Part shown: positions 1-55,838 of the stretch, piece by piece
Layout: each line of letters starts with the position of its first letter
Numbering within the stretch: the stretch's first letter is position 1
DNA from: a virus
Direction: 5' to 3' (one strand)
IMG/VR virus record: IMGVR_UViG_3300046808_000835
Coordinates: 1 to 55,838 of that record
DNA: 55,838 nt
Notes under the pieces: model-generated
What the model saw: only the letters and a program-made list of their open reading frames with translations
What the model was told of the DNA's origin: nothing
The model's database searches: none
Program-made: the position numbers and the translations under genes

Positions 1-536
1 ATATTAAGTAATTTATTATAGCTTTTTTGACTAGTATTATACTTTACACACTGTTCTGCATTTAACTGTATGCTTTCAATAATACTTTGAACTTCTGAGT
101 CTTTATGTGGCAGGCCTAACAACTTTGTTACTGTAAAACTGGCTATACTAATACTGATTTGACTTATATTTAATAAGTCTTTATCTGTAAGAAGCTGTTG
201 TACAAATAGTTCAATATCTTTTAATATCTGATTAGAAAAATCTTTAGAGTAGCTAGTTTTAACAATAGATTTATACTCATCATGAATAGGGCTATCACTA
301 GCCCCTAATGTTTTGCCAAATCTACTAGTATTTTCTACTATTAAATTACCTAATCCAGACATAAAAACTTCACTATTTTTTAGTGCATCTAAAATAGTGG
401 TATAATCAACTAATACAAACATATTATAGTTTTTACTATAATATACGGTATCTAGCTGTCTTATTTTTTCGTAATACTTAAACTTATTTTTTAGCCAATT
501 ATTACAGTGTGGATTAAATAATTCTTCATCTATCAT
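1..536 (-). CDS. Cytochrome P450, N-terminal part (cut by window edge)
   Basis: The first 178 residues of a longer protein; the stop lies left of the window. Seen: a substrate-site-like start (VYYSKNYNMFVLVDYTTIL followed by a helix and SEVFMSG), then GASDSPIHDEYKSIVKTSYS. That matches the C-helix signature of bacterial class I P450s (DPPEHxxxRxxxxxxFT), with the conserved His that contacts a haem propionate. LGLPHKDSE then matches the usual LLGVPxxD turn. Known of the family: haem-thiolate monooxygenases that need an electron donor. The haem Cys loop and I-helix are outside the window, so catalytic competence cannot be judged. ATG overlaps the stop of the upstream 32-residue ORF (ATGA). P450s are rare in phages. 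Assignment rests on motif order, not a search. Confidence 0.78.
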   Translation of the reverse strand, partial: MIDEELFNPHCNNWLKNKFKYYEKIRQLDTVYYSKNYNMFVLVDYTTILDALKNSEVFMSGLGNLIVENTSRFGKTLGASDSPIHDEYKSIVKTSYSKDFSNQILKDIELFVQQLLTDKDLLNISQISISIASFTVTKLLGLPHKDSEVQSIIESIQLNAEQCVKYNTSQKSYNKLLN

Positions 537-631
537 TTTTTAGGCAAAAACCTGGCTCGATCGCCTAGTTTAAAACTAACTCCTGAATTATCAGGTTTTT
601 TCTTGCTTTGATTATTATTTTGTTTAGTCAT
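533..631 (-). CDS. 32-residue basic peptide upstream of the P450
   Basis: Short ORF directly downstream of a strong promoter, with its TGA overlapping the P450 ATG by four bases, so the two are translationally coupled. The product is Asn/Lys-rich at the N-terminus and ends GVSFKLGDRARFLPKK. No function recognised. Support is the promoter position and the overlap; it could simply be a leader that delivers ribosomes to the P450. Confidence 0.5.
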   Translation of the reverse strand: MTKQNNNQSKKKPDNSGVSFKLGDRARFLPKK

Positions 632-662
632 AGTTTTTTGTTAAATTATCAACAGAACAGTT

Positions 663-691
663 ATTATATCAAATTGTGAACACAGTTTCAA
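663..691 (-). promoter_or_regulatory. Sigma-70-type promoter for the P450 unit
   Basis: On the minus strand TTGAAA, a 17-bp spacer and TATAAT lie 32 bp before the ATG of the 32-residue ORF. The terminator of the next upstream gene stands just behind it. Confidence 0.75.
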
Positions 692-708
692 CAAAATATT
701 TTTGCAAC

Positions 709-734
709 AAAAAACCCGGCACAAAGCCGGGCTT
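709..734 (-). terminator. Rho-independent terminator
   Basis: GC-rich hairpin (GCCCGGC / GCCGGG, loop TTTGT) followed by six T on the minus strand, right after the stop of the 109-residue gene. It isolates the tRNA/small-gene operon from the P450 promoter. Confidence 0.85.
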
Positions 735-736
735 GG

Positions 737-1066
737 TTAGTAACCGTATTCAAAAATATCTTGAAAAATTTGTTTAAGTGTAACAACAGGCCGACCACTA
801 CGATAGATAGGCATAGTAATAAAACTACCATCTAAAAGATTTTCTACTGCCAGTTGCTGTCCCAATTTACGGTTATAACGATCTTTTACATTGCAGTAAC
901 TAACTGCAACTCGTGCAAAGTCACCAGTTGGATAACCAACACCATCATGTCGGATAGGTTGATATGCAATAGTGCAGCCACCATAAGGGTAGTCTTTGTT
1001 AAACAAATGCACAATGCGAATATGGTATTCGTCGATCAGATCTTTAATCTCTTGTTGATTACTCAC
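737..1066 (-). CDS. Conserved-looking phage protein, function unknown
   Basis: 109 residues, GTG start, no clear Shine-Dalgarno. The middle (GDFARVAVSYCNVKDRYNRK, then LGQQLAVENLLDG) resembles a recurring small phage protein type in which a CN.KD.FN.K.G segment precedes a helix; its role is not known. Lies 17 bp downstream of tRNA-Val and probably shares its transcript. No membrane segment or metal motif. Confidence 0.65.
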   Translation of the reverse strand: MSNQQEIKDLIDEYHIRIVHLFNKDYPYGGCTIAYQPIRHDGVGYPTGDFARVAVSYCNVKDRYNRKLGQQLAVENLLDGSFITMPIYRSGRPVVTLKQIFQDIFEYGY

Positions 1067-1082
1067 GATTTTTTATGAAAGT

Positions 1083-1157
1083 TGGTGGTTTCTATAGGAT
1101 TCGAACCTATGACCTTTGCCGTGTAAAGGCAACACTCTACCGCTGAGTTAAGAAACC
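1083..1157 (-). tRNA. tRNA-Val (anticodon TAC)
   Basis: Complete cloverleaf: acceptor GGTTTCT / AGAAACC, anticodon loop TTTACAC, T-arm with GGTTCGAATCC, discriminator A and an encoded CCA. Reads GTA. Its 5' end overlaps the last ten bases of the DUF1289 gene, so processing would cut that mRNA. Confidence 0.96.
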
Positions 1158-1318
1158 TTGGTTAAACTACGCACTAAACAGTTATTTAGTACGGCTACTT
1201 TTTCTTGTTCTGTGTATTGCAACCACTTTGCTATTTCTTCTAGTGTTCTGTAACAGCCTGTGCAGATATAGCTATTTGGGTCGACCTTGCATACTTTAAT
1301 GCACGGACTGTTTACCAT
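1148..1318 (-). CDS. DUF1289-family small Cys protein
   Basis: 56 residues starting MVNSPCIKVCKVDPN, then CTGCYRTLEEIAKW. The pattern SPC...C...D...CxGC.RTxxEIxxW is the hallmark of DUF1289, small four-Cys proteins common in proteobacteria, suspected metal or Fe-S binders of unknown role. I chose the internal ATG because the longer frame upstream lies inside the membrane-protein gene and its extra 47 residues look unrelated. Confidence 0.75.
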   Translation of the reverse strand: MVNSPCIKVCKVDPNSYICTGCYRTLEEIAKWLQYTEQEKVAVLNNCLVRSLTKVS

Positions 1319-1323
1319 AGCAA

Positions 1324-1521
1324 TTAAGTTTTTGCTTTTTGTACTACATTTCCTGCAATATAACCACCTACAACACCAAGTGTAATTGTGGTATATGCAC
1401 CCACATCTAGTTTGCCAAAGTATAGCAGTGCAGATGCACCAATTTGTGTTAGCAAACACAAAACAAACTTACGTCCACCTATTTTATCCCAAAAACTACT
1501 CGTTGTTGGTTCTATCTCCAT
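1324..1521 (-). CDS. Small two-helix membrane protein, holin candidate
   Basis: 65 residues. A polar, charged start ending GGRKF is followed by two hydrophobic stretches (about residues 18-38 and 42-60) joined by a short FGKLD turn, then a polar tail. This matches small phage membrane proteins often listed as holins, but the endolysin is 12 kb away on the other strand, so lysis is only one option. Ends 5 bp before the DUF1289 gene. Confidence 0.6.
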   Translation of the reverse strand: MEIEPTTSSFWDKIGGRKFVLCLLTQIGASALLYFGKLDVGAYTTITLGVVGGYIAGNVVQKAKT

Positions 1522-1624
1522 GTTCTACCTCTACGATTTTATAATGTAAGAATCCCCAAGAATCTAAAGTCCAGACTATAAAAGTATTTGGACTAAAATC
1601 TTTAATATAGTTAGTTGTATCCAT
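1496..1624 (-). CDS. 42-residue ORF, unknown
   Basis: ATG lies eight bases after the CCA end of tRNA-Arg; the reading frame overlaps the membrane-protein gene by 26 bp. Sequence is aromatic-rich (NTFIVWTLDSWGFLHYKIVEVE). Plausible because it fills the gap between tRNA and gene, but there is no good ribosome-binding site. Confidence 0.4.
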   Translation of the reverse strand: MDTTNYIKDFSPNTFIVWTLDSWGFLHYKIVEVEHGDRTNNE

Positions 1625-1632
1625 ACTGTACT

Positions 1633-1709
1633 TGGCACGAGGCACAGGATTCGAACCTGCGACCATTGGATTAGAAATCCAATGCTCTATCCAGCTGAGC
1701 TAGCCTCGT
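1633..1709 (-). tRNA. tRNA-Arg (anticodon TCT)
   Basis: Acceptor ACGAGGC / GCCTCGT, anticodon loop TTTCTAA, T-arm GGTTCGAATCC, encoded CCA. Reads AGA, a codon rare in many GC-rich hosts. Confidence 0.96.
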
Positions 1710-1715
1710 AGTTAT

Positions 1716-1792
1716 TGGTCTGAGTGGCAGGATTCGAACCTGCGGCCTCCTGCTCCCAAAGCAGACGCGATACCGGACTACGCTACACTCAG
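1716..1792 (-). tRNA. tRNA-Pro (anticodon TGG)
   Basis: Acceptor CTGAGTG / CACTCAG with discriminator A and encoded CCA, anticodon loop TTTGGGA, standard T-arm. Reads CCA and by wobble other Pro codons. Six bases separate it from tRNA-Arg. Confidence 0.95.
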
Positions 1793-1802
1793 TCTATTGA
1801 TT

Positions 1803-2312
1803 CTATTTTTGTTGCAAGTTTAATGCATGCACAGGCCCTAAGGCTTCACCATAATACTCTACTGTAGCGCTAGTAGGATTAGTTACGGCCTCATTCCATA
1901 TCTGGATATTGTATACTACAGCACCAGTATCACCTGCCTGAAATCCGTGCAAAAATGGTGGAAATGTTATAGAAGAAACGTTGTAATTTGAAGTATTCTC
2001 AAAAGTACTAGAAACTTCTACAAAATTATCTTTTCTGTATACTTTTAATTTACCTGCTAAAATTATCATTTGATTAGCAAATGGATGACTATGAGCAGTA
2101 ATTTTTGGAGTATTTGGATGCATTAAATAATGCTCTATAACAACATTATCTTTTACATACGCTAGATATGAAGTTGTTATATCTGATACAAACACTCTAT
2201 TATTTGGAATAGAATTAAATGGCATATGTACAAAGCCAGAATCTATAAATTCTTGTATAATTTCTAGGGCTTTTTGTACAGACTCATTACTTATTTTTTG
2301 AACTTGTTGCAT
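1803..2312 (-). CDS. Cupin-fold protein
   Basis: 169 residues. Two cupin-like motifs are visible: ITAHSHPFANQMIILAGKLKV (roughly residues 91-111, HxH followed by a Gly-containing strand) and FPPFLHGFQAGDTG (around 136-150, with the second-motif His). Cupins bind a metal and act as dioxygenases, isomerases or sensors; the substrate cannot be read here. It follows the tmRNA on the same strand. A cupin and a P450 in one phage arm hints at small-molecule oxidation, which is inference. Confidence 0.6.
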   Translation of the reverse strand: MQQVQKISNESVQKALEIIQEFIDSGFVHMPFNSIPNNRVFVSDITTSYLAYVKDNVVIEHYLMHPNTPKITAHSHPFANQMIILAGKLKVYRKDNFVEVSSTFENTSNYNVSSITFPPFLHGFQAGDTGAVVYNIQIWNEAVTNPTSATVEYYGEALGPVHALNLQQK

Positions 2313-2334
2313 AATAAGTATTTCCAGTATTGAT

Positions 2335-2650
2335 GCCCATTTATTCTGTTACGAGGAAAATGGGCTAAAACCCTAGGCTAGCTTAAGCTGCCAATGCGTA
2401 AACTTCGTCGTTTGCGTTTACTTGTTTTGCTTCTACGGCCAGGTAGTCCTAACCCTAACGGCTTCTGCATTGCCGAGTTGTCTGCGTCGCTACTATTTGC
2501 CCAATCGAAACCGTGACTGGCCCATCATAAACACACCAAGTTAGAAGAATATAGTTCGAACACTCAACTTCTTGTTCTCAATGTGTTTATGGTGGACCAG
2601 GTGGGAGTCGAACCCACGTCCTGAACACTGTTCCCTCAACTTCATACAAC
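2335..2650 (-). ncRNA. ssrA: tmRNA, circularly permuted (two-piece) gene
   Basis: Transfer-messenger RNA rescues stalled ribosomes and tags the nascent protein. The tag frame is GCA at 2415 down to TAA at 2383 and encodes ANDEVYALAA. The 5' tRNA half begins at 2523 with GGGCCAG followed by TCACGGTTTCGATTGGG, the usual tmRNA 5' signature. The 3' tRNA half (T-arm GTGGG TTCGACT CCCAC, acceptor CTGGTCC, then ACCA ending at 2590) lies upstream in transcription order. The two acceptor strands pair over seven bp, so the halves are swapped. The 66-nt intervening segment (2524-2589) pairs its own ends (TAAACACA / TGTGTTTA). A hairpin at 2335-2365 may close the coding piece. Outer ends are approximate. 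Permuted tmRNAs are known from alphaproteobacteria, some cyanobacteria and some betaproteobacteria. Confidence 0.9.
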
Positions 2651-2730
2651 CATAACACAAAGCACTTTAGCTAGCCATGGAGCCTGTGTGCACCCAGTGG
2701 GGTTTTAACCCAAAAGTGCTTTGTGTTATG
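2651..2730 (-). repeat. 18-bp perfect inverted repeat between tRNA-like element and tmRNA
   Basis: Arms 2651-2668 and 2713-2730 (CATAACACAAAGCACTTT and its complement) enclose a 44-nt loop that can itself fold. It starts immediately after the 3' end of the tRNA-like element and ends just before the tmRNA acceptor piece, so it probably brings two RNAs together for processing. Confidence 0.75.
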
Positions 2731-2803
2731 ATTTTTGAGCAAGGATTCGAACCTTAATCTGTGTATTGTCTACCTGTGTGTCCCACCACACCGACCCAAA
2801 AAT
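2731..2803 (-). tRNA. tRNA-like element without a normal anticodon arm
   Basis: A nine-bp closing stem (ATTTTTGGG / CTCAAAAAT, one wobble), a D-arm-like hairpin GTGT...ACAC and a good T-arm (TAAGG TTCGAAT CCTTG) are present. The ~20 nt between them (GGTAGACAATACACAG) cannot form a five-bp anticodon stem with a seven-base loop, and the 3' end reads TCA, not CCA. It could be a decayed tRNA, a tRNA mimic or part of a larger RNA that includes the tmRNA. Confidence 0.4.
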
Positions 2804-2809
2804 ATGGCA

Positions 2810-3150
2810 GAGAGCGCCTATCTCTCTCACACGCTAAAACCAAGCACTAACGCTGTTGCCTCGAATACCGTTACAGGTGCGACCAATCCTAGTCACCACT
2901 TTAGCGTTTTATAGGTTCAGCAAGTTGGCATCTTGCAGTTTGCCATAGTTTAGTACAAAACTTGCACTAAACTATGGCAGCAGTCCCTAAACTGCTTTCA
3001 TAGTGTCTTGTTACTATTGGACGACAGTCCGCAGGTCTAGAGTGTCCGTATGCGTAGTCCACCATCACTCGCATATTTTACTAACAGGGTTTCGCCTGTT
3101 ACGCCAGTTTGAGGATAGCTAACTAGGGATTGTTAGCCATAGCCTTTGCG
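2810..3150 (-). ncRNA. Unassigned structured RNA region
   Basis: No ORF of note in 340 nt, but many strong hairpins: a 13-bp stem (GCCATAGTTTAGT with its complement, 2942-2954 / 2966-2978), TAACAGG / CCTGTTA (3082-3101), TATGCG / CGCATA (3049-3075) and GGCTAAC / GTTAGCT (3117-3138). It lies on the tRNA/tmRNA transcript directly upstream of the tRNA-like element. It might hold the pseudoknot domain of the permuted tmRNA or be an independent RNA. I could not match it to RNase P RNA or a group I intron core. Confidence 0.45.
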
Positions 3151-3154
3151 GGAA

Positions 3155-3427
3155 CTATTCTTTGGTATATTTAGGATTTTCTGCTTCTAGCGCATCCCAA
3201 ATTAAATTATGAATGGTTAAGTATCCTGATAGCTGTGCAGGTGCATATGCACCACCATCAAAGCCAAATACATCATATAGCACATAACGATAACTGCCAC
3301 GCAGTTCAACGTCACCACGATACACACGACGCATAACAGCACAAAAACAATCTAGTTGCTGTTGCTTACTAAGTGAGTTCCAATACTCCTCACTTTGCAC
3401 TTCTAGTTCGTCCCAATAGTCATTCAT
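3155..3427 (-). CDS. Unknown acidic protein, 90 residues
   Basis: Begins MNDYWDELEVQSEEYWNSLS and ends NPKYTKE. Rich in Tyr, Asp and Glu; predicted helical start, no membrane segment. Lies between the structured RNA region and tRNA-Thr on the same strand. Function not recognised. Confidence 0.6.
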   Translation of the reverse strand: MNDYWDELEVQSEEYWNSLSKQQQLDCFCAVMRRVYRGDVELRGSYRYVLYDVFGFDGGAYAPAQLSGYLTIHNLIWDALEAENPKYTKE

Positions 3428-3437
3428 AATAATCTCA

Positions 3438-3513
3438 TGGTGCCCCTGGACGGACTCGAACCGCCAACCTACTGATTACAAATCAGTTGCGCTACCAATT
3501 ACGCTACAGAGGC
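3438..3513 (-). tRNA. tRNA-Thr (anticodon TGT)
   Basis: Acceptor GCCTCTG / CAGGGGC, anticodon loop TTTGTAA, T-arm GCGGTTCGAGTCCGT, encoded CCA. Reads ACA. Confidence 0.95.
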
Positions 3514-3517
3514 AATA

Positions 3518-3612
3518 TGGCGGAGAGTAAGAGATTCGAACTCTTGATCAGAGTTATAGCCCCGATGCCTTCTTAGCAGGAAGGTGCCTTCGACCAACTC
3601 GGCCAACTCTCC
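3518..3612 (-). tRNA. tRNA-Ser (anticodon GCT)
   Basis: Class II tRNA with a long variable arm, 95 nt. Acceptor GGAGAGT / ACTCTCC, anticodon loop CTGCTAA, discriminator G, encoded CCA. Reads AGC/AGT. Only four bases from tRNA-Thr. Confidence 0.95.
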
Positions 3613-3614
3613 AG

Positions 3615-3965
3615 TTACATTTTTGCTGAGCCTACAGGCCAGTCAAAGCTTTCTACGCCCCACTCATCGTCGTCTGATTCTTCCACAGTTTCATAGTTAG
3701 GATCAAACTGTGCTTTAGCTTCCGAAAAGCCACGACGATAAGCAGCATCTACGTTTTCTTTTTCCGACCTAAAGCTAGCTTCAAACTGCGACCACAGTTT
3801 TTCAAACTTCATTTGGTAAAGAGTACTCAAACCAAGCAGTGCATTTTGGTAATCATCTTCCGACACCTTGGTATAGTCGCTGGCTTCAGCCACTGCTTTA
3901 ATATCCTCAACCACACTCCAGCAGGTCATGATTTGCTGCTCAAAATCAAAACGATTAAACTTCAC
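3615..3965 (-). CDS. Unknown acidic protein, 116 residues
   Basis: Helical N-terminal two-thirds, then an acidic linker ESDDDEW and a short C-terminal tail. Its stop is two bases from tRNA-Ser. No domain recognised. Confidence 0.6.
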   Translation of the reverse strand: MKFNRFDFEQQIMTCWSVVEDIKAVAEASDYTKVSEDDYQNALLGLSTLYQMKFEKLWSQFEASFRSEKENVDAAYRRGFSEAKAQFDPNYETVEESDDDEWGVESFDWPVGSAKM

Positions 3966-4044
3966 GATTTTCCTTTTAGTAAATAAAAAGCCCTAACTCT
4001 CTTGCTCTGACAGACTGGCTACTGTCCCTGGTGTAGGAAAAAAC

Positions 4045-4121
4045 TGGTGGGCCCAACTGGACTTGAACCAGTGACCCCGGAATTATGAGTTCCACGCTCT
4101 AACCATCTGAGCTATAGGCCC
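4045..4121 (-). tRNA. tRNA with CAT anticodon (Met or Ile2)
   Basis: Acceptor GGGCCTA / TGGGCCC, loop CTCATAA, T-arm CTGGTTCAAGTCCAG, encoded CCA. It is not an initiator (paired first base). The body resembles tRNA-Ile2, in which TilS converts C34 to lysidine to read ATA, about as much as elongator Met. Identity left open. Confidence 0.93.
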
Positions 4122-4241
4122 GACTGAAATAATATTTTACAACGAAACAACTAGTTCAATCAAGTAAATAATTATGTGGGCAACAACGAGATTCAGTTGT
4201 TATTAAGTTTTTATCTGTGAACACGCACAGGCTCGAAACAC

Positions 4242-4375
4242 CCATATTGAAACACACTCAACCCTCTCTCTTTTACACAGCAGACCGGAATGACCGGGGC
4301 TTGAACTGTTTATGCGATATCCTGTTTCGAACCAGGGAGGACCGAGCGCCACAGTGTAAGTGTGTTTCAATATGG
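4242..4375 (-). repeat. 17-bp inverted repeat anchored on the CCA of tRNA-Leu
   Basis: Arms 4242-4258 and 4359-4375 (CCATATTGAAACACACT and its complement). The first bases of the minus-strand arm are the CCA end of tRNA-Leu, so the mature 3' end would be paired in the precursor. The 100-nt loop contains further stems (TTACAC / GTGTAA, CCGG / CCGG) and two T-arm-like strings (GGTTCGAAAC, GTTCAAGCC). The rest of 4122-4241 shows nothing clear. Confidence 0.7.
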
Positions 4376-4457
4376 TGCCCCGGGCCGGACTCGAACCGGC
4401 ACGCCTTGCGGCGGAGGATTTTAAGTCCTCTACGTCTACCTATTCCATCACCGGGGC
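4373..4457 (-). tRNA. tRNA-Leu (anticodon TAA)
   Basis: Class II, 85 nt: acceptor GCCCCGG / CCGGGGC, loop CTTAAAA, variable arm CGCCGCAAGGCG, encoded CCA. Reads TTA, one of the most used codons in this phage. Its own promoter is 22 bp upstream. Confidence 0.96.
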
Positions 4458-4463
4458 AGTGCG

Positions 4464-4508
4464 ACACTGTATAAAGAATATTATACAGTGTTTTGATCGC
4501 ATTTTCAA
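4464..4508 (-). promoter_or_regulatory. Promoter for tRNA-Leu, with overlapping palindrome
   Basis: TTGAAA, 17 bp, TATAAT on the minus strand (-10 at 4480-4485, -35 at 4503-4508). The -10 box sits in an inverted repeat (ACACTGTATAA, 4464-4474, and its complement 4481-4491) that could be an operator or a leader hairpin. Confidence 0.75.
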
Positions 4509-4518
4509 GAAAATTTTT

Positions 4519-4743
4519 TTAAACTTTTACTAGACCGCCTTCACCGTAACAAATGTAAACATTAGAAAAGTCTTGTAACATTTGTTCGTAGTCACGAACT
4601 GAGCAGTAGGGGCCATCTACAATCTTAAAGTCACTACCTTGATGCCACGCAATTAGTGCTTGTTTAGCAGTTTCGTATTTTCTACCATAAGCCGCAGTCA
4701 AGAAAAGTGGGCTAGTCACTTGTTTGATTGCTGTATATCGCAA
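4519..4743 (-). CDS. Unknown 74-residue protein, TTG start
   Basis: The open frame extends upstream, but the promoter -10 box (4769-4774) lies inside that extension. The transcript therefore supports the TTG at 4743, seven bases after a GGGGAG ribosome-binding site. Product begins RYTAIKQVTSPLF. Contains a WHQGSDFKIVDGPYCSVRDY segment; no known domain. Confidence 0.65.
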   Translation of the reverse strand: MRYTAIKQVTSPLFLTAAYGRKYETAKQALIAWHQGSDFKIVDGPYCSVRDYEQMLQDFSNVYICYGEGGLVKV

Positions 4744-4768
4744 TTGTTTTCTCCCCAACAGAAATAAT

Positions 4769-4797
4769 ATTATAGCACAATGACCAAATGACTTCAA
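4769..4797 (-). promoter_or_regulatory. Sigma-70-type promoter
   Basis: TTGAAG, 17 bp, TATAAT reading into the TTG-start gene. It fixes that gene's start. Confidence 0.8.
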
Positions 4798-4823
4798 ATC
4801 AAAATTTTCTGTTGTGAACTCAC

Positions 4824-4856
4824 AAAAAGAAATAGGCCAGAAAACTCTGGCCTATT
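4824..4856 (-). terminator. Terminator after the 4860-5936 operon
   Basis: An 11-bp perfect stem (AATAGGCCAGA and its complement) followed by TCTTTTT on the minus strand. Confidence 0.88.
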
Positions 4857-4859
4857 TGT

Positions 4860-4988
4860 TTAACTGTTACGAATCCAATCGGACACCAGTCGGTCTACAT
4901 CGCCAACTGTTTGTGGATTGTGTTGCTCTACATATTTGCGTAAGCTGGGTTGAGCAGTAAACCAAGCATAAATTAGCGCCAATAACAT
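4860..4988 (-). CDS. 42-residue ORF, unknown
   Basis: Starts one base after the stop of the next gene upstream and ends just before the terminator. Sequence MLLALIYAWFTAQPSLRKY then a polar helix. The hydrophobic start is too short for a confident membrane anchor. Confidence 0.5.
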   Translation of the reverse strand: MLLALIYAWFTAQPSLRKYVEQHNPQTVGDVDRLVSDWIRNS

Positions 4989-4989
4989 A

Positions 4990-5226
4990 TTAGTCTCGTT
5001 TACTAACGAAACCGTACAATTCTTGCGCTTTCTTTAAAATGTCACTAAAGTCGTACATTTTAGGAGCATACTTTTGCCACTCAGTAACGGCAGCTTGATT
5101 AGTACGCACTAGTTCATCAAATGTTTCACGAGCAAAGTCCACACTAACAGCATATTGCTGTTGAAGGTATTCTTGTGCAAGTTCCAACATCCGGGTACGA
5201 ATTTCAAAAGGTGATTTAGTAGTCAT
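4990..5226 (-). CDS. Small helical phage protein, 78 residues
   Basis: Sequence SPFEIRTRMLELAQEYLQQQY, then a helix ending KKAQELYGFVSKRD. Small helical proteins starting with a PFEIR.xML.LA-type motif recur in T4-like and marine phages; their role is unknown. Fourth gene of the five-gene operon led by the TUDOR-like gene. Confidence 0.6.
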   Translation of the reverse strand: MTTKSPFEIRTRMLELAQEYLQQQYAVSVDFARETFDELVRTNQAAVTEWQKYAPKMYDFSDILKKAQELYGFVSKRD

Positions 5227-5240
5227 AATGTGTGAGTGTG

Positions 5241-5459
5241 TTAAGGTGCTTGATGACGTTGCAATTTTGCTACCAAGTCATCAAGCTCGCTTGGCAACAA
5301 ATACATTTCAAAAATAGTGTTAGCGGCATTATCACCAACATTATTTAGTGCTTCACTAGTAAAACTTACACGAGTATAAGTGCCAAGCTGATTGGTAGTA
5401 ACCCACACCTTGCGATTAACATTTGAGATTATAAGTTGTGTATTATCAGTAGCTTTCAT
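5241..5459 (-). CDS. Unknown 72-residue protein
   Basis: I chose the ATG at 5459 (MKATDN) because AAAGGA lies six bases before it; the earlier ATG directly abuts that site. Beta-rich first half (QLIISNVNRKVWVTTNQLG), helical C-terminus LPSELDDLVAKLQRH. Confidence 0.55.
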   Translation of the reverse strand: MKATDNTQLIISNVNRKVWVTTNQLGTYTRVSFTSEALNNVGDNAANTIFEMYLLPSELDDLVAKLQRHQAP

Positions 5460-5469
5460 ACCCATTCCT

Positions 5470-5628
5470 TTAAGTTTTAGGTTTAGTTTCTTTAGTTGGC
5501 TTTTTTGGTTTGTTTTGCTGTGCGTGAATAGCACGTTCAGCAGCTTCGCAAGCACTTAGTGTATCAAACTGGCAACGGCCACTTTCGCCATACTTGTACT
5601 TGCCATTAGAACATTTATAACAAGGCAT
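5470..5628 (-). CDS. Small two-CxxC-type phage protein
   Basis: 52 residues: MPCYKCSNGKYKYGESGRC, then a Lys/Thr-rich tail. This type, with CYKC.NGK...GE.G.C near the N-terminus, recurs in unrelated tailed phages and probably binds one metal. Role unknown. Overlooked by a longest-ORF approach because it is short. Confidence 0.65.
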   Translation of the reverse strand: MPCYKCSNGKYKYGESGRCQFDTLSACEAAERAIHAQQNKPKKPTKETKPKT

Positions 5629-5630
5629 AG

Positions 5631-5936
5631 TTAATCTAAACTAGGAATTTTTGTTAGTGTTTTGGTTTTATGACCAACAATGGTATCTGTTGGACGATAT
5701 TTACCATCTTGTTCACGATAAACACGAATAAGTGCACCGGGGTCTTCAGGTGTACCAGTAATAGTAAAACTGCTATTAGGCACTGGCTCGCTGCCACTAG
5801 TAATTACTTTTGTTACTTTGCCACGAGCAGTACCACCACTAGAGTTCCAGCTAACACTGTCTCCGCGTCGAACATTCTTGGCTTTTAATGTGATGGCATC
5901 TAGTGCCCTAAACAGCGCATCGTAGTTTAGTTGCAT
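5631..5936 (-). CDS. DUF2945 / HVA1 TUDOR-like domain protein
   Basis: 101 residues; GDSVSWNSSGGTARGKVTKV near residue 25 is the signature of the DUF2945 SH3-like barrel, found in bacteria and phages. The C-terminal half (DPGALIRVYREQDGKYRPTD) fits the partner strand. It may bind nucleic acid or protein; function is not established. AAGGAG six bases before the ATG, promoter 25 bp upstream. Confidence 0.7.
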   Translation of the reverse strand: MQLNYDALFRALDAITLKAKNVRRGDSVSWNSSGGTARGKVTKVITSGSEPVPNSSFTITGTPEDPGALIRVYREQDGKYRPTDTIVGHKTKTLTKIPSLD

Positions 5937-5960
5937 AGGTTACTCCTTGAATTTAGTAAT

Positions 5961-5989
5961 ATTATACTATAAATGCCAGCCCTATGCAA
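5961..5989 (-). promoter_or_regulatory. Sigma-70-type promoter for the TUDOR-like operon
   Basis: TTGCAT, 17 bp, TATAAT on the minus strand, reading into five small genes that end at the terminator at 4824-4856. Confidence 0.75.
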
Positions 5990-5997
5990 CTGTAAAT

Positions 5998-6165
5998 TTA
6001 CTCTGGTTTAGGGTCTGCCTGTTTTTGTGGCTTTTGTGTGGTAACTAGCTCTGAGTCAATCATGATCTTTTTAATTGCAGATCTATGCTCACTATCATTA
6101 ATACCAGCCAAAAGTGTTTTTAGCTGCTTGCTCATGCGATAAGTTTTATCAGGAATGTTTTTCAT
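5998..6165 (-). CDS. Unknown 55-residue protein
   Basis: Basic helical product MKNIPDKTYRMSKQLKTLLA with an internal DSEHRSAIKKIM segment and a Lys/Gln/Pro tail. It begins 14 bases after the CCA end of the odd class II tRNA. No function recognised. Confidence 0.5.
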   Translation of the reverse strand: MKNIPDKTYRMSKQLKTLLAGINDSEHRSAIKKIMIDSELVTTQKPQKQADPKPE

Positions 6166-6178
6166 ATAGATTAATGAG

Positions 6179-6281
6179 TGGTAGAAGGGGTGGGAATCGA
6201 ACCCACATTACTCCGCCTTATCTAGACGGTGCTCTACGAGTTTATAAGGCTCGCCCTTAGGCCAATATTAGCAACCCTTCC
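6179..6281 (-). tRNA. Unusual class II tRNA, anticodon reads TAT
   Basis: 103 nt. Acceptor GGAAGGG / CCCTTCT, T-arm GTGGG TTCGATT CCCAC and encoded CCA are normal. The anticodon arm CGAGC CTTATAA ACTCG has one mismatch and presents TAT (Ile, ATA). The variable region is about 30 nt, longer than usual, and contains ATAAGGC, a perfect complement to the anticodon-side GCCTTAT, so an alternative fold would hide the anticodon. It could be a tRNA with an insertion, or a rearranged Leu-type tRNA. Function uncertain. Confidence 0.7.
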
Positions 6282-6282
6282 A

Positions 6283-6441
6283 CTATTGTTTGTTTTGCTC
6301 AGATTCTTGTACTCGTTGCTCTATGCGCCACTTAGCCCACCTAACACGATATTCAAAACTTAGTGGTTGCTGTTCGTGACACACTAAACTACTTTGTGGA
6401 AATGTATTTTCTAGTTCTGCTATTACTTCATCAGCAGTCAT
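6283..6441 (-). CDS. Unknown 52-residue protein
   Basis: Translationally coupled to the rubredoxin gene (ATGA overlap). Helical, MTADEVIAELENTFP then WAKWRIEQRVQESEQ. Stop lies one base from the tRNA 5' end. The longer frame upstream overlaps rubredoxin and is rejected. Confidence 0.55.
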   Translation of the reverse strand: MTADEVIAELENTFPQSSLVCHEQQPLSFEYRVRWAKWRIEQRVQESEQNKQ

Positions 6442-6575
6442 TGTAGTTCTACTGGTTCGTAATCTTCTTTGCCTACTCCACAATCAGGGCACATAAATGT
6501 GTCGTCTAGCTCTGACCAAGGGCCATCAACAGCCTCATCGTGAATGTGTCCACAAATTACGCATGAATAAGTCAT
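6438..6575 (-). CDS. Rubredoxin
   Basis: 45 residues with C5-x-x-C8-G and C29-P-x-C32-G, the four Fe ligands of rubredoxin, and the family pattern of an acidic FxxLxDx(F/W) segment before the second pair. Rubredoxins are one-iron electron carriers. Its ATG overlaps the stop of rubrerythrin, which lacks its own rubredoxin domain, so it most likely passes electrons to that protein. It might also serve the phage P450, which is speculation. Too short for many ORF cut-offs. Confidence 0.88.
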   Translation of the reverse strand: MTYSCVICGHIHDEAVDGPWSELDDTFMCPDCGVGKEDYEPVELQ

Positions 6576-7024
6576 ACCAAGCTCCTTAATTTTTCCGCGT
6601 ATTTATCAGCGTGATGCTTTTCAACGCGTTTTAGTGCATTAAAACGTTTTTCAGCTAATGTTAACATACTCTTAAACTGTTCGGCATGTACTTTGCTCTC
6701 ACTAGCTTGCTCTAGTGCTTCTTGTTGCGCTTGTGTATCGCCCTCTGCTTTTGCAATAGCTGCAAAATGTGGATACATTTCAGTGTATTCATATGTTTCG
6801 CCAGCAATAGCCAGTTCCAAACACTCCTTTACACTAGGCTTGCCAATTAAGAGTTCTAGATGGCTCCAAGCATGCAGTAGTTCTTGTTTTGCTGTATCAC
6901 GAAAATGTTGAGCAATTTCAGGATAGCCTTGCTCATCACTTAATTTAGCAAAGTAAAGATATTTTGCATGTGCTGAACTTTCTCCAGCAAAAGCACTTTC
7001 TAGGTTTTTACGAGTATGTTTCAT
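6572..7024 (-). CDS. Rubrerythrin (ferritin-like di-iron peroxidase)
   Basis: 150 residues, four-helix bundle. Iron-ligand motifs: E15 in AFAGES, E48-x-x-H51 (KQELLHA), E76/E79 in AGETYEY, and a final motif around ESKVH (109-113), in which Glu and His are one residue further apart than the usual ExxH. Rubrerythrins reduce hydrogen peroxide using rubredoxin electrons. The usual C-terminal rubredoxin domain is missing and replaced by the next gene. Phage copies may protect the infected cell from peroxide. Confidence 0.85.
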   Translation of the reverse strand: MKHTRKNLESAFAGESSAHAKYLYFAKLSDEQGYPEIAQHFRDTAKQELLHAWSHLELLIGKPSVKECLELAIAGETYEYTEMYPHFAAIAKAEGDTQAQQEALEQASESKVHAEQFKSMLTLAEKRFNALKRVEKHHADKYAEKLRSLV

Positions 7025-7031
7025 ATTTTAT

Positions 7032-7220
7032 TTATGTGTGATCGTGTAAAAAACGAGCTACCAACTCTTTGTGTAGTGTTTCTTTAAACACTTCTCTAGC
7101 CTGCACAAATAGTTGATAACCATGTGAGTTAAAACTTGCTGCTGCACTTGCCATATCATCGGCTAGAGACAATAGTAGTGCTTCTTTTTCAGCAACGTGT
7201 ATTTTGTCTTTGTGTATCAT
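7032..7220 (-). CDS. Unknown 62-residue helical protein
   Basis: Starts MIHKDKIHVAEKEALLLSLADDMASAAASF-like (helical), ends RFLHDHT. Located seven bases before rubrerythrin and nine after the appendage block, so probably in one operon. No domain recognised. Confidence 0.55.
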   Translation of the reverse strand: MIHKDKIHVAEKEALLLSLADDMASAAASFNSHGYQLFVQAREVFKETLHKELVARFLHDHT

Positions 7221-7229
7221 AGCTACACC

Positions 7230-7619
7230 TTATACCACGTTCCAGTTTGTTCCGCGGAAAACTAAGGTTACACTACCATCACTAGCTGCTAATATAGAGT
7301 AATTGATGGTGTTTTCAATAGTTTCGGCTCCATCAGGAACAATTAATACGTTGCTAGTTTGGCCAGCTTCAGCTTTTATTACTAAGATTCTGCCGTCTGT
7401 GCCAGCCGGAAGATCAATTTGTACATCAACACCAGTACCTACAACTCCAATATAATAATCTGTTGCAGTTACTGAATAAGGACTTGCAGCATTGTTAACT
7501 AAAACAGTACTTACAACGCCCTCGCTAACAGAAATAACGCCATTTGTAACGTCTATTCCCGTGCCTACTTTTACCACACCATATTGTGTGGTTGAACTAA
7601 TTGGAGAATTATATGCCAT
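7230..7619 (-). CDS. Virion appendage-type beta protein, paralogue 1
   Basis: 129 residues. The N-terminus SSTTQYGVVKVGTGIDVTNG is shared with the 183-residue protein two genes upstream, and the C-terminus (LPAGTDGRILVIKAEAG ... FRGTNWNVV) with the collagen-like protein, so the block arose by domain shuffling. The beta-rich, low-charge composition suits fibre or decoration proteins. Confidence 0.6.
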   Translation of the reverse strand: MAYNSPISSTTQYGVVKVGTGIDVTNGVISVSEGVVSTVLVNNAASPYSVTATDYYIGVVGTGVDVQIDLPAGTDGRILVIKAEAGQTSNVLIVPDGAETIENTINYSILAASDGSVTLVFRGTNWNVV

Positions 7620-7651
7620 TTTATTATTATCCTTATATCGGCATTTTTATA

Positions 7652-7954
7652 TTATGCTATAGTTTTCCAATTGGTTCCGTCGTATGTTAGCAACACGTGA
7701 GAGAACTTATTGTTTAGTATAGCAAATGTAGCACCATCAATTGTTTTACCTGGTGCGGTAATTGTTATTGGATTGCTTTTTGAATTACCAGAAAAATCTT
7801 TTATATAAAAAGATTTCCCACTATTGCCGCTTCCAGCAAATGCTGGCAGCACTATAGAGCTAGCACTTGCAACATTAGAAAATATAATCTGATCGCTAAC
7901 ATTAACGATGTAAGGTGTTGTAGTTACTAGAGTAGTTGTATAGTTAATAGACAT
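7652..7954 (-). CDS. Virion appendage-type beta protein, paralogue 2
   Basis: 100 residues, only the C-terminal module of its neighbours: SIVLPAFAGSGNSGKSFYIKD, NPITITAPGKTIDG and a YDGTNWKTIA end. Probably a fibre-tip or surface module. Adjacent without gap to the next gene. Confidence 0.58.
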   Translation of the reverse strand: MSINYTTTLVTTTPYIVNVSDQIIFSNVASASSIVLPAFAGSGNSGKSFYIKDFSGNSKSNPITITAPGKTIDGATFAILNNKFSHVLLTYDGTNWKTIA

Positions 7955-8506
7955 TTAGCTTATCCTTGTTAATGTAACTTTTGCAGAATAGCCGCTAGGT
8001 CTAACTGGTCCAACAAGAGGAGCCAGTGCAGTTAAACTTGTTGTTGTATCTGCACTACTCCAACACATCTGTATGTTATCTCCAGCCGTCATGTCTAGGG
8101 TATAGTTTCCGCTAATAAATACGGCGGATAAGTTGTTGGTAAGTGGTAGTTCTTGACTACTACCAACTAAGTTTACACCGTTTTTACGTAACCATAAACT
8201 TATAACCGCGGTACCACCAGCAGTTTTGTTTGTGATAATGGTAAATATTTGTGTATAAGTACCAGTATTAGCAACAACAATACTGTTGCCTCCGCTAATA
8301 CTAACACCGTTTGCAGGACCTAGAGTGTCATAAGTAACTATGTTAACAGCATTTGCAACTGGGTTAGTTTGAGTTGTAACACTGGTTGCAAAACCATAAT
8401 TATTTGCAATAGCTGCGCTTATAACACCATTTGTTTCTGTAATACCGCTTCCAACTTTTACTACCCCGTACTTTGTTGTACTTGCTATGTTTTGATTGTA
8501 GCTCAT
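7955..8506 (-). CDS. Appendage protein with shared N-terminal module
   Basis: 183 residues. ATG at 8506 overlaps the stop of the collagen-like gene, and the start MSYNQNIASTTKYGVVKVG parallels MAYNSPISSTTQYGVVKVG, which decides this start over one four codons upstream. The C-terminal ~110 residues (NTGTYTQIFTIITNKTAGG, then WLRKNGVNLVGSSQELPL) resemble TNF/C1q-like trimeric heads seen on phage fibres; this is a fold-level guess. Confidence 0.6.
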   Translation of the reverse strand: MSYNQNIASTTKYGVVKVGSGITETNGVISAAIANNYGFATSVTTQTNPVANAVNIVTYDTLGPANGVSISGGNSIVVANTGTYTQIFTIITNKTAGGTAVISLWLRKNGVNLVGSSQELPLTNNLSAVFISGNYTLDMTAGDNIQMCWSSADTTTSLTALAPLVGPVRPSGYSAKVTLTRIS

Positions 8507-9018
8507 ACAACATTCCACTCAATACCGTTATAAACTAATCCAATGCTACCCCAGTCCAAGTCTATTATGTAATTTGGTAATCCATCTATAGAGGAACCTG
8601 TTGTATTTATAGTAATAGGATTTGTATTAGCATCTCCTACTGAATCTTTTACAACAAAAACCTTACCCAAAGTACCGGCTGGAAGTGTAACTGTTGTTGC
8701 GCCATTAAATATAACTCCTAAAAAGTACTCGTCTGCAGTGGCAGTATATGTAGCTTCATCTATTAAAGTAACAGCTACATCAGCCAAAGAACCTGGTGGT
8801 CCTTGTGGTCCTACAGGTCCTTCTGGTCCAACTGGCCCTGGTGGGCCTGCTGGTCCTGCTGGTCCCGGTGGGCCGGGTATTCCTGGTATTCCTGGTGCAT
8901 AGTTAATAAAAAGGTCATTATCTTCAGGAACTACTGGTGGCACTACAGGACATATAACAGGCGGAGGTATTACATACCAATTAAATGGTGGTAATAAGTG
9001 TTGCCGCTGATTCTTCAT
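8503..9018 (-). CDS. Collagen-like fibre protein
   Basis: 171 residues: Pro-rich start (PPPVICPVVPPVVPE), about 14 Gly-X-Y triplets at residues 43-76 (GIPGIPGPPGPAGPAG and on), then a beta module ending NGIEWNVV, shared with its neighbours. Gly-X-Y stretches form trimeric collagen-like stalks in many phage tail fibres and head fibres. Here the stalk would carry a small head. The first gene of a four-gene appendage block. Confidence 0.75.
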   Translation of the reverse strand: MKNQRQHLLPPFNWYVIPPPVICPVVPPVVPEDNDLFINYAPGIPGIPGPPGPAGPAGPPGPVGPEGPVGPQGPPGSLADVAVTLIDEATYTATADEYFLGVIFNGATTVTLPAGTLGKVFVVKDSVGDANTNPITINTTGSSIDGLPNYIIDLDWGSIGLVYNGIEWNVV

Positions 9019-9038
9019 TAGATAGTCCTTATAAAATC

Positions 9039-9065
9039 GCCCCAGTATCTTTTGAATACTGGGGC
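9039..9065 (-). terminator. Hairpin between two structural genes
   Basis: Ten-bp stem (GCCCCAGTAT and complement) followed by GATTTTA on the minus strand. Weak as a terminator; may only attenuate. Confidence 0.5.
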
Positions 9066-9082
9066 CATCAATTAGTTAGAGA

Positions 9083-9850
9083 TTATCTAATGTTTGTGTT
9101 TGTGTTTGCTGGGTTAGCGGTTAGTGTGCCGCTGCCAACATTGATTGCTTCATTTGTACTACGAATGCTCTGTGATAGACCCCATAGCACATTGTAGAGT
9201 TGCCCCCACTGAGCTTGCTGCTGTTGTTGCTGTTGCATTTGGTTGATGTTATTAGTTGTAGTAACTTCAACACCACGAGTAACTGCACCAGTATCTAACT
9301 TGGCTTGTAGTGCAATAATTGCTGCATTAGCATCAGAGAGTTGACGGTTTAGGGTAGCTTCGTATTGGCTAGTAATTAGAGCACGAGTTTTATCGCCATC
9401 TGTAGTAATATCTTTAGCTAGCTCATAACGGTTTTCCATTATGGAACGCTCAACGCCATTTAGTTGTTGTGCTAAAACCATTGTGCCAGCATTAACAGCT
9501 TCTTTTGTGCCATCAACACGACTAGCTAAAGAGCTTGCTACGTTATTAAGTTGGCTGGTAAGACCAATTGTTTGGTTAGCTTGGCTGGCTTCCATTGCAG
9601 CAGTGCTTACTGCTACCGACTTATCAACAGCACCAATAGCTGCCATTAAGTCCATATTGGCTTGTGTTTGCTCAGGAGGGCTGCGTAAGACAGCTCCGGC
9701 AGCTGCAACGTCGCCGTTGCCGCCAAATAGATTTCCATTGTTGCGAAGTAAGCTGCCTAAGATAAGGCCGCCAATAAGGCCGCCTCCACCGCCAAAAAGC
9801 CCGTCGCCGCCGCTCATCATCATGCCTGCTGGTGTAATACTTTCTGCCAT
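9083..9850 (-). CDS. Gly-rich coiled-coil protein, probably virion-associated
   Basis: 255 residues: Gly-rich first 45 (FGGGGGLIGGLILGSLL), a long helical heptad-like middle (residues 60-190), a Gln run (QMQQQQQQQAQW) and a low-complexity tail. Proteins of this layout are seen in podo- and siphophages next to fibre genes. AGGAG six bases before the ATG. Function not established. Confidence 0.55.
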   Translation of the reverse strand: MAESITPAGMMMSGGDGLFGGGGGLIGGLILGSLLRNNGNLFGGNGDVAAAGAVLRSPPEQTQANMDLMAAIGAVDKSVAVSTAAMEASQANQTIGLTSQLNNVASSLASRVDGTKEAVNAGTMVLAQQLNGVERSIMENRYELAKDITTDGDKTRALITSQYEATLNRQLSDANAAIIALQAKLDTGAVTRGVEVTTTNNINQMQQQQQQQAQWGQLYNVLWGLSQSIRSTNEAINVGSGTLTANPANTNTNIR

Positions 9851-9927
9851 TTTATTCTCCTGTTGTTATTGTTATTGTGGAGTAGTAAAAAGCAAACAAT
9901 ACCGGCAAGTATTGCTTGCCGACTGCA

Positions 9928-10125
9928 CTAAGTTAGTGCAGGTTTCTGAATAATTAATTCAAACTGATCTAGTGTTAGCAATTCATCAGTTTTACTTAAA
10001 TCTTTTAAGTTTTCTATAATGTAACCTAAGTGTTCTTCTGTTGTTTCAGGCTTTCTAACATGCTCAAAAAGCTTGTGTAACAGTCTAGGACTTAGTTCGA
10101 TTTCATAAATCTTATACTTCGCCAT
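9928..10125 (-). CDS. Unknown 65-residue protein, paralogous to next gene
   Basis: ATG at 10125 has AAGGAG seven bases upstream and overlaps the preceding gene by 14 bp. The core SPRLLHKLFEHVRKPETTEEH parallels PLFLKLLEYAREDSFSDED of that neighbour, suggesting an old duplication. A palindrome (TGCACTAAGTTAGTGCA) covers its 3' end. Confidence 0.55.
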   Translation of the reverse strand: MAKYKIYEIELSPRLLHKLFEHVRKPETTEEHLGYIIENLKDLSKTDELLTLDQFELIIQKPALT

Positions 10126-10363
10126 CAGCAAACTCCTTTACAGGTAAGTCTACTGTTACTGTACGAGACTCTGGCACTATCTTTAAGTAGTGTGCCATTG
10201 TTAGTGTATATCCGTGATTGGTTAAACCAATTGCTCTTTCAGTGATCCAATGTAAATCTTCATCACTAAAACTATCTTCACGAGCATACTCTAACAGTTT
10301 CAAGAACAGTGGTACATTTATGTGCAACACGTCATGTTCATTATAGTTATATTCTGGGTACAT
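10112..10363 (-). CDS. Unknown 83-residue protein
   Basis: Start at 10363 has GGAG six bases upstream; the ATG two codons earlier abuts that site. Helical core with HWITERAIGLTNHGYTLTMAHY-like segment. Likely duplicated into the following gene. Confidence 0.55.
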   Translation of the reverse strand: MYPEYNYNEHDVLHINVPLFLKLLEYAREDSFSDEDLHWITERAIGLTNHGYTLTMAHYLKIVPESRTVTVDLPVKEFADGEV

Positions 10364-10429
10364 ATGCATCTCCGTGCATTTAATTAATGCTGAATTCGTC
10401 TCAGCTACGTTTAAGGCTTTGCCATAAAT

Positions 10430-10504
10430 TGGTGGACCGCTGGAGGATCGAACTCCAACTTAAGCCGTGCAAAGGCCTCGTGCTCCCATTATCACTAGCA
10501 GCCC
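10430..10504 (-). tRNA. tRNA-Ala (anticodon TGC)
   Basis: Acceptor GGGCTGC / GCGGTCC, loop TTTGCAC, T-arm TGGAGTTCGATCCTCCA, encoded CCA. Reads GCA. D-stem only three bp. Confidence 0.92.
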
Positions 10505-10667
10505 ATTTAAATAGTAAGAGTACCGCTGTCTGTTTAAAGGCAAGTTAGCCTCCTTAATCACTAAGAACAGCACCACTGTTACAAATTAAGGTTGGATATT
10601 ACCGTAGCGGTCTGGCGGCTGGTTAAGCACCTTTGCTCTCAGACTCTTACTGTTTAACTATACTTTA
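10505..10667 (-). ncRNA. Folded RNA leader abutting tRNA-Ala
   Basis: No ORF. An outer stem of ~14 bp with one mismatch (TTAAACAGTAAGAGT region near 10641-10655 with the complement at 10507-10521) has its foot touching the tRNA-Ala 5' end. A second hairpin CTATACTTTA / TAAAGTATAG spans 10658-10693. The interior contains GGTGCTTAACCAGCC and other pairing segments. It is too long to be a simple tRNA leader; identity unknown. Confidence 0.4.
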
Positions 10668-10686
10668 GGAATCAATGGATTGCTAA

Positions 10687-10770
10687 AGTATAGCCCCTGT
10701 TCTTTGCAGGGTCGGGAATCGCAGCCCTCAGTGCTTTCAACACACCTATGCCACCCGTTTGAACTATACT
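10687..10770 (-). tRNA. Degenerate tRNA-Ser-like element
   Basis: A seven-bp closing stem (AGTATAG / CTATACT), an arm GGTGT GTTGAAA GCACT that would present TGA, a GGG/CCC variable-arm-like hairpin and CCCTG CAAAGAA CAGGG where a T-arm should be. The T-loop lacks TTCRA and there is no CCA. Possibly a decayed tRNA or a chance fold of the structured region next to it. Confidence 0.28.
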
Positions 10771-10776
10771 GGTTTT

Positions 10777-10962
10777 TTAGTAAACCAACTCACTGTATGA
10801 CGGAAACCGGAGACTATGGCCAGTAGTCGTGGCTAGCTGTTTCTCATCAAACAGTGGACAGTGATACTCGATCAGGTATCTACCGTCAAAACGATCAAGC
10901 ACCTCGCAAGGTACCCAATACGCATTTCGCCATCCAGGAATGCTATAATATACTGTTGGCAT
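10777..10962 (-). CDS. Unknown 61-residue protein
   Basis: Internal ATG at 10962 chosen because the longer frame runs into tRNA-Leu. Product MPTVYYSIPGWRNAYWVPCE, then EVLDRFDGRYLIEYHCPLF; compact, aromatic-rich, SH3-like pattern possible. Function unknown. Confidence 0.55.
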   Translation of the reverse strand: MPTVYYSIPGWRNAYWVPCEVLDRFDGRYLIEYHCPLFDEKQLATTTGHSLRFPSYSELVY

Positions 10963-10980
10963 ATTAAACTCCAAAAATTG

Positions 10981-11064
10981 TGGTGCGCAAGGAGAGACTC
11001 GAACTCTCACGCCTTGCGGCACTGGCTTCTAAGACCAGCGTGGCTACCATTACACCACTCGCGC
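10981..11064 (-). tRNA. tRNA-Leu (anticodon TAG)
   Basis: Class II, acceptor GCGCGAG / CTTGCGC, loop CTTAGAA, variable arm TGCCGCAAGGCG nearly the same as in tRNA-Leu(TAA), encoded CCA. Reads CTA, abundant in this phage. Overlaps the 3' end of the following gene by 15 bp. Confidence 0.95.
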
Positions 11065-11250
11065 ACAGTGTTCTTTGTATTGTCTGATAGCTTCAGCATC
11101 TAAACTGCAATACTGACGAAACTTGTCTACACTAACCGTTTCCGAAAACTTTTTAGCAAGTTGATACTGTTGTTCTACAATATCAAGACCCAAGCACTCG
11201 TATCGGCTAACAAATGCACCGATCAAAAATTCTTTAGTGTAACCAGACAT
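11050..11250 (-). CDS. Unknown 66-residue helical protein
   Basis: TGGAG five bases before the ATG; a strong promoter 24 bp upstream. The gene reads straight into tRNA-Leu, whose excision would trim its last codons from the mRNA. Helical, Cys-containing; no family recognised. Confidence 0.6.
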   Translation of the reverse strand: MSGYTKEFLIGAFVSRYECLGLDIVEQQYQLAKKFSETVSVDKFRQYCSLDAEAIRQYKEHCARVV

Positions 11251-11273
11251 GATTTCTCCAGTTGATAAATAAT

Positions 11274-11302
11274 ATTATAGCATGGGAGACAATACAAGTC
11301 AA
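11274..11302 (-). promoter_or_regulatory. Sigma-70-type promoter
   Basis: TTGACT, 17 bp, TATAAT on the minus strand; drives the 66-residue gene and tRNA-Leu(TAG). Confidence 0.82.
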
Positions 11303-11342
11303 ATGTAAATTTTTTGTGTCATAATTTCGACAAACAAATGTT

Positions 11343-11768
11343 TTAATCTAACAACTTACATCTAATCGTCTCTTGTAGTTCGGGATGCATATATTGATAT
11401 GCGTCATCCAAGTCCCATACTACACTTTTGGGTAGTATTACACCGTTCCAGTAGTGCGTATGTTCGTACAATACTCTAGCACTAAAAAAGCTGGTATTAT
11501 CTACAAAAACAATCTTTGAGGCCCAACTAACCAAGTTTGCACTAATACGAATTACGCTATAAGGCTCTGTACCACAGCTGCGACAATTAACATTAAGTTG
11601 TTGCTGTGTAACACGTGCACAAGTAGCACTACGAAGTACTCCACCGTTATCCACAAAAAGCCATCGTGGAATATCTCCTTCGTAAGGAGTGGCATATGCA
11701 GCTGTTAGATGATAAAGGGGATCTTCTACAACAGGTTTATAATCTGTAAATGTTTGCGCTAGTTTCAT
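11343..11768 (-). CDS. Unknown 141-residue protein coupled to UvdE
   Basis: ATGA overlap with the UV endonuclease gene. Contains CRSCG near the middle and a W-rich C-terminal half (NGVILPKSVVWDLDDAYQY). No domain recognised; the coupling suggests a related role. Confidence 0.55.
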   Translation of the reverse strand: MKLAQTFTDYKPVVEDPLYHLTAAYATPYEGDIPRWLFVDNGGVLRSATCARVTQQQLNVNCRSCGTEPYSVIRISANLVSWASKIVFVDNTSFFSARVLYEHTHYWNGVILPKSVVWDLDDAYQYMHPELQETIRCKLLD

Positions 11769-12757
11769 TCTAAAAAGCTCTTAACTGAAAGGTTCTTTTG
11801 CTTGGCTTCGCACATAATGTCAAACTGGGGCCTAAAGCTGGCAGCCCAATTATTACATGCTCGATTCCAGTAATATTCACTGTGTGCACGTAGTTTGGTA
11901 CTGGTAAAGCCTTGAGACTTTAGTTCACTTAGATTAGGCAGTGTTTCTGGGTCATGATCTACTACACAATCTTCACGAGATACTGAATAGTGTATTACAG
12001 GTCTAACACCTCGCCAAGATTCAATAATTTGTTGAACTCGAGCATCATCTGGTTTGATATACTCGCCTGTTGCAATCCAGTGATGATGAATGTCTAGCAC
12101 TAGTGCACAGTCTTTGGCCAGCTCTAAGCTATGTTCAACATGCCAAGTATACTCAGCATTTTCAATAGTTAAACAGTTTCGTGCTTCACTACTAAGTTTG
12201 CGTAATGCTTCACGAATACCTTGTGGGCCTCGCTTACCGCCGATATGCACATTGCATTTAAAGTCTTGAAATTGTCGACCAAAACCCATGTAACGAATAA
12301 TGTCACAGTGATACTCAAACTCTACCACACTGCGTTCAACAATTTCTGGGTTTTCACTAGCCAATACACAGAACTGACCGGGATGAAAACTAAGACGAAT
12401 GTCATGCTTGCGAGCATATTCACCACAGCGACTAAGATTACGCTCTAGCCAGTTAACGGTATCTTGCGTAAAATAAAATGCCAGCCAATCATCATGTGTG
12501 TAGGCTGGCAGTAAGTCGCTGCTGATACGAAACATACGTTGTTCACGTGGCAGTTTTGCAACAAATTCTAGTTGTTTTTGCAGTGCTTGTACATTTGATT
12601 GTGTTAAGTCCCACAGTCGCTTTTCAGCAACTGCGCGAGTTTGTGAACTAAGCCACTTAATTGTAGTAGACTTTTGATTGCAACTTGCTAGGGCTTTGTC
12701 ATGCGATTCTTGTACTTTGCACGCAAAGCCTACACGTTGTACTGTTTGGTCGAACAT
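11765..12757 (-). CDS. uvdE: UV damage endonuclease, UvdE/UvsE family
   Basis: 330 residues, full length for the family. Starts RVGFACKVQ and has the TIM-barrel landmarks: RISSDLLP, LSFHPGQFCVL, NVHIGGKRG, TIENAEYTW, LVLDIHHHW and IHYSVSRED. His, Glu and Asp in these strands bind the metal ions. UvdE nicks DNA 5' of cyclobutane dimers, 6-4 photoproducts and abasic sites, starting an alternative excision repair. A phage copy would repair UV damage in sunlit water. First gene of a two-gene operon. Confidence 0.92.
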   Translation of the reverse strand: MFDQTVQRVGFACKVQESHDKALASCNQKSTTIKWLSSQTRAVAEKRLWDLTQSNVQALQKQLEFVAKLPREQRMFRISSDLLPAYTHDDWLAFYFTQDTVNWLERNLSRCGEYARKHDIRLSFHPGQFCVLASENPEIVERSVVEFEYHCDIIRYMGFGRQFQDFKCNVHIGGKRGPQGIREALRKLSSEARNCLTIENAEYTWHVEHSLELAKDCALVLDIHHHWIATGEYIKPDDARVQQIIESWRGVRPVIHYSVSREDCVVDHDPETLPNLSELKSQGFTSTKLRAHSEYYWNRACNNWAASFRPQFDIMCEAKQKNLSVKSFLE

Positions 12758-12784
12758 TGGTTTCTCTGTTATAACACAAACAAC

Positions 12785-12813
12785 ATTATCTCATGTTTAA
12801 ATTAAATATTCAA
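12785..12813 (-). promoter_or_regulatory. Possible promoter for uvdE
   Basis: TTGAAT, 17 bp, GATAAT on the minus strand, 28 bp before the uvdE ATG. Confidence 0.5.
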
Positions 12814-12821
12814 GACAATAA

Positions 12822-13049
12822 TTACATTCCTTCTAGATGGCGACAGTAATTACAAATAGGATTGTCGTCCAAATCTAGGATTAATTTGTTTGTCCATATA
12901 TCACAGTGAGTGCATTGATGCAAATTAATTTTATAGCTATCAACACTATCATAATCAATGCCTAACGCATCGCAAGCATCATATAAACTGTGACGAGTAT
13001 TAAGTAAATATTGTGTAAGACGTTTATACATCTGATTTATATCGGTCAT
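12822..13049 (-). CDS. Small zinc-ribbon protein
   Basis: 75 residues: a helical first part and CTHCDIWTNK ... CNYCRHLEGM, two CxxC pairs about 20 residues apart that would bind one zinc. Starts inside the DUF5664 gene (26-bp overlap); an ATG six codons later is an alternative. Probable nucleic-acid or protein adaptor, not assigned. Confidence 0.6.
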   Translation of the reverse strand: MTDINQMYKRLTQYLLNTRHSLYDACDALGIDYDSVDSYKINLHQCTHCDIWTNKLILDLDDNPICNYCRHLEGM

Positions 13050-13392
13050 CCAAATGAGGATGCGTTTTCTCCAATTCAATTAAAAACATAAGACAACAAG
13101 CTGCATGAGCTAAGTGACTAATTCCAGTTTCTGAATCAACTGATTCACCGCTGTTCCAGGCTAACAAATGCCGCATAGCAGCACTGTAAGGACGACTCCA
13201 AGCAAAACCACTACGCCAGTTATGGGCACTATATTTTTGTGCACCAAACTGCAGTACTCGGGCCATTTGCTCTAGTGAGTAAGTACTCAATAAATGCATT
13301 GGCAGTTTGTCTTGATCATATTTAATTGCGCCTAGTTTTTCAGTTAGTTGTTCAGTCATTTGTTTAAAAGCAGTTTCAAAGTTGTAGTGCAT
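13024..13392 (-). CDS. DUF5664-type dNTP pyrophosphohydrolase-like protein
   Basis: 122 residues. KYDQDKLPMHLL, then LEQMARVLQFGAQKYSAHNW and HLLAWNSGE with a HLAHAACCLMFL helix match the phage DUF5664 family, which Pfam names dATP/dGTP diphosphohydrolase N-terminal domain. Members would hydrolyse dNTPs to dNMP, shaping nucleotide pools. No purZ or DatZ is visible here to argue for a modified-base genome. A strong hairpin (13402-13419) ends only nine bases before the ATG, and no Shine-Dalgarno is visible. Confidence 0.7.
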   Translation of the reverse strand: MHYNFETAFKQMTEQLTEKLGAIKYDQDKLPMHLLSTYSLEQMARVLQFGAQKYSAHNWRSGFAWSRPYSAAMRHLLAWNSGESVDSETGISHLAHAACCLMFLIELEKTHPHLDDRYKSDV

Positions 13393-13401
13393 AAAAGAGG
13401 T

Positions 13402-13419
13402 GGGCCGCCGAAGCGGCCC
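13402..13419 (-). terminator. GC-rich hairpin before the DUF5664 gene
   Basis: GGGCCGC TTCG GCGGCCC, then ACCTCTTTT on the minus strand. It could end a short transcript from the promoter at 13592-13620, or regulate translation of the next gene. Between 13420 and 13590 I see no convincing gene. Confidence 0.55.
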
Positions 13420-13591
13420 GGCTAGATGACTAGCAATTGTGGAAACTGTACATGCACAGAATTACACCACGGCATTAAGCAGTATAATACAAGAGCATAT
13501 TCTCATATTTCATAACTTAATTAATGTCGATTTGGGTTGTTTCTTGCCTCAGGGCGGTTAGCGGCCAAACGCGAAACTCCGCTAAAACATT

Positions 13592-13620
13592 ATTATAACA
13601 GGAATGGGTTACAGAATCAA
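13592..13620 (-). promoter_or_regulatory. Sigma-70-type promoter
   Basis: TTGATT, 17 bp, TATAAT on the minus strand, overlapping the stop of the 66-residue gene. Leads to a ~170-nt untranslated stretch with a TTAGCGG / CCGCTAA hairpin. Confidence 0.7.
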
Positions 13621-13817
13621 CTGCCTTTTTTCGGCCGTAATAGTGCGGCAACATTCTTTGCATAAACAGTTTCTGATAGTATATGTGTTGGCACATCGCT
13701 GTAATCAACTGGCACGCCTAAGTAACGGCAACGTTCAACATAAGCAGGCAATAATTTGTTTATTACTAGTTGCTCTAGTTGCTGTGTGTAGCCGTCTGGA
13801 TCACTAAAAATTTTCAT
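13617..13817 (-). CDS. Unknown 66-residue protein
   Basis: Start MKIFSDPDGYTQQLEQ chosen because the promoter -10 (13843-13848) lies within the longer frame; AGGA precedes the ATG. Helical; ends LLRPKKGS. First minus-strand gene left of the divergent region. Confidence 0.6.
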   Translation of the reverse strand: MKIFSDPDGYTQQLEQLVINKLLPAYVERCRYLGVPVDYSDVPTHILSETVYAKNVAALLRPKKGS

Positions 13818-13842
13818 AATACAAATTCCTGGGGTTTTACAC

Positions 13843-13871
13843 ATTATATCATGGGTACTCAAATCATACAA
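13843..13871 (-). promoter_or_regulatory. Leftward promoter of the divergent pair
   Basis: TTGTAT, 17 bp, TATAAT on the minus strand. Confidence 0.7.
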
Positions 13872-13875
13872 CAGC

Positions 13876-13913
13876 GAATTTTTTGTGCTTTGGCGCTGTG
13901 CCACAAAAAATTC
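13876..13913. promoter_or_regulatory. 12-bp palindrome between divergent promoters
   Basis: GAATTTTTTGTG and its exact complement, 14 bases apart, sitting between the leftward -35 box and the rightward -35 box (13918). Candidate operator or bidirectional terminator insulating the two arms. Confidence 0.6.
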
Positions 13914-13917
13914 ACTG

Positions 13918-13946
13918 TTGACAGTTTGCGTAAAAAGTACTATACT
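13918..13946 (+). promoter_or_regulatory. Rightward promoter with consensus -35
   Basis: TTGACA, 17 bp, TATACT, 26 bp before the endolysin ATG. Confidence 0.85.
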
Positions 13947-13971
13947 ATATTTTTAACAATTTTGTCTCAAA

Positions 13972-14496
13972 ATGTACACCTACTATTCATGTTACAGGAA
14001 AAACGCTAAACAGTCAAACACTGCGAGTGTGGCTGTAAAAACAGCCATAGTAACAGTATTGTTTAGTATTTCCACGCAAGTTTTTGCGCCTGAACCTGTT
14101 CGTGGCACAGTATACCAACTAACACAAAAAGATACACACTGTTTAGTTCGCAACGTGTACTACGAAAGTGCAAATCAACCAATTGAGGGTCAGGCTGCTG
14201 TTCTTCAAACTACACTTAACCGTGCATTTGCTAACCGTGAAAGTATCTGTAAAACAGTATACAAACAATTGGTAAACGGTGTGTGTCAGTTTTCTTGGAC
14301 TTGTCAAACACCAAAATATATACCTCCACTAAAGTATAAACAAACACATGACTTTGTAACAGACTATGTATCTGGCAGATACCCACACTGGCAAGAAAAG
14401 TATAAAGACACAAAGTACTTTCATGCAACATACATCAATCCCGGCTGGAAACGCAAAGTAGTTGACAAAGTTGGACAACACGTTTTTTATGAATAA
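13972..14496 (+). CDS. Endolysin, SleB-type cell wall hydrolase
   Basis: 174 residues. A basic N-terminus and hydrophobic stretch (about 20-38, ending TQVFAPEP) form a signal peptide or signal-arrest anchor. Residues 56-90 (HCLVRNVYYESANQPIEGQ and VLQTTLNRA) carry the hydrolase_2 / SleB signature with the catalytic Glu of the YESA segment; CQFSWTC follows. The enzyme cleaves peptidoglycan to release progeny. No separate holin follows; the small membrane protein at 1324-1521 or self-export may serve. The start lacks a clear ribosome-binding site, but the leader is only ~20 nt. Confidence 0.82.
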   Translation: MYTYYSCYRKNAKQSNTASVAVKTAIVTVLFSISTQVFAPEPVRGTVYQLTQKDTHCLVRNVYYESANQPIEGQAAVLQTTLNRAFANRESICKTVYKQLVNGVCQFSWTCQTPKYIPPLKYKQTHDFVTDYVSGRYPHWQEKYKDTKYFHATYINPGWKRKVVDKVGQHVFYE

Positions 14497-15415
14497 ACCT
14501 ACAGTAAATGGAACCAACGGCATTAGAGTGGCCGTGCTAGCAGATAGTGTTAATAGTCAAGGTAACAGACTAACCACACTAGAAATTGAATATCCTAGAT
14601 TTATCTTAAGTGAACTAAACACTCACCGTATGCTAAGCAAGAACAGTGCGTCTAGTCGTGCTATTCCACTGCAAAAAATGCATGAGCATATTCGTGAAAA
14701 TCCCGCAATGCCAGTTAACTGGGGTCGTAATCGTAGCGGCATGCAAGCCACAGAAGAATTGCGAACCACAGAACGTAAAGCGGCTGAGGGTGTATGGCTA
14801 GCAGCGCGCGATCAAATGTTGTCACACAGCAACATCTTAAGTCAAATTGGCTTACACAAACAAGTTGCTAACCGTATCACAGAACCTTGGATGATGATGA
14901 AAACGGTTATTAGTGGTACAGAGTGGTCAAACTTTTTATGGCTGCGGGACCATGAAGACGCACAACCTGAGTTTGCACACTTAGCATTTTTAATTCGTTG
15001 TGCGCTAGAAACCAGTGAGCCACAACTGTTATACCCCGGTGAGTGGCACACACCATATGTTGAAACAGAACGTCGTGGTGGTACACTGCAATATTATACG
15101 CAACACAATGATTGTTTAACGCCTGAACAAGCATTAATCATCAGCGCTAGCTGTTGTGCTCAAGTAAGTTATCGCCGTAATGATGAAACACTAGAAAAAG
15201 CGCAACAAATTTTTGACCGATTAATTAATAGTGAGCCAGTACATGCTAGTCCGGTTGAACATCAAGCAACACCTGTTAGGCCAAACTTAACGTTTATTAC
15301 ACCAGAGACTTGGCCAGCGGGTGTTACACATCAGGACAGAACTGGCCGTTTATGGTCTGCTAACTTTTGTGGCTGGATTCAGCATCGCAAACAGTTGCCT
15401 AATGAATCGAGGTAG
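14489..15415 (+). CDS. ThyX-like protein (flavin-dependent thymidylate synthase family)
   Basis: 308 residues; start MNKPTVNG chosen by its overlap with the endolysin stop. The segment HRMLSKNSASSRAIP resembles the ThyX motif RHRxxSxNExSxRY, with H46, R47, S50, N52 and S55-R57 (Glu replaced by Ala and final Tyr absent). LEIEYPRFILSELNTHR precedes it as in ThyX. ThyX makes dTMP from dUMP with FAD and NADPH. The divergent motif is typical of a phage subgroup whose activity is uncertain. Confidence 0.72.
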   Translation: MNKPTVNGTNGIRVAVLADSVNSQGNRLTTLEIEYPRFILSELNTHRMLSKNSASSRAIPLQKMHEHIRENPAMPVNWGRNRSGMQATEELRTTERKAAEGVWLAARDQMLSHSNILSQIGLHKQVANRITEPWMMMKTVISGTEWSNFLWLRDHEDAQPEFAHLAFLIRCALETSEPQLLYPGEWHTPYVETERRGGTLQYYTQHNDCLTPEQALIISASCCAQVSYRRNDETLEKAQQIFDRLINSEPVHASPVEHQATPVRPNLTFITPETWPAGVTHQDRTGRLWSANFCGWIQHRKQLPNESR

Positions 15416-15418
15416 TAT

Positions 15419-15754
15419 ATGAATACAGTACTGTACACTAAAGATTTAGAACCAATTACAGTTCTAAATATGCCAGTATGGGTACAAGAAGAAATTGAAA
15501 AACATGGGGCAGGCCGCATTGCTGTTCGCGGCCCCAAAGATGGTGAAGAAATGGAAGATATGCCTACCATGTTAATTGAAGTTGAAAAGCTGCAAACAAA
15601 AACTGGAGATACTGCTAGATTCTTTACTACTAAAGATGAAGAACTAGCACTTAGTATTGTGCCACAATGGTTGCCCGGTCAACTGGCAATGTATCAGTAC
15701 ATGCAAAAAATTATTAAGCGACAAAAGCAACTGTTAGACAAACTAGGCGAATAA
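15419..15754 (+). CDS. Unknown 111-residue protein
   Basis: GAGGT ribosome-binding site, three bases after the ThyX-like stop. Helical, charged, ends KRQKQLLDKLGE. No domain recognised; its position suggests an operon with the ThyX-like gene. Confidence 0.6.
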   Translation: MNTVLYTKDLEPITVLNMPVWVQEEIEKHGAGRIAVRGPKDGEEMEDMPTMLIEVEKLQTKTGDTARFFTTKDEELALSIVPQWLPGQLAMYQYMQKIIKRQKQLLDKLGE

Positions 15755-15762
15755 TTAGTCTC

Positions 15763-15791
15763 TTGATTGTTTTTGTGTAAACACTTATAAT
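15763..15791 (+). promoter_or_regulatory. Sigma-70-type promoter
   Basis: TTGATT, 17 bp, TATAAT, 26 bp before the zinc-finger ORF. Confidence 0.78.
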
Positions 15792-15817
15792 ATATTTTTA
15801 TTCGATAAACAAACACC

Positions 15818-16021
15818 ATGACTAAGCAGTGTGTTGTATGTGCTGATGAGTATTCTTATGTTAGATATCGGTTGGGCTACCACACCTGTCTAAGTTGTGG
15901 CGAACAGGCTGCTCGACAGCGTAAGCATTGCATTGTGCCTATGCACAAGAGCAATTATGTGCCCGTTACTAATCTTGATGACCTTAAAGGTATTAACAAT
16001 AAAGGTGGATTTTTCCGATGA
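15818..16021 (+). CDS. Small four-Cys zinc-finger protein
   Basis: 67 residues: CVVCADEYSYVRYRLGYHTC then LSCGEQAARQRKHC. Two Cys pairs like a treble-clef or Zn-ribbon knuckle, basic C-terminus. Coupled by ATGA overlap to the next gene. DNA- or RNA-binding is plausible but unproven. Confidence 0.6.
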   Translation: MTKQCVVCADEYSYVRYRLGYHTCLSCGEQAARQRKHCIVPMHKSNYVPVTNLDDLKGINNKGGFFR

Positions 16022-16290
16022 AGCTGCGTCCACAAGCACTTAGTCGTAGCCAACTTAAAACTTGGCTGCGTAAATATGGGTACAAACCACACGGCAAAAA
16101 CTGCTGGCGGCACTGTTGGCGGTATGGTGTGTTTCGTAAAGCTAACAGGCTGTACCGCTTTCGTGACTGTGGTCGTATTGTAGACGTAAGTGGACCACTA
16201 GAAACTTTTGATCGTTGGGCCAATAGTTCGGAATATCGTGCAGTGCCACAACAACTTTTTATTGCAGGAACTTACTGTGTATTCGTTTAA
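16018..16290 (+). CDS. Unknown basic protein, 90 residues
   Basis: Very basic N-terminal half (LRPQALSRSQLKTWLRKYGY, then GKNCWRHCWRYG), likely nucleic-acid contacting. Overlaps both neighbours slightly. Not assigned. Confidence 0.55.
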   Translation: MKLRPQALSRSQLKTWLRKYGYKPHGKNCWRHCWRYGVFRKANRLYRFRDCGRIVDVSGPLETFDRWANSSEYRAVPQQLFIAGTYCVFV

Positions 16291-16585
16291 CTTTTCGGGC
16301 TATAGATTTCAAATGGGCAGCTTTGCATGTCCTGAGCAGTATGATGTGTACTGGAATGGTGTTGTAATGGCATATGTTAGATTGCGTCATGGTACACTTC
16401 GAGTACATGTGCCGGACTTTCCTGGTAAAGTAATTTTTGAAACTACTCAGGTTGAGGGTGACGGTTGCTTTACTTGCAGTGAGCGGCCGCAACAGCTTAA
16501 GCGTGTTGTTGAGGCAATTGATAGTTACTACGCAAACAAACCTTATGAAGATCTAGCGCAATACGAACTTGCGTTTACGGAATAA
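16277..16585 (+). CDS. Unknown protein, GTG start
   Basis: The frame is open far upstream inside the previous gene, but AGGA lies seven bases before a GTG at 16277, giving 102 residues starting MYSFNFSGYRF. Contains VPDFPGKVIFETTQVEGDG. A terminator follows. Confidence 0.55.
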   Translation: MYSFNFSGYRFQMGSFACPEQYDVYWNGVVMAYVRLRHGTLRVHVPDFPGKVIFETTQVEGDGCFTCSERPQQLKRVVEAIDSYYANKPYEDLAQYELAFTE

Positions 16586-16590
16586 CCCAA

Positions 16591-16646
16591 GGGCTTTCAA
16601 CCACAAAATTTTTGTGTTTGAAAGCCTTTTTTGTTTGTGTTATAAT
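16591..16646 (+). promoter_or_regulatory. Fused terminator-promoter module, copy 1
   Basis: Stem GGCTTTCAA / TTGAAAGCC followed by six T ends the upstream operon. The TTGAAA at the foot of the same stem is the -35 box (16618-16623) of a promoter with TATAAT at 16641-16646 (17-bp spacer). A paralogous copy is at 18306-18368. Confidence 0.8.
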
Positions 16647-16671
16647 AGTTTTTGATTTGAAAAGGCACATT

Positions 16672-17013
16672 ATGCACATCACACTTGAACTCAGCAAAAA
16701 GATTAGTGAAGTATTGCAGTCAATTGACTACAAAAAACTGGAACTCGTTACACACGCCACAGACTGGGAAATTTTTACAGATCAAGGACTAGTACTATAC
16801 GACGAGCACTGGCTCAAACAAACTGCACACGAAACCCTGTACCGCTGTGTTGAACAATTTGTTGCAAAAAACTTACAGTCACATACAGTATATTCTACTG
16901 GTTGGTACTGTGTTTGTTCTCGTGAACTAGACATTGCGTATATAGGTGACGAACCTGAAGAAGAAATTATAACTGTTAACATTCGTTTTGTAGTAGAAGA
17001 TTGCGAAAGCTGA
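16672..17013 (+). CDS. Unknown 113-residue protein
   Basis: Start MHITLELSKK chosen because the longer frame runs through the terminator-promoter module. Acidic C-terminus DEPEEEIITVNIRFVVEDCE. No family recognised. First gene of a seven-gene run to 18299. Confidence 0.6.
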   Translation: MHITLELSKKISEVLQSIDYKKLELVTHATDWEIFTDQGLVLYDEHWLKQTAHETLYRCVEQFVAKNLQSHTVYSTGWYCVCSRELDIAYIGDEPEEEIITVNIRFVVEDCES

Positions 17014-17020
17014 AATAACT

Positions 17021-17215
17021 ATGATTAATACACTTTTGACTGAAGCAACCGAACTGCACCCTAATAACTCTAGTTTTATTGTGCTTAACGAACATGCATT
17101 AACAGACTTTGCTCGTCGTGTTGCAGTAGAGTCAGCATACGTTGCTAGCACGACCGGATTAGAAGGCCTTTTTCTTTATAATGCTATTCTCAAACACTTG
17201 GATATTGCAGAATGA
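17021..17215 (+). CDS. Unknown 64-residue protein
   Basis: Helical C-terminal half (LEGLFLYNAILKHLDIAE); ATGA overlap with the next gene. Not assigned. Confidence 0.55.
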   Translation: MINTLLTEATELHPNNSSFIVLNEHALTDFARRVAVESAYVASTTGLEGLFLYNAILKHLDIAE

Positions 17216-17439
17216 ACCCAACACTTAAAAACTTACTTGAACAAACTGGCTTTGTATTCTGGTCGGACTATGAAGCAGACCACAAAAATTCGGACAACAT
17301 TGATTGGGCCAATGACTACGATAGTGAACTAGAAGATTTTGTGTATGCACTGGTAGAAAAAATTTGTGAAACTGTGGAAACCAGCAATCAAAGTAATTTT
17401 GATCTAGCAGACACACTTCGTGAAAGATACTTGCCATGA
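17212..17439 (+). CDS. Unknown acidic protein, 75 residues
   Basis: NPTLKNLLEQTGFVFWSDY followed by Asp/Glu-rich helices. Its opening (ETLENLLYRSGL-like) recurs in the gene at 19152, suggesting a duplicated small-gene family. ATGA overlaps on both sides. Confidence 0.55.
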   Translation: MNPTLKNLLEQTGFVFWSDYEADHKNSDNIDWANDYDSELEDFVYALVEKICETVETSNQSNFDLADTLRERYLP

Positions 17440-17621
17440 CACCTGAAGTTTATCAAGCACGTTGCGATGCATTACTGCAAGCACTGCTAGGTCGACGTGA
17501 TGTTGTGTCATTGTGGTGGCAAAGTGCTAATGCACACTGGCAAATGCGTACACCATCAGAAGTTTTTGCAGAAGATCCTGAAACGGTATACCACTACTTG
17601 TTAAACTTTTATGACCGCTAA
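17436..17621 (+). CDS. Unknown; weak resemblance to MbcA/ParS/Xre-type domain
   Basis: 61 residues. The C-terminal NAHWQMRTPSEVFAEDPETV has the shape of the toxin-binding helix pair (NxxxxxxxPxEhh) seen in DUF2384-type antitoxins, but no toxin partner is visible. Treat as unknown. Confidence 0.45.
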   Translation: MTPEVYQARCDALLQALLGRRDVVSLWWQSANAHWQMRTPSEVFAEDPETVYHYLLNFYDR

Positions 17622-17802
17622 TTACGAATACTACCAATACCACTATCAGCCTGTACAGTATAACACAAACCTAACACTAGGCGATTGGGTATTGCACGCA
17701 CTGCAGCTGCCAACAACACATCGTGCTACACTTAACCACTATTTACAACAGTACTATCAAGCAGGGTATAGTCAAGGGTTAAAAGATGCGGCCAAGTATT
17801 AA
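17611..17802 (+). CDS. Unknown Tyr-rich protein, 63 residues
   Basis: Begins MTANYEYYQYHYQPVQY, then a helix ending LKDAAKY. Overlaps its neighbours by 11 and 17 bp. Not assigned. Confidence 0.5.
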   Translation: MTANYEYYQYHYQPVQYNTNLTLGDWVLHALQLPTTHRATLNHYLQQYYQAGYSQGLKDAAKY

Positions 17803-18175
17803 CTACTCACTTAACTGGATGGGTCCCATCTCACTAGACTGGTATAAAACGCGTGGTTTTACTAAATCCATCACAGTGACGGTTGAGCCAGATAGTTGGT
17901 TGGTTAACTATAAAGGCTATCAAGCTGGCGATACGGTTACATTTGATGAAATAGTTACACGGTATAGCTGTGGTCGTATTGATGTGTGGGGTACTGGTCT
18001 TGAGTATGGACCGGAAATTGCAGTACCAGTTATGCGGCATGATAGCTGGTATCTGTTTGGCAATTGGCTACAAAACTTTTGTACAGACCATGTATACACA
18101 CTTTGTGAACTGGTTACAGAATACGAGCAAACTAATCTTAAAATTTGTTGGTACAGAGATGAACATACTACCTAA
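17786..18175 (+). CDS. Unknown 129-residue protein
   Basis: Beta-rich middle (VEPDSWLVNYKGYQAGDTVTF) and helical, W-containing C-terminus. No domain recognised. Confidence 0.55.
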   Translation: MRPSINYSLNWMGPISLDWYKTRGFTKSITVTVEPDSWLVNYKGYQAGDTVTFDEIVTRYSCGRIDVWGTGLEYGPEIAVPVMRHDSWYLFGNWLQNFCTDHVYTLCELVTEYEQTNLKICWYRDEHTT

Positions 18176-18299
18176 AGACTGGCTTTACTTTGTGTCACTA
18201 GCATACAAACACTACGAACACCAATCACCAGAAGTTAAACAGTTCGTTACGTGGCTATACAAACAGTACGGCATTGTAGAACCAAGCGATAACAGTTAA
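18159..18299 (+). CDS. Unknown 46-residue protein
   Basis: Short helical product MNILPKDWLYFVSLAYKHYE; GAG precedes the ATG within the upstream gene's end. Last gene before the second terminator-promoter module. Confidence 0.5.
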   Translation: MNILPKDWLYFVSLAYKHYEHQSPEVKQFVTWLYKQYGIVEPSDNS

Positions 18300-18305
18300 T
18301 CTTAT

Positions 18306-18368
18306 AGCCCAAGGGGTTGTGACCACAATTATTTTGTGTTTGCAAGCCCTTGGGCTTTGTGTTATAAT
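18306..18368 (+). promoter_or_regulatory. Fused terminator-promoter module, copy 2
   Basis: Outer stem AGCCCAAGGG / CCCTTGGGCT (18306-18315, 18347-18356). TTGCAA (18340-18345), 17 bp, TATAAT (18363-18368) form the promoter, whose spacer contains the 3' arm. The order and much sequence (CAAGGG, ACCACAA, TTTTGTGTTTG, TTTGTGTTATAATA) match copy 1. Confidence 0.8.
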
Positions 18369-18394
18369 ATTTCTTTGAGTTAATAAACGAAACA

Positions 18395-18733
18395 ATGAAC
18401 TACGAACCAGACCATTGGGTTATTGTAGAAATATCTGGAACAGAAACCGCCGTATATCACAGAATTTTAGCTGGTTGGTATGGTGGTTATGTAACTGGTG
18501 ACAGTTGGCGAATTAGTAGCGGTATTGTAAAAATAACTGATTGTGACACACACTACCAAGTAGTTAATCACAGCGGCAGTATTTACCGTCTTCGCAAAGA
18601 TTGTGAAGGCTTTAACTACTATATGCGAAATATTTATGAACAGCAGAAAAAACAGTGTGCCACACTTGAACTAGAATACTATAGACTGCTTGTTAGTGAT
18701 GTGTTACACCTTTATGAGAACAAACATGACTAA
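18395..18733 (+). CDS. Unknown 112-residue protein
   Basis: First gene after the second module. N-terminal half beta-rich (WVIVEISGTETAVYHRILAG), C-terminal half helical. Resembles small SH3/OB-like proteins only loosely. Confidence 0.58.
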   Translation: MNYEPDHWVIVEISGTETAVYHRILAGWYGGYVTGDSWRISSGIVKITDCDTHYQVVNHSGSIYRLRKDCEGFNYYMRNIYEQQKKQCATLELEYYRLLVSDVLHLYENKHD

Positions 18734-18947
18734 AGCACAGTTTGAACAACTGCTAGAACAGCACGACATTATGTTTACAGGCGAAGCTGCTTATCGTGTA
18801 GCACAACTTGTTGTGTTACATGAACGTGATCGTTGTGTGCGTGCTTGTCGTGACTTACATGTGTACGGCAGTGATGCTATGCAGCGATTGCAAATTGCAA
18901 CCATTGAAGACTGTGTATTGGCTATACAAGACGAAACTTATGAATGA
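18726..18947 (+). CDS. Unknown small phage protein, Ea-type
   Basis: 73 residues from MTKAQFEQLLEQHDIM; contains LHERDRCVRACRDLHVYG, close to the EREACAKVCE motif of the paralogues at 20897 and 21136. Start set by an 8-bp overlap with the previous gene. Confidence 0.58.
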   Translation: MTKAQFEQLLEQHDIMFTGEAAYRVAQLVVLHERDRCVRACRDLHVYGSDAMQRLQIATIEDCVLAIQDETYE

Positions 18948-19155
18948 CCGAATCGCTAAACTGTACGATGAGTGTATTGTACTGGAAAATGGACAAGATT
19001 ACGTGGCCGGCGAACTAGACGTTGCGAAGTTTGTGAACCTGGTAGAAAGTGAGGTTTTTCTTGAAGGTTACTATGCCGGACTCTCAGACTGTTTGCAAAA
19101 TGGCTTGCAGTGGGCACTAAACTGGCTTGAAGATCAAGAAATTGATGAAAAATGA
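18940..19155 (+). CDS. Unknown 71-residue acidic protein
   Basis: MNDRIAKLYDECIVLENGQ onward, helical, ends WLEDQEIDEK. Overlaps both neighbours by a few bases. Not assigned. Confidence 0.55.
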   Translation: MNDRIAKLYDECIVLENGQDYVAGELDVAKFVNLVESEVFLEGYYAGLSDCLQNGLQWALNWLEDQEIDEK

Positions 19156-19412
19156 ATGAAACACTAGAAAACTTGCTTTATCGTTCAGGCTTAACAGCAC
19201 AAGGTGGCTGGGATGCGCTTGATGAATACCAGCGTGATTGTGTACTTAAACTTGTTGAACTAACGGTACATGACTGTGTTGACAAGATTGAAACTTATAG
19301 AATTCCTGTTGGCAACAGTAGACTGGGCGAATTAGCTTGTGAGTGGACTTATAGAGCACTTAAAGAAATTCGTGATGACATTTATACACATTTTGGAACT
19401 AAACATGCGTAA
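19152..19412 (+). CDS. Unknown 86-residue helical protein
   Basis: NETLENLLYRSGLTAQGGW at the N-terminus parallels the gene at 17212. ATGA overlap with the previous gene. Confidence 0.55.
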   Translation: MNETLENLLYRSGLTAQGGWDALDEYQRDCVLKLVELTVHDCVDKIETYRIPVGNSRLGELACEWTYRALKEIRDDIYTHFGTKHA

Positions 19413-19653
19413 CAGACACGGTGAAACATACAGTTTTGAACAGGTAGAACCCAACATTTATAAATATGTAGGCAATACCAGTTACTGCCGTATGGGTGCA
19501 GTTGAGGGTCAAGATGTTGTAGATCTCAACAACCTAGGCTTTTTTGATCCTAGTGGCGGGCCTTTTGTGGGTGTGGGCGGAATGTTGAATGGGCATGAAA
19601 TTGTCAAGATCGCCAGTACTCAAGACGGTATTTTTATCACAACCCAACCTTAA
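19405..19653 (+). CDS. Unknown 82-residue protein
   Basis: MRNRHGETYSFEQVEPNIYK, then a Gly-rich stretch GGPFVGVGGMLNGHE. Ends seven bases before a tRNA. Not assigned. Confidence 0.55.
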   Translation: MRNRHGETYSFEQVEPNIYKYVGNTSYCRMGAVEGQDVVDLNNLGFFDPSGGPFVGVGGMLNGHEIVKIASTQDGIFITTQP

Positions 19654-19659
19654 AAAAAT

Positions 19660-19731
19660 CCTCTAGTAGCTCCAAAGGTAGAGTCTGATTAAACATCAGG
19701 GTGTGGCAGGTTCGATTCCTGTCCTAGAGGT
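19660..19731 (+). tRNA. tRNA, anticodon uncertain (AAA in a 7-base loop)
   Basis: Acceptor CCTCTAG / CTAGAGG, D-arm GCTC..GAGT and T-arm GCAGG TTCGATT CCTGT are sound. The anticodon arm is two bases short: CTGA TTAAACA TCAG (four bp, loop giving AAA) or CTGAT TAAAC ATCAG (five bp, five-base loop). No CCA is encoded (TACT follows). The only tRNA of the plus-strand arm; it lies at the edge of the Ea22-like mosaic patch. Confidence 0.75.
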
Positions 19732-19741
19732 ACTAAGAAAA

Positions 19742-20383
19742 ATGAACGCAACAGAAATGCAAGGTTCACCCTGTCCAGAGTTCTGGATCTGGCTGCCACA
19801 AGCATACCACAACGGCGACGTTGGAATTCAAGCTAAGTTTACTAAATACAATATGGAAGTAGCATTTTTAGCTGGTAAACAATTTGCATTTAACCAGTTG
19901 GATATGCAAAAGCAAAATATTACAGAAAACATGAACGCACTACAAGCAGCAGCACAACAAGCACTGGCGGCATTGAAAAATAACAAACGAGTACATTACT
20001 ATTGCGAGGACACTTGGTATTCGTGCCCAAAGCATGAAGAAGGGTGTGCTAACGAAAACGAAGGCGATGAATGTAATTGTGGTGCTGATGAAGTAAACAA
20101 GGTACTGGATGCGGCTATTGCAGATCTTGAAGCCGCGCTGGAGCAGCCAGAGCAGGAGCCGGTGGGCCAGTTGCAGGAAGAGGCATTTGGTCGCGGGCAA
20201 GTCCTGTGGTTTCACAAGCCTACTGACGGGACACCCCTCTACACCCACCCACCACGCCGTGCTTGGCAGACTCTGACTGATGCAGAGATTGTTAAACTAG
20301 CAGATGAGGTTGACGGTGAAGAACACGGTGTTGAACTCTTTGCCCGCGCCATTGAAGCCACATTACAGGAGCGGAACGCATGA
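19742..20383 (+). CDS. Ea22-like mosaic protein
   Basis: 213 residues. N-terminal helical part, a Cys-rich patch (CEDTWYSCPKHEEGC and CNCG, possible metal site), then AIADLEAALEQPEQEPVGQL and DGTPLYTHPPRRAWQTLTD. The last two are stock modules of Ea22-type early proteins in phages and prophages of Burkholderiales and enterobacteria. The 3' half is clearly richer in G+C than flanking genes, a sign of recent exchange. Role unknown. Confidence 0.65.
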   Translation: MNATEMQGSPCPEFWIWLPQAYHNGDVGIQAKFTKYNMEVAFLAGKQFAFNQLDMQKQNITENMNALQAAAQQALAALKNNKRVHYYCEDTWYSCPKHEEGCANENEGDECNCGADEVNKVLDAAIADLEAALEQPEQEPVGQLQEEAFGRGQVLWFHKPTDGTPLYTHPPRRAWQTLTDAEIVKLADEVDGEEHGVELFARAIEATLQERNA

Positions 20384-20586
20384 CTAACAATGAACCAGCG
20401 TTTCCTGTTGTTGGTCAGTGGTACGGTGATCGACTAGGCGGACAACTAACACACGGCATGACACTGCGCGATTACTTTGCGGCTAAAGCTATGCAGCCTT
20501 TAATTGAAAAATATAGCCACGACGGGGATGTGTCAAGAAACGCTTACAAAATCGCCGACGCCATGCTACAAGCGAGGGACCAATGA
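20380..20586 (+). CDS. Small conserved phage protein (GMTLRDYFAAKAM type)
   Basis: 68 residues with PAFPVV near the start and HGMTLRDYFAAKAMQPLIE, a module found in many phages of Gram-negative bacteria, function unknown. ATGA overlaps on both sides. Confidence 0.68.
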   Translation: MTNNEPAFPVVGQWYGDRLGGQLTHGMTLRDYFAAKAMQPLIEKYSHDGDVSRNAYKIADAMLQARDQ

Positions 20587-20894
20587 CTAGAGTTCCAGAC
20601 ATGGTTTGCATTCCACATCAAATTCCTGCGTGCAGGGTGTGTGAAACTTATAGCAAGGTTGAGTATAAATTGAGTAAAAATAATCAACCAAAAGCTCTAC
20701 AGCTTGCCAATCAGCTTGAGCAAGCCCCAGGATACTGCTTCAACAAGATGTATTGCGAATCCGCCGCCGAACTGCGCCGGTTGCATGAGTTGAATCAGGA
20801 GCTGCTGTGGTCGTTGCGTGCTGCTGCAAATTACATTGACACGCTTGGTGGCACTAGCAAATCTTACCGTAGCACTATTATTAAAGCAGAATAA
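20583..20894 (+). CDS. Ea22-like small protein
   Basis: 103 residues: Cys-containing N-terminus, then ALQLANQLEQAPGYC and ESAAELRRLHELNQELLWSL, again a stock Ea22-type module. Non-essential early proteins in other phages; no defined activity. Confidence 0.6.
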   Translation: MTRVPDMVCIPHQIPACRVCETYSKVEYKLSKNNQPKALQLANQLEQAPGYCFNKMYCESAAELRRLHELNQELLWSLRAAANYIDTLGGTSKSYRSTIIKAE

Positions 20895-20896
20895 AC

Positions 20897-21139
20897 ATGA
20901 CACATAACGACATTATCAAACTGGCAAAGCAAGCTGGCTATGAGGCGGATATGTTTGGTATAGGCATTTGGGACTCGGCAGAGTTCAACAGTTTTGCACA
21001 ACTAGTAGCGCAATATGAGCGTGAAGTGTGTGCCCAACTATGTGAAAGCATGGACGAACCCAATCTACAACTACGTTATGAGTATAAACGTGGTGCGCTA
21101 AACTGCGCTGATGCTATCAGAGCTAGGAGCAAGACATGA
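20897..21139 (+). CDS. Small phage protein, tandem paralogue A
   Basis: 80 residues starting MTHNDIIKLAKQAGYEADMF; contains YEREVCAQLCE and ends CADAIRARSKT. Shares start, middle and end motifs with the next gene, so the pair is a tandem duplication. Confidence 0.65.
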   Translation: MTHNDIIKLAKQAGYEADMFGIGIWDSAEFNSFAQLVAQYEREVCAQLCESMDEPNLQLRYEYKRGALNCADAIRARSKT

Positions 21140-21396
21140 CACATAGTGACATTATCAAACTAGCACAAGAGGCTGGACTATTGGTTTTGCTTGATGAGGA
21201 TTGCTTTCAAAAAATGGGAACAAAGAATTTTGATGCTACCAAGAAAGTACTTGGACGCTTTGCCGCCCTCGTCGCCGCACACGAGCGTGAAGCGTGTGCT
21301 AAAGTATGTGAAGCCAGATACATGGGCGATAACAACCGCGAAGATATGGAGGCAAGGCGTTGTGCCGCCGCCATCAGAGCAAGGGGTCAAGCATGA
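21136..21396 (+). CDS. Small phage protein, tandem paralogue B
   Basis: 86 residues, MTHSDIIKLAQEAGLLVL, HEREACAKVCEARYMGDN, CAAAIRARGQA. Same layout as paralogue A; this type is common in Burkholderiales phages. Confidence 0.65.
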   Translation: MTHSDIIKLAQEAGLLVLLDEDCFQKMGTKNFDATKKVLGRFAALVAAHEREACAKVCEARYMGDNNREDMEARRCAAAIRARGQA

Positions 21397-21551
21397 ACCA
21401 ACTACCTAGTGGTTGGCGGTTTAGAACGAACTGGCGTGGTCAAATGATATTGCAACGCAGACACCGGGAATTAGGTGGCTATCCTGGCGACTGGATACTT
21501 GTGTGGCGAGATGCTACTGTTGAAGATTTACACGTGTTATTTAGTGAGTAA
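21393..21551 (+). CDS. Unknown 52-residue protein
   Basis: MNQLPSGWRFRTNWRGQMIL, W- and R-rich beta-type sequence; ATGA overlap with paralogue B. Looks like the small SH3-like phage ORFs with a WR...WRDA motif. Unassigned. Confidence 0.58.
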   Translation: MNQLPSGWRFRTNWRGQMILQRRHRELGGYPGDWILVWRDATVEDLHVLFSE

Positions 21552-21553
21552 CT

Positions 21554-21895
21554 ATGAACCTAAAAAACTATCCTTATCCAGTACTAGAACTAGCCGCAAA
21601 AACTCAGAGATTAAGCTACTCACAAACACAAAGCTGGAACAGCTTACAACAACTGCCACAAGAGTATGCGTCTGCTATAATTTATCAACAAGCTGCCAGT
21701 GCTATTGCACGTGAGTTTGTAGAACATGTAACAAAACACATGTTAATTTCGCACAGAGATACACCCGTTGGACGTGTTACTGAGTTTGAAGCAGTTGCAT
21801 TAAGCTATACAGAACTGGTGGAGCTACTATATCGTGCTTATGCTGAGGGTGAAACTAGTGGTATGAAAAGAACTAAATTTTATGTTAGAGATTGA
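21554..21895 (+). CDS. Unknown 113-residue helical protein
   Basis: MNLKNYPYPVLELAAKTQRL onward; helical, with AFSYTELVELLYRAYAEGE-like region. AT-richness returns to the phage norm here. Not assigned. Confidence 0.58.
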   Translation: MNLKNYPYPVLELAAKTQRLSYSQTQSWNSLQQLPQEYASAIIYQQAASAIAREFVEHVTKHMLISHRDTPVGRVTEFEAVALSYTELVELLYRAYAEGETSGMKRTKFYVRD

Positions 21896-21898
21896 AAC

Positions 21899-22090
21899 AT
21901 GATTAAACTTGTACCAGAAACCATTGTAGGCTATGACGAACTAGATCAGCCCGTATTTACCGTCACCAGTTACGACGACCAGGTGGCCACAGTAACACTG
22001 CATGATAGCTTGGTAAGCAAACACAGCTGGCCAGAACTTGCACAAGCCGTTCAGCGTGCACTTGAACAGTTATACCCAGATGAAACTTAA
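21899..22090 (+). CDS. Unknown 63-residue protein
   Basis: Beta-rich first half (VTSYDDQVATVTLHDSLV), helical end. Overlaps the next gene by 11 bp. Confidence 0.55.
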   Translation: MIKLVPETIVGYDELDQPVFTVTSYDDQVATVTLHDSLVSKHSWPELAQAVQRALEQLYPDET

Positions 22091-22304
22091 ACAAACACTA
22101 ATCGCCATAGACCAACTCATAAACGCCGTCCTAGGCGGTTGGGCTGATGAAACACTGTCAAGCAGAGCATGGCGGTTGAGGGTCAAGCGGCCTTGGGTAT
22201 ACCGTACTATTGATTGTCTATTCTTTTGGGATCCTAACCACTGTTACAACAGTTATCAGAGTGAAGTACAACGACGTCAACTACCACCACAATTTAGACT
22301 ATGA
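22080..22304 (+). CDS. Conserved phage protein (GGWADETLSSRAWR type)
   Basis: 74 residues. INAVLGGWADETLSSRAWRL, then RTIDCLFFWDPNHCYNSYQ and RRQLPPQFRL form a pattern widely shared among phages and prophages of proteobacteria; function unknown. Confidence 0.68.
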   Translation: MKLKQTLIAIDQLINAVLGGWADETLSSRAWRLRVKRPWVYRTIDCLFFWDPNHCYNSYQSEVQRRQLPPQFRL

Positions 22305-22912
22305 AATTCAAAGCACGTAAACCAGGCTCTAACTGGATTCCTCCACATAAAATTGTTGAACGACTATGGCCGTTTCGTGATTGGGATGTTGTGGCAATTG
22401 AGGACTATCCACAAACACTACTAAAATGCCTAAGGCCTGTTAGCGTGGCACTAGAGTGGGTTCTAGACCGTGTACGACCACCACAGTTTAGGGTAAAACT
22501 TGATCACTGGGATACTTGGTCAATGGACTACACTCTAGCACAAATCATTCATCCCATGTTGATCCAGCTTAAGGACACTAAACAAGGATCGCCACATGTT
22601 GATGACGGTGATGTGCCTGAGCATCTTAAGAGTACTAGTGCACCGCCCAAAGAAAACGACTGGGACACTGATGCAAACTGGCATGATCGTTGGACTTATG
22701 TCGTAGACGAAATGATCTGGACATTCCAACAGCTAAAAACTCAGAATCATGATGAACAGTTTTATACTTATGATGCAGTGCCTGAGTCTGCTAGCTTTGA
22801 ACAACAACTTAAGTCAGTACACTTAGACGAAGTAAGTTACAACGCTCACTATGCTCGTATCCAAAACGGCACCAGACTCTTTGGCAAATACTACCAATCA
22901 CTGTGGGACTAA
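22301..22912 (+). CDS. Conserved phage protein (DHWDTWSMD type)
   Basis: 203 residues. FRVKLDHWDTWSMDYTLAQ, PMLIQLKDTKQGSPHVDDG and WTYVVDEMIWTFQQL occur in this order in many phages, including T4-like ones, in the replication or structural neighbourhood. Function unknown. ATGA overlap with the previous gene. Confidence 0.7.
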   Translation: MKFKARKPGSNWIPPHKIVERLWPFRDWDVVAIEDYPQTLLKCLRPVSVALEWVLDRVRPPQFRVKLDHWDTWSMDYTLAQIIHPMLIQLKDTKQGSPHVDDGDVPEHLKSTSAPPKENDWDTDANWHDRWTYVVDEMIWTFQQLKTQNHDEQFYTYDAVPESASFEQQLKSVHLDEVSYNAHYARIQNGTRLFGKYYQSLWD

Positions 22913-22913
22913 C

Positions 22914-23117
22914 ATGTTGACCAAAACCGAAAAAATTGACTACGATGCCAGTAACCCTCAACACCGCGAACTGTACTACCGTTTCGTCAAAAAACAGACT
23001 TGGCATACCACTCCCCCTTGGCGACTAAAACCACCTTACACCAATTTGCCACAGCAATTGCATTCGGAAACACTCAGTTACTACCTCCATCATGAGTTCG
23101 AAAACCACGGTAACTAA
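22914..23117 (+). CDS. Unknown 67-residue protein
   Basis: MLTKTEKIDYDASNPQHREL, then a Pro-rich W-containing stretch and HHEFENHGN. One base after the previous stop. Often such a protein accompanies the 203-residue family; unassigned. Confidence 0.58.
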   Translation: MLTKTEKIDYDASNPQHRELYYRFVKKQTWHTTPPWRLKPPYTNLPQQLHSETLSYYLHHEFENHGN

Positions 23118-23316
23118 CTATCTAGGTGTGTTTCAGCAACGACTGGACATGCAGCTAGCCAGACTTAAAGAACTGCTCAAAACACCGAAACGTCACCGTG
23201 ACAAGCATAAGATTAAGCATGTAGTCAGAGAAGCTAAGTTTCTTAAAAAACTATTACGAGAACACCGTCCCAAAAATACATGCCCACACTGCCATCGAGA
23301 ATTACCCAGCCCATAA
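23092..23316 (+). CDS. Basic protein with a C-terminal CxxC
   Basis: 74 residues: a Lys/Arg-rich helix (KELLKTPKRHRDKHKIKHVV) and the end CPHCHRELPSP, half of a zinc knuckle. Possibly nucleic-acid binding. Last gene before a non-coding leader. Confidence 0.58.
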   Translation: MSSKTTVTNYLGVFQQRLDMQLARLKELLKTPKRHRDKHKIKHVVREAKFLKKLLREHRPKNTCPHCHRELPSP

Positions 23317-23327
23317 AAAATTTACAC

Positions 23328-23356
23328 TAGACAATTGCAAAAAAGTATGCTATAAT
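23328..23356 (+). promoter_or_regulatory. Promoter for the folded leader
   Basis: TAGACA, 17 bp, TATAAT. Start predicted near 23363, giving a ~200-nt leader before the next ORF. Confidence 0.7.
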
Positions 23357-23385
23357 TTAGTATAAATTCTAGAGATTTCAATACG

Positions 23386-23516
23386 GGTAATGTGTTCCGG
23401 TTTAATGTAAAAACACAATTTTGCGTCGCAGTAGCAGGAGGGGCCCCTCCGGGGAGGTTGCTTGCAGCTGCAGCAAATTAGTGTGCAGTTACATGTGAAC
23501 ATGAAAACACATTACC
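23386..23516 (+). ncRNA. Folded leader RNA of unknown class
   Basis: Nested helices, outermost first: GGTAATGTGTT / AACACATTACC (11 bp, 23386-23396 with 23506-23516); ATGTAA / TTACAT with ACAC / GTGT; AATTTTGC / GCAAATT; GCAG / CTGC; AGCA / TGCT; inside them a GGAGGGGCCCCTCC palindrome. The helices are nested in order over 131 nt. Located between a promoter and the ATG at 23563, so it may be a riboregulator or a separate small RNA. No known class recognised. Confidence 0.65.
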
Positions 23517-23562
23517 TTTAGTTGGGGCAAATTCTGCTTATTGCTTTTAAAAAAATTAACTG

Positions 23563-24321
23563 ATGACTAAAAAATACTCGATTGACTCATTACCACATCA
23601 AGAACTTGTAAAGCTTTCCGACTCACAATTAACTGAGTGGTGTGATACTAATAATGTACACGCCCAACACACCTGGCTGTTGCCACAAATCGTGGCAAGG
23701 ATGTCAAACTGGACACCACAACGAACTGAGGGTCGACTAGACCCATTTGAAACACTTAGACTGGGTTGCGTAACCACACTAGACCAACTGTGCTGGAGGC
23801 TAGCTAGACTGCCCAGAAGTGCGTTAATTAAGGGTCAGGTAGCCAATCCACAGTATTCACAACTGGTACCACTTATACTACTAGCATTCAAGCAACAGTT
23901 TGGGATCATGTATAGTAGTTGGCAAAACTCGCAGCGACTAGATTTAGTGTTAGAACCCAAACTGTATGAAATGGTGAACCTTAGTCTAGAGCAAAGGGAA
24001 GTTGTTAACGGTTTAGGGTCAGAACAACTACTAGAGCTTCGTGATCATGGTTTGTGGAACTCACGAACACAAAAGCTGAAAAGTGCTACTAGTACCTGGG
24101 CACTTAGTCGTGTTGCAGGTACTCCACTAGCCGGCTTACCTAAACTTACACAAACCATTTTAACCCAAATTTGGCTAGCACATCCCACAAAGCGTAACTC
24201 AAACATGATCCTAGATCCACTCAACTGGGATCGTATTCCACCTCCACTAGTTTCACCGGAACCTCTGCTCGAAACCACCACAACCACTACCACCGACACT
24301 TACAAACTGCCATGGCTGTAA
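23563..24321 (+). CDS. Unknown 252-residue protein
   Basis: Trp-rich, mostly helical; DPFETLRLGCVTTLDQLCW and LVPLILLAFKQQFGIMYSSW are striking segments; a Thr-rich tail (ETTTTTTTDTYK) precedes the stop. Preceded by the folded leader, so translation may be regulated. Overlaps the HTH gene by 10 bp. No family recognised. Confidence 0.6.
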   Translation: MTKKYSIDSLPHQELVKLSDSQLTEWCDTNNVHAQHTWLLPQIVARMSNWTPQRTEGRLDPFETLRLGCVTTLDQLCWRLARLPRSALIKGQVANPQYSQLVPLILLAFKQQFGIMYSSWQNSQRLDLVLEPKLYEMVNLSLEQREVVNGLGSEQLLELRDHGLWNSRTQKLKSATSTWALSRVAGTPLAGLPKLTQTILTQIWLAHPTKRNSNMILDPLNWDRIPPPLVSPEPLLETTTTTTTDTYKLPWL

Positions 24322-24620
24322 AATATACCAAAGAAATCGTTGAAGAAATTGTTCGTGACTATGAAGCAGGCCGTCCAGTTGCAGAGATTGCACAACAGCT
24401 GGATGTACCTGAACGTAGTGTAATTGCTAAGTTGAGTTCGCTTGGAGTGTACAAGCGCAAGCAATATGTTAACAAAAATGGTGAAGCTCCTGTTAAAAAG
24501 GAGGTTTACATTGGTCGTATCGCTACACTGCTAGATGCCAACATTGAACTCTTAGACTCACTGGAAAAGGTAAACAAGCGAGTGCTTGTTATGCTTATGG
24601 AGGCACTGGAGTCGAAGTAG
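24312..24620 (+). CDS. HTH protein, family member 1 of 3
   Basis: 102 residues. YEAGRPVAEIAQQLDVPERSVIAKLSSLG is a sigma-like or resolvase-like helix-turn-helix; the rest (VYKRKQYVNKNGEAPVKKE) matches the two minus-strand paralogues at 25299 and 28462. Similar small HTH proteins occur in T4-like and marine phages. Likely DNA-binding, target unknown. It flanks the origin candidate on the left. Confidence 0.7.
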   Translation: MAVKYTKEIVEEIVRDYEAGRPVAEIAQQLDVPERSVIAKLSSLGVYKRKQYVNKNGEAPVKKEVYIGRIATLLDANIELLDSLEKVNKRVLVMLMEALESK

Positions 24621-24679
24621 ATGCGGCTTTTTGCAGCTTACCACAATCAGAATTTTACCCCTATAAATTCGCTCAAGGT

Positions 24680-24713
24680 GCCACAGGTTTAACAACCTGT
24701 GGCATTTTTTTTT
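24680..24713 (+). terminator. Terminator closing the plus-strand operon
   Basis: GCCACAGGTT / AACCTGTGGC stem followed by A and nine T. Confidence 0.92.
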
Positions 24714-24800
24714 GACCCTAAACTGCAACAAATCACAGTTTTGGGTGCCATGTGTCAAATTTTCCACAATTAAACACAATTATTGCAGTTTAGGGTCAAA
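24711..24800. repeat. 18-bp inverted repeat with GACCCTAAA core
   Basis: TTTGACCCTAAACTGCAA at 24711-24728 and its exact complement at 24783-24800. The core GACCCTAAA recurs at about 24825 and, inverted, near 24898, giving two inverted pairs across the left half of the intergenic region. Candidate binding sites. Confidence 0.75.
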
Positions 24801-24883
24801 CAAACGAAATTAAGTACTTGACACTGACCCTAAACTGTGGTAGTCTGGGTTGGGTGACCAGTGTGTAGAATTTTCGTGGAGTT

Positions 24884-25003
24884 TTTGCACTGGCGCCGGT
24901 TTAGGGTCGAACGCAAGAATTTGCACTGGCGCAAAACACATGCACACACTAGTTTTTGCACTGGCGCAACATTAACGGATTCGTCAAGATTTTGCACTGG
25001 CGC
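24884..25003 (+). repeat. Four iterons, candidate replication origin
   Basis: The 13-mer TTTGCACTGGCGC occurs four times in the same orientation, at 24884, 24920, 24955 and 24991, i.e. every 35-36 bp (about 3.4 helical turns). Iterons in phase on the helix are typical sites for an initiator protein. They lie in a 678-bp convergent non-coding region flanked by palindromes and two HTH genes. No initiator gene is recognisable in the window. Confidence 0.75.
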
Positions 25004-25019
25004 AGCAGGCCAACCAGGT

Positions 25020-25066
25020 TAGTTAGTGCTTACTAACTGCACCAAGTTGGTGCACAGTGCACCAAA
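25020..25066. repeat. Overlapping palindromes right of the iterons
   Basis: AGTTAG / CTAACT, GCACCAA g TTGGTGC and GGTGCAC a GTGCACC follow each other between 25020 and 25066. A related palindrome, TGCACTAAGTTAGTGCA, sits near 9925. Likely protein-binding or cruciform sites. Confidence 0.6.
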
Positions 25067-25149
25067 ACAGTGCATGATTTGTGAGTGGCCGCTAACTTGT
25101 GGTCTATGTGGCGTTTTTGCAACGTCGCAAAAGTTTTACAAAAATTCCC

Positions 25150-25185
25150 TTGACACCACGGAATTTTATGTGATAAAATTGGCGC
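25150..25185 (+). promoter_or_regulatory. Repeated promoter-like element, copy 1
   Basis: TTGACA, 18 bp, TAAAAT, then TTGGCGCG. Followed by the hairpin TGTTGCA / TGCAACA. One of eight plus-strand copies in the leftward-gene region. Confidence 0.75.
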
Positions 25186-25235
25186 GTCAAGTGTTGCATT
25201 TTTGCAACATGTAAAAAGTGAGCGCTCACTTTCAA

Positions 25236-25294
25236 AAAGTTTTAAAAAAATGCCTGCATTGTTAATGCAGGCATTTAAAAGGGCTTTCGCCCCG
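25236..25294 (-). terminator. Tandem hairpins at the convergent gene ends
   Basis: AAATGCCTGCATT / AATGCAGGCATTT with T/A runs on both sides, then GGGC TTTC GCCC. Bidirectional; ends the minus-strand HTH gene. A GTGAGCGCTCAC palindrome lies just left. Confidence 0.8.
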
Positions 25295-25298
25295 TTAA

Positions 25299-25628
25299 TT
25301 AAACCGGCTTTGAATTAGCCAGTGCGGTGAAAATCGCTTTAAGAGCCGATTTATTGGCTTTAGTAAGCGAATCAGTATCCGATTCACTCAATTGCAGAAT
25401 CGCGCCAATTGCATCAGCGTGAGCGTCTTTTTTAACAGGCTTTTCGCCAGTTTTAGAAACATACTCTTTTTTCTTATAAACTCCCTCACGCGAGAGTTTA
25501 GCCACAATCGACCGAACCGATTTTCCCATGCGATCAGCGATAGATTCCACGGATTCACCGACCAGATAACCAGCGACGATATCTTGAGTTTGTTCCGGAG
25601 TGTAGTTCACAGTTTTAGTTGCAGCCAT
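25299..25628 (-). CDS. HTH protein, family member 2 of 3
   Basis: 109 residues from MAATKTVNYTPEQ; LVGESVESIADRMGKSVRSI is the HTH, followed by VAKLSREGVYKKKEYVSKTG and a helical tail. Very close to member 3 and more distant from member 1. Internal ATG chosen: the promoter -10 (25710-25715) lies inside the longer frame. Probable regulator of the repeated elements, by proximity only. Confidence 0.72.
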   Translation of the reverse strand: MAATKTVNYTPEQTQDIVAGYLVGESVESIADRMGKSVRSIVAKLSREGVYKKKEYVSKTGEKPVKKDAHADAIGAILQLSESDTDSLTKANKSALKAIFTALANSKPV

Positions 25629-25709
25629 TTTCAAGCATCCTTTTTGGATTGTATCAGAAAACCCTTTCGGGCGGTTCAGGCTTTGCTTTGTGCTCTGCCC
25701 ATGAAAAGA

Positions 25710-25738
25710 ATTATACAGGAAAACCAACCGGCGGCCAA
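25710..25738 (-). promoter_or_regulatory. Promoter of HTH gene 2
   Basis: TTGGCC, 17 bp, TATAAT on the minus strand; back to back with repeat copy 2. Confidence 0.65.
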
Positions 25739-25815
25739 CAACAAAATTTTATATGTATATAGCAAATGGTTATATGCACAAAAACAACAGATACAAAAAA
25801 TTTACAATGTTCTGC

Positions 25816-25854
25816 TTGACACGGGCAAAATTATAATGATATAATTTTGGCGCG
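25816..25854 (+). promoter_or_regulatory. Repeated promoter-like element, copy 2
   Basis: TTGACA, 18 bp, TATAAT, then TTTGGCGCG; preceded by AAAATTTACAAT. Points toward the terminator at 25885-25915. Confidence 0.75.
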
Positions 25855-25884
25855 GTTTTTGCTGCACTGCAACATAGAATCCGA

Positions 25885-25915
25885 ATAAAAAAGCCGGATT
25901 ATCTCCGGCTTTTTG
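25885..25915. terminator. Bidirectional terminator
   Basis: AGCCGGA / TCCGGCT stem flanked by A6 and T-rich tracts; ends the metallopeptidase gene and would stop transcripts from repeat copy 2 after ~65 nt. Confidence 0.85.
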
Positions 25916-26263
25916 TTAATCAATATCCAATTCTGAATAATAAACGTTCGTTAACGCAAAACGCTTTTCCATCTTTTTAGCCAATCGCATAAAGTGTTTA
26001 CCGTGAATTTCAGTTAAACCCTTTTCTGCCTGATAAGCGTGAATCAATTCATGGGCCAAAAGTGTATTAAATTCTCGGTCAAAATCTGAATTACTGCAAA
26101 CATAAAAACGGATTATGTGACGTTTAACTTTGCCATTATCACGCATTTTAGGCCAGTATTCAGCATCATATTCAGACAATTTGCAGAATCTGAATTGTAT
26201 ATCAACCGGCTTTTTAAGTTTTAAAAAACTCACAAAATCGTTTAACAGATTAACGTCAATCAT
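25916..26263 (-). CDS. SprT-like zinc metallopeptidase 1
   Basis: 115 residues. H71-E-L-I-H75 in LLAHELIHAYQ, with a third ligand among HGKH (87-90) about 12 residues later, the gluzincin layout of SprT/WLM-type proteins. Small enough to be little more than the catalytic core. Coupled by ATGA overlap to the upstream PQ-loop membrane protein. Substrate unknown; host-protein cleavage is conceivable. Confidence 0.72.
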   Translation of the reverse strand: MIDVNLLNDFVSFLKLKKPVDIQFRFCKLSEYDAEYWPKMRDNGKVKRHIIRFYVCSNSDFDREFNTLLAHELIHAYQAEKGLTEIHGKHFMRLAKKMEKRFALTNVYYSELDID

Positions 26264-26508
26264 TTTTTACCCCAAATTTTAAAGTATAGCATAACATTTA
26301 CAACCCCAAAATTAGCCACATAATTAAAAACTAAGGGCCAATCGTTTCGGTCAATAGTATATATCAACATGAAAACTTCTGCAAAAAACCAGCAAAGCAA
26401 AAATGCCCAGGATAATCCTGCGCTAGATTTATCCTGATAACATTTAACAGCCTGCGGTATTCCACATATTGCAAACAATGTGCTACCGATCCATGCGATT
26501 GCTTCCAT
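26260..26508 (-). CDS. PQ-loop (SemiSWEET-like) membrane protein
   Basis: 82 residues, three hydrophobic segments (about 4-22, 32-52, 60-78). ICGIPQAVKCYQDKSSAGLSW carries the PQ motif and the downstream K-S-x-x-hS-W pattern of PQ-loop/SemiSWEET transporters, which dimerise to move sugars or other small solutes. In a phage it may alter nutrient flux; not proven. First gene of a two-gene unit with the metallopeptidase. Confidence 0.72.
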   Translation of the reverse strand: MEAIAWIGSTLFAICGIPQAVKCYQDKSSAGLSWAFLLCWFFAEVFMLIYTIDRNDWPLVFNYVANFGVVNVMLYFKIWGKK

Positions 26509-26552
26509 TTTTAAATTACCCTTTCGATTGTGGCAGTTAAAAGAAAACGGTC

Positions 26553-26601
26553 ATTATAATATACCGTTTCAAACCGCTTTGCACTTATTAAGTGCAAAGC
26601 G
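26553..26601 (-). terminator. Hairpins between exonuclease and PQ-loop genes
   Basis: CGCTTTGCACTT / AAGTGCAAAGCG (12 bp, 26575-26601) after the exonuclease stop; an AAACGGT / ACCGTTT palindrome (about 26546-26569) surrounds a TATAAT (26553-26558) reading leftward, a possible operator-promoter for the PQ-loop gene. Confidence 0.6.
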
Positions 26602-26623
26602 ATAATCAGGCAAATATAGAATC

Positions 26624-27316
26624 TCATTTAGCCGTGAAATTATCTTTTACCTGAAACTTGCGCCAATCATAACGCACCACATTATCCTGCCATTTACGAC
26701 GATTAACAATCTTTTGCAGGATAGGCAATTCAAAATCTCGCGCATCTTCTAATGCGGTATGCGGTTCAGTTTTAAATGAACCAGTAATAAAACCAGCGAC
26801 ACATTCGGCATTGGTTTTAAACGTCATGTTACCGTGTTCTGTCACACGATTAAATGCGTGATTATCAACGCAGAATTGACGATATTTTTTGGAATTGCAG
26901 ATATTACCGACTGCGGCTTGCCACAAACAAAACTTACTATTAAACCCGGAAAGGTCAATACCAGTATTGGCACACTTGTCCGAATCAAACGCTAGATTGT
27001 ATGCGGTAAGCATAGGATTATATTTTGCAACGGCTTGAATAAGCCAGCGATTAATAGCAGACACTGATGCCATAATACGATGGCCGGAATCCAGCATTTC
27101 ATTATAACCCTGCCGCTTTTGCTCGGCATATTCACGCGACCATTCTGCGCGAGAATTGGGAATATAAAAAAGGGATTTAGAATCGAAATGATCTTTTACC
27201 AGTACGGCACACTGATTGAAAATTTCACCGTGACGATCAACGATAACGCAGGCAAAATCAGCCACAGTATCATCAATGGTAGTTTCGGTGTCAATAATCG
27301 CAAAATACTTTTTCAT
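26624..27316 (-). CDS. DnaQ-like DEDD 3'-5' exonuclease
   Basis: 230 residues from MKKYFAIIDTETTIDD. Exo I is D9-T-E11; Exo II probably the Asp in YNLAFDSDKC; Exo III is HTALEDARD near residue 205. Together these are the metal-binding DEDDh residues. It degrades single-stranded DNA or RNA ends; as a stand-alone enzyme it could serve repair or host mRNA/oligonucleotide turnover. Start supported by AAGG six bases upstream and a promoter 61 bp upstream. Confidence 0.82.
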   Translation of the reverse strand: MKKYFAIIDTETTIDDTVADFACVIVDRHGEIFNQCAVLVKDHFDSKSLFYIPNSRAEWSREYAEQKRQGYNEMLDSGHRIMASVSAINRWLIQAVAKYNPMLTAYNLAFDSDKCANTGIDLSGFNSKFCLWQAAVGNICNSKKYRQFCVDNHAFNRVTEHGNMTFKTNAECVAGFITGSFKTEPHTALEDARDFELPILQKIVNRRKWQDNVVRYDWRKFQVKDNFTAK

Positions 27317-27376
27317 GGAAAACCTTATACCGGAAAACGCCGGATAGTCGCGTGTGGCAGTGCCGCCACAGAAAAG

Positions 27377-27405
27377 AGTATACACCCAATCCCAAGACTG
27401 TGCAA
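27377..27405 (-). promoter_or_regulatory. Promoter of the exonuclease gene
   Basis: TTGCAC, 17 bp, TATACT on the minus strand; back to back with repeat copy 3. Confidence 0.7.
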
Positions 27406-27463
27406 GCCAGGCATCATTGAATTTTTCTATCGCGCCCATAGAAAATTTCAATCGGCCAGGGTC

Positions 27464-27501
27464 TTGACAAACTCAAAATTTTATGGTAAAATTTTGGCGC
27501 C
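27464..27501 (+). promoter_or_regulatory. Repeated promoter-like element, copy 3
   Basis: TTGACA, 17 bp, TAAAAT, then TTTGGCGCC; a GGTGTTGT / ACAACACC hairpin follows. Tandem with copy 4, 85 bp apart. Confidence 0.75.
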
Positions 27502-27548
27502 GTGGGTGTTGTAAAAAAACAACACCACAAAAAATTTACAATTTTTTC

Positions 27549-27585
27549 TTGACACGGCCGAATTTTATATGATAAAATTGGCGCC
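27549..27585 (+). promoter_or_regulatory. Repeated promoter-like element, copy 4
   Basis: TTGACA, 18 bp, TAAAAT, TTGGCGCC. Followed directly by CTCAATTGCCTA / TAGGCAATTGAG and six T, so a transcript would be about 40 nt. Confidence 0.8.
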
Positions 27586-27619
27586 TCAATTGCCTAAAAA
27601 ATAGGCAATTGAGTTTTTT
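27585..27619 (+). terminator. Terminator right after repeat copy 4
   Basis: 12-bp stem with a five-A loop, then TTTTTT on the plus strand; its last bases overlap the stop of the next minus-strand gene. Confidence 0.82.
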
Positions 27620-27788
27620 AAATTGTCACAGTATCCTCAACCGTAAAAATTTCAATAGTACTATATCCCAAATCGTATTTTAGCAATTTGCGGTAATCTT
27701 CAAAGATTCTGTCATAATCACAATTTTCTGTGAGAATATCCAATTTGCCGGAATCGTCATCATAAAAACCCACAATGCAATAATTCAT
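27618..27788 (-). CDS. Unknown 56-residue acidic protein
   Basis: Start MNYCIVGFYDDDSG chosen for AAGGA seven bases upstream. Acidic, beta then helix; one base after the HAD gene stop, so cotranslated. Not assigned. Confidence 0.58.
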   Translation of the reverse strand: MNYCIVGFYDDDSGKLDILTENCDYDRIFEDYRKLLKYDLGYSTIEIFTVEDTVTI

Positions 27789-27789
27789 T

Positions 27790-28263
27790 TCAGTGTCCTT
27801 GAAAACTTGGGCAAAATACTGGTTTGATTTGCGGAAAACGATCACAAACTGCCATCAGATAATCACGATTATCCTCATAAAAAGCCCATTCCGCTTTTTG
27901 GAATTGTGGCAAGTTAAAAAACCGGGCCAATCCGTTTGATTTAAGGGTTTTACCGGATTGTGAATCATTAGGCTTGCGAGAGATAATATAATCAGGCCGA
28001 CCCAAAACCGTATCAATAAAACGTGCATCTGGACGATTAATAACTCGCGCAGTGGCAATAATCACATAAGTATTAGGGCAAAGTAAATCGCGCTTATATT
28101 GATCGGCCAATGGCAAGAGTTTATCCTGCATTGCGCGATACTCATTAGCACGCCAGTATTCTAGATCAATACGTTCCGTGCCGTCCAGATTTTTGATTGT
28201 GCGATACCTGTGCAAACTGTCCACAATAGTACCGTCCATGTCGTACACTTGAACCCGTTTCAT
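27790..28263 (-). CDS. HAD-superfamily phosphatase
   Basis: 157 residues from MKRVQVYDMDGTIVDS: D8-x-D10-G-T motif I; IIATAR (motif II Thr); a Lys in RKPNDSQSGKTLKSNG region; EDNRDYL with the acidic motif IV. Typical small phage HAD, like polynucleotide 3'-phosphatase or 5'-nucleotidase domains. Substrate not readable. The promoter -10 is at 28297-28302, which excludes the earlier ATG. Confidence 0.75.
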   Translation of the reverse strand: MKRVQVYDMDGTIVDSLHRYRTIKNLDGTERIDLEYWRANEYRAMQDKLLPLADQYKRDLLCPNTYVIIATARVINRPDARFIDTVLGRPDYIISRKPNDSQSGKTLKSNGLARFFNLPQFQKAEWAFYEDNRDYLMAVCDRFPQIKPVFCPSFQGH

Positions 28264-28370
28264 CGTTTGTTTTCCGTTGTTTGTTTCCATGAGAGAATTA
28301 TACACGAGCCACACAATCCTGCAAGCAACAAAAAATTATTAGCACATGAAAAAAAGTTGCTTGAGATGCC

Positions 28371-28409
28371 TTGACACCAGCAAATTATATATGATATAAT
28401 TTTGGCGCC
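28371..28409 (+). promoter_or_regulatory. Repeated promoter-like element, copy 5
   Basis: TTGACA, 18 bp, TATAAT, TTTGGCGCC; then hairpin CAAGTGTGGT / ACCACACTTG (28411-28436). Confidence 0.8.
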
Positions 28410-28461
28410 GCAAGTGTGGTAAAAATACCACACTTGACCAGCAGGTTACAGTCTGCTAGGG

Positions 28462-28776
28462 TTAGGCTTGCAACGCCTTGAGAATTGCAGCCAATGCAGA
28501 TTTATTGGCTTTTGTCAAACTTTCGGCATCACTTTCCGACAGTTGCAGGATTGCAGCGATCGCATCAGCCTGAACATCCTTGCTTACCGGACGCTCGCCA
28601 TTTTTGCTAACGTACTCTTTCTTTTTGTACACGCCTTCGCGTGACAGTTTAGCCACAATCGAACGAACCGATTTGCCCATTTCCTGAGCAATAGATTCGA
28701 CAGATTCACCGGCCTGATAATCAGCCACGATTTTCAGGGTTTGCTCTTGCGTGTAGTTTACGGTCTTTTCAGCCAT
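28462..28776 (-). CDS. HTH protein, family member 3 of 3
   Basis: 104 residues, MAEKTVNYTQEQTLKIVADY, HTH at QAGESVESIAQEMGKSVRSI, then VAKLSREGVYKKKEYVSKNG. Almost the same as member 2 through the first 75 residues. Own promoter (TTGCGC, 17 bp, TATAAT, 28838-28866). Confidence 0.74.
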   Translation of the reverse strand: MAEKTVNYTQEQTLKIVADYQAGESVESIAQEMGKSVRSIVAKLSREGVYKKKEYVSKNGERPVSKDVQADAIAAILQLSESDAESLTKANKSALAAILKALQA

Positions 28777-28924
28777 TTGAAGCACCTTTTAGGTTATAAC
28801 ACAAATTCGATCAGCCCCGCGCCAACCGATAAAAACAATTATACAGAACAGAACCCAGTCGCGCAAGTGTGAAATGTAAAAGGTTTGTGTTGCTTACTTC
28901 CACAAAAAATTTACAATTGACGGC

Positions 28925-28962
28925 TTGACACCAGCAAATTATATATAGTATAATTTGGCGCC
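28925..28962 (+). promoter_or_regulatory. Repeated promoter-like element, copy 6
   Basis: TTGACA, 18 bp, TATAAT, TTGGCGCC, then hairpin ACAAATGCCTAA / TTAGGCATTTGT (28963-28989). Confidence 0.8.
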
Positions 28963-28993
28963 ACAAATGCCTAAAAGTTAGGCATTTGTAACT

Positions 28994-29209
28994 TTAAAAA
29001 TTCCAGTTTATGATCGCAATTGAATTTGCTACCAAAAAACTAGCCTGTAAAAATGCTAGGTTATATTGACGGAATCTAACGGCAGTTAAAAAAAGAATTA
29101 TGCTGCTAACAAAAAACAGTGGAATTGCGCCGGTTGGCAGTTTGAATGCCAGCAAAAAACTGCCCACAATTCCAAAACTTACGCCAAAAATTTCCAAGAG
29201 TTTGTTCAT
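28994..29209 (-). CDS. Small membrane protein, PnuC/YgjV-like
   Basis: 71 residues with three hydrophobic segments (about 6-24, 28-46, 50-68) and a C-terminal SIAIINW, as at the end of small inner-membrane proteins of the YgjV or PnuC type. Function unknown. Overlaps the upstream SprT-like gene by one base. Confidence 0.58.
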   Translation of the reverse strand: MNKLLEIFGVSFGIVGSFLLAFKLPTGAIPLFFVSSIILFLTAVRFRQYNLAFLQASFLVANSIAIINWNF

Positions 29210-29598
29210 TATACTTTATCCATTCTGTGATAGCGTTTCGGAGCCAGTCCATAGTTTAGCATGATTTTTTGCCAATTTTTACCGTGTCCGCATTTCTTTT
29301 CACTTTCACCGTACAGGTTAAAATCTACTTGATGGGCCAATTCATGCGGCACAATTTCATGCGACATAATTGTGAGATATTCCGGGCTATGCAGCCAAAA
29401 ATTAATGCCAAATTCAATACGATTGCTTTGTTGAAAACACAATCCTGCGGTAACTTTTAGTCTGCCGTTTAGTTTAATTTCCGGCATTTCAAAATGAGAT
29501 AGTTCAGGATACAGCAATACAAATTTTTGCCAGTGACGCTGGCAAATTGTCCTGACCGTGTTGGTCAGTTCTGTGCGCTGTGATTTTGTGAGAGCCAT
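29209..29598 (-). CDS. SprT-like zinc metallopeptidase 2
   Basis: 129 residues. H85-E-L-A-H89 in VPHELAHQVDF with H105 in CGHGKNW, the classic SprT layout; LKVTAGLCFQQSNRIEFGINF precedes it as in SprT. Different from metallopeptidase 1 except for the motif, so not a recent duplicate. Again paired with a small membrane gene. Confidence 0.82.
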   Translation of the reverse strand: MALTKSQRTELTNTVRTICQRHWQKFVLLYPELSHFEMPEIKLNGRLKVTAGLCFQQSNRIEFGINFWLHSPEYLTIMSHEIVPHELAHQVDFNLYGESEKKCGHGKNWQKIMLNYGLAPKRYHRMDKV

Positions 29599-29678
29599 GA
29601 AAAGATTATAGCACAGTGCGACAGGCCAACAAGCAACAAAATTTCATTAGCATATAGCAAAAAGTTGCTTGCAGCCTG

Positions 29679-29715
29679 TTGACACCAGCAAATTTTATGT
29701 GATAAAATTGGCGCC
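29679..29715 (+). promoter_or_regulatory. Repeated promoter-like element, copy 7
   Basis: TTGACA, 18 bp, TAAAAT, TTGGCGCC, then hairpin TTGCCTAA / TTAGGCAA. Upstream it shares AGCATATAGCAAAAA and TTGCTTGCAGCCTG with copy 8. Confidence 0.8.
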
Positions 29716-29746
29716 CGGATTGCCTAAAAATTAGGCAACCTTACTT

Positions 29747-30043
29747 TTAAATGGTAATCTTTTGCGCTGGAAATTGGATTGAACCGTCATATTCTAATTG
29801 GTCGCGCTCATAACTGGTAAGATAATCGTCCTCATGCAAACTCCAATCAATAATCCATTCACGGAAATATTCATTGTCGCATTCAATTTGCGGTTTAGCA
29901 CGCAAAATCAGGTTATGCAATGAAACATAATCGACACGCTGAACATTTTCAATCACATAATCGTTCCCGCCTTTAGCCTTCCAGTAAGGCTTATCGGCAT
30001 CGCCATAGTTTTCCATTACTTGAGTTTCGATCACGATTTTCAT
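29747..30043 (-). CDS. Unknown 98-residue protein
   Basis: MKIVIETQVMENYGDADKPY, KGGNDYVIENVQRVDY; acidic, alpha/beta. Similar openings (KIVIETQ..ENYG) appear in small proteins of other phages; function unknown. Confidence 0.6.
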   Translation of the reverse strand: MKIVIETQVMENYGDADKPYWKAKGGNDYVIENVQRVDYVSLHNLILRAKPQIECDNEYFREWIIDWSLHEDDYLTSYERDQLEYDGSIQFPAQKITI

Positions 30044-30054
30044 ATAAAACCCTT

Positions 30055-30285
30055 TTAGATATACTCTGACCCGCCGCCATAATCTTCATCAGTACCCCAG
30101 CCTGCGGATGCTAGTGCATCTGAATCATCATTATAGTCCGGTTCTGAATCACTGTCAAGCGGAGCGATTCCGCTTTCGATTGCTTCCATAACCCAAGACT
30201 CGGGAATGTCGAGCCATTTAGCAATCTCGGCCACAGTCATGCCATCTTCAATGCCATCACAGATATTCATTTCAAGATCAGTCAT
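30055..30285 (-). CDS. HTH protein with acidic tail
   Basis: 76 residues. MTVAEIAKWLDIPESWVMEA is a helix-turn-helix; the C-terminal half is Asp/Ser/Gly-rich. May bind DNA or, with the acidic tail, a basic host factor. One base after the next small HTH gene. Confidence 0.6.
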   Translation of the reverse strand: MTDLEMNICDGIEDGMTVAEIAKWLDIPESWVMEAIESGIAPLDSDSEPDYNDDSDALASAGWGTDEDYGGGSEYI

Positions 30286-30286
30286 T

Positions 30287-30409
30287 TTACTTCCTCACAA
30301 TTTCACGAACAAGGTACACGGAAATGTTATATTTTGCAACCAGTTGCATGATGGTCATGCCCAGTGCATAGTCACGCTCGATCAGGGGAACCGCTTGTTC
30401 TAGACTCAT
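30287..30409 (-). CDS. 40-residue HTH-like peptide
   Basis: MSLEQAVPLIERDYALGMTI then MQLVAKYNISVYLVREIVRK, shaped like a single helix-turn-helix. GGAGC ribosome-binding site, adjacent to the acidic-tail HTH gene. Confidence 0.55.
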   Translation of the reverse strand: MSLEQAVPLIERDYALGMTIMQLVAKYNISVYLVREIVRK

Positions 30410-30510
30410 TTCATTTGCTCCGTTCAACATGGAAACAGTATAGCATACCGAGCACAGTGTACAAACGACTTTTTGTTATTAGCATATAGCAAAAAATTGC
30501 TTGCAGCCTG

Positions 30511-30548
30511 TTGACACGCACAAAAATCATATGATATAATTTGGCGCG
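30511..30548 (+). promoter_or_regulatory. Repeated promoter-like element, copy 8
   Basis: TTGACA, 18 bp, TATAAT, TTGGCGCG, then hairpin TCAAGTGTGGTA / TACCACACTTGA (30549-30576). Confidence 0.8.
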
Positions 30549-30579
30549 TCAAGTGTGGTATTTTTACCACACTTGAATT

Positions 30580-30669
30580 TCATTTAATGAACCTGAACAG
30601 AATCCAACATTTTACCACGAAAATTGCAGCCACTACACCGGTGGCCACAATAATTTCACAATTAGTCAT
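30580..30669 (-). CDS. 29-residue single-span membrane peptide
   Basis: MTNCEIIVATGVVAAIFVVK then a basic end; ATG overlaps the stop of the upstream gene. Typical of tiny phage membrane peptides. Confidence 0.45.
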   Translation of the reverse strand: MTNCEIIVATGVVAAIFVVKCWILFRFIK

Positions 30670-30952
30670 AGTATACCTCAGAGTTACGATCCAGCCATTC
30701 TACATATTCTTCCTGAATTGAGTCATACTCTTGCTCATGGAAACGCTCTTCCATTTGTCGCAGAACATCATCAGGAAAACCTTCTTCAGCATAACGCTCA
30801 TCCAGCCATTCTGGCTGGGTTTCCGTCCAAGAATCAAACATAAACTCAAGATGGCTCAGCCATTTTTTGCTAGATTCGTCAGAGTAGCAAGGCTCTTCAT
30901 AATCATAGCGTGAATCATAGTAATAACTTTCAGGGGTTTCGACGATCTTCAT
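30662..30952 (-). CDS. Unknown very acidic protein, 96 residues
   Basis: Tyr/Asp/Glu-rich (YYYDSRYDYEEPCYSDESSK), charged throughout; could mimic nucleic acid charge. Promoter TTGACA, 16 bp, TATAAT just upstream. Confidence 0.6.
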   Translation of the reverse strand: MKIVETPESYYYDSRYDYEEPCYSDESSKKWLSHLEFMFDSWTETQPEWLDERYAEEGFPDDVLRQMEERFHEQEYDSIQEEYVEWLDRNSEVYYD

Positions 30953-31031
30953 GTTTGCTTCCTTGTTTCAATGTGTCTATTATACAGGAACCAGTTGCTG
31001 TGTCAACAGGTTCCTGTGTCAACATTGTAAA

Positions 31032-31184
31032 TTAATAGCGTGATTCTGCAAGTTCACGCAGTTCACGGTTAGCATCTTCCCTGTCCTGCTCAAAGCATTC
31101 TTCCAGAATCTTTTGGGTATCGTCAAAGAACCCATCATCATAGAAGTCCTCGCAGGTCACAGCACAATCAAAATCGTCAAACAT
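31032..31184 (-). CDS. Unknown acidic protein, 50 residues
   Basis: MFDDFDCAVTCEDFYDDGFF, then a charged helix. AGGAGG seven bases before the ATG, the best ribosome-binding site of the region. Confidence 0.6.
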   Translation of the reverse strand: MFDDFDCAVTCEDFYDDGFFDDTQKILEECFEQDREDANRELRELAESRY

Positions 31185-31209
31185 CACAACCTCCTGTTAA
31201 TGTATAAAC

Positions 31210-31250
31210 ATTATATCATGCAATCCTGGGCCATGCAAGCCCAGGATTTT
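31210..31250 (-). promoter_or_regulatory. Terminator-promoter overlap
   Basis: TTGCAT (31233-31238), 17 bp, TATAAT (31210-31215) on the minus strand. The -35 box lies in the loop of the hairpin AATCCTGGGC / GCCCAGGATT-type stem that ends the upstream gene, the same economy as at 16591 and 18306. Confidence 0.75.
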
Positions 31251-31255
31251 TATTG

Positions 31256-31579
31256 TTACGCTGCGATCCACTCCTGCTCATCACGGAACAGCAAACCTTC
31301 TGAACCATCATATTCATCCATCACAAACTGCCTACCTTCACGCACCCACAGCACGCCCAGATCATCCATGTTGCCATCCCAACGATAGGTGTCCCACAGG
31401 TAGTCCGTCAGGGCATCCGTACCCAAACCGTTTTCCATGTTTTCCAGTGATGCAGCAACCACCGGGTCAAACATGGCTTGCATACGATACTCACGGTCAA
31501 GCCCTGTCGAGAAGCCACGACCGTAGTCGTTGGTCAGTACCACAGCCACAAAACCGTCACGCTTCAATTTGGCAACCAT
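31256..31579 (-). CDS. Unknown acidic protein, 107 residues
   Basis: ATG at 31579 with AGGAG six bases upstream. LTNDYGRGFSTGLDREYRMQ, C-terminal DEYDGSEGLLFRDEQEW. Not assigned; first leftward gene after the second divergent region. Confidence 0.58.
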   Translation of the reverse strand: MVAKLKRDGFVAVVLTNDYGRGFSTGLDREYRMQAMFDPVVAASLENMENGLGTDALTDYLWDTYRWDGNMDDLGVLWVREGRQFVMDEYDGSEGLLFRDEQEWIAA

Positions 31580-31641
31580 CACAATCTCCTGTTAACGTGT
31601 GAACAGTATAGCACAGCCATAGATTTGTGCAAGCATTTTTC

Positions 31642-31688
31642 GATTGTATTTTTCTATTGCGTTTTCGGGTTGATAGAAAAATACAATC
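31642..31688. promoter_or_regulatory. 16-bp inverted repeat in the second divergent region
   Basis: GATTGTATTTTTCTAT and its exact complement, 15 bases apart. Same position relative to divergent promoters as the palindrome at 13876-13913. The remainder of 31580-31872 holds two rightward promoters and no gene. Confidence 0.65.
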
Positions 31689-31698
31689 ACGAAAATAC

Positions 31699-31727
31699 TT
31701 GACAACAGGGGGGTTATGGGACATAAT
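31699..31727 (+). promoter_or_regulatory. Late-operon promoter 1
   Basis: TTGACA, 17 bp, CATAAT. Confidence 0.65.
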
Positions 31728-31819
31728 GAATGATTGTGTGCTGATCACCCACACACACGTAAATCATGAAAAACAAAACCAAAACCCTCACGGTGCCATC
31801 ACCCTAATAAAAAACACAC

Positions 31820-31848
31820 TTGCCATACATGCATAACCATGTTATACT
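31820..31848 (+). promoter_or_regulatory. Late-operon promoter 2
   Basis: TTGCCA, 17 bp, TATACT, 24 bp before the terminase small subunit ATG. Confidence 0.65.
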
Positions 31849-31872
31849 GTAAAAAATTTCTCGAGGAATACA

Positions 31873-32367
31873 ATGCTGCCCCAAACCAATCCCGCCGAGG
31901 CACTGCAAATACAGCCAGAACAATTGGAAATAGCCAATTGTTATTTACAATGTGGAAGTGTGGCCGAAACTGCCGACAATCTACAACTGTCACCCGAAAC
32001 CGTAGCAAACACACTCCAGCTGCCACATGTCAGAGCGTACACAGCTCAGCTATTCATGGAAACTGGCTTTGCAAATCGTCACACTATCCGTCGCGCCATG
32101 GACGCTGTCATACGCCAAAAACTGCAAGAACTGCATGAGTCAGAAACTGGATCCAACAAAGACATTGCCGACCTACTGTTACTATCACATAAAATGTCTA
32201 TGGATATTTTAGATCGCGAACTGCAACTGGCCAAACTGCAGCAGCAGGTAACTGAGAGTCAGGTCAAAACACAAACCAACATACAAATTAACGGTGGTTT
32301 AACAGACAACACACAGTATGCTAAACTAATTCAACAGTTACTGGAACGAGATGCTGGAGATAAGTAA
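31873..32367 (+). CDS. terS: Terminase small subunit
   Basis: 164 residues. An HTH-like N-terminal part (CGSVAETADNLQLSPETV), central helices for oligomerisation and a Gln-rich C-terminal tail. TerS binds the packaging site and hands DNA to TerL, with which it overlaps by 17 bp. Assigned largely by position and layout. GAGGA precedes the ATG. Confidence 0.75.
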   Translation: MLPQTNPAEALQIQPEQLEIANCYLQCGSVAETADNLQLSPETVANTLQLPHVRAYTAQLFMETGFANRHTIRRAMDAVIRQKLQELHESETGSNKDIADLLLLSHKMSMDILDRELQLAKLQQQVTESQVKTQTNIQINGGLTDNTQYAKLIQQLLERDAGDK

Positions 32368-33640
32368 ACCTGATATACATGGCGACTACTTAATAAACTA
32401 TTCAGCATCTAGTCGTTTTTTAAAGCTGCCAGTACAACCTTACCTAGAACTGCTCGGTATCTACGACTCGCTCAATCGCCCACAGTGTGCACTAATCAAT
32501 GCAATTAACAGTCCACAGTATCGTTTTGTGGTAGCTGCACTAGCCAGACGATTAGGCAAAACTTATATAGCCAATGTGTGTGGTCAACTGGTCAACTTAA
32601 TGCCTGGGTCGAATGTATTGATCATGAGCCCTAACTTTAGTTTAAGCTCTATTAGTTTTGAACTGCAACGACGACTAATCAATCACTTTGACCTAGAAGT
32701 TGCACGTGACAACTTAAAAGACCGATTAATTGAACTTTCAAATGGTTCAACTATTCGTATGGGTTCGATTTCAACTGTTGATAGTTGCGTTGGCCGATCG
32801 TATGATTTAATTATATTTGATGAAGCCGCACTTAGTTCGGCTGGCGAAGCTGCTTTTAATGTAGCATTACGACCCACACTAGACAAGCCCAACTCAAAGT
32901 GTGTGTTTATTTCAACTCCTCGTGGCCGATTAAACTGGTTTTCACAGTTTTATGATCGTGGTTGGAGTAGTCAGTTTCCTGAGTGGATCTCACTACGTGC
33001 AGACTATTCAGAAAATGCTAGAATGAGCGTTAGTGATGTTGAAGAAGCCAAACGTACCTTAAGTTCGGCTGAGTTTGAACAAGAGTATCGTGCCAGTTTT
33101 ACAGTATTTCAAGGGCAAATATATTCGTTTGATCGTGAGCGTTCTGTTTCGGAACCACCACCCGACCTACGCGGTGAGTTTATAGCTGGCTGCGACCCTG
33201 GCTATCGTGATGCTACCGCTTATGTGGTGGTGTGTTATGAACCCAGTACAGATTGTTTTTGGGTAGTAGATGAATATGTTGAAAGTGGGGTGCCTACATC
33301 ACAACATGCTAGTCATTTTCAAACACTTAATTCGCGCTGGGGTGTAGAAACTGTGTTTATTGATTCTGCAGCAGCACAATTTGCAGCTGACTTAGCTTAT
33401 CAGTACAACCTAGCAACTACTCGTGCTCGCAAAGATGTACTACCAGGTATCGCCTACGTGCAAAACTTAATTGAAAATAACCGACTTCGTGTTGCACCCA
33501 ACTGTACTCATACACTAGCCATGTTAGACCAATATCGTTGGGATACCGGCACTGCTCTACAGCGTGAAAGACCTGTACATGATTCTCACTCGCACATTGC
33601 TGACGCACTGCGTTACTGTTTGTATAGTTATACAGTCTAG
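32351..33640 (+). CDS. terL: Terminase large subunit
   Basis: 429 residues. Walker A at 62-71 (AALARRLGKT), Walker B at 152-159 (DLIIFDEA), coupling motif STPRG at 188-192, then the RNase H-like nuclease with D282 (GCDPGY), D338 (FIDSA) and the final HIADALRY. It powers DNA packaging and cuts the concatemer. Full length for the family. First enzyme of the late operon. Confidence 0.93.
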   Translation: MLEISKPDIHGDYLINYSASSRFLKLPVQPYLELLGIYDSLNRPQCALINAINSPQYRFVVAALARRLGKTYIANVCGQLVNLMPGSNVLIMSPNFSLSSISFELQRRLINHFDLEVARDNLKDRLIELSNGSTIRMGSISTVDSCVGRSYDLIIFDEAALSSAGEAAFNVALRPTLDKPNSKCVFISTPRGRLNWFSQFYDRGWSSQFPEWISLRADYSENARMSVSDVEEAKRTLSSAEFEQEYRASFTVFQGQIYSFDRERSVSEPPPDLRGEFIAGCDPGYRDATAYVVVCYEPSTDCFWVVDEYVESGVPTSQHASHFQTLNSRWGVETVFIDSAAAQFAADLAYQYNLATTRARKDVLPGIAYVQNLIENNRLRVAPNCTHTLAMLDQYRWDTGTALQRERPVHDSHSHIADALRYCLYSYTV

Positions 33641-33657
33641 GTAGCTAAAATTTTGTG

Positions 33658-33686
33658 TTGCGTGTTTGTTGCTGACCTGATATAAT
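33658..33686 (+). promoter_or_regulatory. Promoter upstream of HNH gene
   Basis: TTGCGT, 17 bp, TATAAT, 30 bp before the ATG. Confidence 0.6.
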
Positions 33687-33715
33687 AGCTCTAGAATTGT
33701 GAAAAATCATGCAAT

Positions 33716-34141
33716 ATGGCAATTAATACTAATAAACGGATCCCTGTAAAATGGGTCCGTGACAAAGCAAAACGGGCTTACGAAAAGCAAGCGCATTGTT
33801 ATGTGTGCGGTACCGCTAGCAATTTAGAGCTACATCACCTGCATTCTGTTACTTATTTACTAGATACCTGGGCTGCTGCTCATGGTTATGATATAAGTAC
33901 TGATTCGGGGATCTTAGCTGTAAGAGATGAATTTATTCAAGAACATCATGCCGAGCTATATGAGCAGGTTTATACCTTATGTAACCCTCATCATGTAGCA
34001 CTACATCAAGTTTACGGTAAAAGTCCAGCTCCTAGTTCAGTGCCAAAGCAAGCTCGTTGGATTGAGCGTCAGCGTGATAAACATAACGGTGTTGCAGCGG
34101 AAAAAAAGCCTGGTATTTCATTTTTTGGTGATTTACTATAA
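33716..34141 (+). CDS. HNH endonuclease
   Basis: 141 residues: C28-x-x-C31, LELHHLHSV (H40/H41) and C-x-PHHVALH form the zinc-supported beta-beta-alpha HNH fold. In HK97-type phages an HNH protein next to TerL and portal stimulates terminase cutting; that role fits this position. Confidence 0.85.
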   Translation: MAINTNKRIPVKWVRDKAKRAYEKQAHCYVCGTASNLELHHLHSVTYLLDTWAAAHGYDISTDSGILAVRDEFIQEHHAELYEQVYTLCNPHHVALHQVYGKSPAPSSVPKQARWIERQRDKHNGVAAEKKPGISFFGDLL

Positions 34142-34153
34142 GGCAAAAACACC

Positions 34154-35332
34154 ATGAGCATTGTAAAAAATATTGGCAGCTGGATGCGTGAAAAACTTAA
34201 TCCAGCCCAGAGTCGTATTTATGTTGATACTGGCACAGATGTTTCAACATCAGCAAATTTAAACTATCAAAAAAGCTTTGACACACTAGATTCGGTCAAT
34301 CGCGGAGTTAACTTAATTGTTAGTGCTTGCAGCGGTTTAGATTATGATATTCGTGACAGTGTGTCAGAACCAGTTTATGCTGGTATGCGTAAAAAGCAAC
34401 TAAACACATTACTAAACTTTAGACCTAACCCTTATCAGAGTGCACAAGATTTTCGTCAGAACCTTTTTACTGACTTTTTGTTAGAAGGCAACTGCTTTGT
34501 GTACTTTGATGGTGCACACCTTTATCATTTACCAGCACAGCAAGTAGATATCTTACCAGATGACCGCACATTTATTCGTGGTTACAAGTATGGATCTGAT
34601 GTAGACTTTAAGCCGTCAGAAGTATTTAGTTTTCGCGACTTAAGCAGTGATTCTATTTATCGTGGCGATAGCCGACTGCAAAGTGTTATTTCAAGCGTTC
34701 GCACACTACAATCAATGGGCGAACTGCAACAAAACTTCTTTGATAATGGTGCTGTGTTTGGCACTGTGTTGACCACAGACAATACACTATCGCAGGCTGC
34801 AAAAGATCGTACAATTGAGGGTTGGCTGCAAAAGTACAACCCACGCAAAGGTTTACGCAAGCCAGTTATCTTAGACAGTGGCTTAAAGCCTTTTCAACTT
34901 ACACAAGCCAGTTTCCGCGACATGGACTTTGATGCTGCTATCCGCACACATTCAGAGCGTGTATTAACTGCACTAGGTGTACCACCTATTTTATTAGCAG
35001 GCGGAAATAACGCAAATATTTCGCCTAACTTACGGCTTTTTTACTTAGAAACTGTGTTACCAATCGTTCGTCGCTATACCAGTGCGATTGAGCGGTTTTT
35101 TGGCTATGACGTAGAAGCGGTCACTGCTAGTGTGAGTGCACTACAACCCGAACTAAAAGACATAGCTGCTTATCATGCTACCCTAGTTAATGGTGGCATT
35201 ATTAGTCCTAACGAAGCTCGCGTTGAGCTGCGTTATCCACCCAAAACAGGGCATGACGACTTACGGATTCCTGCTAATATTGCTGGAAGTGCTAGCAATC
35301 CTAGCGTAGGCGGACGCCCAGAACAAGAGTGA
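34154..35332 (+). CDS. Portal protein (HK97 family)
   Basis: 392 residues. PNPYQSAQDFRQNLFTDFLL, EGNCFVYF and GVPPILLAGG are classic landmarks of HK97-type portals. The dodecameric ring is the DNA channel and packaging motor dock. Ends six bases before the protease-capsid gene. Confidence 0.92.
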   Translation: MSIVKNIGSWMREKLNPAQSRIYVDTGTDVSTSANLNYQKSFDTLDSVNRGVNLIVSACSGLDYDIRDSVSEPVYAGMRKKQLNTLLNFRPNPYQSAQDFRQNLFTDFLLEGNCFVYFDGAHLYHLPAQQVDILPDDRTFIRGYKYGSDVDFKPSEVFSFRDLSSDSIYRGDSRLQSVISSVRTLQSMGELQQNFFDNGAVFGTVLTTDNTLSQAAKDRTIEGWLQKYNPRKGLRKPVILDSGLKPFQLTQASFRDMDFDAAIRTHSERVLTALGVPPILLAGGNNANISPNLRLFYLETVLPIVRRYTSAIERFFGYDVEAVTASVSALQPELKDIAAYHATLVNGGIISPNEARVELRYPPKTGHDDLRIPANIAGSASNPSVGGRPEQE

Positions 35333-35338
35333 GGTTGT

Positions 35339-37285
35339 ATGGTAGACCGCAATCAAATGCTGTATTTAAACAGCACAGTTACCAAAGCCGAGCCCTCTAA
35401 TCCTGATGATGACAGTTTAGTTATTAGTGGTTACGCAAGTACCGTAGATGCAGACCGTCATGGTGATGTGGTAAGTAGTGCTGCTTGGCAGCGTGGTTTG
35501 AATAACTACTTGAAAAATCCTATTATTCTAGCATTTCATAATCATTCAATGCCTATCGGTCGTATGGTAGAGCATAGAATTGATGAGCGTGGTTTGTGGA
35601 TTAAAGCTCGTATTTCTAAAGCCGCTTCCGCAGTTTATGAATTGGTAAAAGACGGCATTTTAAGCGCATTCAGTATCGGATTCAGAGTTGTTGATGCTGA
35701 GTATAATCAATTAACAGAACTATTTGTTGTAAAAGAACTGGAACTGCATGAAATTAGCGTTGTAAGCGTCCCAGCAAATCAAGAAACACTATTTAGTTTA
35801 GCAAAAGCGTTTGACACTCACTCCGAGTACAAACAGTTTAAGTTGCAATTTGCACCCGAAAGCGAATCAGCTAAAGGGCTAGAATCCTCAGTGGAAGCAA
35901 ATAGCATATCAATTAGTAAGGAATGGAATATGACTCCAGAAGAAATGAAACAAGCAATGGTTGATGCTGCTCGCCAAGCCGCCGAGGAAGCTGCTAAGGC
36001 AGTTGTAGCCGAGCAACAGAAAGCCGCCCAAGCCCTGGCTGCCCAACAGCAAGCCGAGCGTGACTTAGAAGCCAAGATCAAAGCTGCCGTTAGCGCAACT
36101 GTTGAGACTGGTGTTAGCGGTGCAGAGAAGCTGCTTGCTGAAGTTGAGAAGCGTTTTGCTGAACAAGCTGAGCAAAGCAAGAGCGCAATCGCTGGTTTAG
36201 AAGCTGCTCTCAAAGAGAAAGCTGCTGAACTCGAAGCAATTCAGAAGAGCAAGATGCAGTTTAGCGACAAGAGCGGTGACACCGTTTCTTATTCCGACAA
36301 AGAGAAAGCTGTTCTGTTAGCTCGCATGAGCAAGAAAAGCATTCTTGAGACCAAAGTTGGTCGTGAGCTTGTACAAAAGTACGGTGCACACGTTCCTTCA
36401 GCCACTTGGGAACTCGAAGTTTCTACTAACCTAGAAAACGAAGTTCGTCAGCGTTTAGTTGTAGCACCTACAATGCGTGCTATCACAATGCAAACCAATG
36501 TAATGACAATTCCTGTTAATCCAGAGTCTGGTGTTGCAACCTGGGTTCAGAATGCTAACTTTGGTGCAGCTGCTAGTGCTGGTAACAATGCTACACACGC
36601 ACTTAAAGAAATCACTCTTAATGCATACAAAGTTGCTACCAATGAGTACGTAGCCTTCGAAGAAGAAGAAGACGCTCTGTTAGCAATTATGCCTGTTATC
36701 CGTGATGGCATGATCCGTCGTGTTGCTCGCGCTGTAGATCGCGCTTTCTTACGCGGTGCCGGTGCTGGTGCTGATCCTGTTAAAGGTATCGGTACATACG
36801 ACGCAGCCAGTGCTGTAAACCTCGATATCGACGGTGCTACACTTGCTGCTGGCAGCTATGCCAAAACCACAGTTGCTACCCTGCGCGATATGCGTAAAGA
36901 TCTAGGCGTATGGGGTCTTGATCCTAGCGAGCTAGTTTACATTGTTTCTACCGATGTATATTACGAGTTGCTCGAAGACACCAACTTCTTAACAGTTGAC
37001 AAAGTTGGTGATCGTGCCACAATCTTAACCGGTCAAATCGGCTCTGTTGCTAATACACCAGTATTAGTAAGCGGCGAGTTTGATGCTAAGGGTGCTGGTG
37101 CCATGGCTGCTGTTTGCTTTGCACCTGCTAACTTCTTGGTTGGCAATCAGCGCGGTCTCCGTGTTGACACCGATGACTTGATCGAGACACAGCGTCGCGT
37201 AATGGTTGCAAGCCTGCGCACTGGTCTTACACAAGTTACCACAAACTACGGTCAGGGCGTAAGCACCTTACGTTACGTAGCTTAA
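35339..37285 (+). CDS. Prohead protease fused to major capsid protein
   Basis: 648 residues in one frame. Residues 25-160 are an S78-type prohead protease: GYASTVDADRHGD, catalytic His in AFHNHS (67/69), Ser112 in SAFSIGF and an acidic residue in ELHEISVVSVPAN. Residues ~198-310 form an Ala/Glu-rich coiled coil (delta/scaffold domain). The rest is an HK97-fold capsid protein. An ATG at 35930 (residue 198) has AAGGA seven bases upstream, so a 451-residue capsid precursor is probably also made internally. Protease would then cut off the delta domain. Confidence 0.9.
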   Translation: MVDRNQMLYLNSTVTKAEPSNPDDDSLVISGYASTVDADRHGDVVSSAAWQRGLNNYLKNPIILAFHNHSMPIGRMVEHRIDERGLWIKARISKAASAVYELVKDGILSAFSIGFRVVDAEYNQLTELFVVKELELHEISVVSVPANQETLFSLAKAFDTHSEYKQFKLQFAPESESAKGLESSVEANSISISKEWNMTPEEMKQAMVDAARQAAEEAAKAVVAEQQKAAQALAAQQQAERDLEAKIKAAVSATVETGVSGAEKLLAEVEKRFAEQAEQSKSAIAGLEAALKEKAAELEAIQKSKMQFSDKSGDTVSYSDKEKAVLLARMSKKSILETKVGRELVQKYGAHVPSATWELEVSTNLENEVRQRLVVAPTMRAITMQTNVMTIPVNPESGVATWVQNANFGAAASAGNNATHALKEITLNAYKVATNEYVAFEEEEDALLAIMPVIRDGMIRRVARAVDRAFLRGAGAGADPVKGIGTYDAASAVNLDIDGATLAAGSYAKTTVATLRDMRKDLGVWGLDPSELVYIVSTDVYYELLEDTNFLTVDKVGDRATILTGQIGSVANTPVLVSGEFDAKGAGAMAAVCFAPANFLVGNQRGLRVDTDDLIETQRRVMVASLRTGLTQVTTNYGQGVSTLRYVA

Positions 37286-37311
37286 TATTCTCAGGGATGG
37301 GAAGGGGGGAT

Positions 37312-37365
37312 GGGGCCTTCGGGCCCCGTCTTTTAAAGCAGATTGATAAGTATGCTTTAAAAGAC
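37312..37365 (+). terminator. Terminator plus inverted repeat after the capsid gene
   Basis: GGGGCC TTCG GGCCCC followed by GTCTTTT; the GTCTTTTAAAGCA (37328-37340) then pairs with its exact complement at 37353-37365. Likely partial termination, keeping capsid in excess over downstream proteins. Confidence 0.75.
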
Positions 37366-37384
37366 GGTTTTGCTAGGAGTGGAC

Positions 37385-37951
37385 ATGGCTTTTGAATTAA
37401 TTACTAAGGCTGAGTACAAAGCCTACGCAGGAATAAACAGTACTAATAGCGATACAGAGATTGATGCACTGTTATCACCAGTTAGTGAACTAGTAAAAAA
37501 CTACTGTGGTCGCAGATTTTTAGATTACTTTGATGAATCTAAAACCGAAACGTTTAATGGCGACGTTGAATACTTTAGGCTATCGGAATCACCTATCGTT
37601 CGTGTATTAGGTGTTGAGTATAGTTCAGATTATGGCCAAAATTGGACAAGTTTAGTAGAATACTTAGACTGGGTACTGGACGGTGACAAGGTTTATAGTT
37701 TAAGTAGTACAGGCTGGCTCAAACAACTTCGTGGTTATCGTGTTGTATATACAGCTGGCTACGAAACAGTGCCAGCTGACTTAAAATTAGCCACAATGGA
37801 CCTGTTAACTTACTATCGTCAAAACGATTCGGCTATTCACTCTACCAAAGCACCTGGCACTAATTCAGTACAAATTGAGTATGTTAGCGGAGCCAACTTA
37901 CCAGCACATATTAAACGTGTACTAGATCTTTATGTGGTAGGTTATGCATGA
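37385..37951 (+). CDS. Head-tail connector (gp6-like)
   Basis: 188 residues, start after AGGAG. LITKAEYKAYAGINSTNSDT, then SELVKNYCGRRF match the helical start of gp6-like connectors. Sits directly after the capsid gene, as expected. Forms the ring under the portal. Confidence 0.8.
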   Translation: MAFELITKAEYKAYAGINSTNSDTEIDALLSPVSELVKNYCGRRFLDYFDESKTETFNGDVEYFRLSESPIVRVLGVEYSSDYGQNWTSLVEYLDWVLDGDKVYSLSSTGWLKQLRGYRVVYTAGYETVPADLKLATMDLLTYYRQNDSAIHSTKAPGTNSVQIEYVSGANLPAHIKRVLDLYVVGYA

Positions 37952-39621
37952 GTATAGATAAAATGTCTGCAAGTATTCGTAATAGAATAACCAGCAGACT
38001 CAAAGAAGTTATAACAAGAGGTACTGGCGAAGCTATAACAGCTAGGAAACTAAAAAGTTTCACAGAGTATACTAGCGGAGATCAAATTCGTAAAGATACT
38101 GATACTGTAGGCGGACGACATGAATCTGTAATGAGTAGGCAAGCCTTTGAAAACTTATTACAAGATATGAAACAAGCTATAGAGACAAAAGAGTTGTCCA
38201 ACGAACTAAGTAGTGCCGTAGAAAAAGCTAGTTTTGATGGATTCGTAAGTTATATTTCAGAAATATATTACAAAGATAAAGAGTTTTTATTAACTGACAA
38301 CAGGCGAGTTAAAAACGGATTTATTTATAGCGGACCGACAAGAAATACTACAGAAAGTGTTGCCGTATTTGCTAAGGTTCAGGGCGAAGAACAAAGCTAT
38401 AAAGATGTATTACTATTAAAAAATATTCCTCAAGGTAAACTAGTTACTTATTACGTAGAATATATAGACAGTAATTTTGGTGGCTTAAGCTCAGAAGCTA
38501 AAAAACAGCTTAAAAAGTCTTTGCAAGCAGGTCACTTAACAGGTGTTTTTACAGCTAGATTGATTCGTGCTTTTGGTTTACGAAAAGATACCTCTGGAAC
38601 AGTAAGTTTTTCAACAGACACAAAAGAACTAACAGATTTAGAGAAACAATTAGGTAGAATAGTTGATTTAGTAACAGATGCTGATTTTCTAAGCAGTAAT
38701 ATAGTTTTAGATTTAGAATTGTTTACAGAAACAGATAAAAGATTATATTCTAATGCTAGCGAAGTACGATTAACTACAGAAGTACAGTTTGCTAAATCTA
38801 ATGAAGCTGCAGGAGACTTACTAAAAACTGCTGGTACTTATTTGAGTAAATTAATTGCTTCCGTTAATCCTAATGTATCGGAGAAGGGGCAAGATCAAGC
38901 AGCTCAGGAAGCATTTAAAAAACTTCTTGAAAGTCTAAAAAAAGTAAATACTTATGTTAAAGACAGAGCAACTCAGCTAAAAGCATTAGAAAAGAGTAAT
39001 AGCCTTGACCCTAAATTGCAACAAAAATTAACAAAAATACTGGAAAACCAAAAAGTTTTTGAAACTCTTATAACTACTGAAGGTTCTCCCAGTGTTGTGC
39101 AGCATATAGCCGCAGTAATAGCTAGTGGTATAAAAGGTAAACAGGCAAATAGTAGCCGTTCTGTAACAAAAACTAAAGAACGAGTAAAAGTACAAGCTGC
39201 ACCAACTAAAACAAAACCTACTAATAAGTCAGTATCTAAGCGCAGTAATTTAACTTTTAAACAAAAGCCTTTAAAACAAGGCATTAAACCAATTTCAAAC
39301 TTAACTAGTTTACAACGATTATTAGACGCTCAATTAGTTCAGCAAGTAAAACAAAATATGGGTACTGGTAGTCGTAGAGATATACTCAACTTGCGTACCG
39401 GCAGATTTGCAGAAAGTGTCAAAGTTGAAAGATTGTCTGAAAGTCGCGAAGGCATGATAACTGCGTTTTATAGTTATATGCGTAATCCGTATGCAACTTT
39501 TAGCGCAGGTGGTCGTCAAGAAACGCCAAAGACCAGAGATCCCAAGTTATTAATCTCAAAGTCAATTCGTGAAGTTGCAGCACAACTAGTAACTAACCGT
39601 TTAAGATCGGTAAATGTATGA
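37948..39621 (+). CDS. Large head-tail junction protein, N-terminal extension unknown
   Basis: 557 residues. The C-terminal ~110 (LVQQVKQNMGTGSRRDILN, RTGRFAESVKVERL, SYMRNPYATFSAGGRQ) resemble tail-completion or neck proteins; the long helical N-terminal part is not recognised and, by codons and composition, is more AT-rich. Overlaps both neighbours by ATGA. Confidence 0.6.
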   Translation: MSIDKMSASIRNRITSRLKEVITRGTGEAITARKLKSFTEYTSGDQIRKDTDTVGGRHESVMSRQAFENLLQDMKQAIETKELSNELSSAVEKASFDGFVSYISEIYYKDKEFLLTDNRRVKNGFIYSGPTRNTTESVAVFAKVQGEEQSYKDVLLLKNIPQGKLVTYYVEYIDSNFGGLSSEAKKQLKKSLQAGHLTGVFTARLIRAFGLRKDTSGTVSFSTDTKELTDLEKQLGRIVDLVTDADFLSSNIVLDLELFTETDKRLYSNASEVRLTTEVQFAKSNEAAGDLLKTAGTYLSKLIASVNPNVSEKGQDQAAQEAFKKLLESLKKVNTYVKDRATQLKALEKSNSLDPKLQQKLTKILENQKVFETLITTEGSPSVVQHIAAVIASGIKGKQANSSRSVTKTKERVKVQAAPTKTKPTNKSVSKRSNLTFKQKPLKQGIKPISNLTSLQRLLDAQLVQQVKQNMGTGSRRDILNLRTGRFAESVKVERLSESREGMITAFYSYMRNPYATFSAGGRQETPKTRDPKLLISKSIREVAAQLVTNRLRSVNV

Positions 39622-40052
39622 GCCGAAGAACCTCAATCGTAAAAGCCTTGGCAGAGCGTTTTAAAACCATAGACGGTACAGCACCTTATCAAACCAATTT
39701 ATTCTCAAATAGCTTTGCCAAGCTAAAATTTTGGGATGAAGTCAACGACTTTCCTGCTGTATTTGTAACACCTGGATCAGAGCAACGAGAATACTTACCC
39801 GGCGACTTTACCTGGGGCTATTTAGGTGTATGTGTTAAAGTGTATGTGCGCAGTGAAGATGAATCGCAAGAACAACTAGAAACACTACTAGAAGATTTAG
39901 AAAAATGTATTGATAGTAACCGAGTGTTAAGTTATTCAGACACTGAAGAAACCACAGAAATATTGGTTACATCAATAACAACTGACGAAGGTTTATTAGC
40001 GCCTTATGCTGTTGGTGAAATAAACTTACAAGTGCGTTATGCACTAACTTAG
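39618..40052 (+). CDS. Tail terminator protein
   Basis: 144 residues: RRTSIVKALAERFKTIDGT, PAVFVTPGSEQREYLPG and LEDLEKCIDSN match the alpha/beta layout of the gpU-type tail terminators. Position between neck and tail tube genes agrees. Confidence 0.75.
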   Translation: MSRRTSIVKALAERFKTIDGTAPYQTNLFSNSFAKLKFWDEVNDFPAVFVTPGSEQREYLPGDFTWGYLGVCVKVYVRSEDESQEQLETLLEDLEKCIDSNRVLSYSDTEETTEILVTSITTDEGLLAPYAVGEINLQVRYALT

Positions 40053-40123
40053 TACTACGCTATAAATCTCAGATAAATGTCTTGAGCACATAGTATAGTG
40101 CTAGCCTCAAAAAGGGAAAGAAC

Positions 40124-41599
40124 ATGGCATTAAATTTAGTCCGTAATAGTCGTGTGTTTTTTACAACAAATGTAAATAGCACCACCGGTGTAGTAGCTGA
40201 TGGCAGCCACACAACTGGTACAACATTTGAAATTCAAGTTTTAGATGGTTTTAGTTTTTCACAGAATACTAATTCAGAAGCCATCACAGTTAGCGAAGCA
40301 GGCACAAACCCTGTTCGTGGTCAGCGTAGTTTCAACACCAGCTTAGCACCAGTTGATTTTAGCTTTAGCACTTACATCCGCCCAGAAAAAGTAAGCAATG
40401 AAATTCTTTGCGAAGAAAGCGTACTGTGGAACGCAATGGCAGGTACTGAGGCACAAAATACTGCTTACTCAAAGACCGGTACATTTAGTGATGCTAGTTA
40501 CGCAACAGCTACCAATATCCTAACAATTACTGGCACCACAATGGCAGTAACTGGTTTGTCGGTTGGCGACGATGTATTAATTCAAGGTGTTAACAGTGCA
40601 AATGCTACTACAGCAACACAACTAGCACAAGAAAAAGTTGTAAACGGTCCAGCACGTGTTGTTAGTTTAGGTGGTAGCTCAATCACACTAAAAATGCACA
40701 ATCCTGGCGATGCTGACATTACCAACACAGACCTAGATGTTGCAAACTTAGTGTTTTACAAGAGTGCTTGGGGCACTAACGGTGGTACAGCTGGTCAGCC
40801 AATTGCAAGCGTTTTAGGTTTCCATGGCAGCAACAAAAATCAGTTACAAAAAGTTGGTTTATTAGTAGTTATCGACGGCGTAAGCTATGCTATTGATAAT
40901 GCTGCTATGACCCAGGTAACAATTGACTTTGGTTTAGATGGTATTGCAACAGCACAGTGGACTGGTCAAGCAACTGCTATGCGTCAGTTAACCAATAATA
41001 TTACTACTGCTACAGCAGGTACATTTGGTGGCGGTACAATTAGTGGTAACTATACTCAGAAGCGTACAAGCGCTAACTTTATTACCAATAAATTGAGCAC
41101 TGCAACACTAAAAACTGTTAAAGCTCTTGGTGCTATTGTTGCTGGTACACCTTACTACATTGCTATTACTGGTGGATCTATCACTATTAATAACAATATT
41201 ACTTACATCACACCAGCTATTCTTAGCGTTGTTAACCAGCCTGTTACATACTACACAGGTACACGCAGTGTAAGCGGTAGTTTAAATGCTTATTTAAATA
41301 CTGGTAGCGTAAGTGGCTTTAGCGGTGGTGGTACTGGTAACTTGTTAAAAGACATGTTAGCAGCCGCTTCAAGTGTAACTGAGCCAATGTTTGCAGTTGA
41401 ACTAGCAATTGGTGGTAGTGGCAATGCAGTAAAAGTAGAACTGCAAATGCCTTCGGTATCTATCGGTGTTCCTACCCTTAACACTGAGCAGGTTGTTTCT
41501 ACAACTATCAACTTTACCGCTGCAGCCAGCGATCAAGACGGTAGCGCAGAGTATGACCTTGGATTTACAAACGATTTAACTGTACGTTACTACGCTTAA
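40124..41599 (+). CDS. Major tail tube protein
   Basis: 491 residues, beta-rich, with an Ala/Thr/Gly-rich insertion in the middle. VRGQRSFNTSLAPVDFSFSTYIRPEK near the start suits a tail tube. Long for the family (usually 200-300), suggesting extra surface domains. Position between terminator and chaperone genes is diagnostic. Confidence 0.78.
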   Translation: MALNLVRNSRVFFTTNVNSTTGVVADGSHTTGTTFEIQVLDGFSFSQNTNSEAITVSEAGTNPVRGQRSFNTSLAPVDFSFSTYIRPEKVSNEILCEESVLWNAMAGTEAQNTAYSKTGTFSDASYATATNILTITGTTMAVTGLSVGDDVLIQGVNSANATTATQLAQEKVVNGPARVVSLGGSSITLKMHNPGDADITNTDLDVANLVFYKSAWGTNGGTAGQPIASVLGFHGSNKNQLQKVGLLVVIDGVSYAIDNAAMTQVTIDFGLDGIATAQWTGQATAMRQLTNNITTATAGTFGGGTISGNYTQKRTSANFITNKLSTATLKTVKALGAIVAGTPYYIAITGGSITINNNITYITPAILSVVNQPVTYYTGTRSVSGSLNAYLNTGSVSGFSGGGTGNLLKDMLAAASSVTEPMFAVELAIGGSGNAVKVELQMPSVSIGVPTLNTEQVVSTTINFTAAASDQDGSAEYDLGFTNDLTVRYYA

Positions 41600-41615
41600 T
41601 TAGTGTAAACAAAAT

Positions 41616-41643
41616 ACAAAGGGGCATATGCCCCTTTGTATCC
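41616..41643. terminator. 14-bp palindromic hairpin after the tail tube gene
   Basis: ATACAAAGGGGCAT fused to its complement; no T run. Probably reduces read-through or protects the 3' end of the abundant tube mRNA. Confidence 0.65.
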
Positions 41644-41666
41644 CAATAACAATATAGGATTTCCAA

Positions 41667-42083
41667 TTGAGTAACTTATCCCTGAAAACCCTTTTAGTAC
41701 CCAGCAAAAGTGTAACCGTTGAATATCCTGGCATGCCAGGTTTTAGTGTTGATGTTTGCTTTTTAAGTCGTGAAACACTGCAAAATATTCGCAAAAAAAG
41801 TACTAAAACAACCTTTAAAAATCGTCAACCACTTGAAGAACTAAATGACGAACTATTTTTAGAGCTATATGTAAAAGCATCAATCAAAGGCTGGACAGGC
41901 TTAAAACTTAGTTATTTAGAGCAGCTGGCACCAGTTGATTTGTCGGATGAAGATGGTGAGCAAACTCTAGAGTATACTGAAGAAAATGCACTGTACTTAA
42001 TGAAAGCTTCGCCCAACTTTGATGCGTTTATTAGTGAACAGGTTACTGACTTGGGAAACTTTTCCAAGAGCAAGCAGAGTTAA
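41667..42083 (+). CDS. Tail assembly chaperone, short form (gpG-like)
   Basis: 138 residues, TTG start with AGGA seven bases before. VTVEYPGMPGFSVDVCFLSR then helical part. Near its end the zero frame passes through G GGA AAC (42053-42059), a -1 slippery heptamer of the type used by lambda G-T. Confidence 0.82.
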   Translation: MSNLSLKTLLVPSKSVTVEYPGMPGFSVDVCFLSRETLQNIRKKSTKTTFKNRQPLEELNDELFLELYVKASIKGWTGLKLSYLEQLAPVDLSDEDGEQTLEYTEENALYLMKASPNFDAFISEQVTDLGNFSKSKQS

Positions 42084-42457
42084 TACGTGGTCAGCTAGAT
42101 AACTACCTAAAAAACTCACAAGCTAATATGACTAGTGAGTTGTACTTTGAAATGTGTGAAGCAATGGGTACTGAACCGGTAGAATCCGAAATACCTGTTA
42201 ACTTCCACGACTTGCCTGATGTGGTACAAGACTATGTACACATTTACTACCTATTACGAGACATTTGGGATCCTATGGGTGGTAACTATCTAGGCAAAGA
42301 CATGAGTACAGTATTTGAGTTTTTTAGGTTGTACAACATAGAACCTGACGAACAACTGTTTGCACTTGGCGTGATACAGCAATTAGACAGTTGCCGATCA
42401 CAGTTAATACAAGAAAAGCAAAAACAACAAGAAGCCCTAAGCAAGAAAAAAGCTTAG
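42059..42457 (+). CDS. Tail assembly chaperone extension (gpT-like), by -1 frameshift
   Basis: The -1 frame is open from the slippery site to 42457 (132 residues: LFQEQAELIRGQLDNYLKNS onward). The only ATG with a matching start, at 42128, lacks a good ribosome-binding site, so it is read as the extension of the chaperone. Joined product about 263 residues. It recruits tube and tape measure proteins. Confidence 0.85.
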   Translation, partial: LFQEQAELIRGQLDNYLKNSQANMTSELYFEMCEAMGTEPVESEIPVNFHDLPDVVQDYVHIYYLLRDIWDPMGGNYLGKDMSTVFEFFRLYNIEPDEQLFALGVIQQLDSCRSQLIQEKQKQQEALSKKKA

Positions 42458-42466
42458 GGCTTTTTT
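42434..42466 (+). terminator. Terminator overlapping the chaperone stop
   Basis: GCCCTAAGC / GCTTAGGGC stem, then six T; the stop codon lies in the 3' arm. Confidence 0.9.
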
Positions 42467-42476
42467 GTGTTTTGGT

Positions 42477-42505
42477 TTGACAAAAGTTTGCTTGCATGAT
42501 ATAAT
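42477..42505 (+). promoter_or_regulatory. Consensus promoter before the tape measure gene
   Basis: TTGACA, 17 bp, TATAAT, a perfect sigma-70 match 53 bp before the ATG. Unusual inside a late operon. Confidence 0.9.
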
Positions 42506-42557
42506 AGGCCATAAGTAAAATCTTGCATACAACGGTAAAAGCCAGTTGGGAGATAGT

Positions 42558-45500
42558 ATGTCTCAAAAAATCGGAATCGAAGTAGTTGTTAATAGTAATA
42601 TTAAGAACGAAACTCAAGACGCTAACAAGTTTAATGAAGCATTAAAACGTGCAGCTCAGACTGCAAAAACTATTGGGGTAGGTGCAGCTGCTGGTGGTAC
42701 TAGTGGCAGTCAGCGAGCTGCACAAATGTCACAGCCTGTAATGGCTACTCAAGTAACTGAATATGGTCGTGCTCGCGGCAGTGCTGGCGCAACCGGTGCT
42801 AGTGCTCGTGATTTTGCAAACCAGTCCCAAGGTCTGGGTGGATTAGTACGTCTATATGCAACATATGCTGCTAACGTATTTGCTGTTGGGGCTGCTTTCC
42901 GTGCACTTTCAAGTGCTATGGACACAGCCAATATGGTTCGCGGATTAGATCAAATTGGTGCTGCAAGTGGTGTAGCCCTAGGCGGATTGTCTCGTCAATT
43001 AGTTGCAGCTACTGGTGGTGCTATCAGCCTACGTGAGGCTATGAGCGCAACTGTTAAAGTAACAGCCGCTGGTTTAGGAAGTGAAAACGTACTAAGATTG
43101 GGTACAGTTGCCGCAAAAGCATCACAAGCACTAGGTGTTGATCTTGGTGATGCTGTTAACCGTTTAAGTCGTGGTATTACTAAATTAGAGCCTGAATTAT
43201 TAGATGAATTAGGCATCTTTACTAAGATTGAGCCTGCTGTTCAAAAATATGCACTAGCTCTTGGCAAAAATGCTAGCTCATTAACTGATTTTGAACGTCG
43301 TCAAGCATTTGCTAATGCTGTATTAGAAGAAGGTGAAAAGAAGTTTGCTGCTATTAAGGTTGATGCAAACCCTTATAACAAACTTGCTGCCTCATTACAA
43401 AATATAGCACAAAGTGGATTAGAGTTAATAAATAAAGTACTAGCACCAATTGTTAACTTTTTAAGTGAAAGCCCCACTGCATTAATAGCTGCATTAGGGG
43501 GACTAGGTTTAGCACTAGTACGTCAAATTGCTCCTGCTTTTGGACAGTTTCGTGAAAATATTCGCAAATCAAATATTGAAGCCGCACAAGCCGGCAAAGC
43601 TAGAGTTCAAAGTGCTATTGCTCTTCAACAAGAATTAAATGCACAAGTATTAAGATACTCAGAGATAGGTGCCGATAAAGAAATTGCTAAATTAGAAGCA
43701 GCAGAAAAAAGATTAAATAGATTACAAGCTAAACTAAGTACAGAAACCGCTGCCTCTAAAATACTGGCGGAAAAACCTGATACGGCCGATATTACAAAAG
43801 CTGATATTAAAGCTATTAGAGCTGCTGCAGCCGCTGATGAAGCCGCCGGTAATATAGCTTTAGCTAAATCCCAAAGAGAAATCGCTACTGCTATTGTAAA
43901 AGTTCAGAATGCTGAAAAAGGTTTAAGTGAGGAACAAAGACAAAAAGCTGCAAATTTACAAAAAGAATTAACTAATAGTAGAACTATAATAGGCATAAAT
44001 GCTCAACTAGCCAGTAGTATTCAAAAAGCTAGTTACAAGGATCAAATAGTTTCAAATGCTGCTTATGCCGGTAGTTTAATTGGACCAACCCGCGCCATAA
44101 GGCTAATGTTAGCTGAACTAAAGGCTGGTGAAGTTCAGTTAAATGCTTTTTCAAGGGCCACAGTTGTTGCTCGCGGAACTTTAGCAGCTTTTGCTGGAGC
44201 AGCTGCTACAATTGGGGCTGCAATAAATACGGCCTTAGGAGTCATTGGTTTAATAGCCGGAGCTCTAAGTTTACTATCAACAGCTTTTAGTGCAACTACG
44301 CGGGAATCTAAAGCTACTGGAGAAGCACTAGACGTATTAGAACAGAGTACAAAAAATCTTAATAATACAATAGATGTTATTAATTCAAAACCATTTTTAG
44401 AGCAGTTTAGTACTCAAAGTGTAACTGCACGTTCCAATGCATTAGATAGTTTAAGTACTAGTATACAAAAAGTAATAGATACTAGTCAGGCCGAGTTATC
44501 TAGAATGAATTGGATTGATAGTTTAAAAGATAATATTTCAAAAATATGGGGCGGAGACGTACTAAGTAAATCTGCTGAAGAAATCTCTCGTGGCTTAGCT
44601 GCCGCATTTAGTGATGCCACTACTGCAAACAGTACAGCAGGTAAGGCTGCGCGCGAAAGTTTAGAAAGATTATTAGGTACAGGCGTTGATTTAACTGACT
44701 TTGAAAAAATTGATGCTGCACTTGCTAAATTAAGTAAAGCAGACCGTATAACAGCAATAAAATCTATTGGTTTTGAAATCAATAATTTATCAAAAGCTGC
44801 AAAAGCACCAGCAGTAGCCTTGCAGGGTTTAGATGAATCGCTTAAGAAAATAAGTGAAAGTCGTCAAAAATTTATTAGTGGCTTATTACCTACAGATCCA
44901 CTTAGTGAATTTGGCCGAGGATTAATTGCTACTAGCTTTCAATTTGAAGAAGCACTAAAAAATCCAACAGTTCAACTTGAAACAATTAAAAAGCTGTTTG
45001 AACAAATTAAATCATTACCGGTTAGCCCTGATTTACTGTTAGGTCTACAAGATGCGGATGCAATAGCAAAAAATCTTCAAGAATTACAGGGCGAATTAGG
45101 CAGTACACAAGCAAAAATAACGCAATTAACTAAAGCTAGGAACGAAGAGCTTAGTAAAAGCGGTAAAGGCTTTCAAACTGTTAAAACTGGAGATATTGAA
45201 AAAATTGAAGAGTATGCAAATAAAGTACAAAATTCTAGTTCCAAAGTTAAAGAGTTAAATACCGAATTAGGTAGGCTAAAAGGCCTGGGAGCAAGCCTAG
45301 AAATAGAAATACAAACCGAAACAGAAAGTTTAAGTAAGTTTAAAGATACAATTAATGCTGCTGTTGTTAAAACTTTTGAAGTTGGTGCAGAAGTAGTTTC
45401 AGCACGTCTTGGTGCAGAGTTTGTAAAGGCAAGCGCTACAGTAACTCAAACTTTTGGAAGCCTTTTAGGCAATACAAAAACTGGTATTGCTATGAGAGCA

Positions 45501-48500
45501 GAAGCAGAAAGACGAATGCTTGCTGCACAATTAGCTCAAATAGACGCTACAGAAAGAAATATACGTGCACAACAAGATGCCGTTATAGTTACTAAAGAGG
45601 CAAATGTTTTACGATTAAAAGCATTAGCCGCAGAAAAAACTAGACAAGGCACCCTTAGCGAAGCGGAAGATCAAAATATATCTAGAGAAGTATTAAGAAA
45701 TGAAGCAGAAATTGTTGGATTAAAGAAAATACTTTCTGGTACTATCAACGTTAAACAAGCCTTTAATCTTCGAGCAGCTGAAATGAGAGCTGCACAAAGA
45801 GACCCAGCTGCAATATCTACTATAACCGAAGGCGGGCTACAACTAGCACAGCAATTAGAAGCTAGTCGAGCATCTCGTGCAAATATTGGTGCCCAAGTAT
45901 TTGGCGTAAATATTACCGAAAGAATAAACCAATTTAAGTTAGAAGAAGAAAATAATATAAAAAGAAAGCAAGCAGATTTAGACGCTTTAAAAGCATCTGC
46001 AGCATTATTAGCAAGTAATAGAGAAATAAATTCTGAAACAAACGAAGCAGCACTAATTGCTAGGCAAAGTGCAGAGGCAGCAGTTCAGCTGGCCGAACAA
46101 GAGCTTAGAGTACTGCAAGCAAAAAGAGAAATAAGTGTTCAAGAAAAACTACAACAAGAACTACTGGCATTAAAAACGGATGAAGGAAGAACTAGGGCTA
46201 AACAAGTAGGCGAAGATATAGACAATCTTAAAGAGTTAGTAAATTTAACAGAGCGCGCTTTTGCAACCAAAGAGCAAGAAACGCAACAAAAAAATATTTT
46301 AGATTTAGTTGATGTAAGATTACGTAATAGACTAAAAATATTGGATCAAGAAGGTCAAAAAGCTAAAGACTTAGATGCTGCTCGTGAATTTGCATTAAGA
46401 ACTGAAGAACAAAGTTTTGACTTTTTACAGCGTTCCGTAGAACTTTCCGCTACTTATATAGCTCGTAGAAAAGAAGCACTTGACGTAAAACGTGCTGAAT
46501 TTGATTTTGATAAACAAATTCGTGAAGCTGAAGAAGCAAGAAATAGAGCACTGTTAGAATCCGAAACAAGAACTAAAAAGATTGAGCTAGCAGCACCCCC
46601 AACTGCTGCAACAGCTGCAGAAGTAAGTGGTGATATAGAAATAGGTGCTGCTAGATCCGAAGCCTTAGCAATAGAAATAGCTGCTCGTGATGTAATAAAT
46701 CAACAATATGAACGACAAGCAACGGCTGCAACAAGAAGTTTAGAACTAACAAAAGCTCAAGCTGCAGAAACAAGGCGAGTAGCAGAAGAACAAGAAAAGT
46801 ATAATAAATTACTACAGAACGCCGCTGATCTGGGCAGTACTTTAGGCAATGTTTTCAGAGGATTAGGCAGCAGCGCGGACAGATTTGCAGACGGAATAGA
46901 AAAGTTTGTTACAGGCTTAACTGAAGGTGCTATACAAACAGAAAAGAATGCAAAAGCAACCGCAGCTATTCAAGAAAGAATAACCCTAACTGCTGAAGGT
47001 TCACAAGAAAGAAAAGAAGCTGAACAAGAACTGGGTGTACAACAGAAAAAGAATGCAAAAGACGAACTAAGTAATAATATTAAATTAGTTGGTTCTGCCA
47101 AAATGCTATTTAAAGAAAAGAGCACTGGCTATAAACTACTTGCTGGCATAGAGCGAGCTATGCATATTGTAAAGCTGGCAATGGCAGCAAAAGAAATGGC
47201 AGTAGATATTGCCAATACAGTTAAGTCTGTAGCCAATAGCGGAGTCAGAACGGCTGCATCGGTTGTTGAAGCTGGTGTAGCAGGTGTAACGGCAGTAGTT
47301 AAATCAATTGCTAGTTTACCTTTTCCGTTTAATATTGCTGCAGGAGCTGTAGTAGCTGGTATAGTTGCAAGCTTGTTAAGTAAAATCGGTGGAGATCCAC
47401 CAACAAGTTTTAGCGCTGGTGGAAGTGCAGTTAGCGCAGAAAAACGTCAAGAAGTCCAAGGTAGCGCAATGAACTACAATGATCAAGGTCAGCTAGTTCG
47501 TGTACGTGAAGGCGTATTTGGGGATACTGAGGCTAAATCAGAATCTATTGCTAATTCACTGGAAATTATTCGTGATAATAGCGTGGCTGGTTTAGCTTAT
47601 GACGATAAGCTGTTAAAAGCATTTGAAAAATTAAGCAGGTCACTAGAAACAGCTGCTAAACGACTTTATGGTATTACTGGTGTTACTGGTGGTAGTGCTT
47701 TTGGAACGGTTGAAGGCAGTACCGGCACAAGCATTTTAGGTTTAAGCTTATCAAAAACCACTACAAGCATTATTGATAGCGGTTTAAAAATTACTGGTAG
47801 TTTTTTAGAGTTAGCCCGAGCAACAGGTGGTGTTATTGAAGGTTTTGAAACCGTACAAACAACACGTAAACGGTTTATTGGAAAAACAAAAACTTCTATC
47901 GACACCAGAGAGTTTGGACTAGATGATGCTACTGTACAAGCTATTAATGATGCATTCGGCAGTGCACTAGATGCGCTTTATAGCGTTGGCGATACCTTAA
48001 AAACAGATCAACAAAAAATAGATCAAGCACTAGCTAGTTTACAAGTTAATGAGTTTGCTAGTTTGCGTGGTTTAAAAGGCAAAGACTTACAAGAAGCCCT
48101 TAATGCTGTTATTGGTTCGGTTGTAGATGATGCTGCTGTGGCTGCTTTTACTCAACTAAAGCTGTTCCGTAAGTTTGGTGAAGGCATGTTGGAAACCGTA
48201 GTTCGTGTTGCTGATACTAATCGCAAGATCGAACAAGTATTGGGCAATTTAACTAACAGACCAGCACTAGACATTGAACTAGATATAACTGAAGCACTTG
48301 CAGAAGCGTCGGGCGGACTGTCAAACTTTTTAGAAAATATCGAAAGTTTTACAGATAACTTTTTAACAGAAGAAGAAAAACTTGGTCCAACTCGTCGTGC
48401 AGTTGAAACAGAACTCAACAGACTGGGCTTAAGCAGCATAAAAACTCGTCAACAGTTTAAGCAAGTTGTACAAACACTGATAAACACTGGTCAAGCTGGT

Positions 48501-49667
48501 ACAGAAACCTTTTTAAGCTTAATAAAGTTAAGTGACGGTTTTGCAAAAGTTACTGAGTCGGCTGAAAAAACCAACGATGCACTTAAGTCAGCATATGATG
48601 CGCGTGTTAGCGAACTAAAAGGTGCTCGCAGTGAGTTTGAAAACTTTGCTAAGAGTTTACGTGAGTATCAGCTTAGCTTAAAAACCGGCAGCTTAAGCCC
48701 ACTAACACCACTTGAACAGTATCGTGAGTTACGTGCAGAGTTTTTAACAACCAGAGAACTTGCACAACGTGGTGACGTTGGGGCAATTGGTAAGTTGCAG
48801 TCTATTAGTAACTCTTTCTTACAAGCTAGTCAAAAAATGTATGCATCTAGTGATGAATACATTGGTGACTTTCAACTAGTATCTCAAACCATTGATCAAA
48901 CAGCTACTTTTGCAGAACTGCAAATAGATATAGCCAACAACACACTTGCAGAAATTAAAAATGTTGTTGGTGCATTAGTAGAGCTTAAGACTGAAACTGA
49001 AAAAGTACCGGTTGCACTAACTGGGCTTGGCACTAGTTTAACCACAGCGTTAACTGCGGCACAAGCTGCTAACGGCTCCGCCACTATTAGTGATATCCCT
49101 GTTATTGGCGGTGAAGTTGCCGATATCGTATCCGGCTATGAATTCCAGCGCCAAGCAGATGCTGCAGAAGCAGCTGCAGAAGCAGCAAAAGCAGCTGCAG
49201 AAGCCGCTGCAGCTGCTGCAAGAGCTGCTCAAAGCATGTTTGGTCAGCTGTATAACACGGTAATGGGTTATGATTATGGTATTGGTGCTGCAATGGGTGC
49301 TGCTTTTGATACTGGCGGCGTTCGCAAATTTGCTCGTGGCGGCATAGTTAACGGCTTAACACCATTTAGTTATAGTTCGGGACTTGGTGTCATGGGTGAA
49401 GCAGGGCCAGAAGCTATTATGCCACTACGTCGTACACCTAGCGGTAACTTGGGTGTAATTAGTATGGCAGGTAATGGTGATATGCTTCGTGAACTTGCTA
49501 GACTTAATCAACAAGTTGAAACATTAACTCGTGCTGTGTCTGAGGGTGCAGTTATTAACGCACAAGCAACTGATCGTAATACTGAAGCAGTTGTTGGTGC
49601 TGTTGTTGATAAAACAGTTAATAACACATACCAAACACGGCTAAAAGATAAGGTTCAGGTTGTATGA
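42558..49667 (+). CDS. Tail tape measure protein
   Basis: 2369 residues; ATG preceded by GGGAG. Long helical, Ala/Glu/Lys-rich coiled coils, hydrophobic segments near residues ~540-580 and ~1570-1610 (TVKSVANSGVRTAASVVEAG, AGVTAVVKSIASLPFPFNIA) and a Gly-rich C-terminus with GLGVMGEAGPEAIMPLRR, a common tape-measure end motif. It sets tail length; at ~0.15 nm per residue the tail would be near 350 nm (inference). Confidence 0.93.
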   Translation: MSQKIGIEVVVNSNIKNETQDANKFNEALKRAAQTAKTIGVGAAAGGTSGSQRAAQMSQPVMATQVTEYGRARGSAGATGASARDFANQSQGLGGLVRLYATYAANVFAVGAAFRALSSAMDTANMVRGLDQIGAASGVALGGLSRQLVAATGGAISLREAMSATVKVTAAGLGSENVLRLGTVAAKASQALGVDLGDAVNRLSRGITKLEPELLDELGIFTKIEPAVQKYALALGKNASSLTDFERRQAFANAVLEEGEKKFAAIKVDANPYNKLAASLQNIAQSGLELINKVLAPIVNFLSESPTALIAALGGLGLALVRQIAPAFGQFRENIRKSNIEAAQAGKARVQSAIALQQELNAQVLRYSEIGADKEIAKLEAAEKRLNRLQAKLSTETAASKILAEKPDTADITKADIKAIRAAAAADEAAGNIALAKSQREIATAIVKVQNAEKGLSEEQRQKAANLQKELTNSRTIIGINAQLASSIQKASYKDQIVSNAAYAGSLIGPTRAIRLMLAELKAGEVQLNAFSRATVVARGTLAAFAGAAATIGAAINTALGVIGLIAGALSLLSTAFSATTRESKATGEALDVLEQSTKNLNNTIDVINSKPFLEQFSTQSVTARSNALDSLSTSIQKVIDTSQAELSRMNWIDSLKDNISKIWGGDVLSKSAEEISRGLAAAFSDATTANSTAGKAARESLERLLGTGVDLTDFEKIDAALAKLSKADRITAIKSIGFEINNLSKAAKAPAVALQGLDESLKKISESRQKFISGLLPTDPLSEFGRGLIATSFQFEEALKNPTVQLETIKKLFEQIKSLPVSPDLLLGLQDADAIAKNLQELQGELGSTQAKITQLTKARNEELSKSGKGFQTVKTGDIEKIEEYANKVQNSSSKVKELNTELGRLKGLGASLEIEIQTETESLSKFKDTINAAVVKTFEVGAEVVSARLGAEFVKASATVTQTFGSLLGNTKTGIAMRAEAERRMLAAQLAQIDATERNIRAQQDAVIVTKEANVLRLKALAAEKTRQGTLSEAEDQNISREVLRNEAEIVGLKKILSGTINVKQAFNLRAAEMRAAQRDPAAISTITEGGLQLAQQLEASRASRANIGAQVFGVNITERINQFKLEEENNIKRKQADLDALKASAALLASNREINSETNEAALIARQSAEAAVQLAEQELRVLQAKREISVQEKLQQELLALKTDEGRTRAKQVGEDIDNLKELVNLTERAFATKEQETQQKNILDLVDVRLRNRLKILDQEGQKAKDLDAAREFALRTEEQSFDFLQRSVELSATYIARRKEALDVKRAEFDFDKQIREAEEARNRALLESETRTKKIELAAPPTAATAAEVSGDIEIGAARSEALAIEIAARDVINQQYERQATAATRSLELTKAQAAETRRVAEEQEKYNKLLQNAADLGSTLGNVFRGLGSSADRFADGIEKFVTGLTEGAIQTEKNAKATAAIQERITLTAEGSQERKEAEQELGVQQKKNAKDELSNNIKLVGSAKMLFKEKSTGYKLLAGIERAMHIVKLAMAAKEMAVDIANTVKSVANSGVRTAASVVEAGVAGVTAVVKSIASLPFPFNIAAGAVVAGIVASLLSKIGGDPPTSFSAGGSAVSAEKRQEVQGSAMNYNDQGQLVRVREGVFGDTEAKSESIANSLEIIRDNSVAGLAYDDKLLKAFEKLSRSLETAAKRLYGITGVTGGSAFGTVEGSTGTSILGLSLSKTTTSIIDSGLKITGSFLELARATGGVIEGFETVQTTRKRFIGKTKTSIDTREFGLDDATVQAINDAFGSALDALYSVGDTLKTDQQKIDQALASLQVNEFASLRGLKGKDLQEALNAVIGSVVDDAAVAAFTQLKLFRKFGEGMLETVVRVADTNRKIEQVLGNLTNRPALDIELDITEALAEASGGLSNFLENIESFTDNFLTEEEKLGPTRRAVETELNRLGLSSIKTRQQFKQVVQTLINTGQAGTETFLSLIKLSDGFAKVTESAEKTNDALKSAYDARVSELKGARSEFENFAKSLREYQLSLKTGSLSPLTPLEQYRELRAEFLTTRELAQRGDVGAIGKLQSISNSFLQASQKMYASSDEYIGDFQLVSQTIDQTATFAELQIDIANNTLAEIKNVVGALVELKTETEKVPVALTGLGTSLTTALTAAQAANGSATISDIPVIGGEVADIVSGYEFQRQADAAEAAAEAAKAAAEAAAAAARAAQSMFGQLYNTVMGYDYGIGAAMGAAFDTGGVRKFARGGIVNGLTPFSYSSGLGVMGEAGPEAIMPLRRTPSGNLGVISMAGNGDMLRELARLNQQVETLTRAVSEGAVINAQATDRNTEAVVGAVVDKTVNNTYQTRLKDKVQVV

Positions 49668-51145
49668 CAACTAAAGCAGAACTAGTTAGTTGGTTAAAAA
49701 CAAGCACTACACGACGTGTAGTGCTTGTTGAAATCACAGGTGTATTAGATAGTGCCGGCAATAGTGTCGGCACTATTTATTACTCAAATAAACCTTATGG
49801 TACGCGTTCTACCGATACCCCTGCTAATACACAGTATAGTGCTGTTATTAACGGTGGTGTAACTTTTTCACAAACTCTAGACTTAGATGGCAGAGCCACA
49901 TTAGGCTTTGGAGATATTCAACTAGATAATACCAACGGTGTTCGCGACACACTATTAACTTATATCTGGGCTAACAAAGCAGTTACAGTTTATTTGGGCG
50001 ATGCTGGCTGGAGTCGTGCAGATTTTTACCCAATATTTACTGGCTTTGTTAGTGATATTGAAAGCCGTGATCGCAATACCCTAAACTTAATACTAGTAGA
50101 CCGATTACAGTACTTAAATACTGCTGTTAGCACGGCATTAGTGGGTGGTACTGGTTCGCAAAAAGATCAATTAAAGCCACTTTGCTTTGGTGAGTGTTTT
50201 AATGTTACACCAGTTGTAGTTGATAGCCCTAATTTAATTTATCAGGTACATAACGGTGAAATTGAGCGTGTTATAGAAGTTCGTGATAATGGTGCTAAAC
50301 TAACTGGTGTTACCACAGATTTAGCAAACGGCAGATTCACACTAACTGCTAGCCCATTCGGACAAATAACTGCTAGTGTGCAAGGTGGTAAGTATGGAAG
50401 TCCCGCTAGCTATAGCAGTAAAGTGGCGACGGTTATACAAAACTTATTACTATACTATGGTCGAACACTAACACTGTCAGATATTGACGCTGCTTCTTTT
50501 GCAGCTTATAATACACAAGACGTAGGTGTTTATCTTAATAACCGCGAAAACTTACTGGACTTATGCCAACGACTAGCTAATGGTTGTGGTTTAAGTTTAA
50601 CTGTAGGTGTAGACGGCAAGTTTAAATTAGTTCGTGTACTAGTAGACCAAGCGAGTGGTGAAACACACAGCGTTACACCTAGTGATATGTATGAACGCAC
50701 ATTAGCTATATCACAAAAAGTACCGGTACAAGGCTCAGTTAAACTAAGTTACTGCAAAAACTGGACACCACAAACAACAGGTTTAGCTGGTGCACTAAAG
50801 CCAGATGTTAGTGCTATTTTTGCAAAAGAAAACTACTTAACTGCCAGCAGTGATGCAACAGTATTAGCTCGTTATAATCAAACAGAAGAGCCACCTACAA
50901 AAGACACACTGTTAGTAACCACAGCTCAAGCAACTAGTGAAGCAACCAGACTATTAAACATATATAAAACTCCTAGGTATGTATATACTGCAACATACTA
51001 TTCACACTTATTATTTTGTGAATTAGGTGATCAAGTATTGTTAACTTATCCACGCTTTGGTTTAAATAATGGCAAGCGAGGGACTGTAGTTCAAATTAAT
51101 CGTGACTGGTTAGCCGGAAAAGTAAATATAGGAATACTAGTATAA
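49664..51145 (+). CDS. Distal tail / baseplate hub protein
   Basis: 493 residues, ATGA overlap with the tape measure gene. YPIFTGFVSDIESRDRNTLN and DPVTLAISQ-like beta sections resemble upstream-baseplate proteins; Cys-containing CFGECFNVTPVVVDSP. Position suggests it fills the role of Dit or the hub of the tail tip. Confidence 0.7.
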   Translation: MTTKAELVSWLKTSTTRRVVLVEITGVLDSAGNSVGTIYYSNKPYGTRSTDTPANTQYSAVINGGVTFSQTLDLDGRATLGFGDIQLDNTNGVRDTLLTYIWANKAVTVYLGDAGWSRADFYPIFTGFVSDIESRDRNTLNLILVDRLQYLNTAVSTALVGGTGSQKDQLKPLCFGECFNVTPVVVDSPNLIYQVHNGEIERVIEVRDNGAKLTGVTTDLANGRFTLTASPFGQITASVQGGKYGSPASYSSKVATVIQNLLLYYGRTLTLSDIDAASFAAYNTQDVGVYLNNRENLLDLCQRLANGCGLSLTVGVDGKFKLVRVLVDQASGETHSVTPSDMYERTLAISQKVPVQGSVKLSYCKNWTPQTTGLAGALKPDVSAIFAKENYLTASSDATVLARYNQTEEPPTKDTLLVTTAQATSEATRLLNIYKTPRYVYTATYYSHLLFCELGDQVLLTYPRFGLNNGKRGTVVQINRDWLAGKVNIGILV

Positions 51146-54100
51146 TGGCAACAACTGTAAATACTGCTGATTTAGAATTAGGTGGGATTGGCGAATATCG
51201 CACCGGCGCTTTTTCGCCTAAAGAAGTTCGTTTAATACCCAGCACAAATTTATTTAGAGTTAGTAAAGACGGTACTGTTAGTGTTAATGACATAACACTA
51301 ACAGTACAACGAGTATATGTAACAGGTACAGCCACCTTTACTACAACTCCATCTGTTACACTAACTGGCTCTGGAGATACTCGCACACTAAGTTATACAA
51401 ATCTTGGTGCAAATAATACAGTTGTGATAACTGTTAGTGTTACTGATAGTGCTGATGGCACAGTTTATACTGACAGCGTTACCATTGCCAAAGTTACCGA
51501 TGGTAGCGACAGTTTAACAGTTGCACTTAGCAACGAAGCTTGCAGTGTACCAGGCAATGCATTGGGTCAAACTGCAAGTTTTGCTGGCACTGGTACCACG
51601 ATCGAAGTTTATGAAGGTAGTCAAAAACTAACTTATGTAACCGGCACACTCACAAACAGTAGCTTTAGCGTTACGACTTCAGTTAGTCCTGCTGCGAAAA
51701 TAACCGTTGGTACTATTACTGGTGCTAATACTACGACCGCAACAGTTGCAAACCATAGCGCACTAGCAGACGATACTGATTTAGTAGCCATTACTTATAC
51801 CATTAGTGCTAAACGTAGTAATGGTACTACTAGTACGCTTACCGCTACTCAATCAATTACAAAAACTCGTAGCGGTTTAAATTTTAGTGATGCAAAAGTA
51901 CTATTTACTGATACCACTTTTGCAACTGGTTTAAATGATGTTGCAGTATACAATAACAGTGGCGGCGGTACTGTTACTGTTACCAGAGAAGCTGCTCAAG
52001 CAGATTCGCCTTTTATAAATGTTAGTAGCTTTAACATAAAAGTTAGTAATACAGGCACAGCCAGTCCTGGTATTGGTGGCTTTGTACATGCAACTACAAG
52101 TCGTGCAAATGCTGTTTTTGCTCAACGCGTTATTGCAAAAATACCTGTTGGATACACACTACAGTGGGCCAGTAATGCTATTGGGGATAATTCAACACAG
52201 CGTTGGATAACTAGCCAAGCAGGAACTGGCAACTTTGAAGAATACATAGTTATTCGTAAATGCGGAGCAACTGGAACTTTTTCAAGTACTGGTCATTTAT
52301 ACTTAACTGGTACTGTAGGTACTCCCGCTGCACCAGTTAACTGGTATTTGGCTTATGCAACTGTATACGACTTTACTGCACCTGCTAACTTACTAACAAG
52401 TGCTAGATTAACAAAAGATTCTGTTACAGTGCCTGCTAGCAGTGATGGCACTGTAAGTGATTTTAGTGCTGCCACAACCACTTTTCGTGTTTACAACGGA
52501 GCAACAGACGATACTGCAAACTGGACTATTACAGCTACACCCGGTACTGGTGTAACAGGTACAGCTAGTGGTTCGCCTGCAAATAGTACATATACACTAA
52601 CTGGTTTATCACAAGATAGTGGCACCGTTACATTTACTGCTAGCAGATCTGGCTATAGTAGTTTAACTAGTACTTTTACTGTTGTTAAGGCACGAGCAGG
52701 TGTAACTGGAACTAATGCCGCATACGTTGTTGTAAACAGTACTCAAGGTCAAGCATTTAAATTTGCAAGCGGAGCTAGTACTCCTACTAATGGCAATAGT
52801 TTAATTTTTACTGCCACATTAAACGGTGGATTAAGTGCTTACCAATGGCAGTATTATAATGGCACTGCCTGGACAAATTTTAGTGCTGCTACTTCAAGCA
52901 GCTTTACATTAGCTTATAATGATGCTGCTTGGGGCAGTGCAGTGGCACTTAATATTCGTTGTTTAAGTGGTTCACAGTCCGACGAAGTTACTGTAGTTAA
53001 ATTATCTGATGGTACAAATGGTACAAATGGTACAAATGGTACAAATGGTACAAATGGTATTAATACTGCTACTGTTACATTATATGCTAAAAACACTAGT
53101 AGCAGTACTCCACCCGCAGCTTTTAGTGGCACTTTTACTTATACCTTTAGTACTGCCGCACTAACTGGCGGTACTCTAAATACTTGGAGCACCACAGCTC
53201 CTAGTATTACTAACGGCGAATATTTATGGGCTCGTTACGCCGTAGCTGCTAGTAGTGCTGCTACAGATACTGTAGATACCGCAGAGTTTTCTAGTGCTGT
53301 AGTAGTAGCTGTTGGTGGTATTAACGGTATTAATGGCACTAATGGTACTAACGGTACTAACGGTACTAATGGAGTTAATACTGCTACTGTTACATTATAT
53401 GCTAAAAATACTAGCAGCAGTGCTGCACCCGCAGCTTTTAGTGGTACTTTTACTTATACTTTTAGTAGTGCAGCATTAACTGGCGGTACTCTAAATACTT
53501 GGAGTACTACAGCTCCTAGTATTACTAATGGTGAGTATTTATGGGCTCGTTATGCTGTAGCTGCTAGTAATACTGCTACAGATACTATAGATACAACAGA
53601 GTTTTCTACTGCCGTTGTAGTAGGTATTGGCGGCACTAATGGTAGTAATGGTACTAATGGGGTTAATACTGCTACTGTTACATTATATGCTAAAAATACT
53701 AGCAGCAGTACCGCACCTACAGCTTTTAGTGGTACTTTTACTTATACTTTTAGTACTGCAGCATTAACTGGTGGTACGCTAAATACTTGGAGTACTACAG
53801 CTCCTAGCATTACTAATGGTGAGTACTTATGGGCTCGTTATGCTGTAGCTGCTAGTAGCGCCGCTACAGATACTGTAGATACAGCCGAGTTTTCTAGTGC
53901 TGTAGTAGTGGCTATTGGAGGTATTAATGGTACTAATGGTACTAATGGTACTAATGGTACTAATGGTACCAATGGTATTAATACTGCTACTGTTACATTA
54001 TATGCTAAAAATACTAGCAGCAGTACTGCACCTACAGCTTTCAGCGGTACTTTTACTTATACTTTTAGTAGTGCAGCATTAACTGGTGGCACTCTAAATA

Positions 54101-55838
54101 CTTGGAGTACCACAGCTCCTAGTATTACTAATGGTGAGTATTTATGGGCTCGTTATGCTGTAGCTGCTAACAATACAGCTACAGATACTATAGATACAAC
54201 AGAATTTTCTACTGCCGTTGTAATAGCTGTTGGCGGTATTAATGGCACCAATGGAGTAAACGCTGTTAGTGGTTACTTAACTAACGAATCTCACACAATA
54301 CCCGCAGATAATGCCGGAACAGTTCAAAGTGGTGACTACGCTGCAGCAGGCGGCACTTTTAAAGTTTATAACGGTATTACTGATGTAACCACAAGTAGTA
54401 CTTTTAGTGTAGTAGGCACACCTACCGGCATTACTGCTAGTATAGTTAGTAATACCGGCGTATACACTCTAAGTAATATGAGTGTTAACTCAACAACAGT
54501 TACTTTTAGAGCCACATATAGCGGCACTACTATAGATAAAGTTTATAGTATTTCTAAGTCTAGAACTGGTAGCAGCGGTCAACGTGGTAGTGTAAGTTTT
54601 GATATAGCAACCACTCAAACCACTTGGAATGCTACTGTTGAGTCGGAAATCAACACATATTATACCAATAACTACAGTTCAACTAAAGTATTAAATGATC
54701 GTGTAACTGCTTACAATACTAGCGCAGGTTTTTCACAAACACGCTACTGGAGTGGTTCCGCTTGGATTCAGGCAACTAGTGTAGTTGATGGTAACTTAAT
54801 TGTAACTGGTACAATTACTGGTGATAAGTTAGTTACTAATACGATTACTACTAATAAACTATTGGTAACAGGACAAGGTGCTGCACTTAATAATGATCCA
54901 AGTACACAAGATATTACTGCTTGGACTTCAAGTGGGTCGGGTACCGCACCTAGTTTTAGTATACAGACGCTTACTGACGGTGTCGTTGGGGATAAGGCAC
55001 TTAGAGGCACAGGCGGAGTACATGTTCTTTCTAGAACTATACCTGTTGATGCAACTAAAAAATATCGTGTACGCTGTCGCGCGCGTCGCAGTACCGATGC
55101 AACAGGCACATTTTATTTACGACTATATCAATATGATGCCGCAGGAGCTCAAGTAGAAATTGTTGCTGGTTTTGAGGGAGTTGCCATTACTACTGCATGG
55201 CAAACTTTTACTTCCAGCGCGCTTACTCTTAATACTAGTACCGTTTCGGCCAAAGTAGCAGTTGTACTTAATTGGAATACTACTACTGGTTATATGGAAG
55301 CGCAAGATATTAGGTGTGAGCAAGTAATTGGTGGAGATTTAATTGTTGACGGCTCTTTAACTGCAGATAAAATTGATAGTCGTGGTTTAAGCATTAAAGA
55401 TGCTAATGGCAACGTATTATTTTCAGCCGGAGTACCACTAAGTTCTAGTAATATTACGCCTGCGTCAGGATGGTTAAACTCAAATATCAGTATTAATTCA
55501 AGCGGTGCACTTAGTGGTGCTGGTGGTGGACAAGTTACTATCGGCGGATTAGGCTATACAGGTGCATTAGATGCTAATAAAACATCTATAGACGCTAATG
55601 GTGCTATACAAGGTGTTAGTAGTGGTGCTGGTACCACAGTTGCTAATAGCCAAATTACTATTAGTAGTGGAGCTATTCAAGGTATTGGAACAGGTGCTGG
55701 TACCACAGTTGCTAATAGCAGTATAGCAGTTAATGGTAGTGGTCAAATTACGGGTATTGGTACGGGGGATAGTACTACAGTAGCTAATAGCCAAATTACT
55801 ATTAGCAGTGGAGCTATTCAAGGTATTGGAACAGGTGC
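51145..55838 (+). CDS. Tail fibre / tail tip protein with four tandem repeats (cut by window edge)
   Basis: At least 1564 residues, start in a TAATG overlap; no stop before the window edge. Beta-rich, Thr/Ser/Ala-rich. From about residue 620 come Gly-Thr-Asn triplet runs (collagen-like), each followed by NTATVTLYAKNTSS and a ~90-residue Ig-like unit. The unit starts lie at 53062, 53377, 53665 and 53980. Later sections contain GDKLVTNTITTNKLLV and GAIQGIGTGAGTTVANS repeats, typical of lambda J/host-specificity C-termini. Probably the receptor-binding fibre. Confidence 0.85.
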   Translation, partial: MATTVNTADLELGGIGEYRTGAFSPKEVRLIPSTNLFRVSKDGTVSVNDITLTVQRVYVTGTATFTTTPSVTLTGSGDTRTLSYTNLGANNTVVITVSVTDSADGTVYTDSVTIAKVTDGSDSLTVALSNEACSVPGNALGQTASFAGTGTTIEVYEGSQKLTYVTGTLTNSSFSVTTSVSPAAKITVGTITGANTTTATVANHSALADDTDLVAITYTISAKRSNGTTSTLTATQSITKTRSGLNFSDAKVLFTDTTFATGLNDVAVYNNSGGGTVTVTREAAQADSPFINVSSFNIKVSNTGTASPGIGGFVHATTSRANAVFAQRVIAKIPVGYTLQWASNAIGDNSTQRWITSQAGTGNFEEYIVIRKCGATGTFSSTGHLYLTGTVGTPAAPVNWYLAYATVYDFTAPANLLTSARLTKDSVTVPASSDGTVSDFSAATTTFRVYNGATDDTANWTITATPGTGVTGTASGSPANSTYTLTGLSQDSGTVTFTASRSGYSSLTSTFTVVKARAGVTGTNAAYVVVNSTQGQAFKFASGASTPTNGNSLIFTATLNGGLSAYQWQYYNGTAWTNFSAATSSSFTLAYNDAAWGSAVALNIRCLSGSQSDEVTVVKLSDGTNGTNGTNGTNGTNGINTATVTLYAKNTSSSTPPAAFSGTFTYTFSTAALTGGTLNTWSTTAPSITNGEYLWARYAVAASSAATDTVDTAEFSSAVVVAVGGINGINGTNGTNGTNGTNGVNTATVTLYAKNTSSSAAPAAFSGTFTYTFSSAALTGGTLNTWSTTAPSITNGEYLWARYAVAASNTATDTIDTTEFSTAVVVGIGGTNGSNGTNGVNTATVTLYAKNTSSSTAPTAFSGTFTYTFSTAALTGGTLNTWSTTAPSITNGEYLWARYAVAASSAATDTVDTAEFSSAVVVAIGGINGTNGTNGTNGTNGTNGINTATVTLYAKNTSSSTAPTAFSGTFTYTFSSAALTGGTLNTWSTTAPSITNGEYLWARYAVAANNTATDTIDTTEFSTAVVIAVGGINGTNGVNAVSGYLTNESHTIPADNAGTVQSGDYAAAGGTFKVYNGITDVTTSSTFSVVGTPTGITASIVSNTGVYTLSNMSVNSTTVTFRATYSGTTIDKVYSISKSRTGSSGQRGSVSFDIATTQTTWNATVESEINTYYTNNYSSTKVLNDRVTAYNTSAGFSQTRYWSGSAWIQATSVVDGNLIVTGTITGDKLVTNTITTNKLLVTGQGAALNNDPSTQDITAWTSSGSGTAPSFSIQTLTDGVVGDKALRGTGGVHVLSRTIPVDATKKYRVRCRARRSTDATGTFYLRLYQYDAAGAQVEIVAGFEGVAITTAWQTFTSSALTLNTSTVSAKVAVVLNWNTTTGYMEAQDIRCEQVIGGDLIVDGSLTADKIDSRGLSIKDANGNVLFSAGVPLSSSNITPASGWLNSNISINSSGALSGAGGGQVTIGGLGYTGALDANKTSIDANGAIQGVSSGAGTTVANSQITISSGAIQGIGTGAGTTVANSSIAVNGSGQITGIGTGDSTTVANSQITISSGAIQGIGTG

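Follow-up and report, generated by a model that had tools for sequence, protein, structure and literature searches.

A repeated element in a group of uncultured phages joins a near-perfect, strong promoter to a hairpin and points it back at the genes, at the close of almost every little cluster of early-type genes. We put at roughly four in ten the probability that it acts as a strong opposing promoter at the ends of transcription units, limiting or terminating each unit and shielding the next. The sequence establishes the underlying pattern, a module of fixed orientation that sits at unit junctions and is conserved among relatives, with a covarying palindrome over its spacer and −10 and a hairpin between the predicted +1 and the stop codon of the opposing gene.

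Eight copies in one phage and a wider family

The window, the whole 55,838-nt stretch analysed (IMG/VR record IMGVR_UViG_3300046808_000835), carries eight copies of the element, all on the plus strand and facing minus-strand genes, with TTGACA starting at 25150, 25816, 27464, 27549, 28371, 28925, 29679 and 30511, exactly where a sequence-only reading had placed them. Their consensus is TTGACA-N17/18-TA(T/A)AAT-N0-2-TGGCGC, with a spacer of 17 in copy 3 and of 18 in all the others. Exact TTGACA-N16..19-TATAAT occurs seven times in the window against 0.1 expected by chance, four of the seven being element copies. The −10 had been given as TATAAT and the bases after it as GGCGCC; the former holds for copies 2, 5, 6 and 8, with TAAAAT in copies 1, 3, 4 and 7, and the latter for five copies, with GGCGCG in copies 1, 2 and 8.

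Copy 1 (25150–25210) comprises TTGACA-N18-TAAAAT-TGGCGC at 25150–25185 and a hairpin at about 25191–25210, and adjoins a set of iterons. Copy 2 (25816–25915; TTGACA-N18-TATAAT-TT-TGGCGC at 25816–25853) has a weak hairpin followed by a canonical bidirectional terminator at about 25885–25915. Copy 3 (27464–27528; TTGACA-N17-TAAAAT-TT-TGGCGC at 27464–27500, hairpin 27502–27528) and copy 4 (27549–27619; TTGACA-N18-TAAAAT-TGGCGC at 27549–27584, 12-bp hairpin 27585–27613, then T6) stand in tandem in one shared intergenic region, so the eight copies serve seven junctions. The remaining four are copy 5 (28371–28436; TTGACA-N18-TATAAT-TT-TGGCGC at 28371–28408, hairpin 28411–28436), copy 6 (28925–28989; TTGACA-N18-TATAAT-T-TGGCGC at 28925–28961, hairpin 28963–28989), copy 7 (29679–29740; TTGACA-N18-TAAAAT-TGGCGC at 29679–29714, hairpin at about 29717–29740) and copy 8 (30511–30576; TTGACA-N18-TATAAT-T-TGGCGC at 30511–30547, hairpin 30549–30576). 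The hairpin, said usually to follow within a few bases, comes directly after the element in seven of the eight copies and is weak in copy 2 (z=0.0); that of copy 4, reported with a T-run, has a 12-bp stem and T6 (z=-7.4). The statement that a copy opposes every gene cassette is slightly too strong, the interval 26509–26623 and the region beyond 30.6 kb having no copy. A putative promoter in the gene direction stands back to back with the element, for example TTGCTT...TGTATAAT (28294–28330, minus strand) before the gene at 27790–28263.

At least 474 distinct copies were found in 181 IMG/VR loci, and conservation in related phages, a test on which the earlier proposal had staked itself, is borne out by a large family. 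Among cultured phages and plasmids, no record gave a match over 80% of the consensus, and one strict pattern had no exact match in bacterial and archaeal species genomes. Since it turned up in IMG/VR phages but in none of these collections, the element has probably gone unnoticed. Its carriers are uncultured viruses of bacteria and, by sequence, distant relatives of phage T5; their best terminase matches are to T5-type (Demerecviridae) Vibrio phages, at no more than 48% identity.

Promoter parts and the mirrored −10

The promoter parts recur in searches that did not demand them. With the −10 constraint lifted, TATAAT or TAAAAT was present in 261 of 269 TTGACA...TGGCGC sites, and the extended TG before the −10 in 186 of the 269. 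Palindromes collected without requiring a −35 were accompanied by TTGACA, with at most one mismatch, in 159 of 160 cases, and GGCGC followed promoter plus palindrome in 132 of 134 (relaxed search). Phased A/T tracts upstream, at about −56 to −48 and −45 to −41, resemble the UP-element consensus. The promoter is evidently under selection, and it has the sequence features of a strong sigma70, rRNA-like promoter: consensus −35, 16–18 bp spacer, consensus −10, UP-like tracts and a GC-rich discriminator. It shares UP-like tracts, consensus hexamers and discriminator with rRNA/tRNA-type promoters and differs from them in its spacer palindrome and in that neither a gene nor a known stable RNA lies downstream. 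Since the predicted +1 lies seven bases after the −10, we read GGCGC as discriminator rather than RNA 5′ end; the RNAs proposed to begin with GGCGCC were placed several bases off, the predicted +1 coinciding with the final bases of GGCGC(C) or coming immediately after.

Spacer and −10 together make up an inverted repeat, rich in A and T, in which the −10 is mirrored, a feature absent from the sequence-only reading. Its arms covary perfectly (101/101 and 41/41), in sequence and in length, at a variable arm-to-arm spacing of about 18–21 bp. Neither G-U counts nor folding energies clearly favour one strand for hairpin formation by this palindrome. A promoter that is a perfect palindrome of changing sequence poses a sharp and testable puzzle. 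The bidirectional promoters of Warman et al. reportedly have a symmetric −10. The mirrored −10 is common to both, but the element has no gene-strand −35, and its mirror is exact and reaches beyond the −10. A bidirectional symmetric promoter was rejected as an identity for the element, the gene-strand −35 scoring 2.19 against 2.44 in the shuffled control.

Junctions, hairpins and a proposed opposing transcription

In each of the 113 loci that hold at least two copies, these are all on the same strand, and ORFs of at least 150 aa between copies are antisense to the element in 90 cases and sense in 4; the family of promoter-hairpins opposite to genes is real. Fixed gene-family pairs never contain the element (28:0, 27:0, 10:0), whereas junctions between gene modules do (13:1, 19:10, 13:6). 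The order of the modules varies, and elements stand at the joins. Although such placement speaks for it, it is very unlikely that the element is mainly a repeated recombination junction of gene cassettes, as proposed for the stem-loops of T4-type phages, with perfect palindromes that owe their upkeep to template-switch correction and not to a function. Palindrome correction would leave arms that mirror each other exactly while their sequence changes, as is seen here, but TTGACA and the UP-like tracts, which lie outside the palindrome, are conserved too, recombination would not need one fixed orientation against genes, and gene neighbours across an element are not clearly more diverse than where it is absent.

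The promoters of those stem-loops, the promoter-early stem-loops (PeSLs), transcribe the following gene. Like the PeSLs, the element joins promoter and stem-loop in one intergenic junction and is repeated in an accessory region. PeSLs are composite promoters and stem-loops at many intergenic junctions of T4-type phages, associated with small accessory genes and module shuffling (PMC4503421). Background on PeSLs and on symmetric promoters (Warman 2021) comes in part from PMC4503421 and PMC12825309. The element differs from PeSLs in that its promoter points against the genes (90 antisense to 4 sense), in its mirrored −10 palindrome and GGCGC, and in belonging to phages with a T5-like rather than T4-like terminase.

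Between GGCGC and the stop codon of the antisense gene sits a variable hairpin. A stem of at least 8 bp follows the promoter in 61% of copies, against 1% after shuffling, and stem sequences differ between copies within one genome. Non-Watson-Crick pairs lean weakly towards the gene strand (G-U 19 on the gene strand vs 6 in element-strand RNA). A canonical gene-strand terminator, defined as a stem-loop with at least five T, was found at only 43 of 267 copies, which does not make the hairpin an intrinsic terminator of the gene strand in general. On the element strand, a U-tract adjoins the hairpin in 52 of 267 copies, and a canonical terminator lies within 150 nt in 90 of 249, far above the bins further on; in the window, copies 4, 7 and 8 are terminator-like. 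In relatives, a ParB parS-like GTTTCACGTGAAAC is common directly past the hairpin; it was not found in the window.

A strong promoter with an immediate hairpin, and the element-strand terminators within 150 nt, would suit a short RNA of 30–150 nt that starts with the hairpin and works either in trans or as a stable decoy. We consider this improbable: the stems differ even inside one genome, most copies have no U-tract, the G-U pairs favour the gene strand over the element RNA, and a covariance-model search of Rfam returned three weak matches, all below the gathering threshold. With a canonical element-strand terminator within 150 nt in only 90 of 249 copies, tiny hairpin RNAs are not supported as the general product that had been proposed. 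Nothing was found in support of polymerase titration, another earlier suggestion.

The opposing-promoter reading is favoured because of the antisense excess (90:4), the single strand used in 113 of 113 loci, the conserved promoter, the junction position and the scarcity of gene-strand terminators. A very strong promoter of host-sigma70 type (UP-like tracts, TTGACA, 18-bp spacer, extended TGnTATAAT, GGCGC) would sit at the 3′ end of a short unit, aimed back at it. Host RNA polymerase would occupy or fire from the element, and opposing polymerases, through collision, roadblock or, where the hairpin fails to terminate, antisense RNA, would end or limit the unit's transcription. Read-through into the next unit, which has its own promoter back to back with the element, would thereby be prevented. 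The palindrome may let the −10 close into a cruciform or hairpin, or be bound, as a switch. Against the opposing-promoter reading, antisense RNA would stop at the element-strand terminators that about a third of copies have (90/249), and most copies have a hairpin that does not qualify as a canonical terminator, which means that units must end by some other means. Interference also leaves unexplained the covarying palindrome, the invariant GGCGC and its sharing with iterons.

The layout has a synthetic precedent in terminator and reverse-promoter parts, with which a gene is repressed by collision and antisense RNA, an effect that disappears when bidirectional terminators are used (Brophy and Voigt 2016, PMC4731013). 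In both, a stem-loop at the gene's 3′ end is followed by a strong constitutive promoter facing back; those parts are man-made, whereas the natural element is repeated at most unit ends, keeps its GC discriminator invariant and spans the −10 with a palindrome. Termination or damping by an opposing promoter has until now been mainly a synthetic-biology trick, of which the element looks like a natural counterpart. More doubtful is a cluster-wide punctuation by opposing promoters, in which a strong promoter whose −10 a hairpin or cruciform could conceal would replace classical terminators and end, tune or switch off genes head-on, possibly under a D5-like regulator or supercoiling. If transcribed, the elements would amount to widespread natural head-on transcription, a built-in feature of almost all unit ends across a phage gene cluster. 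Examples of head-on transcription as a regulatory principle have, to our knowledge, come for the most part from individual loci and from synthetic circuits.

Iterons, HTH paralogues and a possible operator role

Four iteron-type repeats TTTGCACTGGCGC lie at 24880–25003 on the plus strand and have TGGCGC, and its orientation, in common with the element. This sharing with origin-type iterons, noted earlier, is confirmed by TTGCACTGGCGC, with 34 sites in the same orientation and 0 in the opposite. Origin-proximal copies have the iteron-half TTTGCACT in the spacer in place of the palindrome. These observations, and the adjacency of the element cluster to the iterons, are consistent with a role in replication or packaging, through leading-strand priming transcripts, secondary initiator sites or T5-type nick sites, and such a role would explain the one-strand polarity outward from the iterons. 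T5 and tf nicks are likewise confined to one strand (PMC3517423), and the T5 single-strand interruption consensus, R/GCGCRGG (PMC3517423), shares a PuGCGC core with the element. We nonetheless hold an origin-linked role to be quite improbable, given that the element sits at gene-module junctions antisense to genes and that the window's GC skew does not turn at the iterons. Identity with T5 nick sites was rejected: the rest of the consensus (RGG) is missing, the base after GGCGC being C in 58% and A in 31% of cases, and T5 sites have no promoter.

Stoperators in cluster A mycobacteriophages contain TTGACA on the opposite strand. Like the element, they occur at many intergenic sites and keep a single orientation with respect to transcription (PMC6550527). 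It is possible, if unlikely, that the element is a regulated promoter-operator of this kind, at which small D5-like HTH paralogues or an iteron-binding protein would act as a switch for the antisense promoter or as a roadblock on the gene strand, early versus late in infection. The shared TGGCGC would fit, as would the HTH genes of one family, which 101 of the 120 first-scan loci have beside their elements, often as two to four paralogues. A variable arm spacing, with arms that covary in sequence and length, is unlike a fixed half-site dimer, and a fold search with the HTH gave generic HTH matches, none with E <= 0.001 and none specific in structure. The element also differs from stoperators in carrying hairpins, GGCGC and a full consensus promoter, −10 included. 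A candidate regulator is the second of the window's three paralogues (25299–25628, minus strand), which matches PHROG 323, 'transcriptional regulator, D5-like', and has its 3′ end facing copy 1. The other two belong to its family: the first (24312–24620, plus strand) lies on the other side of the iterons, and the 3′ end of the third (28462–28773, minus strand) faces copy 5. The paralogues show weak similarity to the GcrA DNA-binding domain.

Architecture of the element and its copies

The window (55,838 bases) is a virus record of IMG/VR and encodes a large terminase whose best hits are T5-type (Demerecviridae) Vibrio phages, at identities of no more than 48%. Because related contigs carrying the element reach about 100 kb, the genome may extend beyond the window. 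The sequence-only reading had described eight element copies, all on the plus strand inside a minus-strand gene block, and a check of the window bore this out. In element orientation, A/T tracts occur upstream of the -35 at about -56 to -48 and -45 to -41, the positions expected of an UP element. TTGACA is usually followed by C and then GC-rich bases, with the spacer and -10 covered by an AT-rich inverted repeat, such as CCAATTTTATATGATAAAATTGG or CCAAAATTATATGATATAATTTTGG. The discriminator, TGGCGC, lies 0-2 bases from the -10; downstream are a variable hairpin and, beyond it, the stop codon of the opposite-strand gene, at a median of 67 bases from GGCGC. With +1 placed seven bases after the -10, plus-strand transcription is predicted to start at 25186, 25852, 27499, 27585, 28407, 28961, 29715 and 30547.

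Conservation and symmetry

The pattern is present in at least 120 IMG/VR stretches, and the collected set, the window included, holds at least 474 distinct copies at 181 loci, in contigs that were picked by the pattern and many of which are akin. The parts of the element go together, since further IMG/VR scans that dropped the requirement for GGCGC or for the -35 still recovered them: GGCGC follows the promoter-palindrome in 132 of 134 cases (five with one extra T before it), and 159 of 160 palindromes are accompanied by a -35 that departs from TTGACA at no more than one position.

Counting only copies with one of two left-arm sequences, the arm reads ATTATA wherever the -10 is TATAAT (101/101) and TTTTA wherever it is TAAAAT (41/41). 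The number of T residues after the -10 (0, 1 or 2) likewise tracks the number of A residues in the left arm (2, 3 or 4), with few exceptions. It is therefore the symmetry that is conserved, not one particular sequence, and the spacing of the arms is variable. This fits a hairpin or cruciform, or palindrome correction by mutation, better than it fits a simple dimer operator. Pairing is absent and the promoter kept in 50 of 240 distinct copies (about a fifth); in copies near the origin, an iteron-like TTTGCACT in the spacer replaces the palindrome.

In relatives (loci L029, L031, L056, L112 and others), a perfect ParB parS-like palindrome, GTTTCACGTGAAAC, stands directly past the hairpin, 60-100 bases after TTGACA; 31 of its 33 occurrences are near an element, and a search of the window did not find it. 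The hairpin sequences AAATGAGAATnATTCTCATTT and GTGAGCGCTCAC occur in loci L034, L044, L067 and L082, and in L061, L112, L117 and the window (25218-25231). The former resemble Fur boxes and the latter a symmetric LacI-family operator; they are perhaps chance likenesses, perhaps decoys.

Gene context and candidate regulators

Wherever a locus has more than one copy (113 loci), all of them lie on one strand, and mechanically called inter-copy ORFs of at least 150 aa run antisense to the element in 90 cases versus sense in 4. The intervening genes group into modules that each comprise one to three families (HAD/polynucleotide-kinase-like, nuclease-like, SprT-like, PQ-loop and HTH). The element is never found inside fixed gene pairs (28:0, 27:0 and 10:0), and module junctions usually do contain one; a role as a shuffling joint ranks last among the rival readings. 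Two SprT-like metalloprotease-family genes (25916-26263 and 29209-29598) share the accessory cluster, and gene-direction promoters of the form TTGCTT ... TGTATAAT at 25710-25740, 28294-28330 and 29610-29640 resemble T5 early promoters such as P-N25.

Regulation by the HTH proteins or by an iteron binder is the main rival to opposing transcription. The window encodes three of the small HTH proteins, which are similar to the 'D5-like' transcriptional regulators of PHROG 323 and bear a weak likeness to the GcrA DNA-binding domain; a model has six helices at good confidence, and the family occurs at 101 of 120 element loci in the first scan, among the matches listed. TGGCGC and its orientation are common to iterons and elements (34:0); origin-linked roles rank third among the rivals, after small RNAs. 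The iteron array TTTGCACTGGCGC adjoins a 25-bp inverted repeat, TTTGACCCTAAACTGC (24707-24804; whole region 24707-25003), and together they probably form a replication origin; the terminase of this phage is T5-like.

Proposed opposing transcription at unit ends

Perfect stems of 8 bp or longer are seen in 61% of copies, versus 1% after shuffling. Canonical terminators are a minority on either strand: those with at least five T number 52/267 on the element strand and 43/267 on the gene strand, and the shuffled control has no such case. Because an element-strand terminator lies within 150 nt in only part of the copies (90/249), transcripts should be short at some and run antisense into the gene at others; small RNAs as the function itself rank next after HTH or iteron-binder regulation.

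Dozens of genomes retain a complete strong promoter that almost always points at the 3' end of the adjacent unit, so the simplest account is that it would fire, or hold polymerase, there. A synthetic part with the same layout reduces expression of the preceding gene through collisions and antisense RNA, an effect lost when bidirectional terminators are added (PMC4731013). On these grounds we favour, at a probability of roughly 40%, a reading in which opposing transcription would limit or terminate one unit and insulate the next, each functional step being conjectural; this reading does not account for the palindrome and GGCGC.

The individual parts are of known kinds; none of the families tested matches the whole, in which naturally occurring reverse promoters stand at unit ends with a mirrored -10 and an invariant discriminator, all on a single strand. 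PeSL was rejected as its promoter direction differs, a bidirectional promoter as the other side is missing a -35, the T5 nick site as its consensus is not matched, and Rfam families as scores were too low. Cultured-phage and plasmid collections gave no match spanning most of the element, and species genomes gave zero matches to one strict pattern.

Elsewhere in the window, ARAGORN places a permuted tmRNA gene (tag ANDEVYALAA), unusual for a phage, at 2292-2682 inside a tRNA cluster. By eye, a 648-aa ORF (35339-37285) apparently fuses prohead protease-like and major capsid-like parts in one protein, whereas in T5 and PG07 protease and capsid are separate genes.
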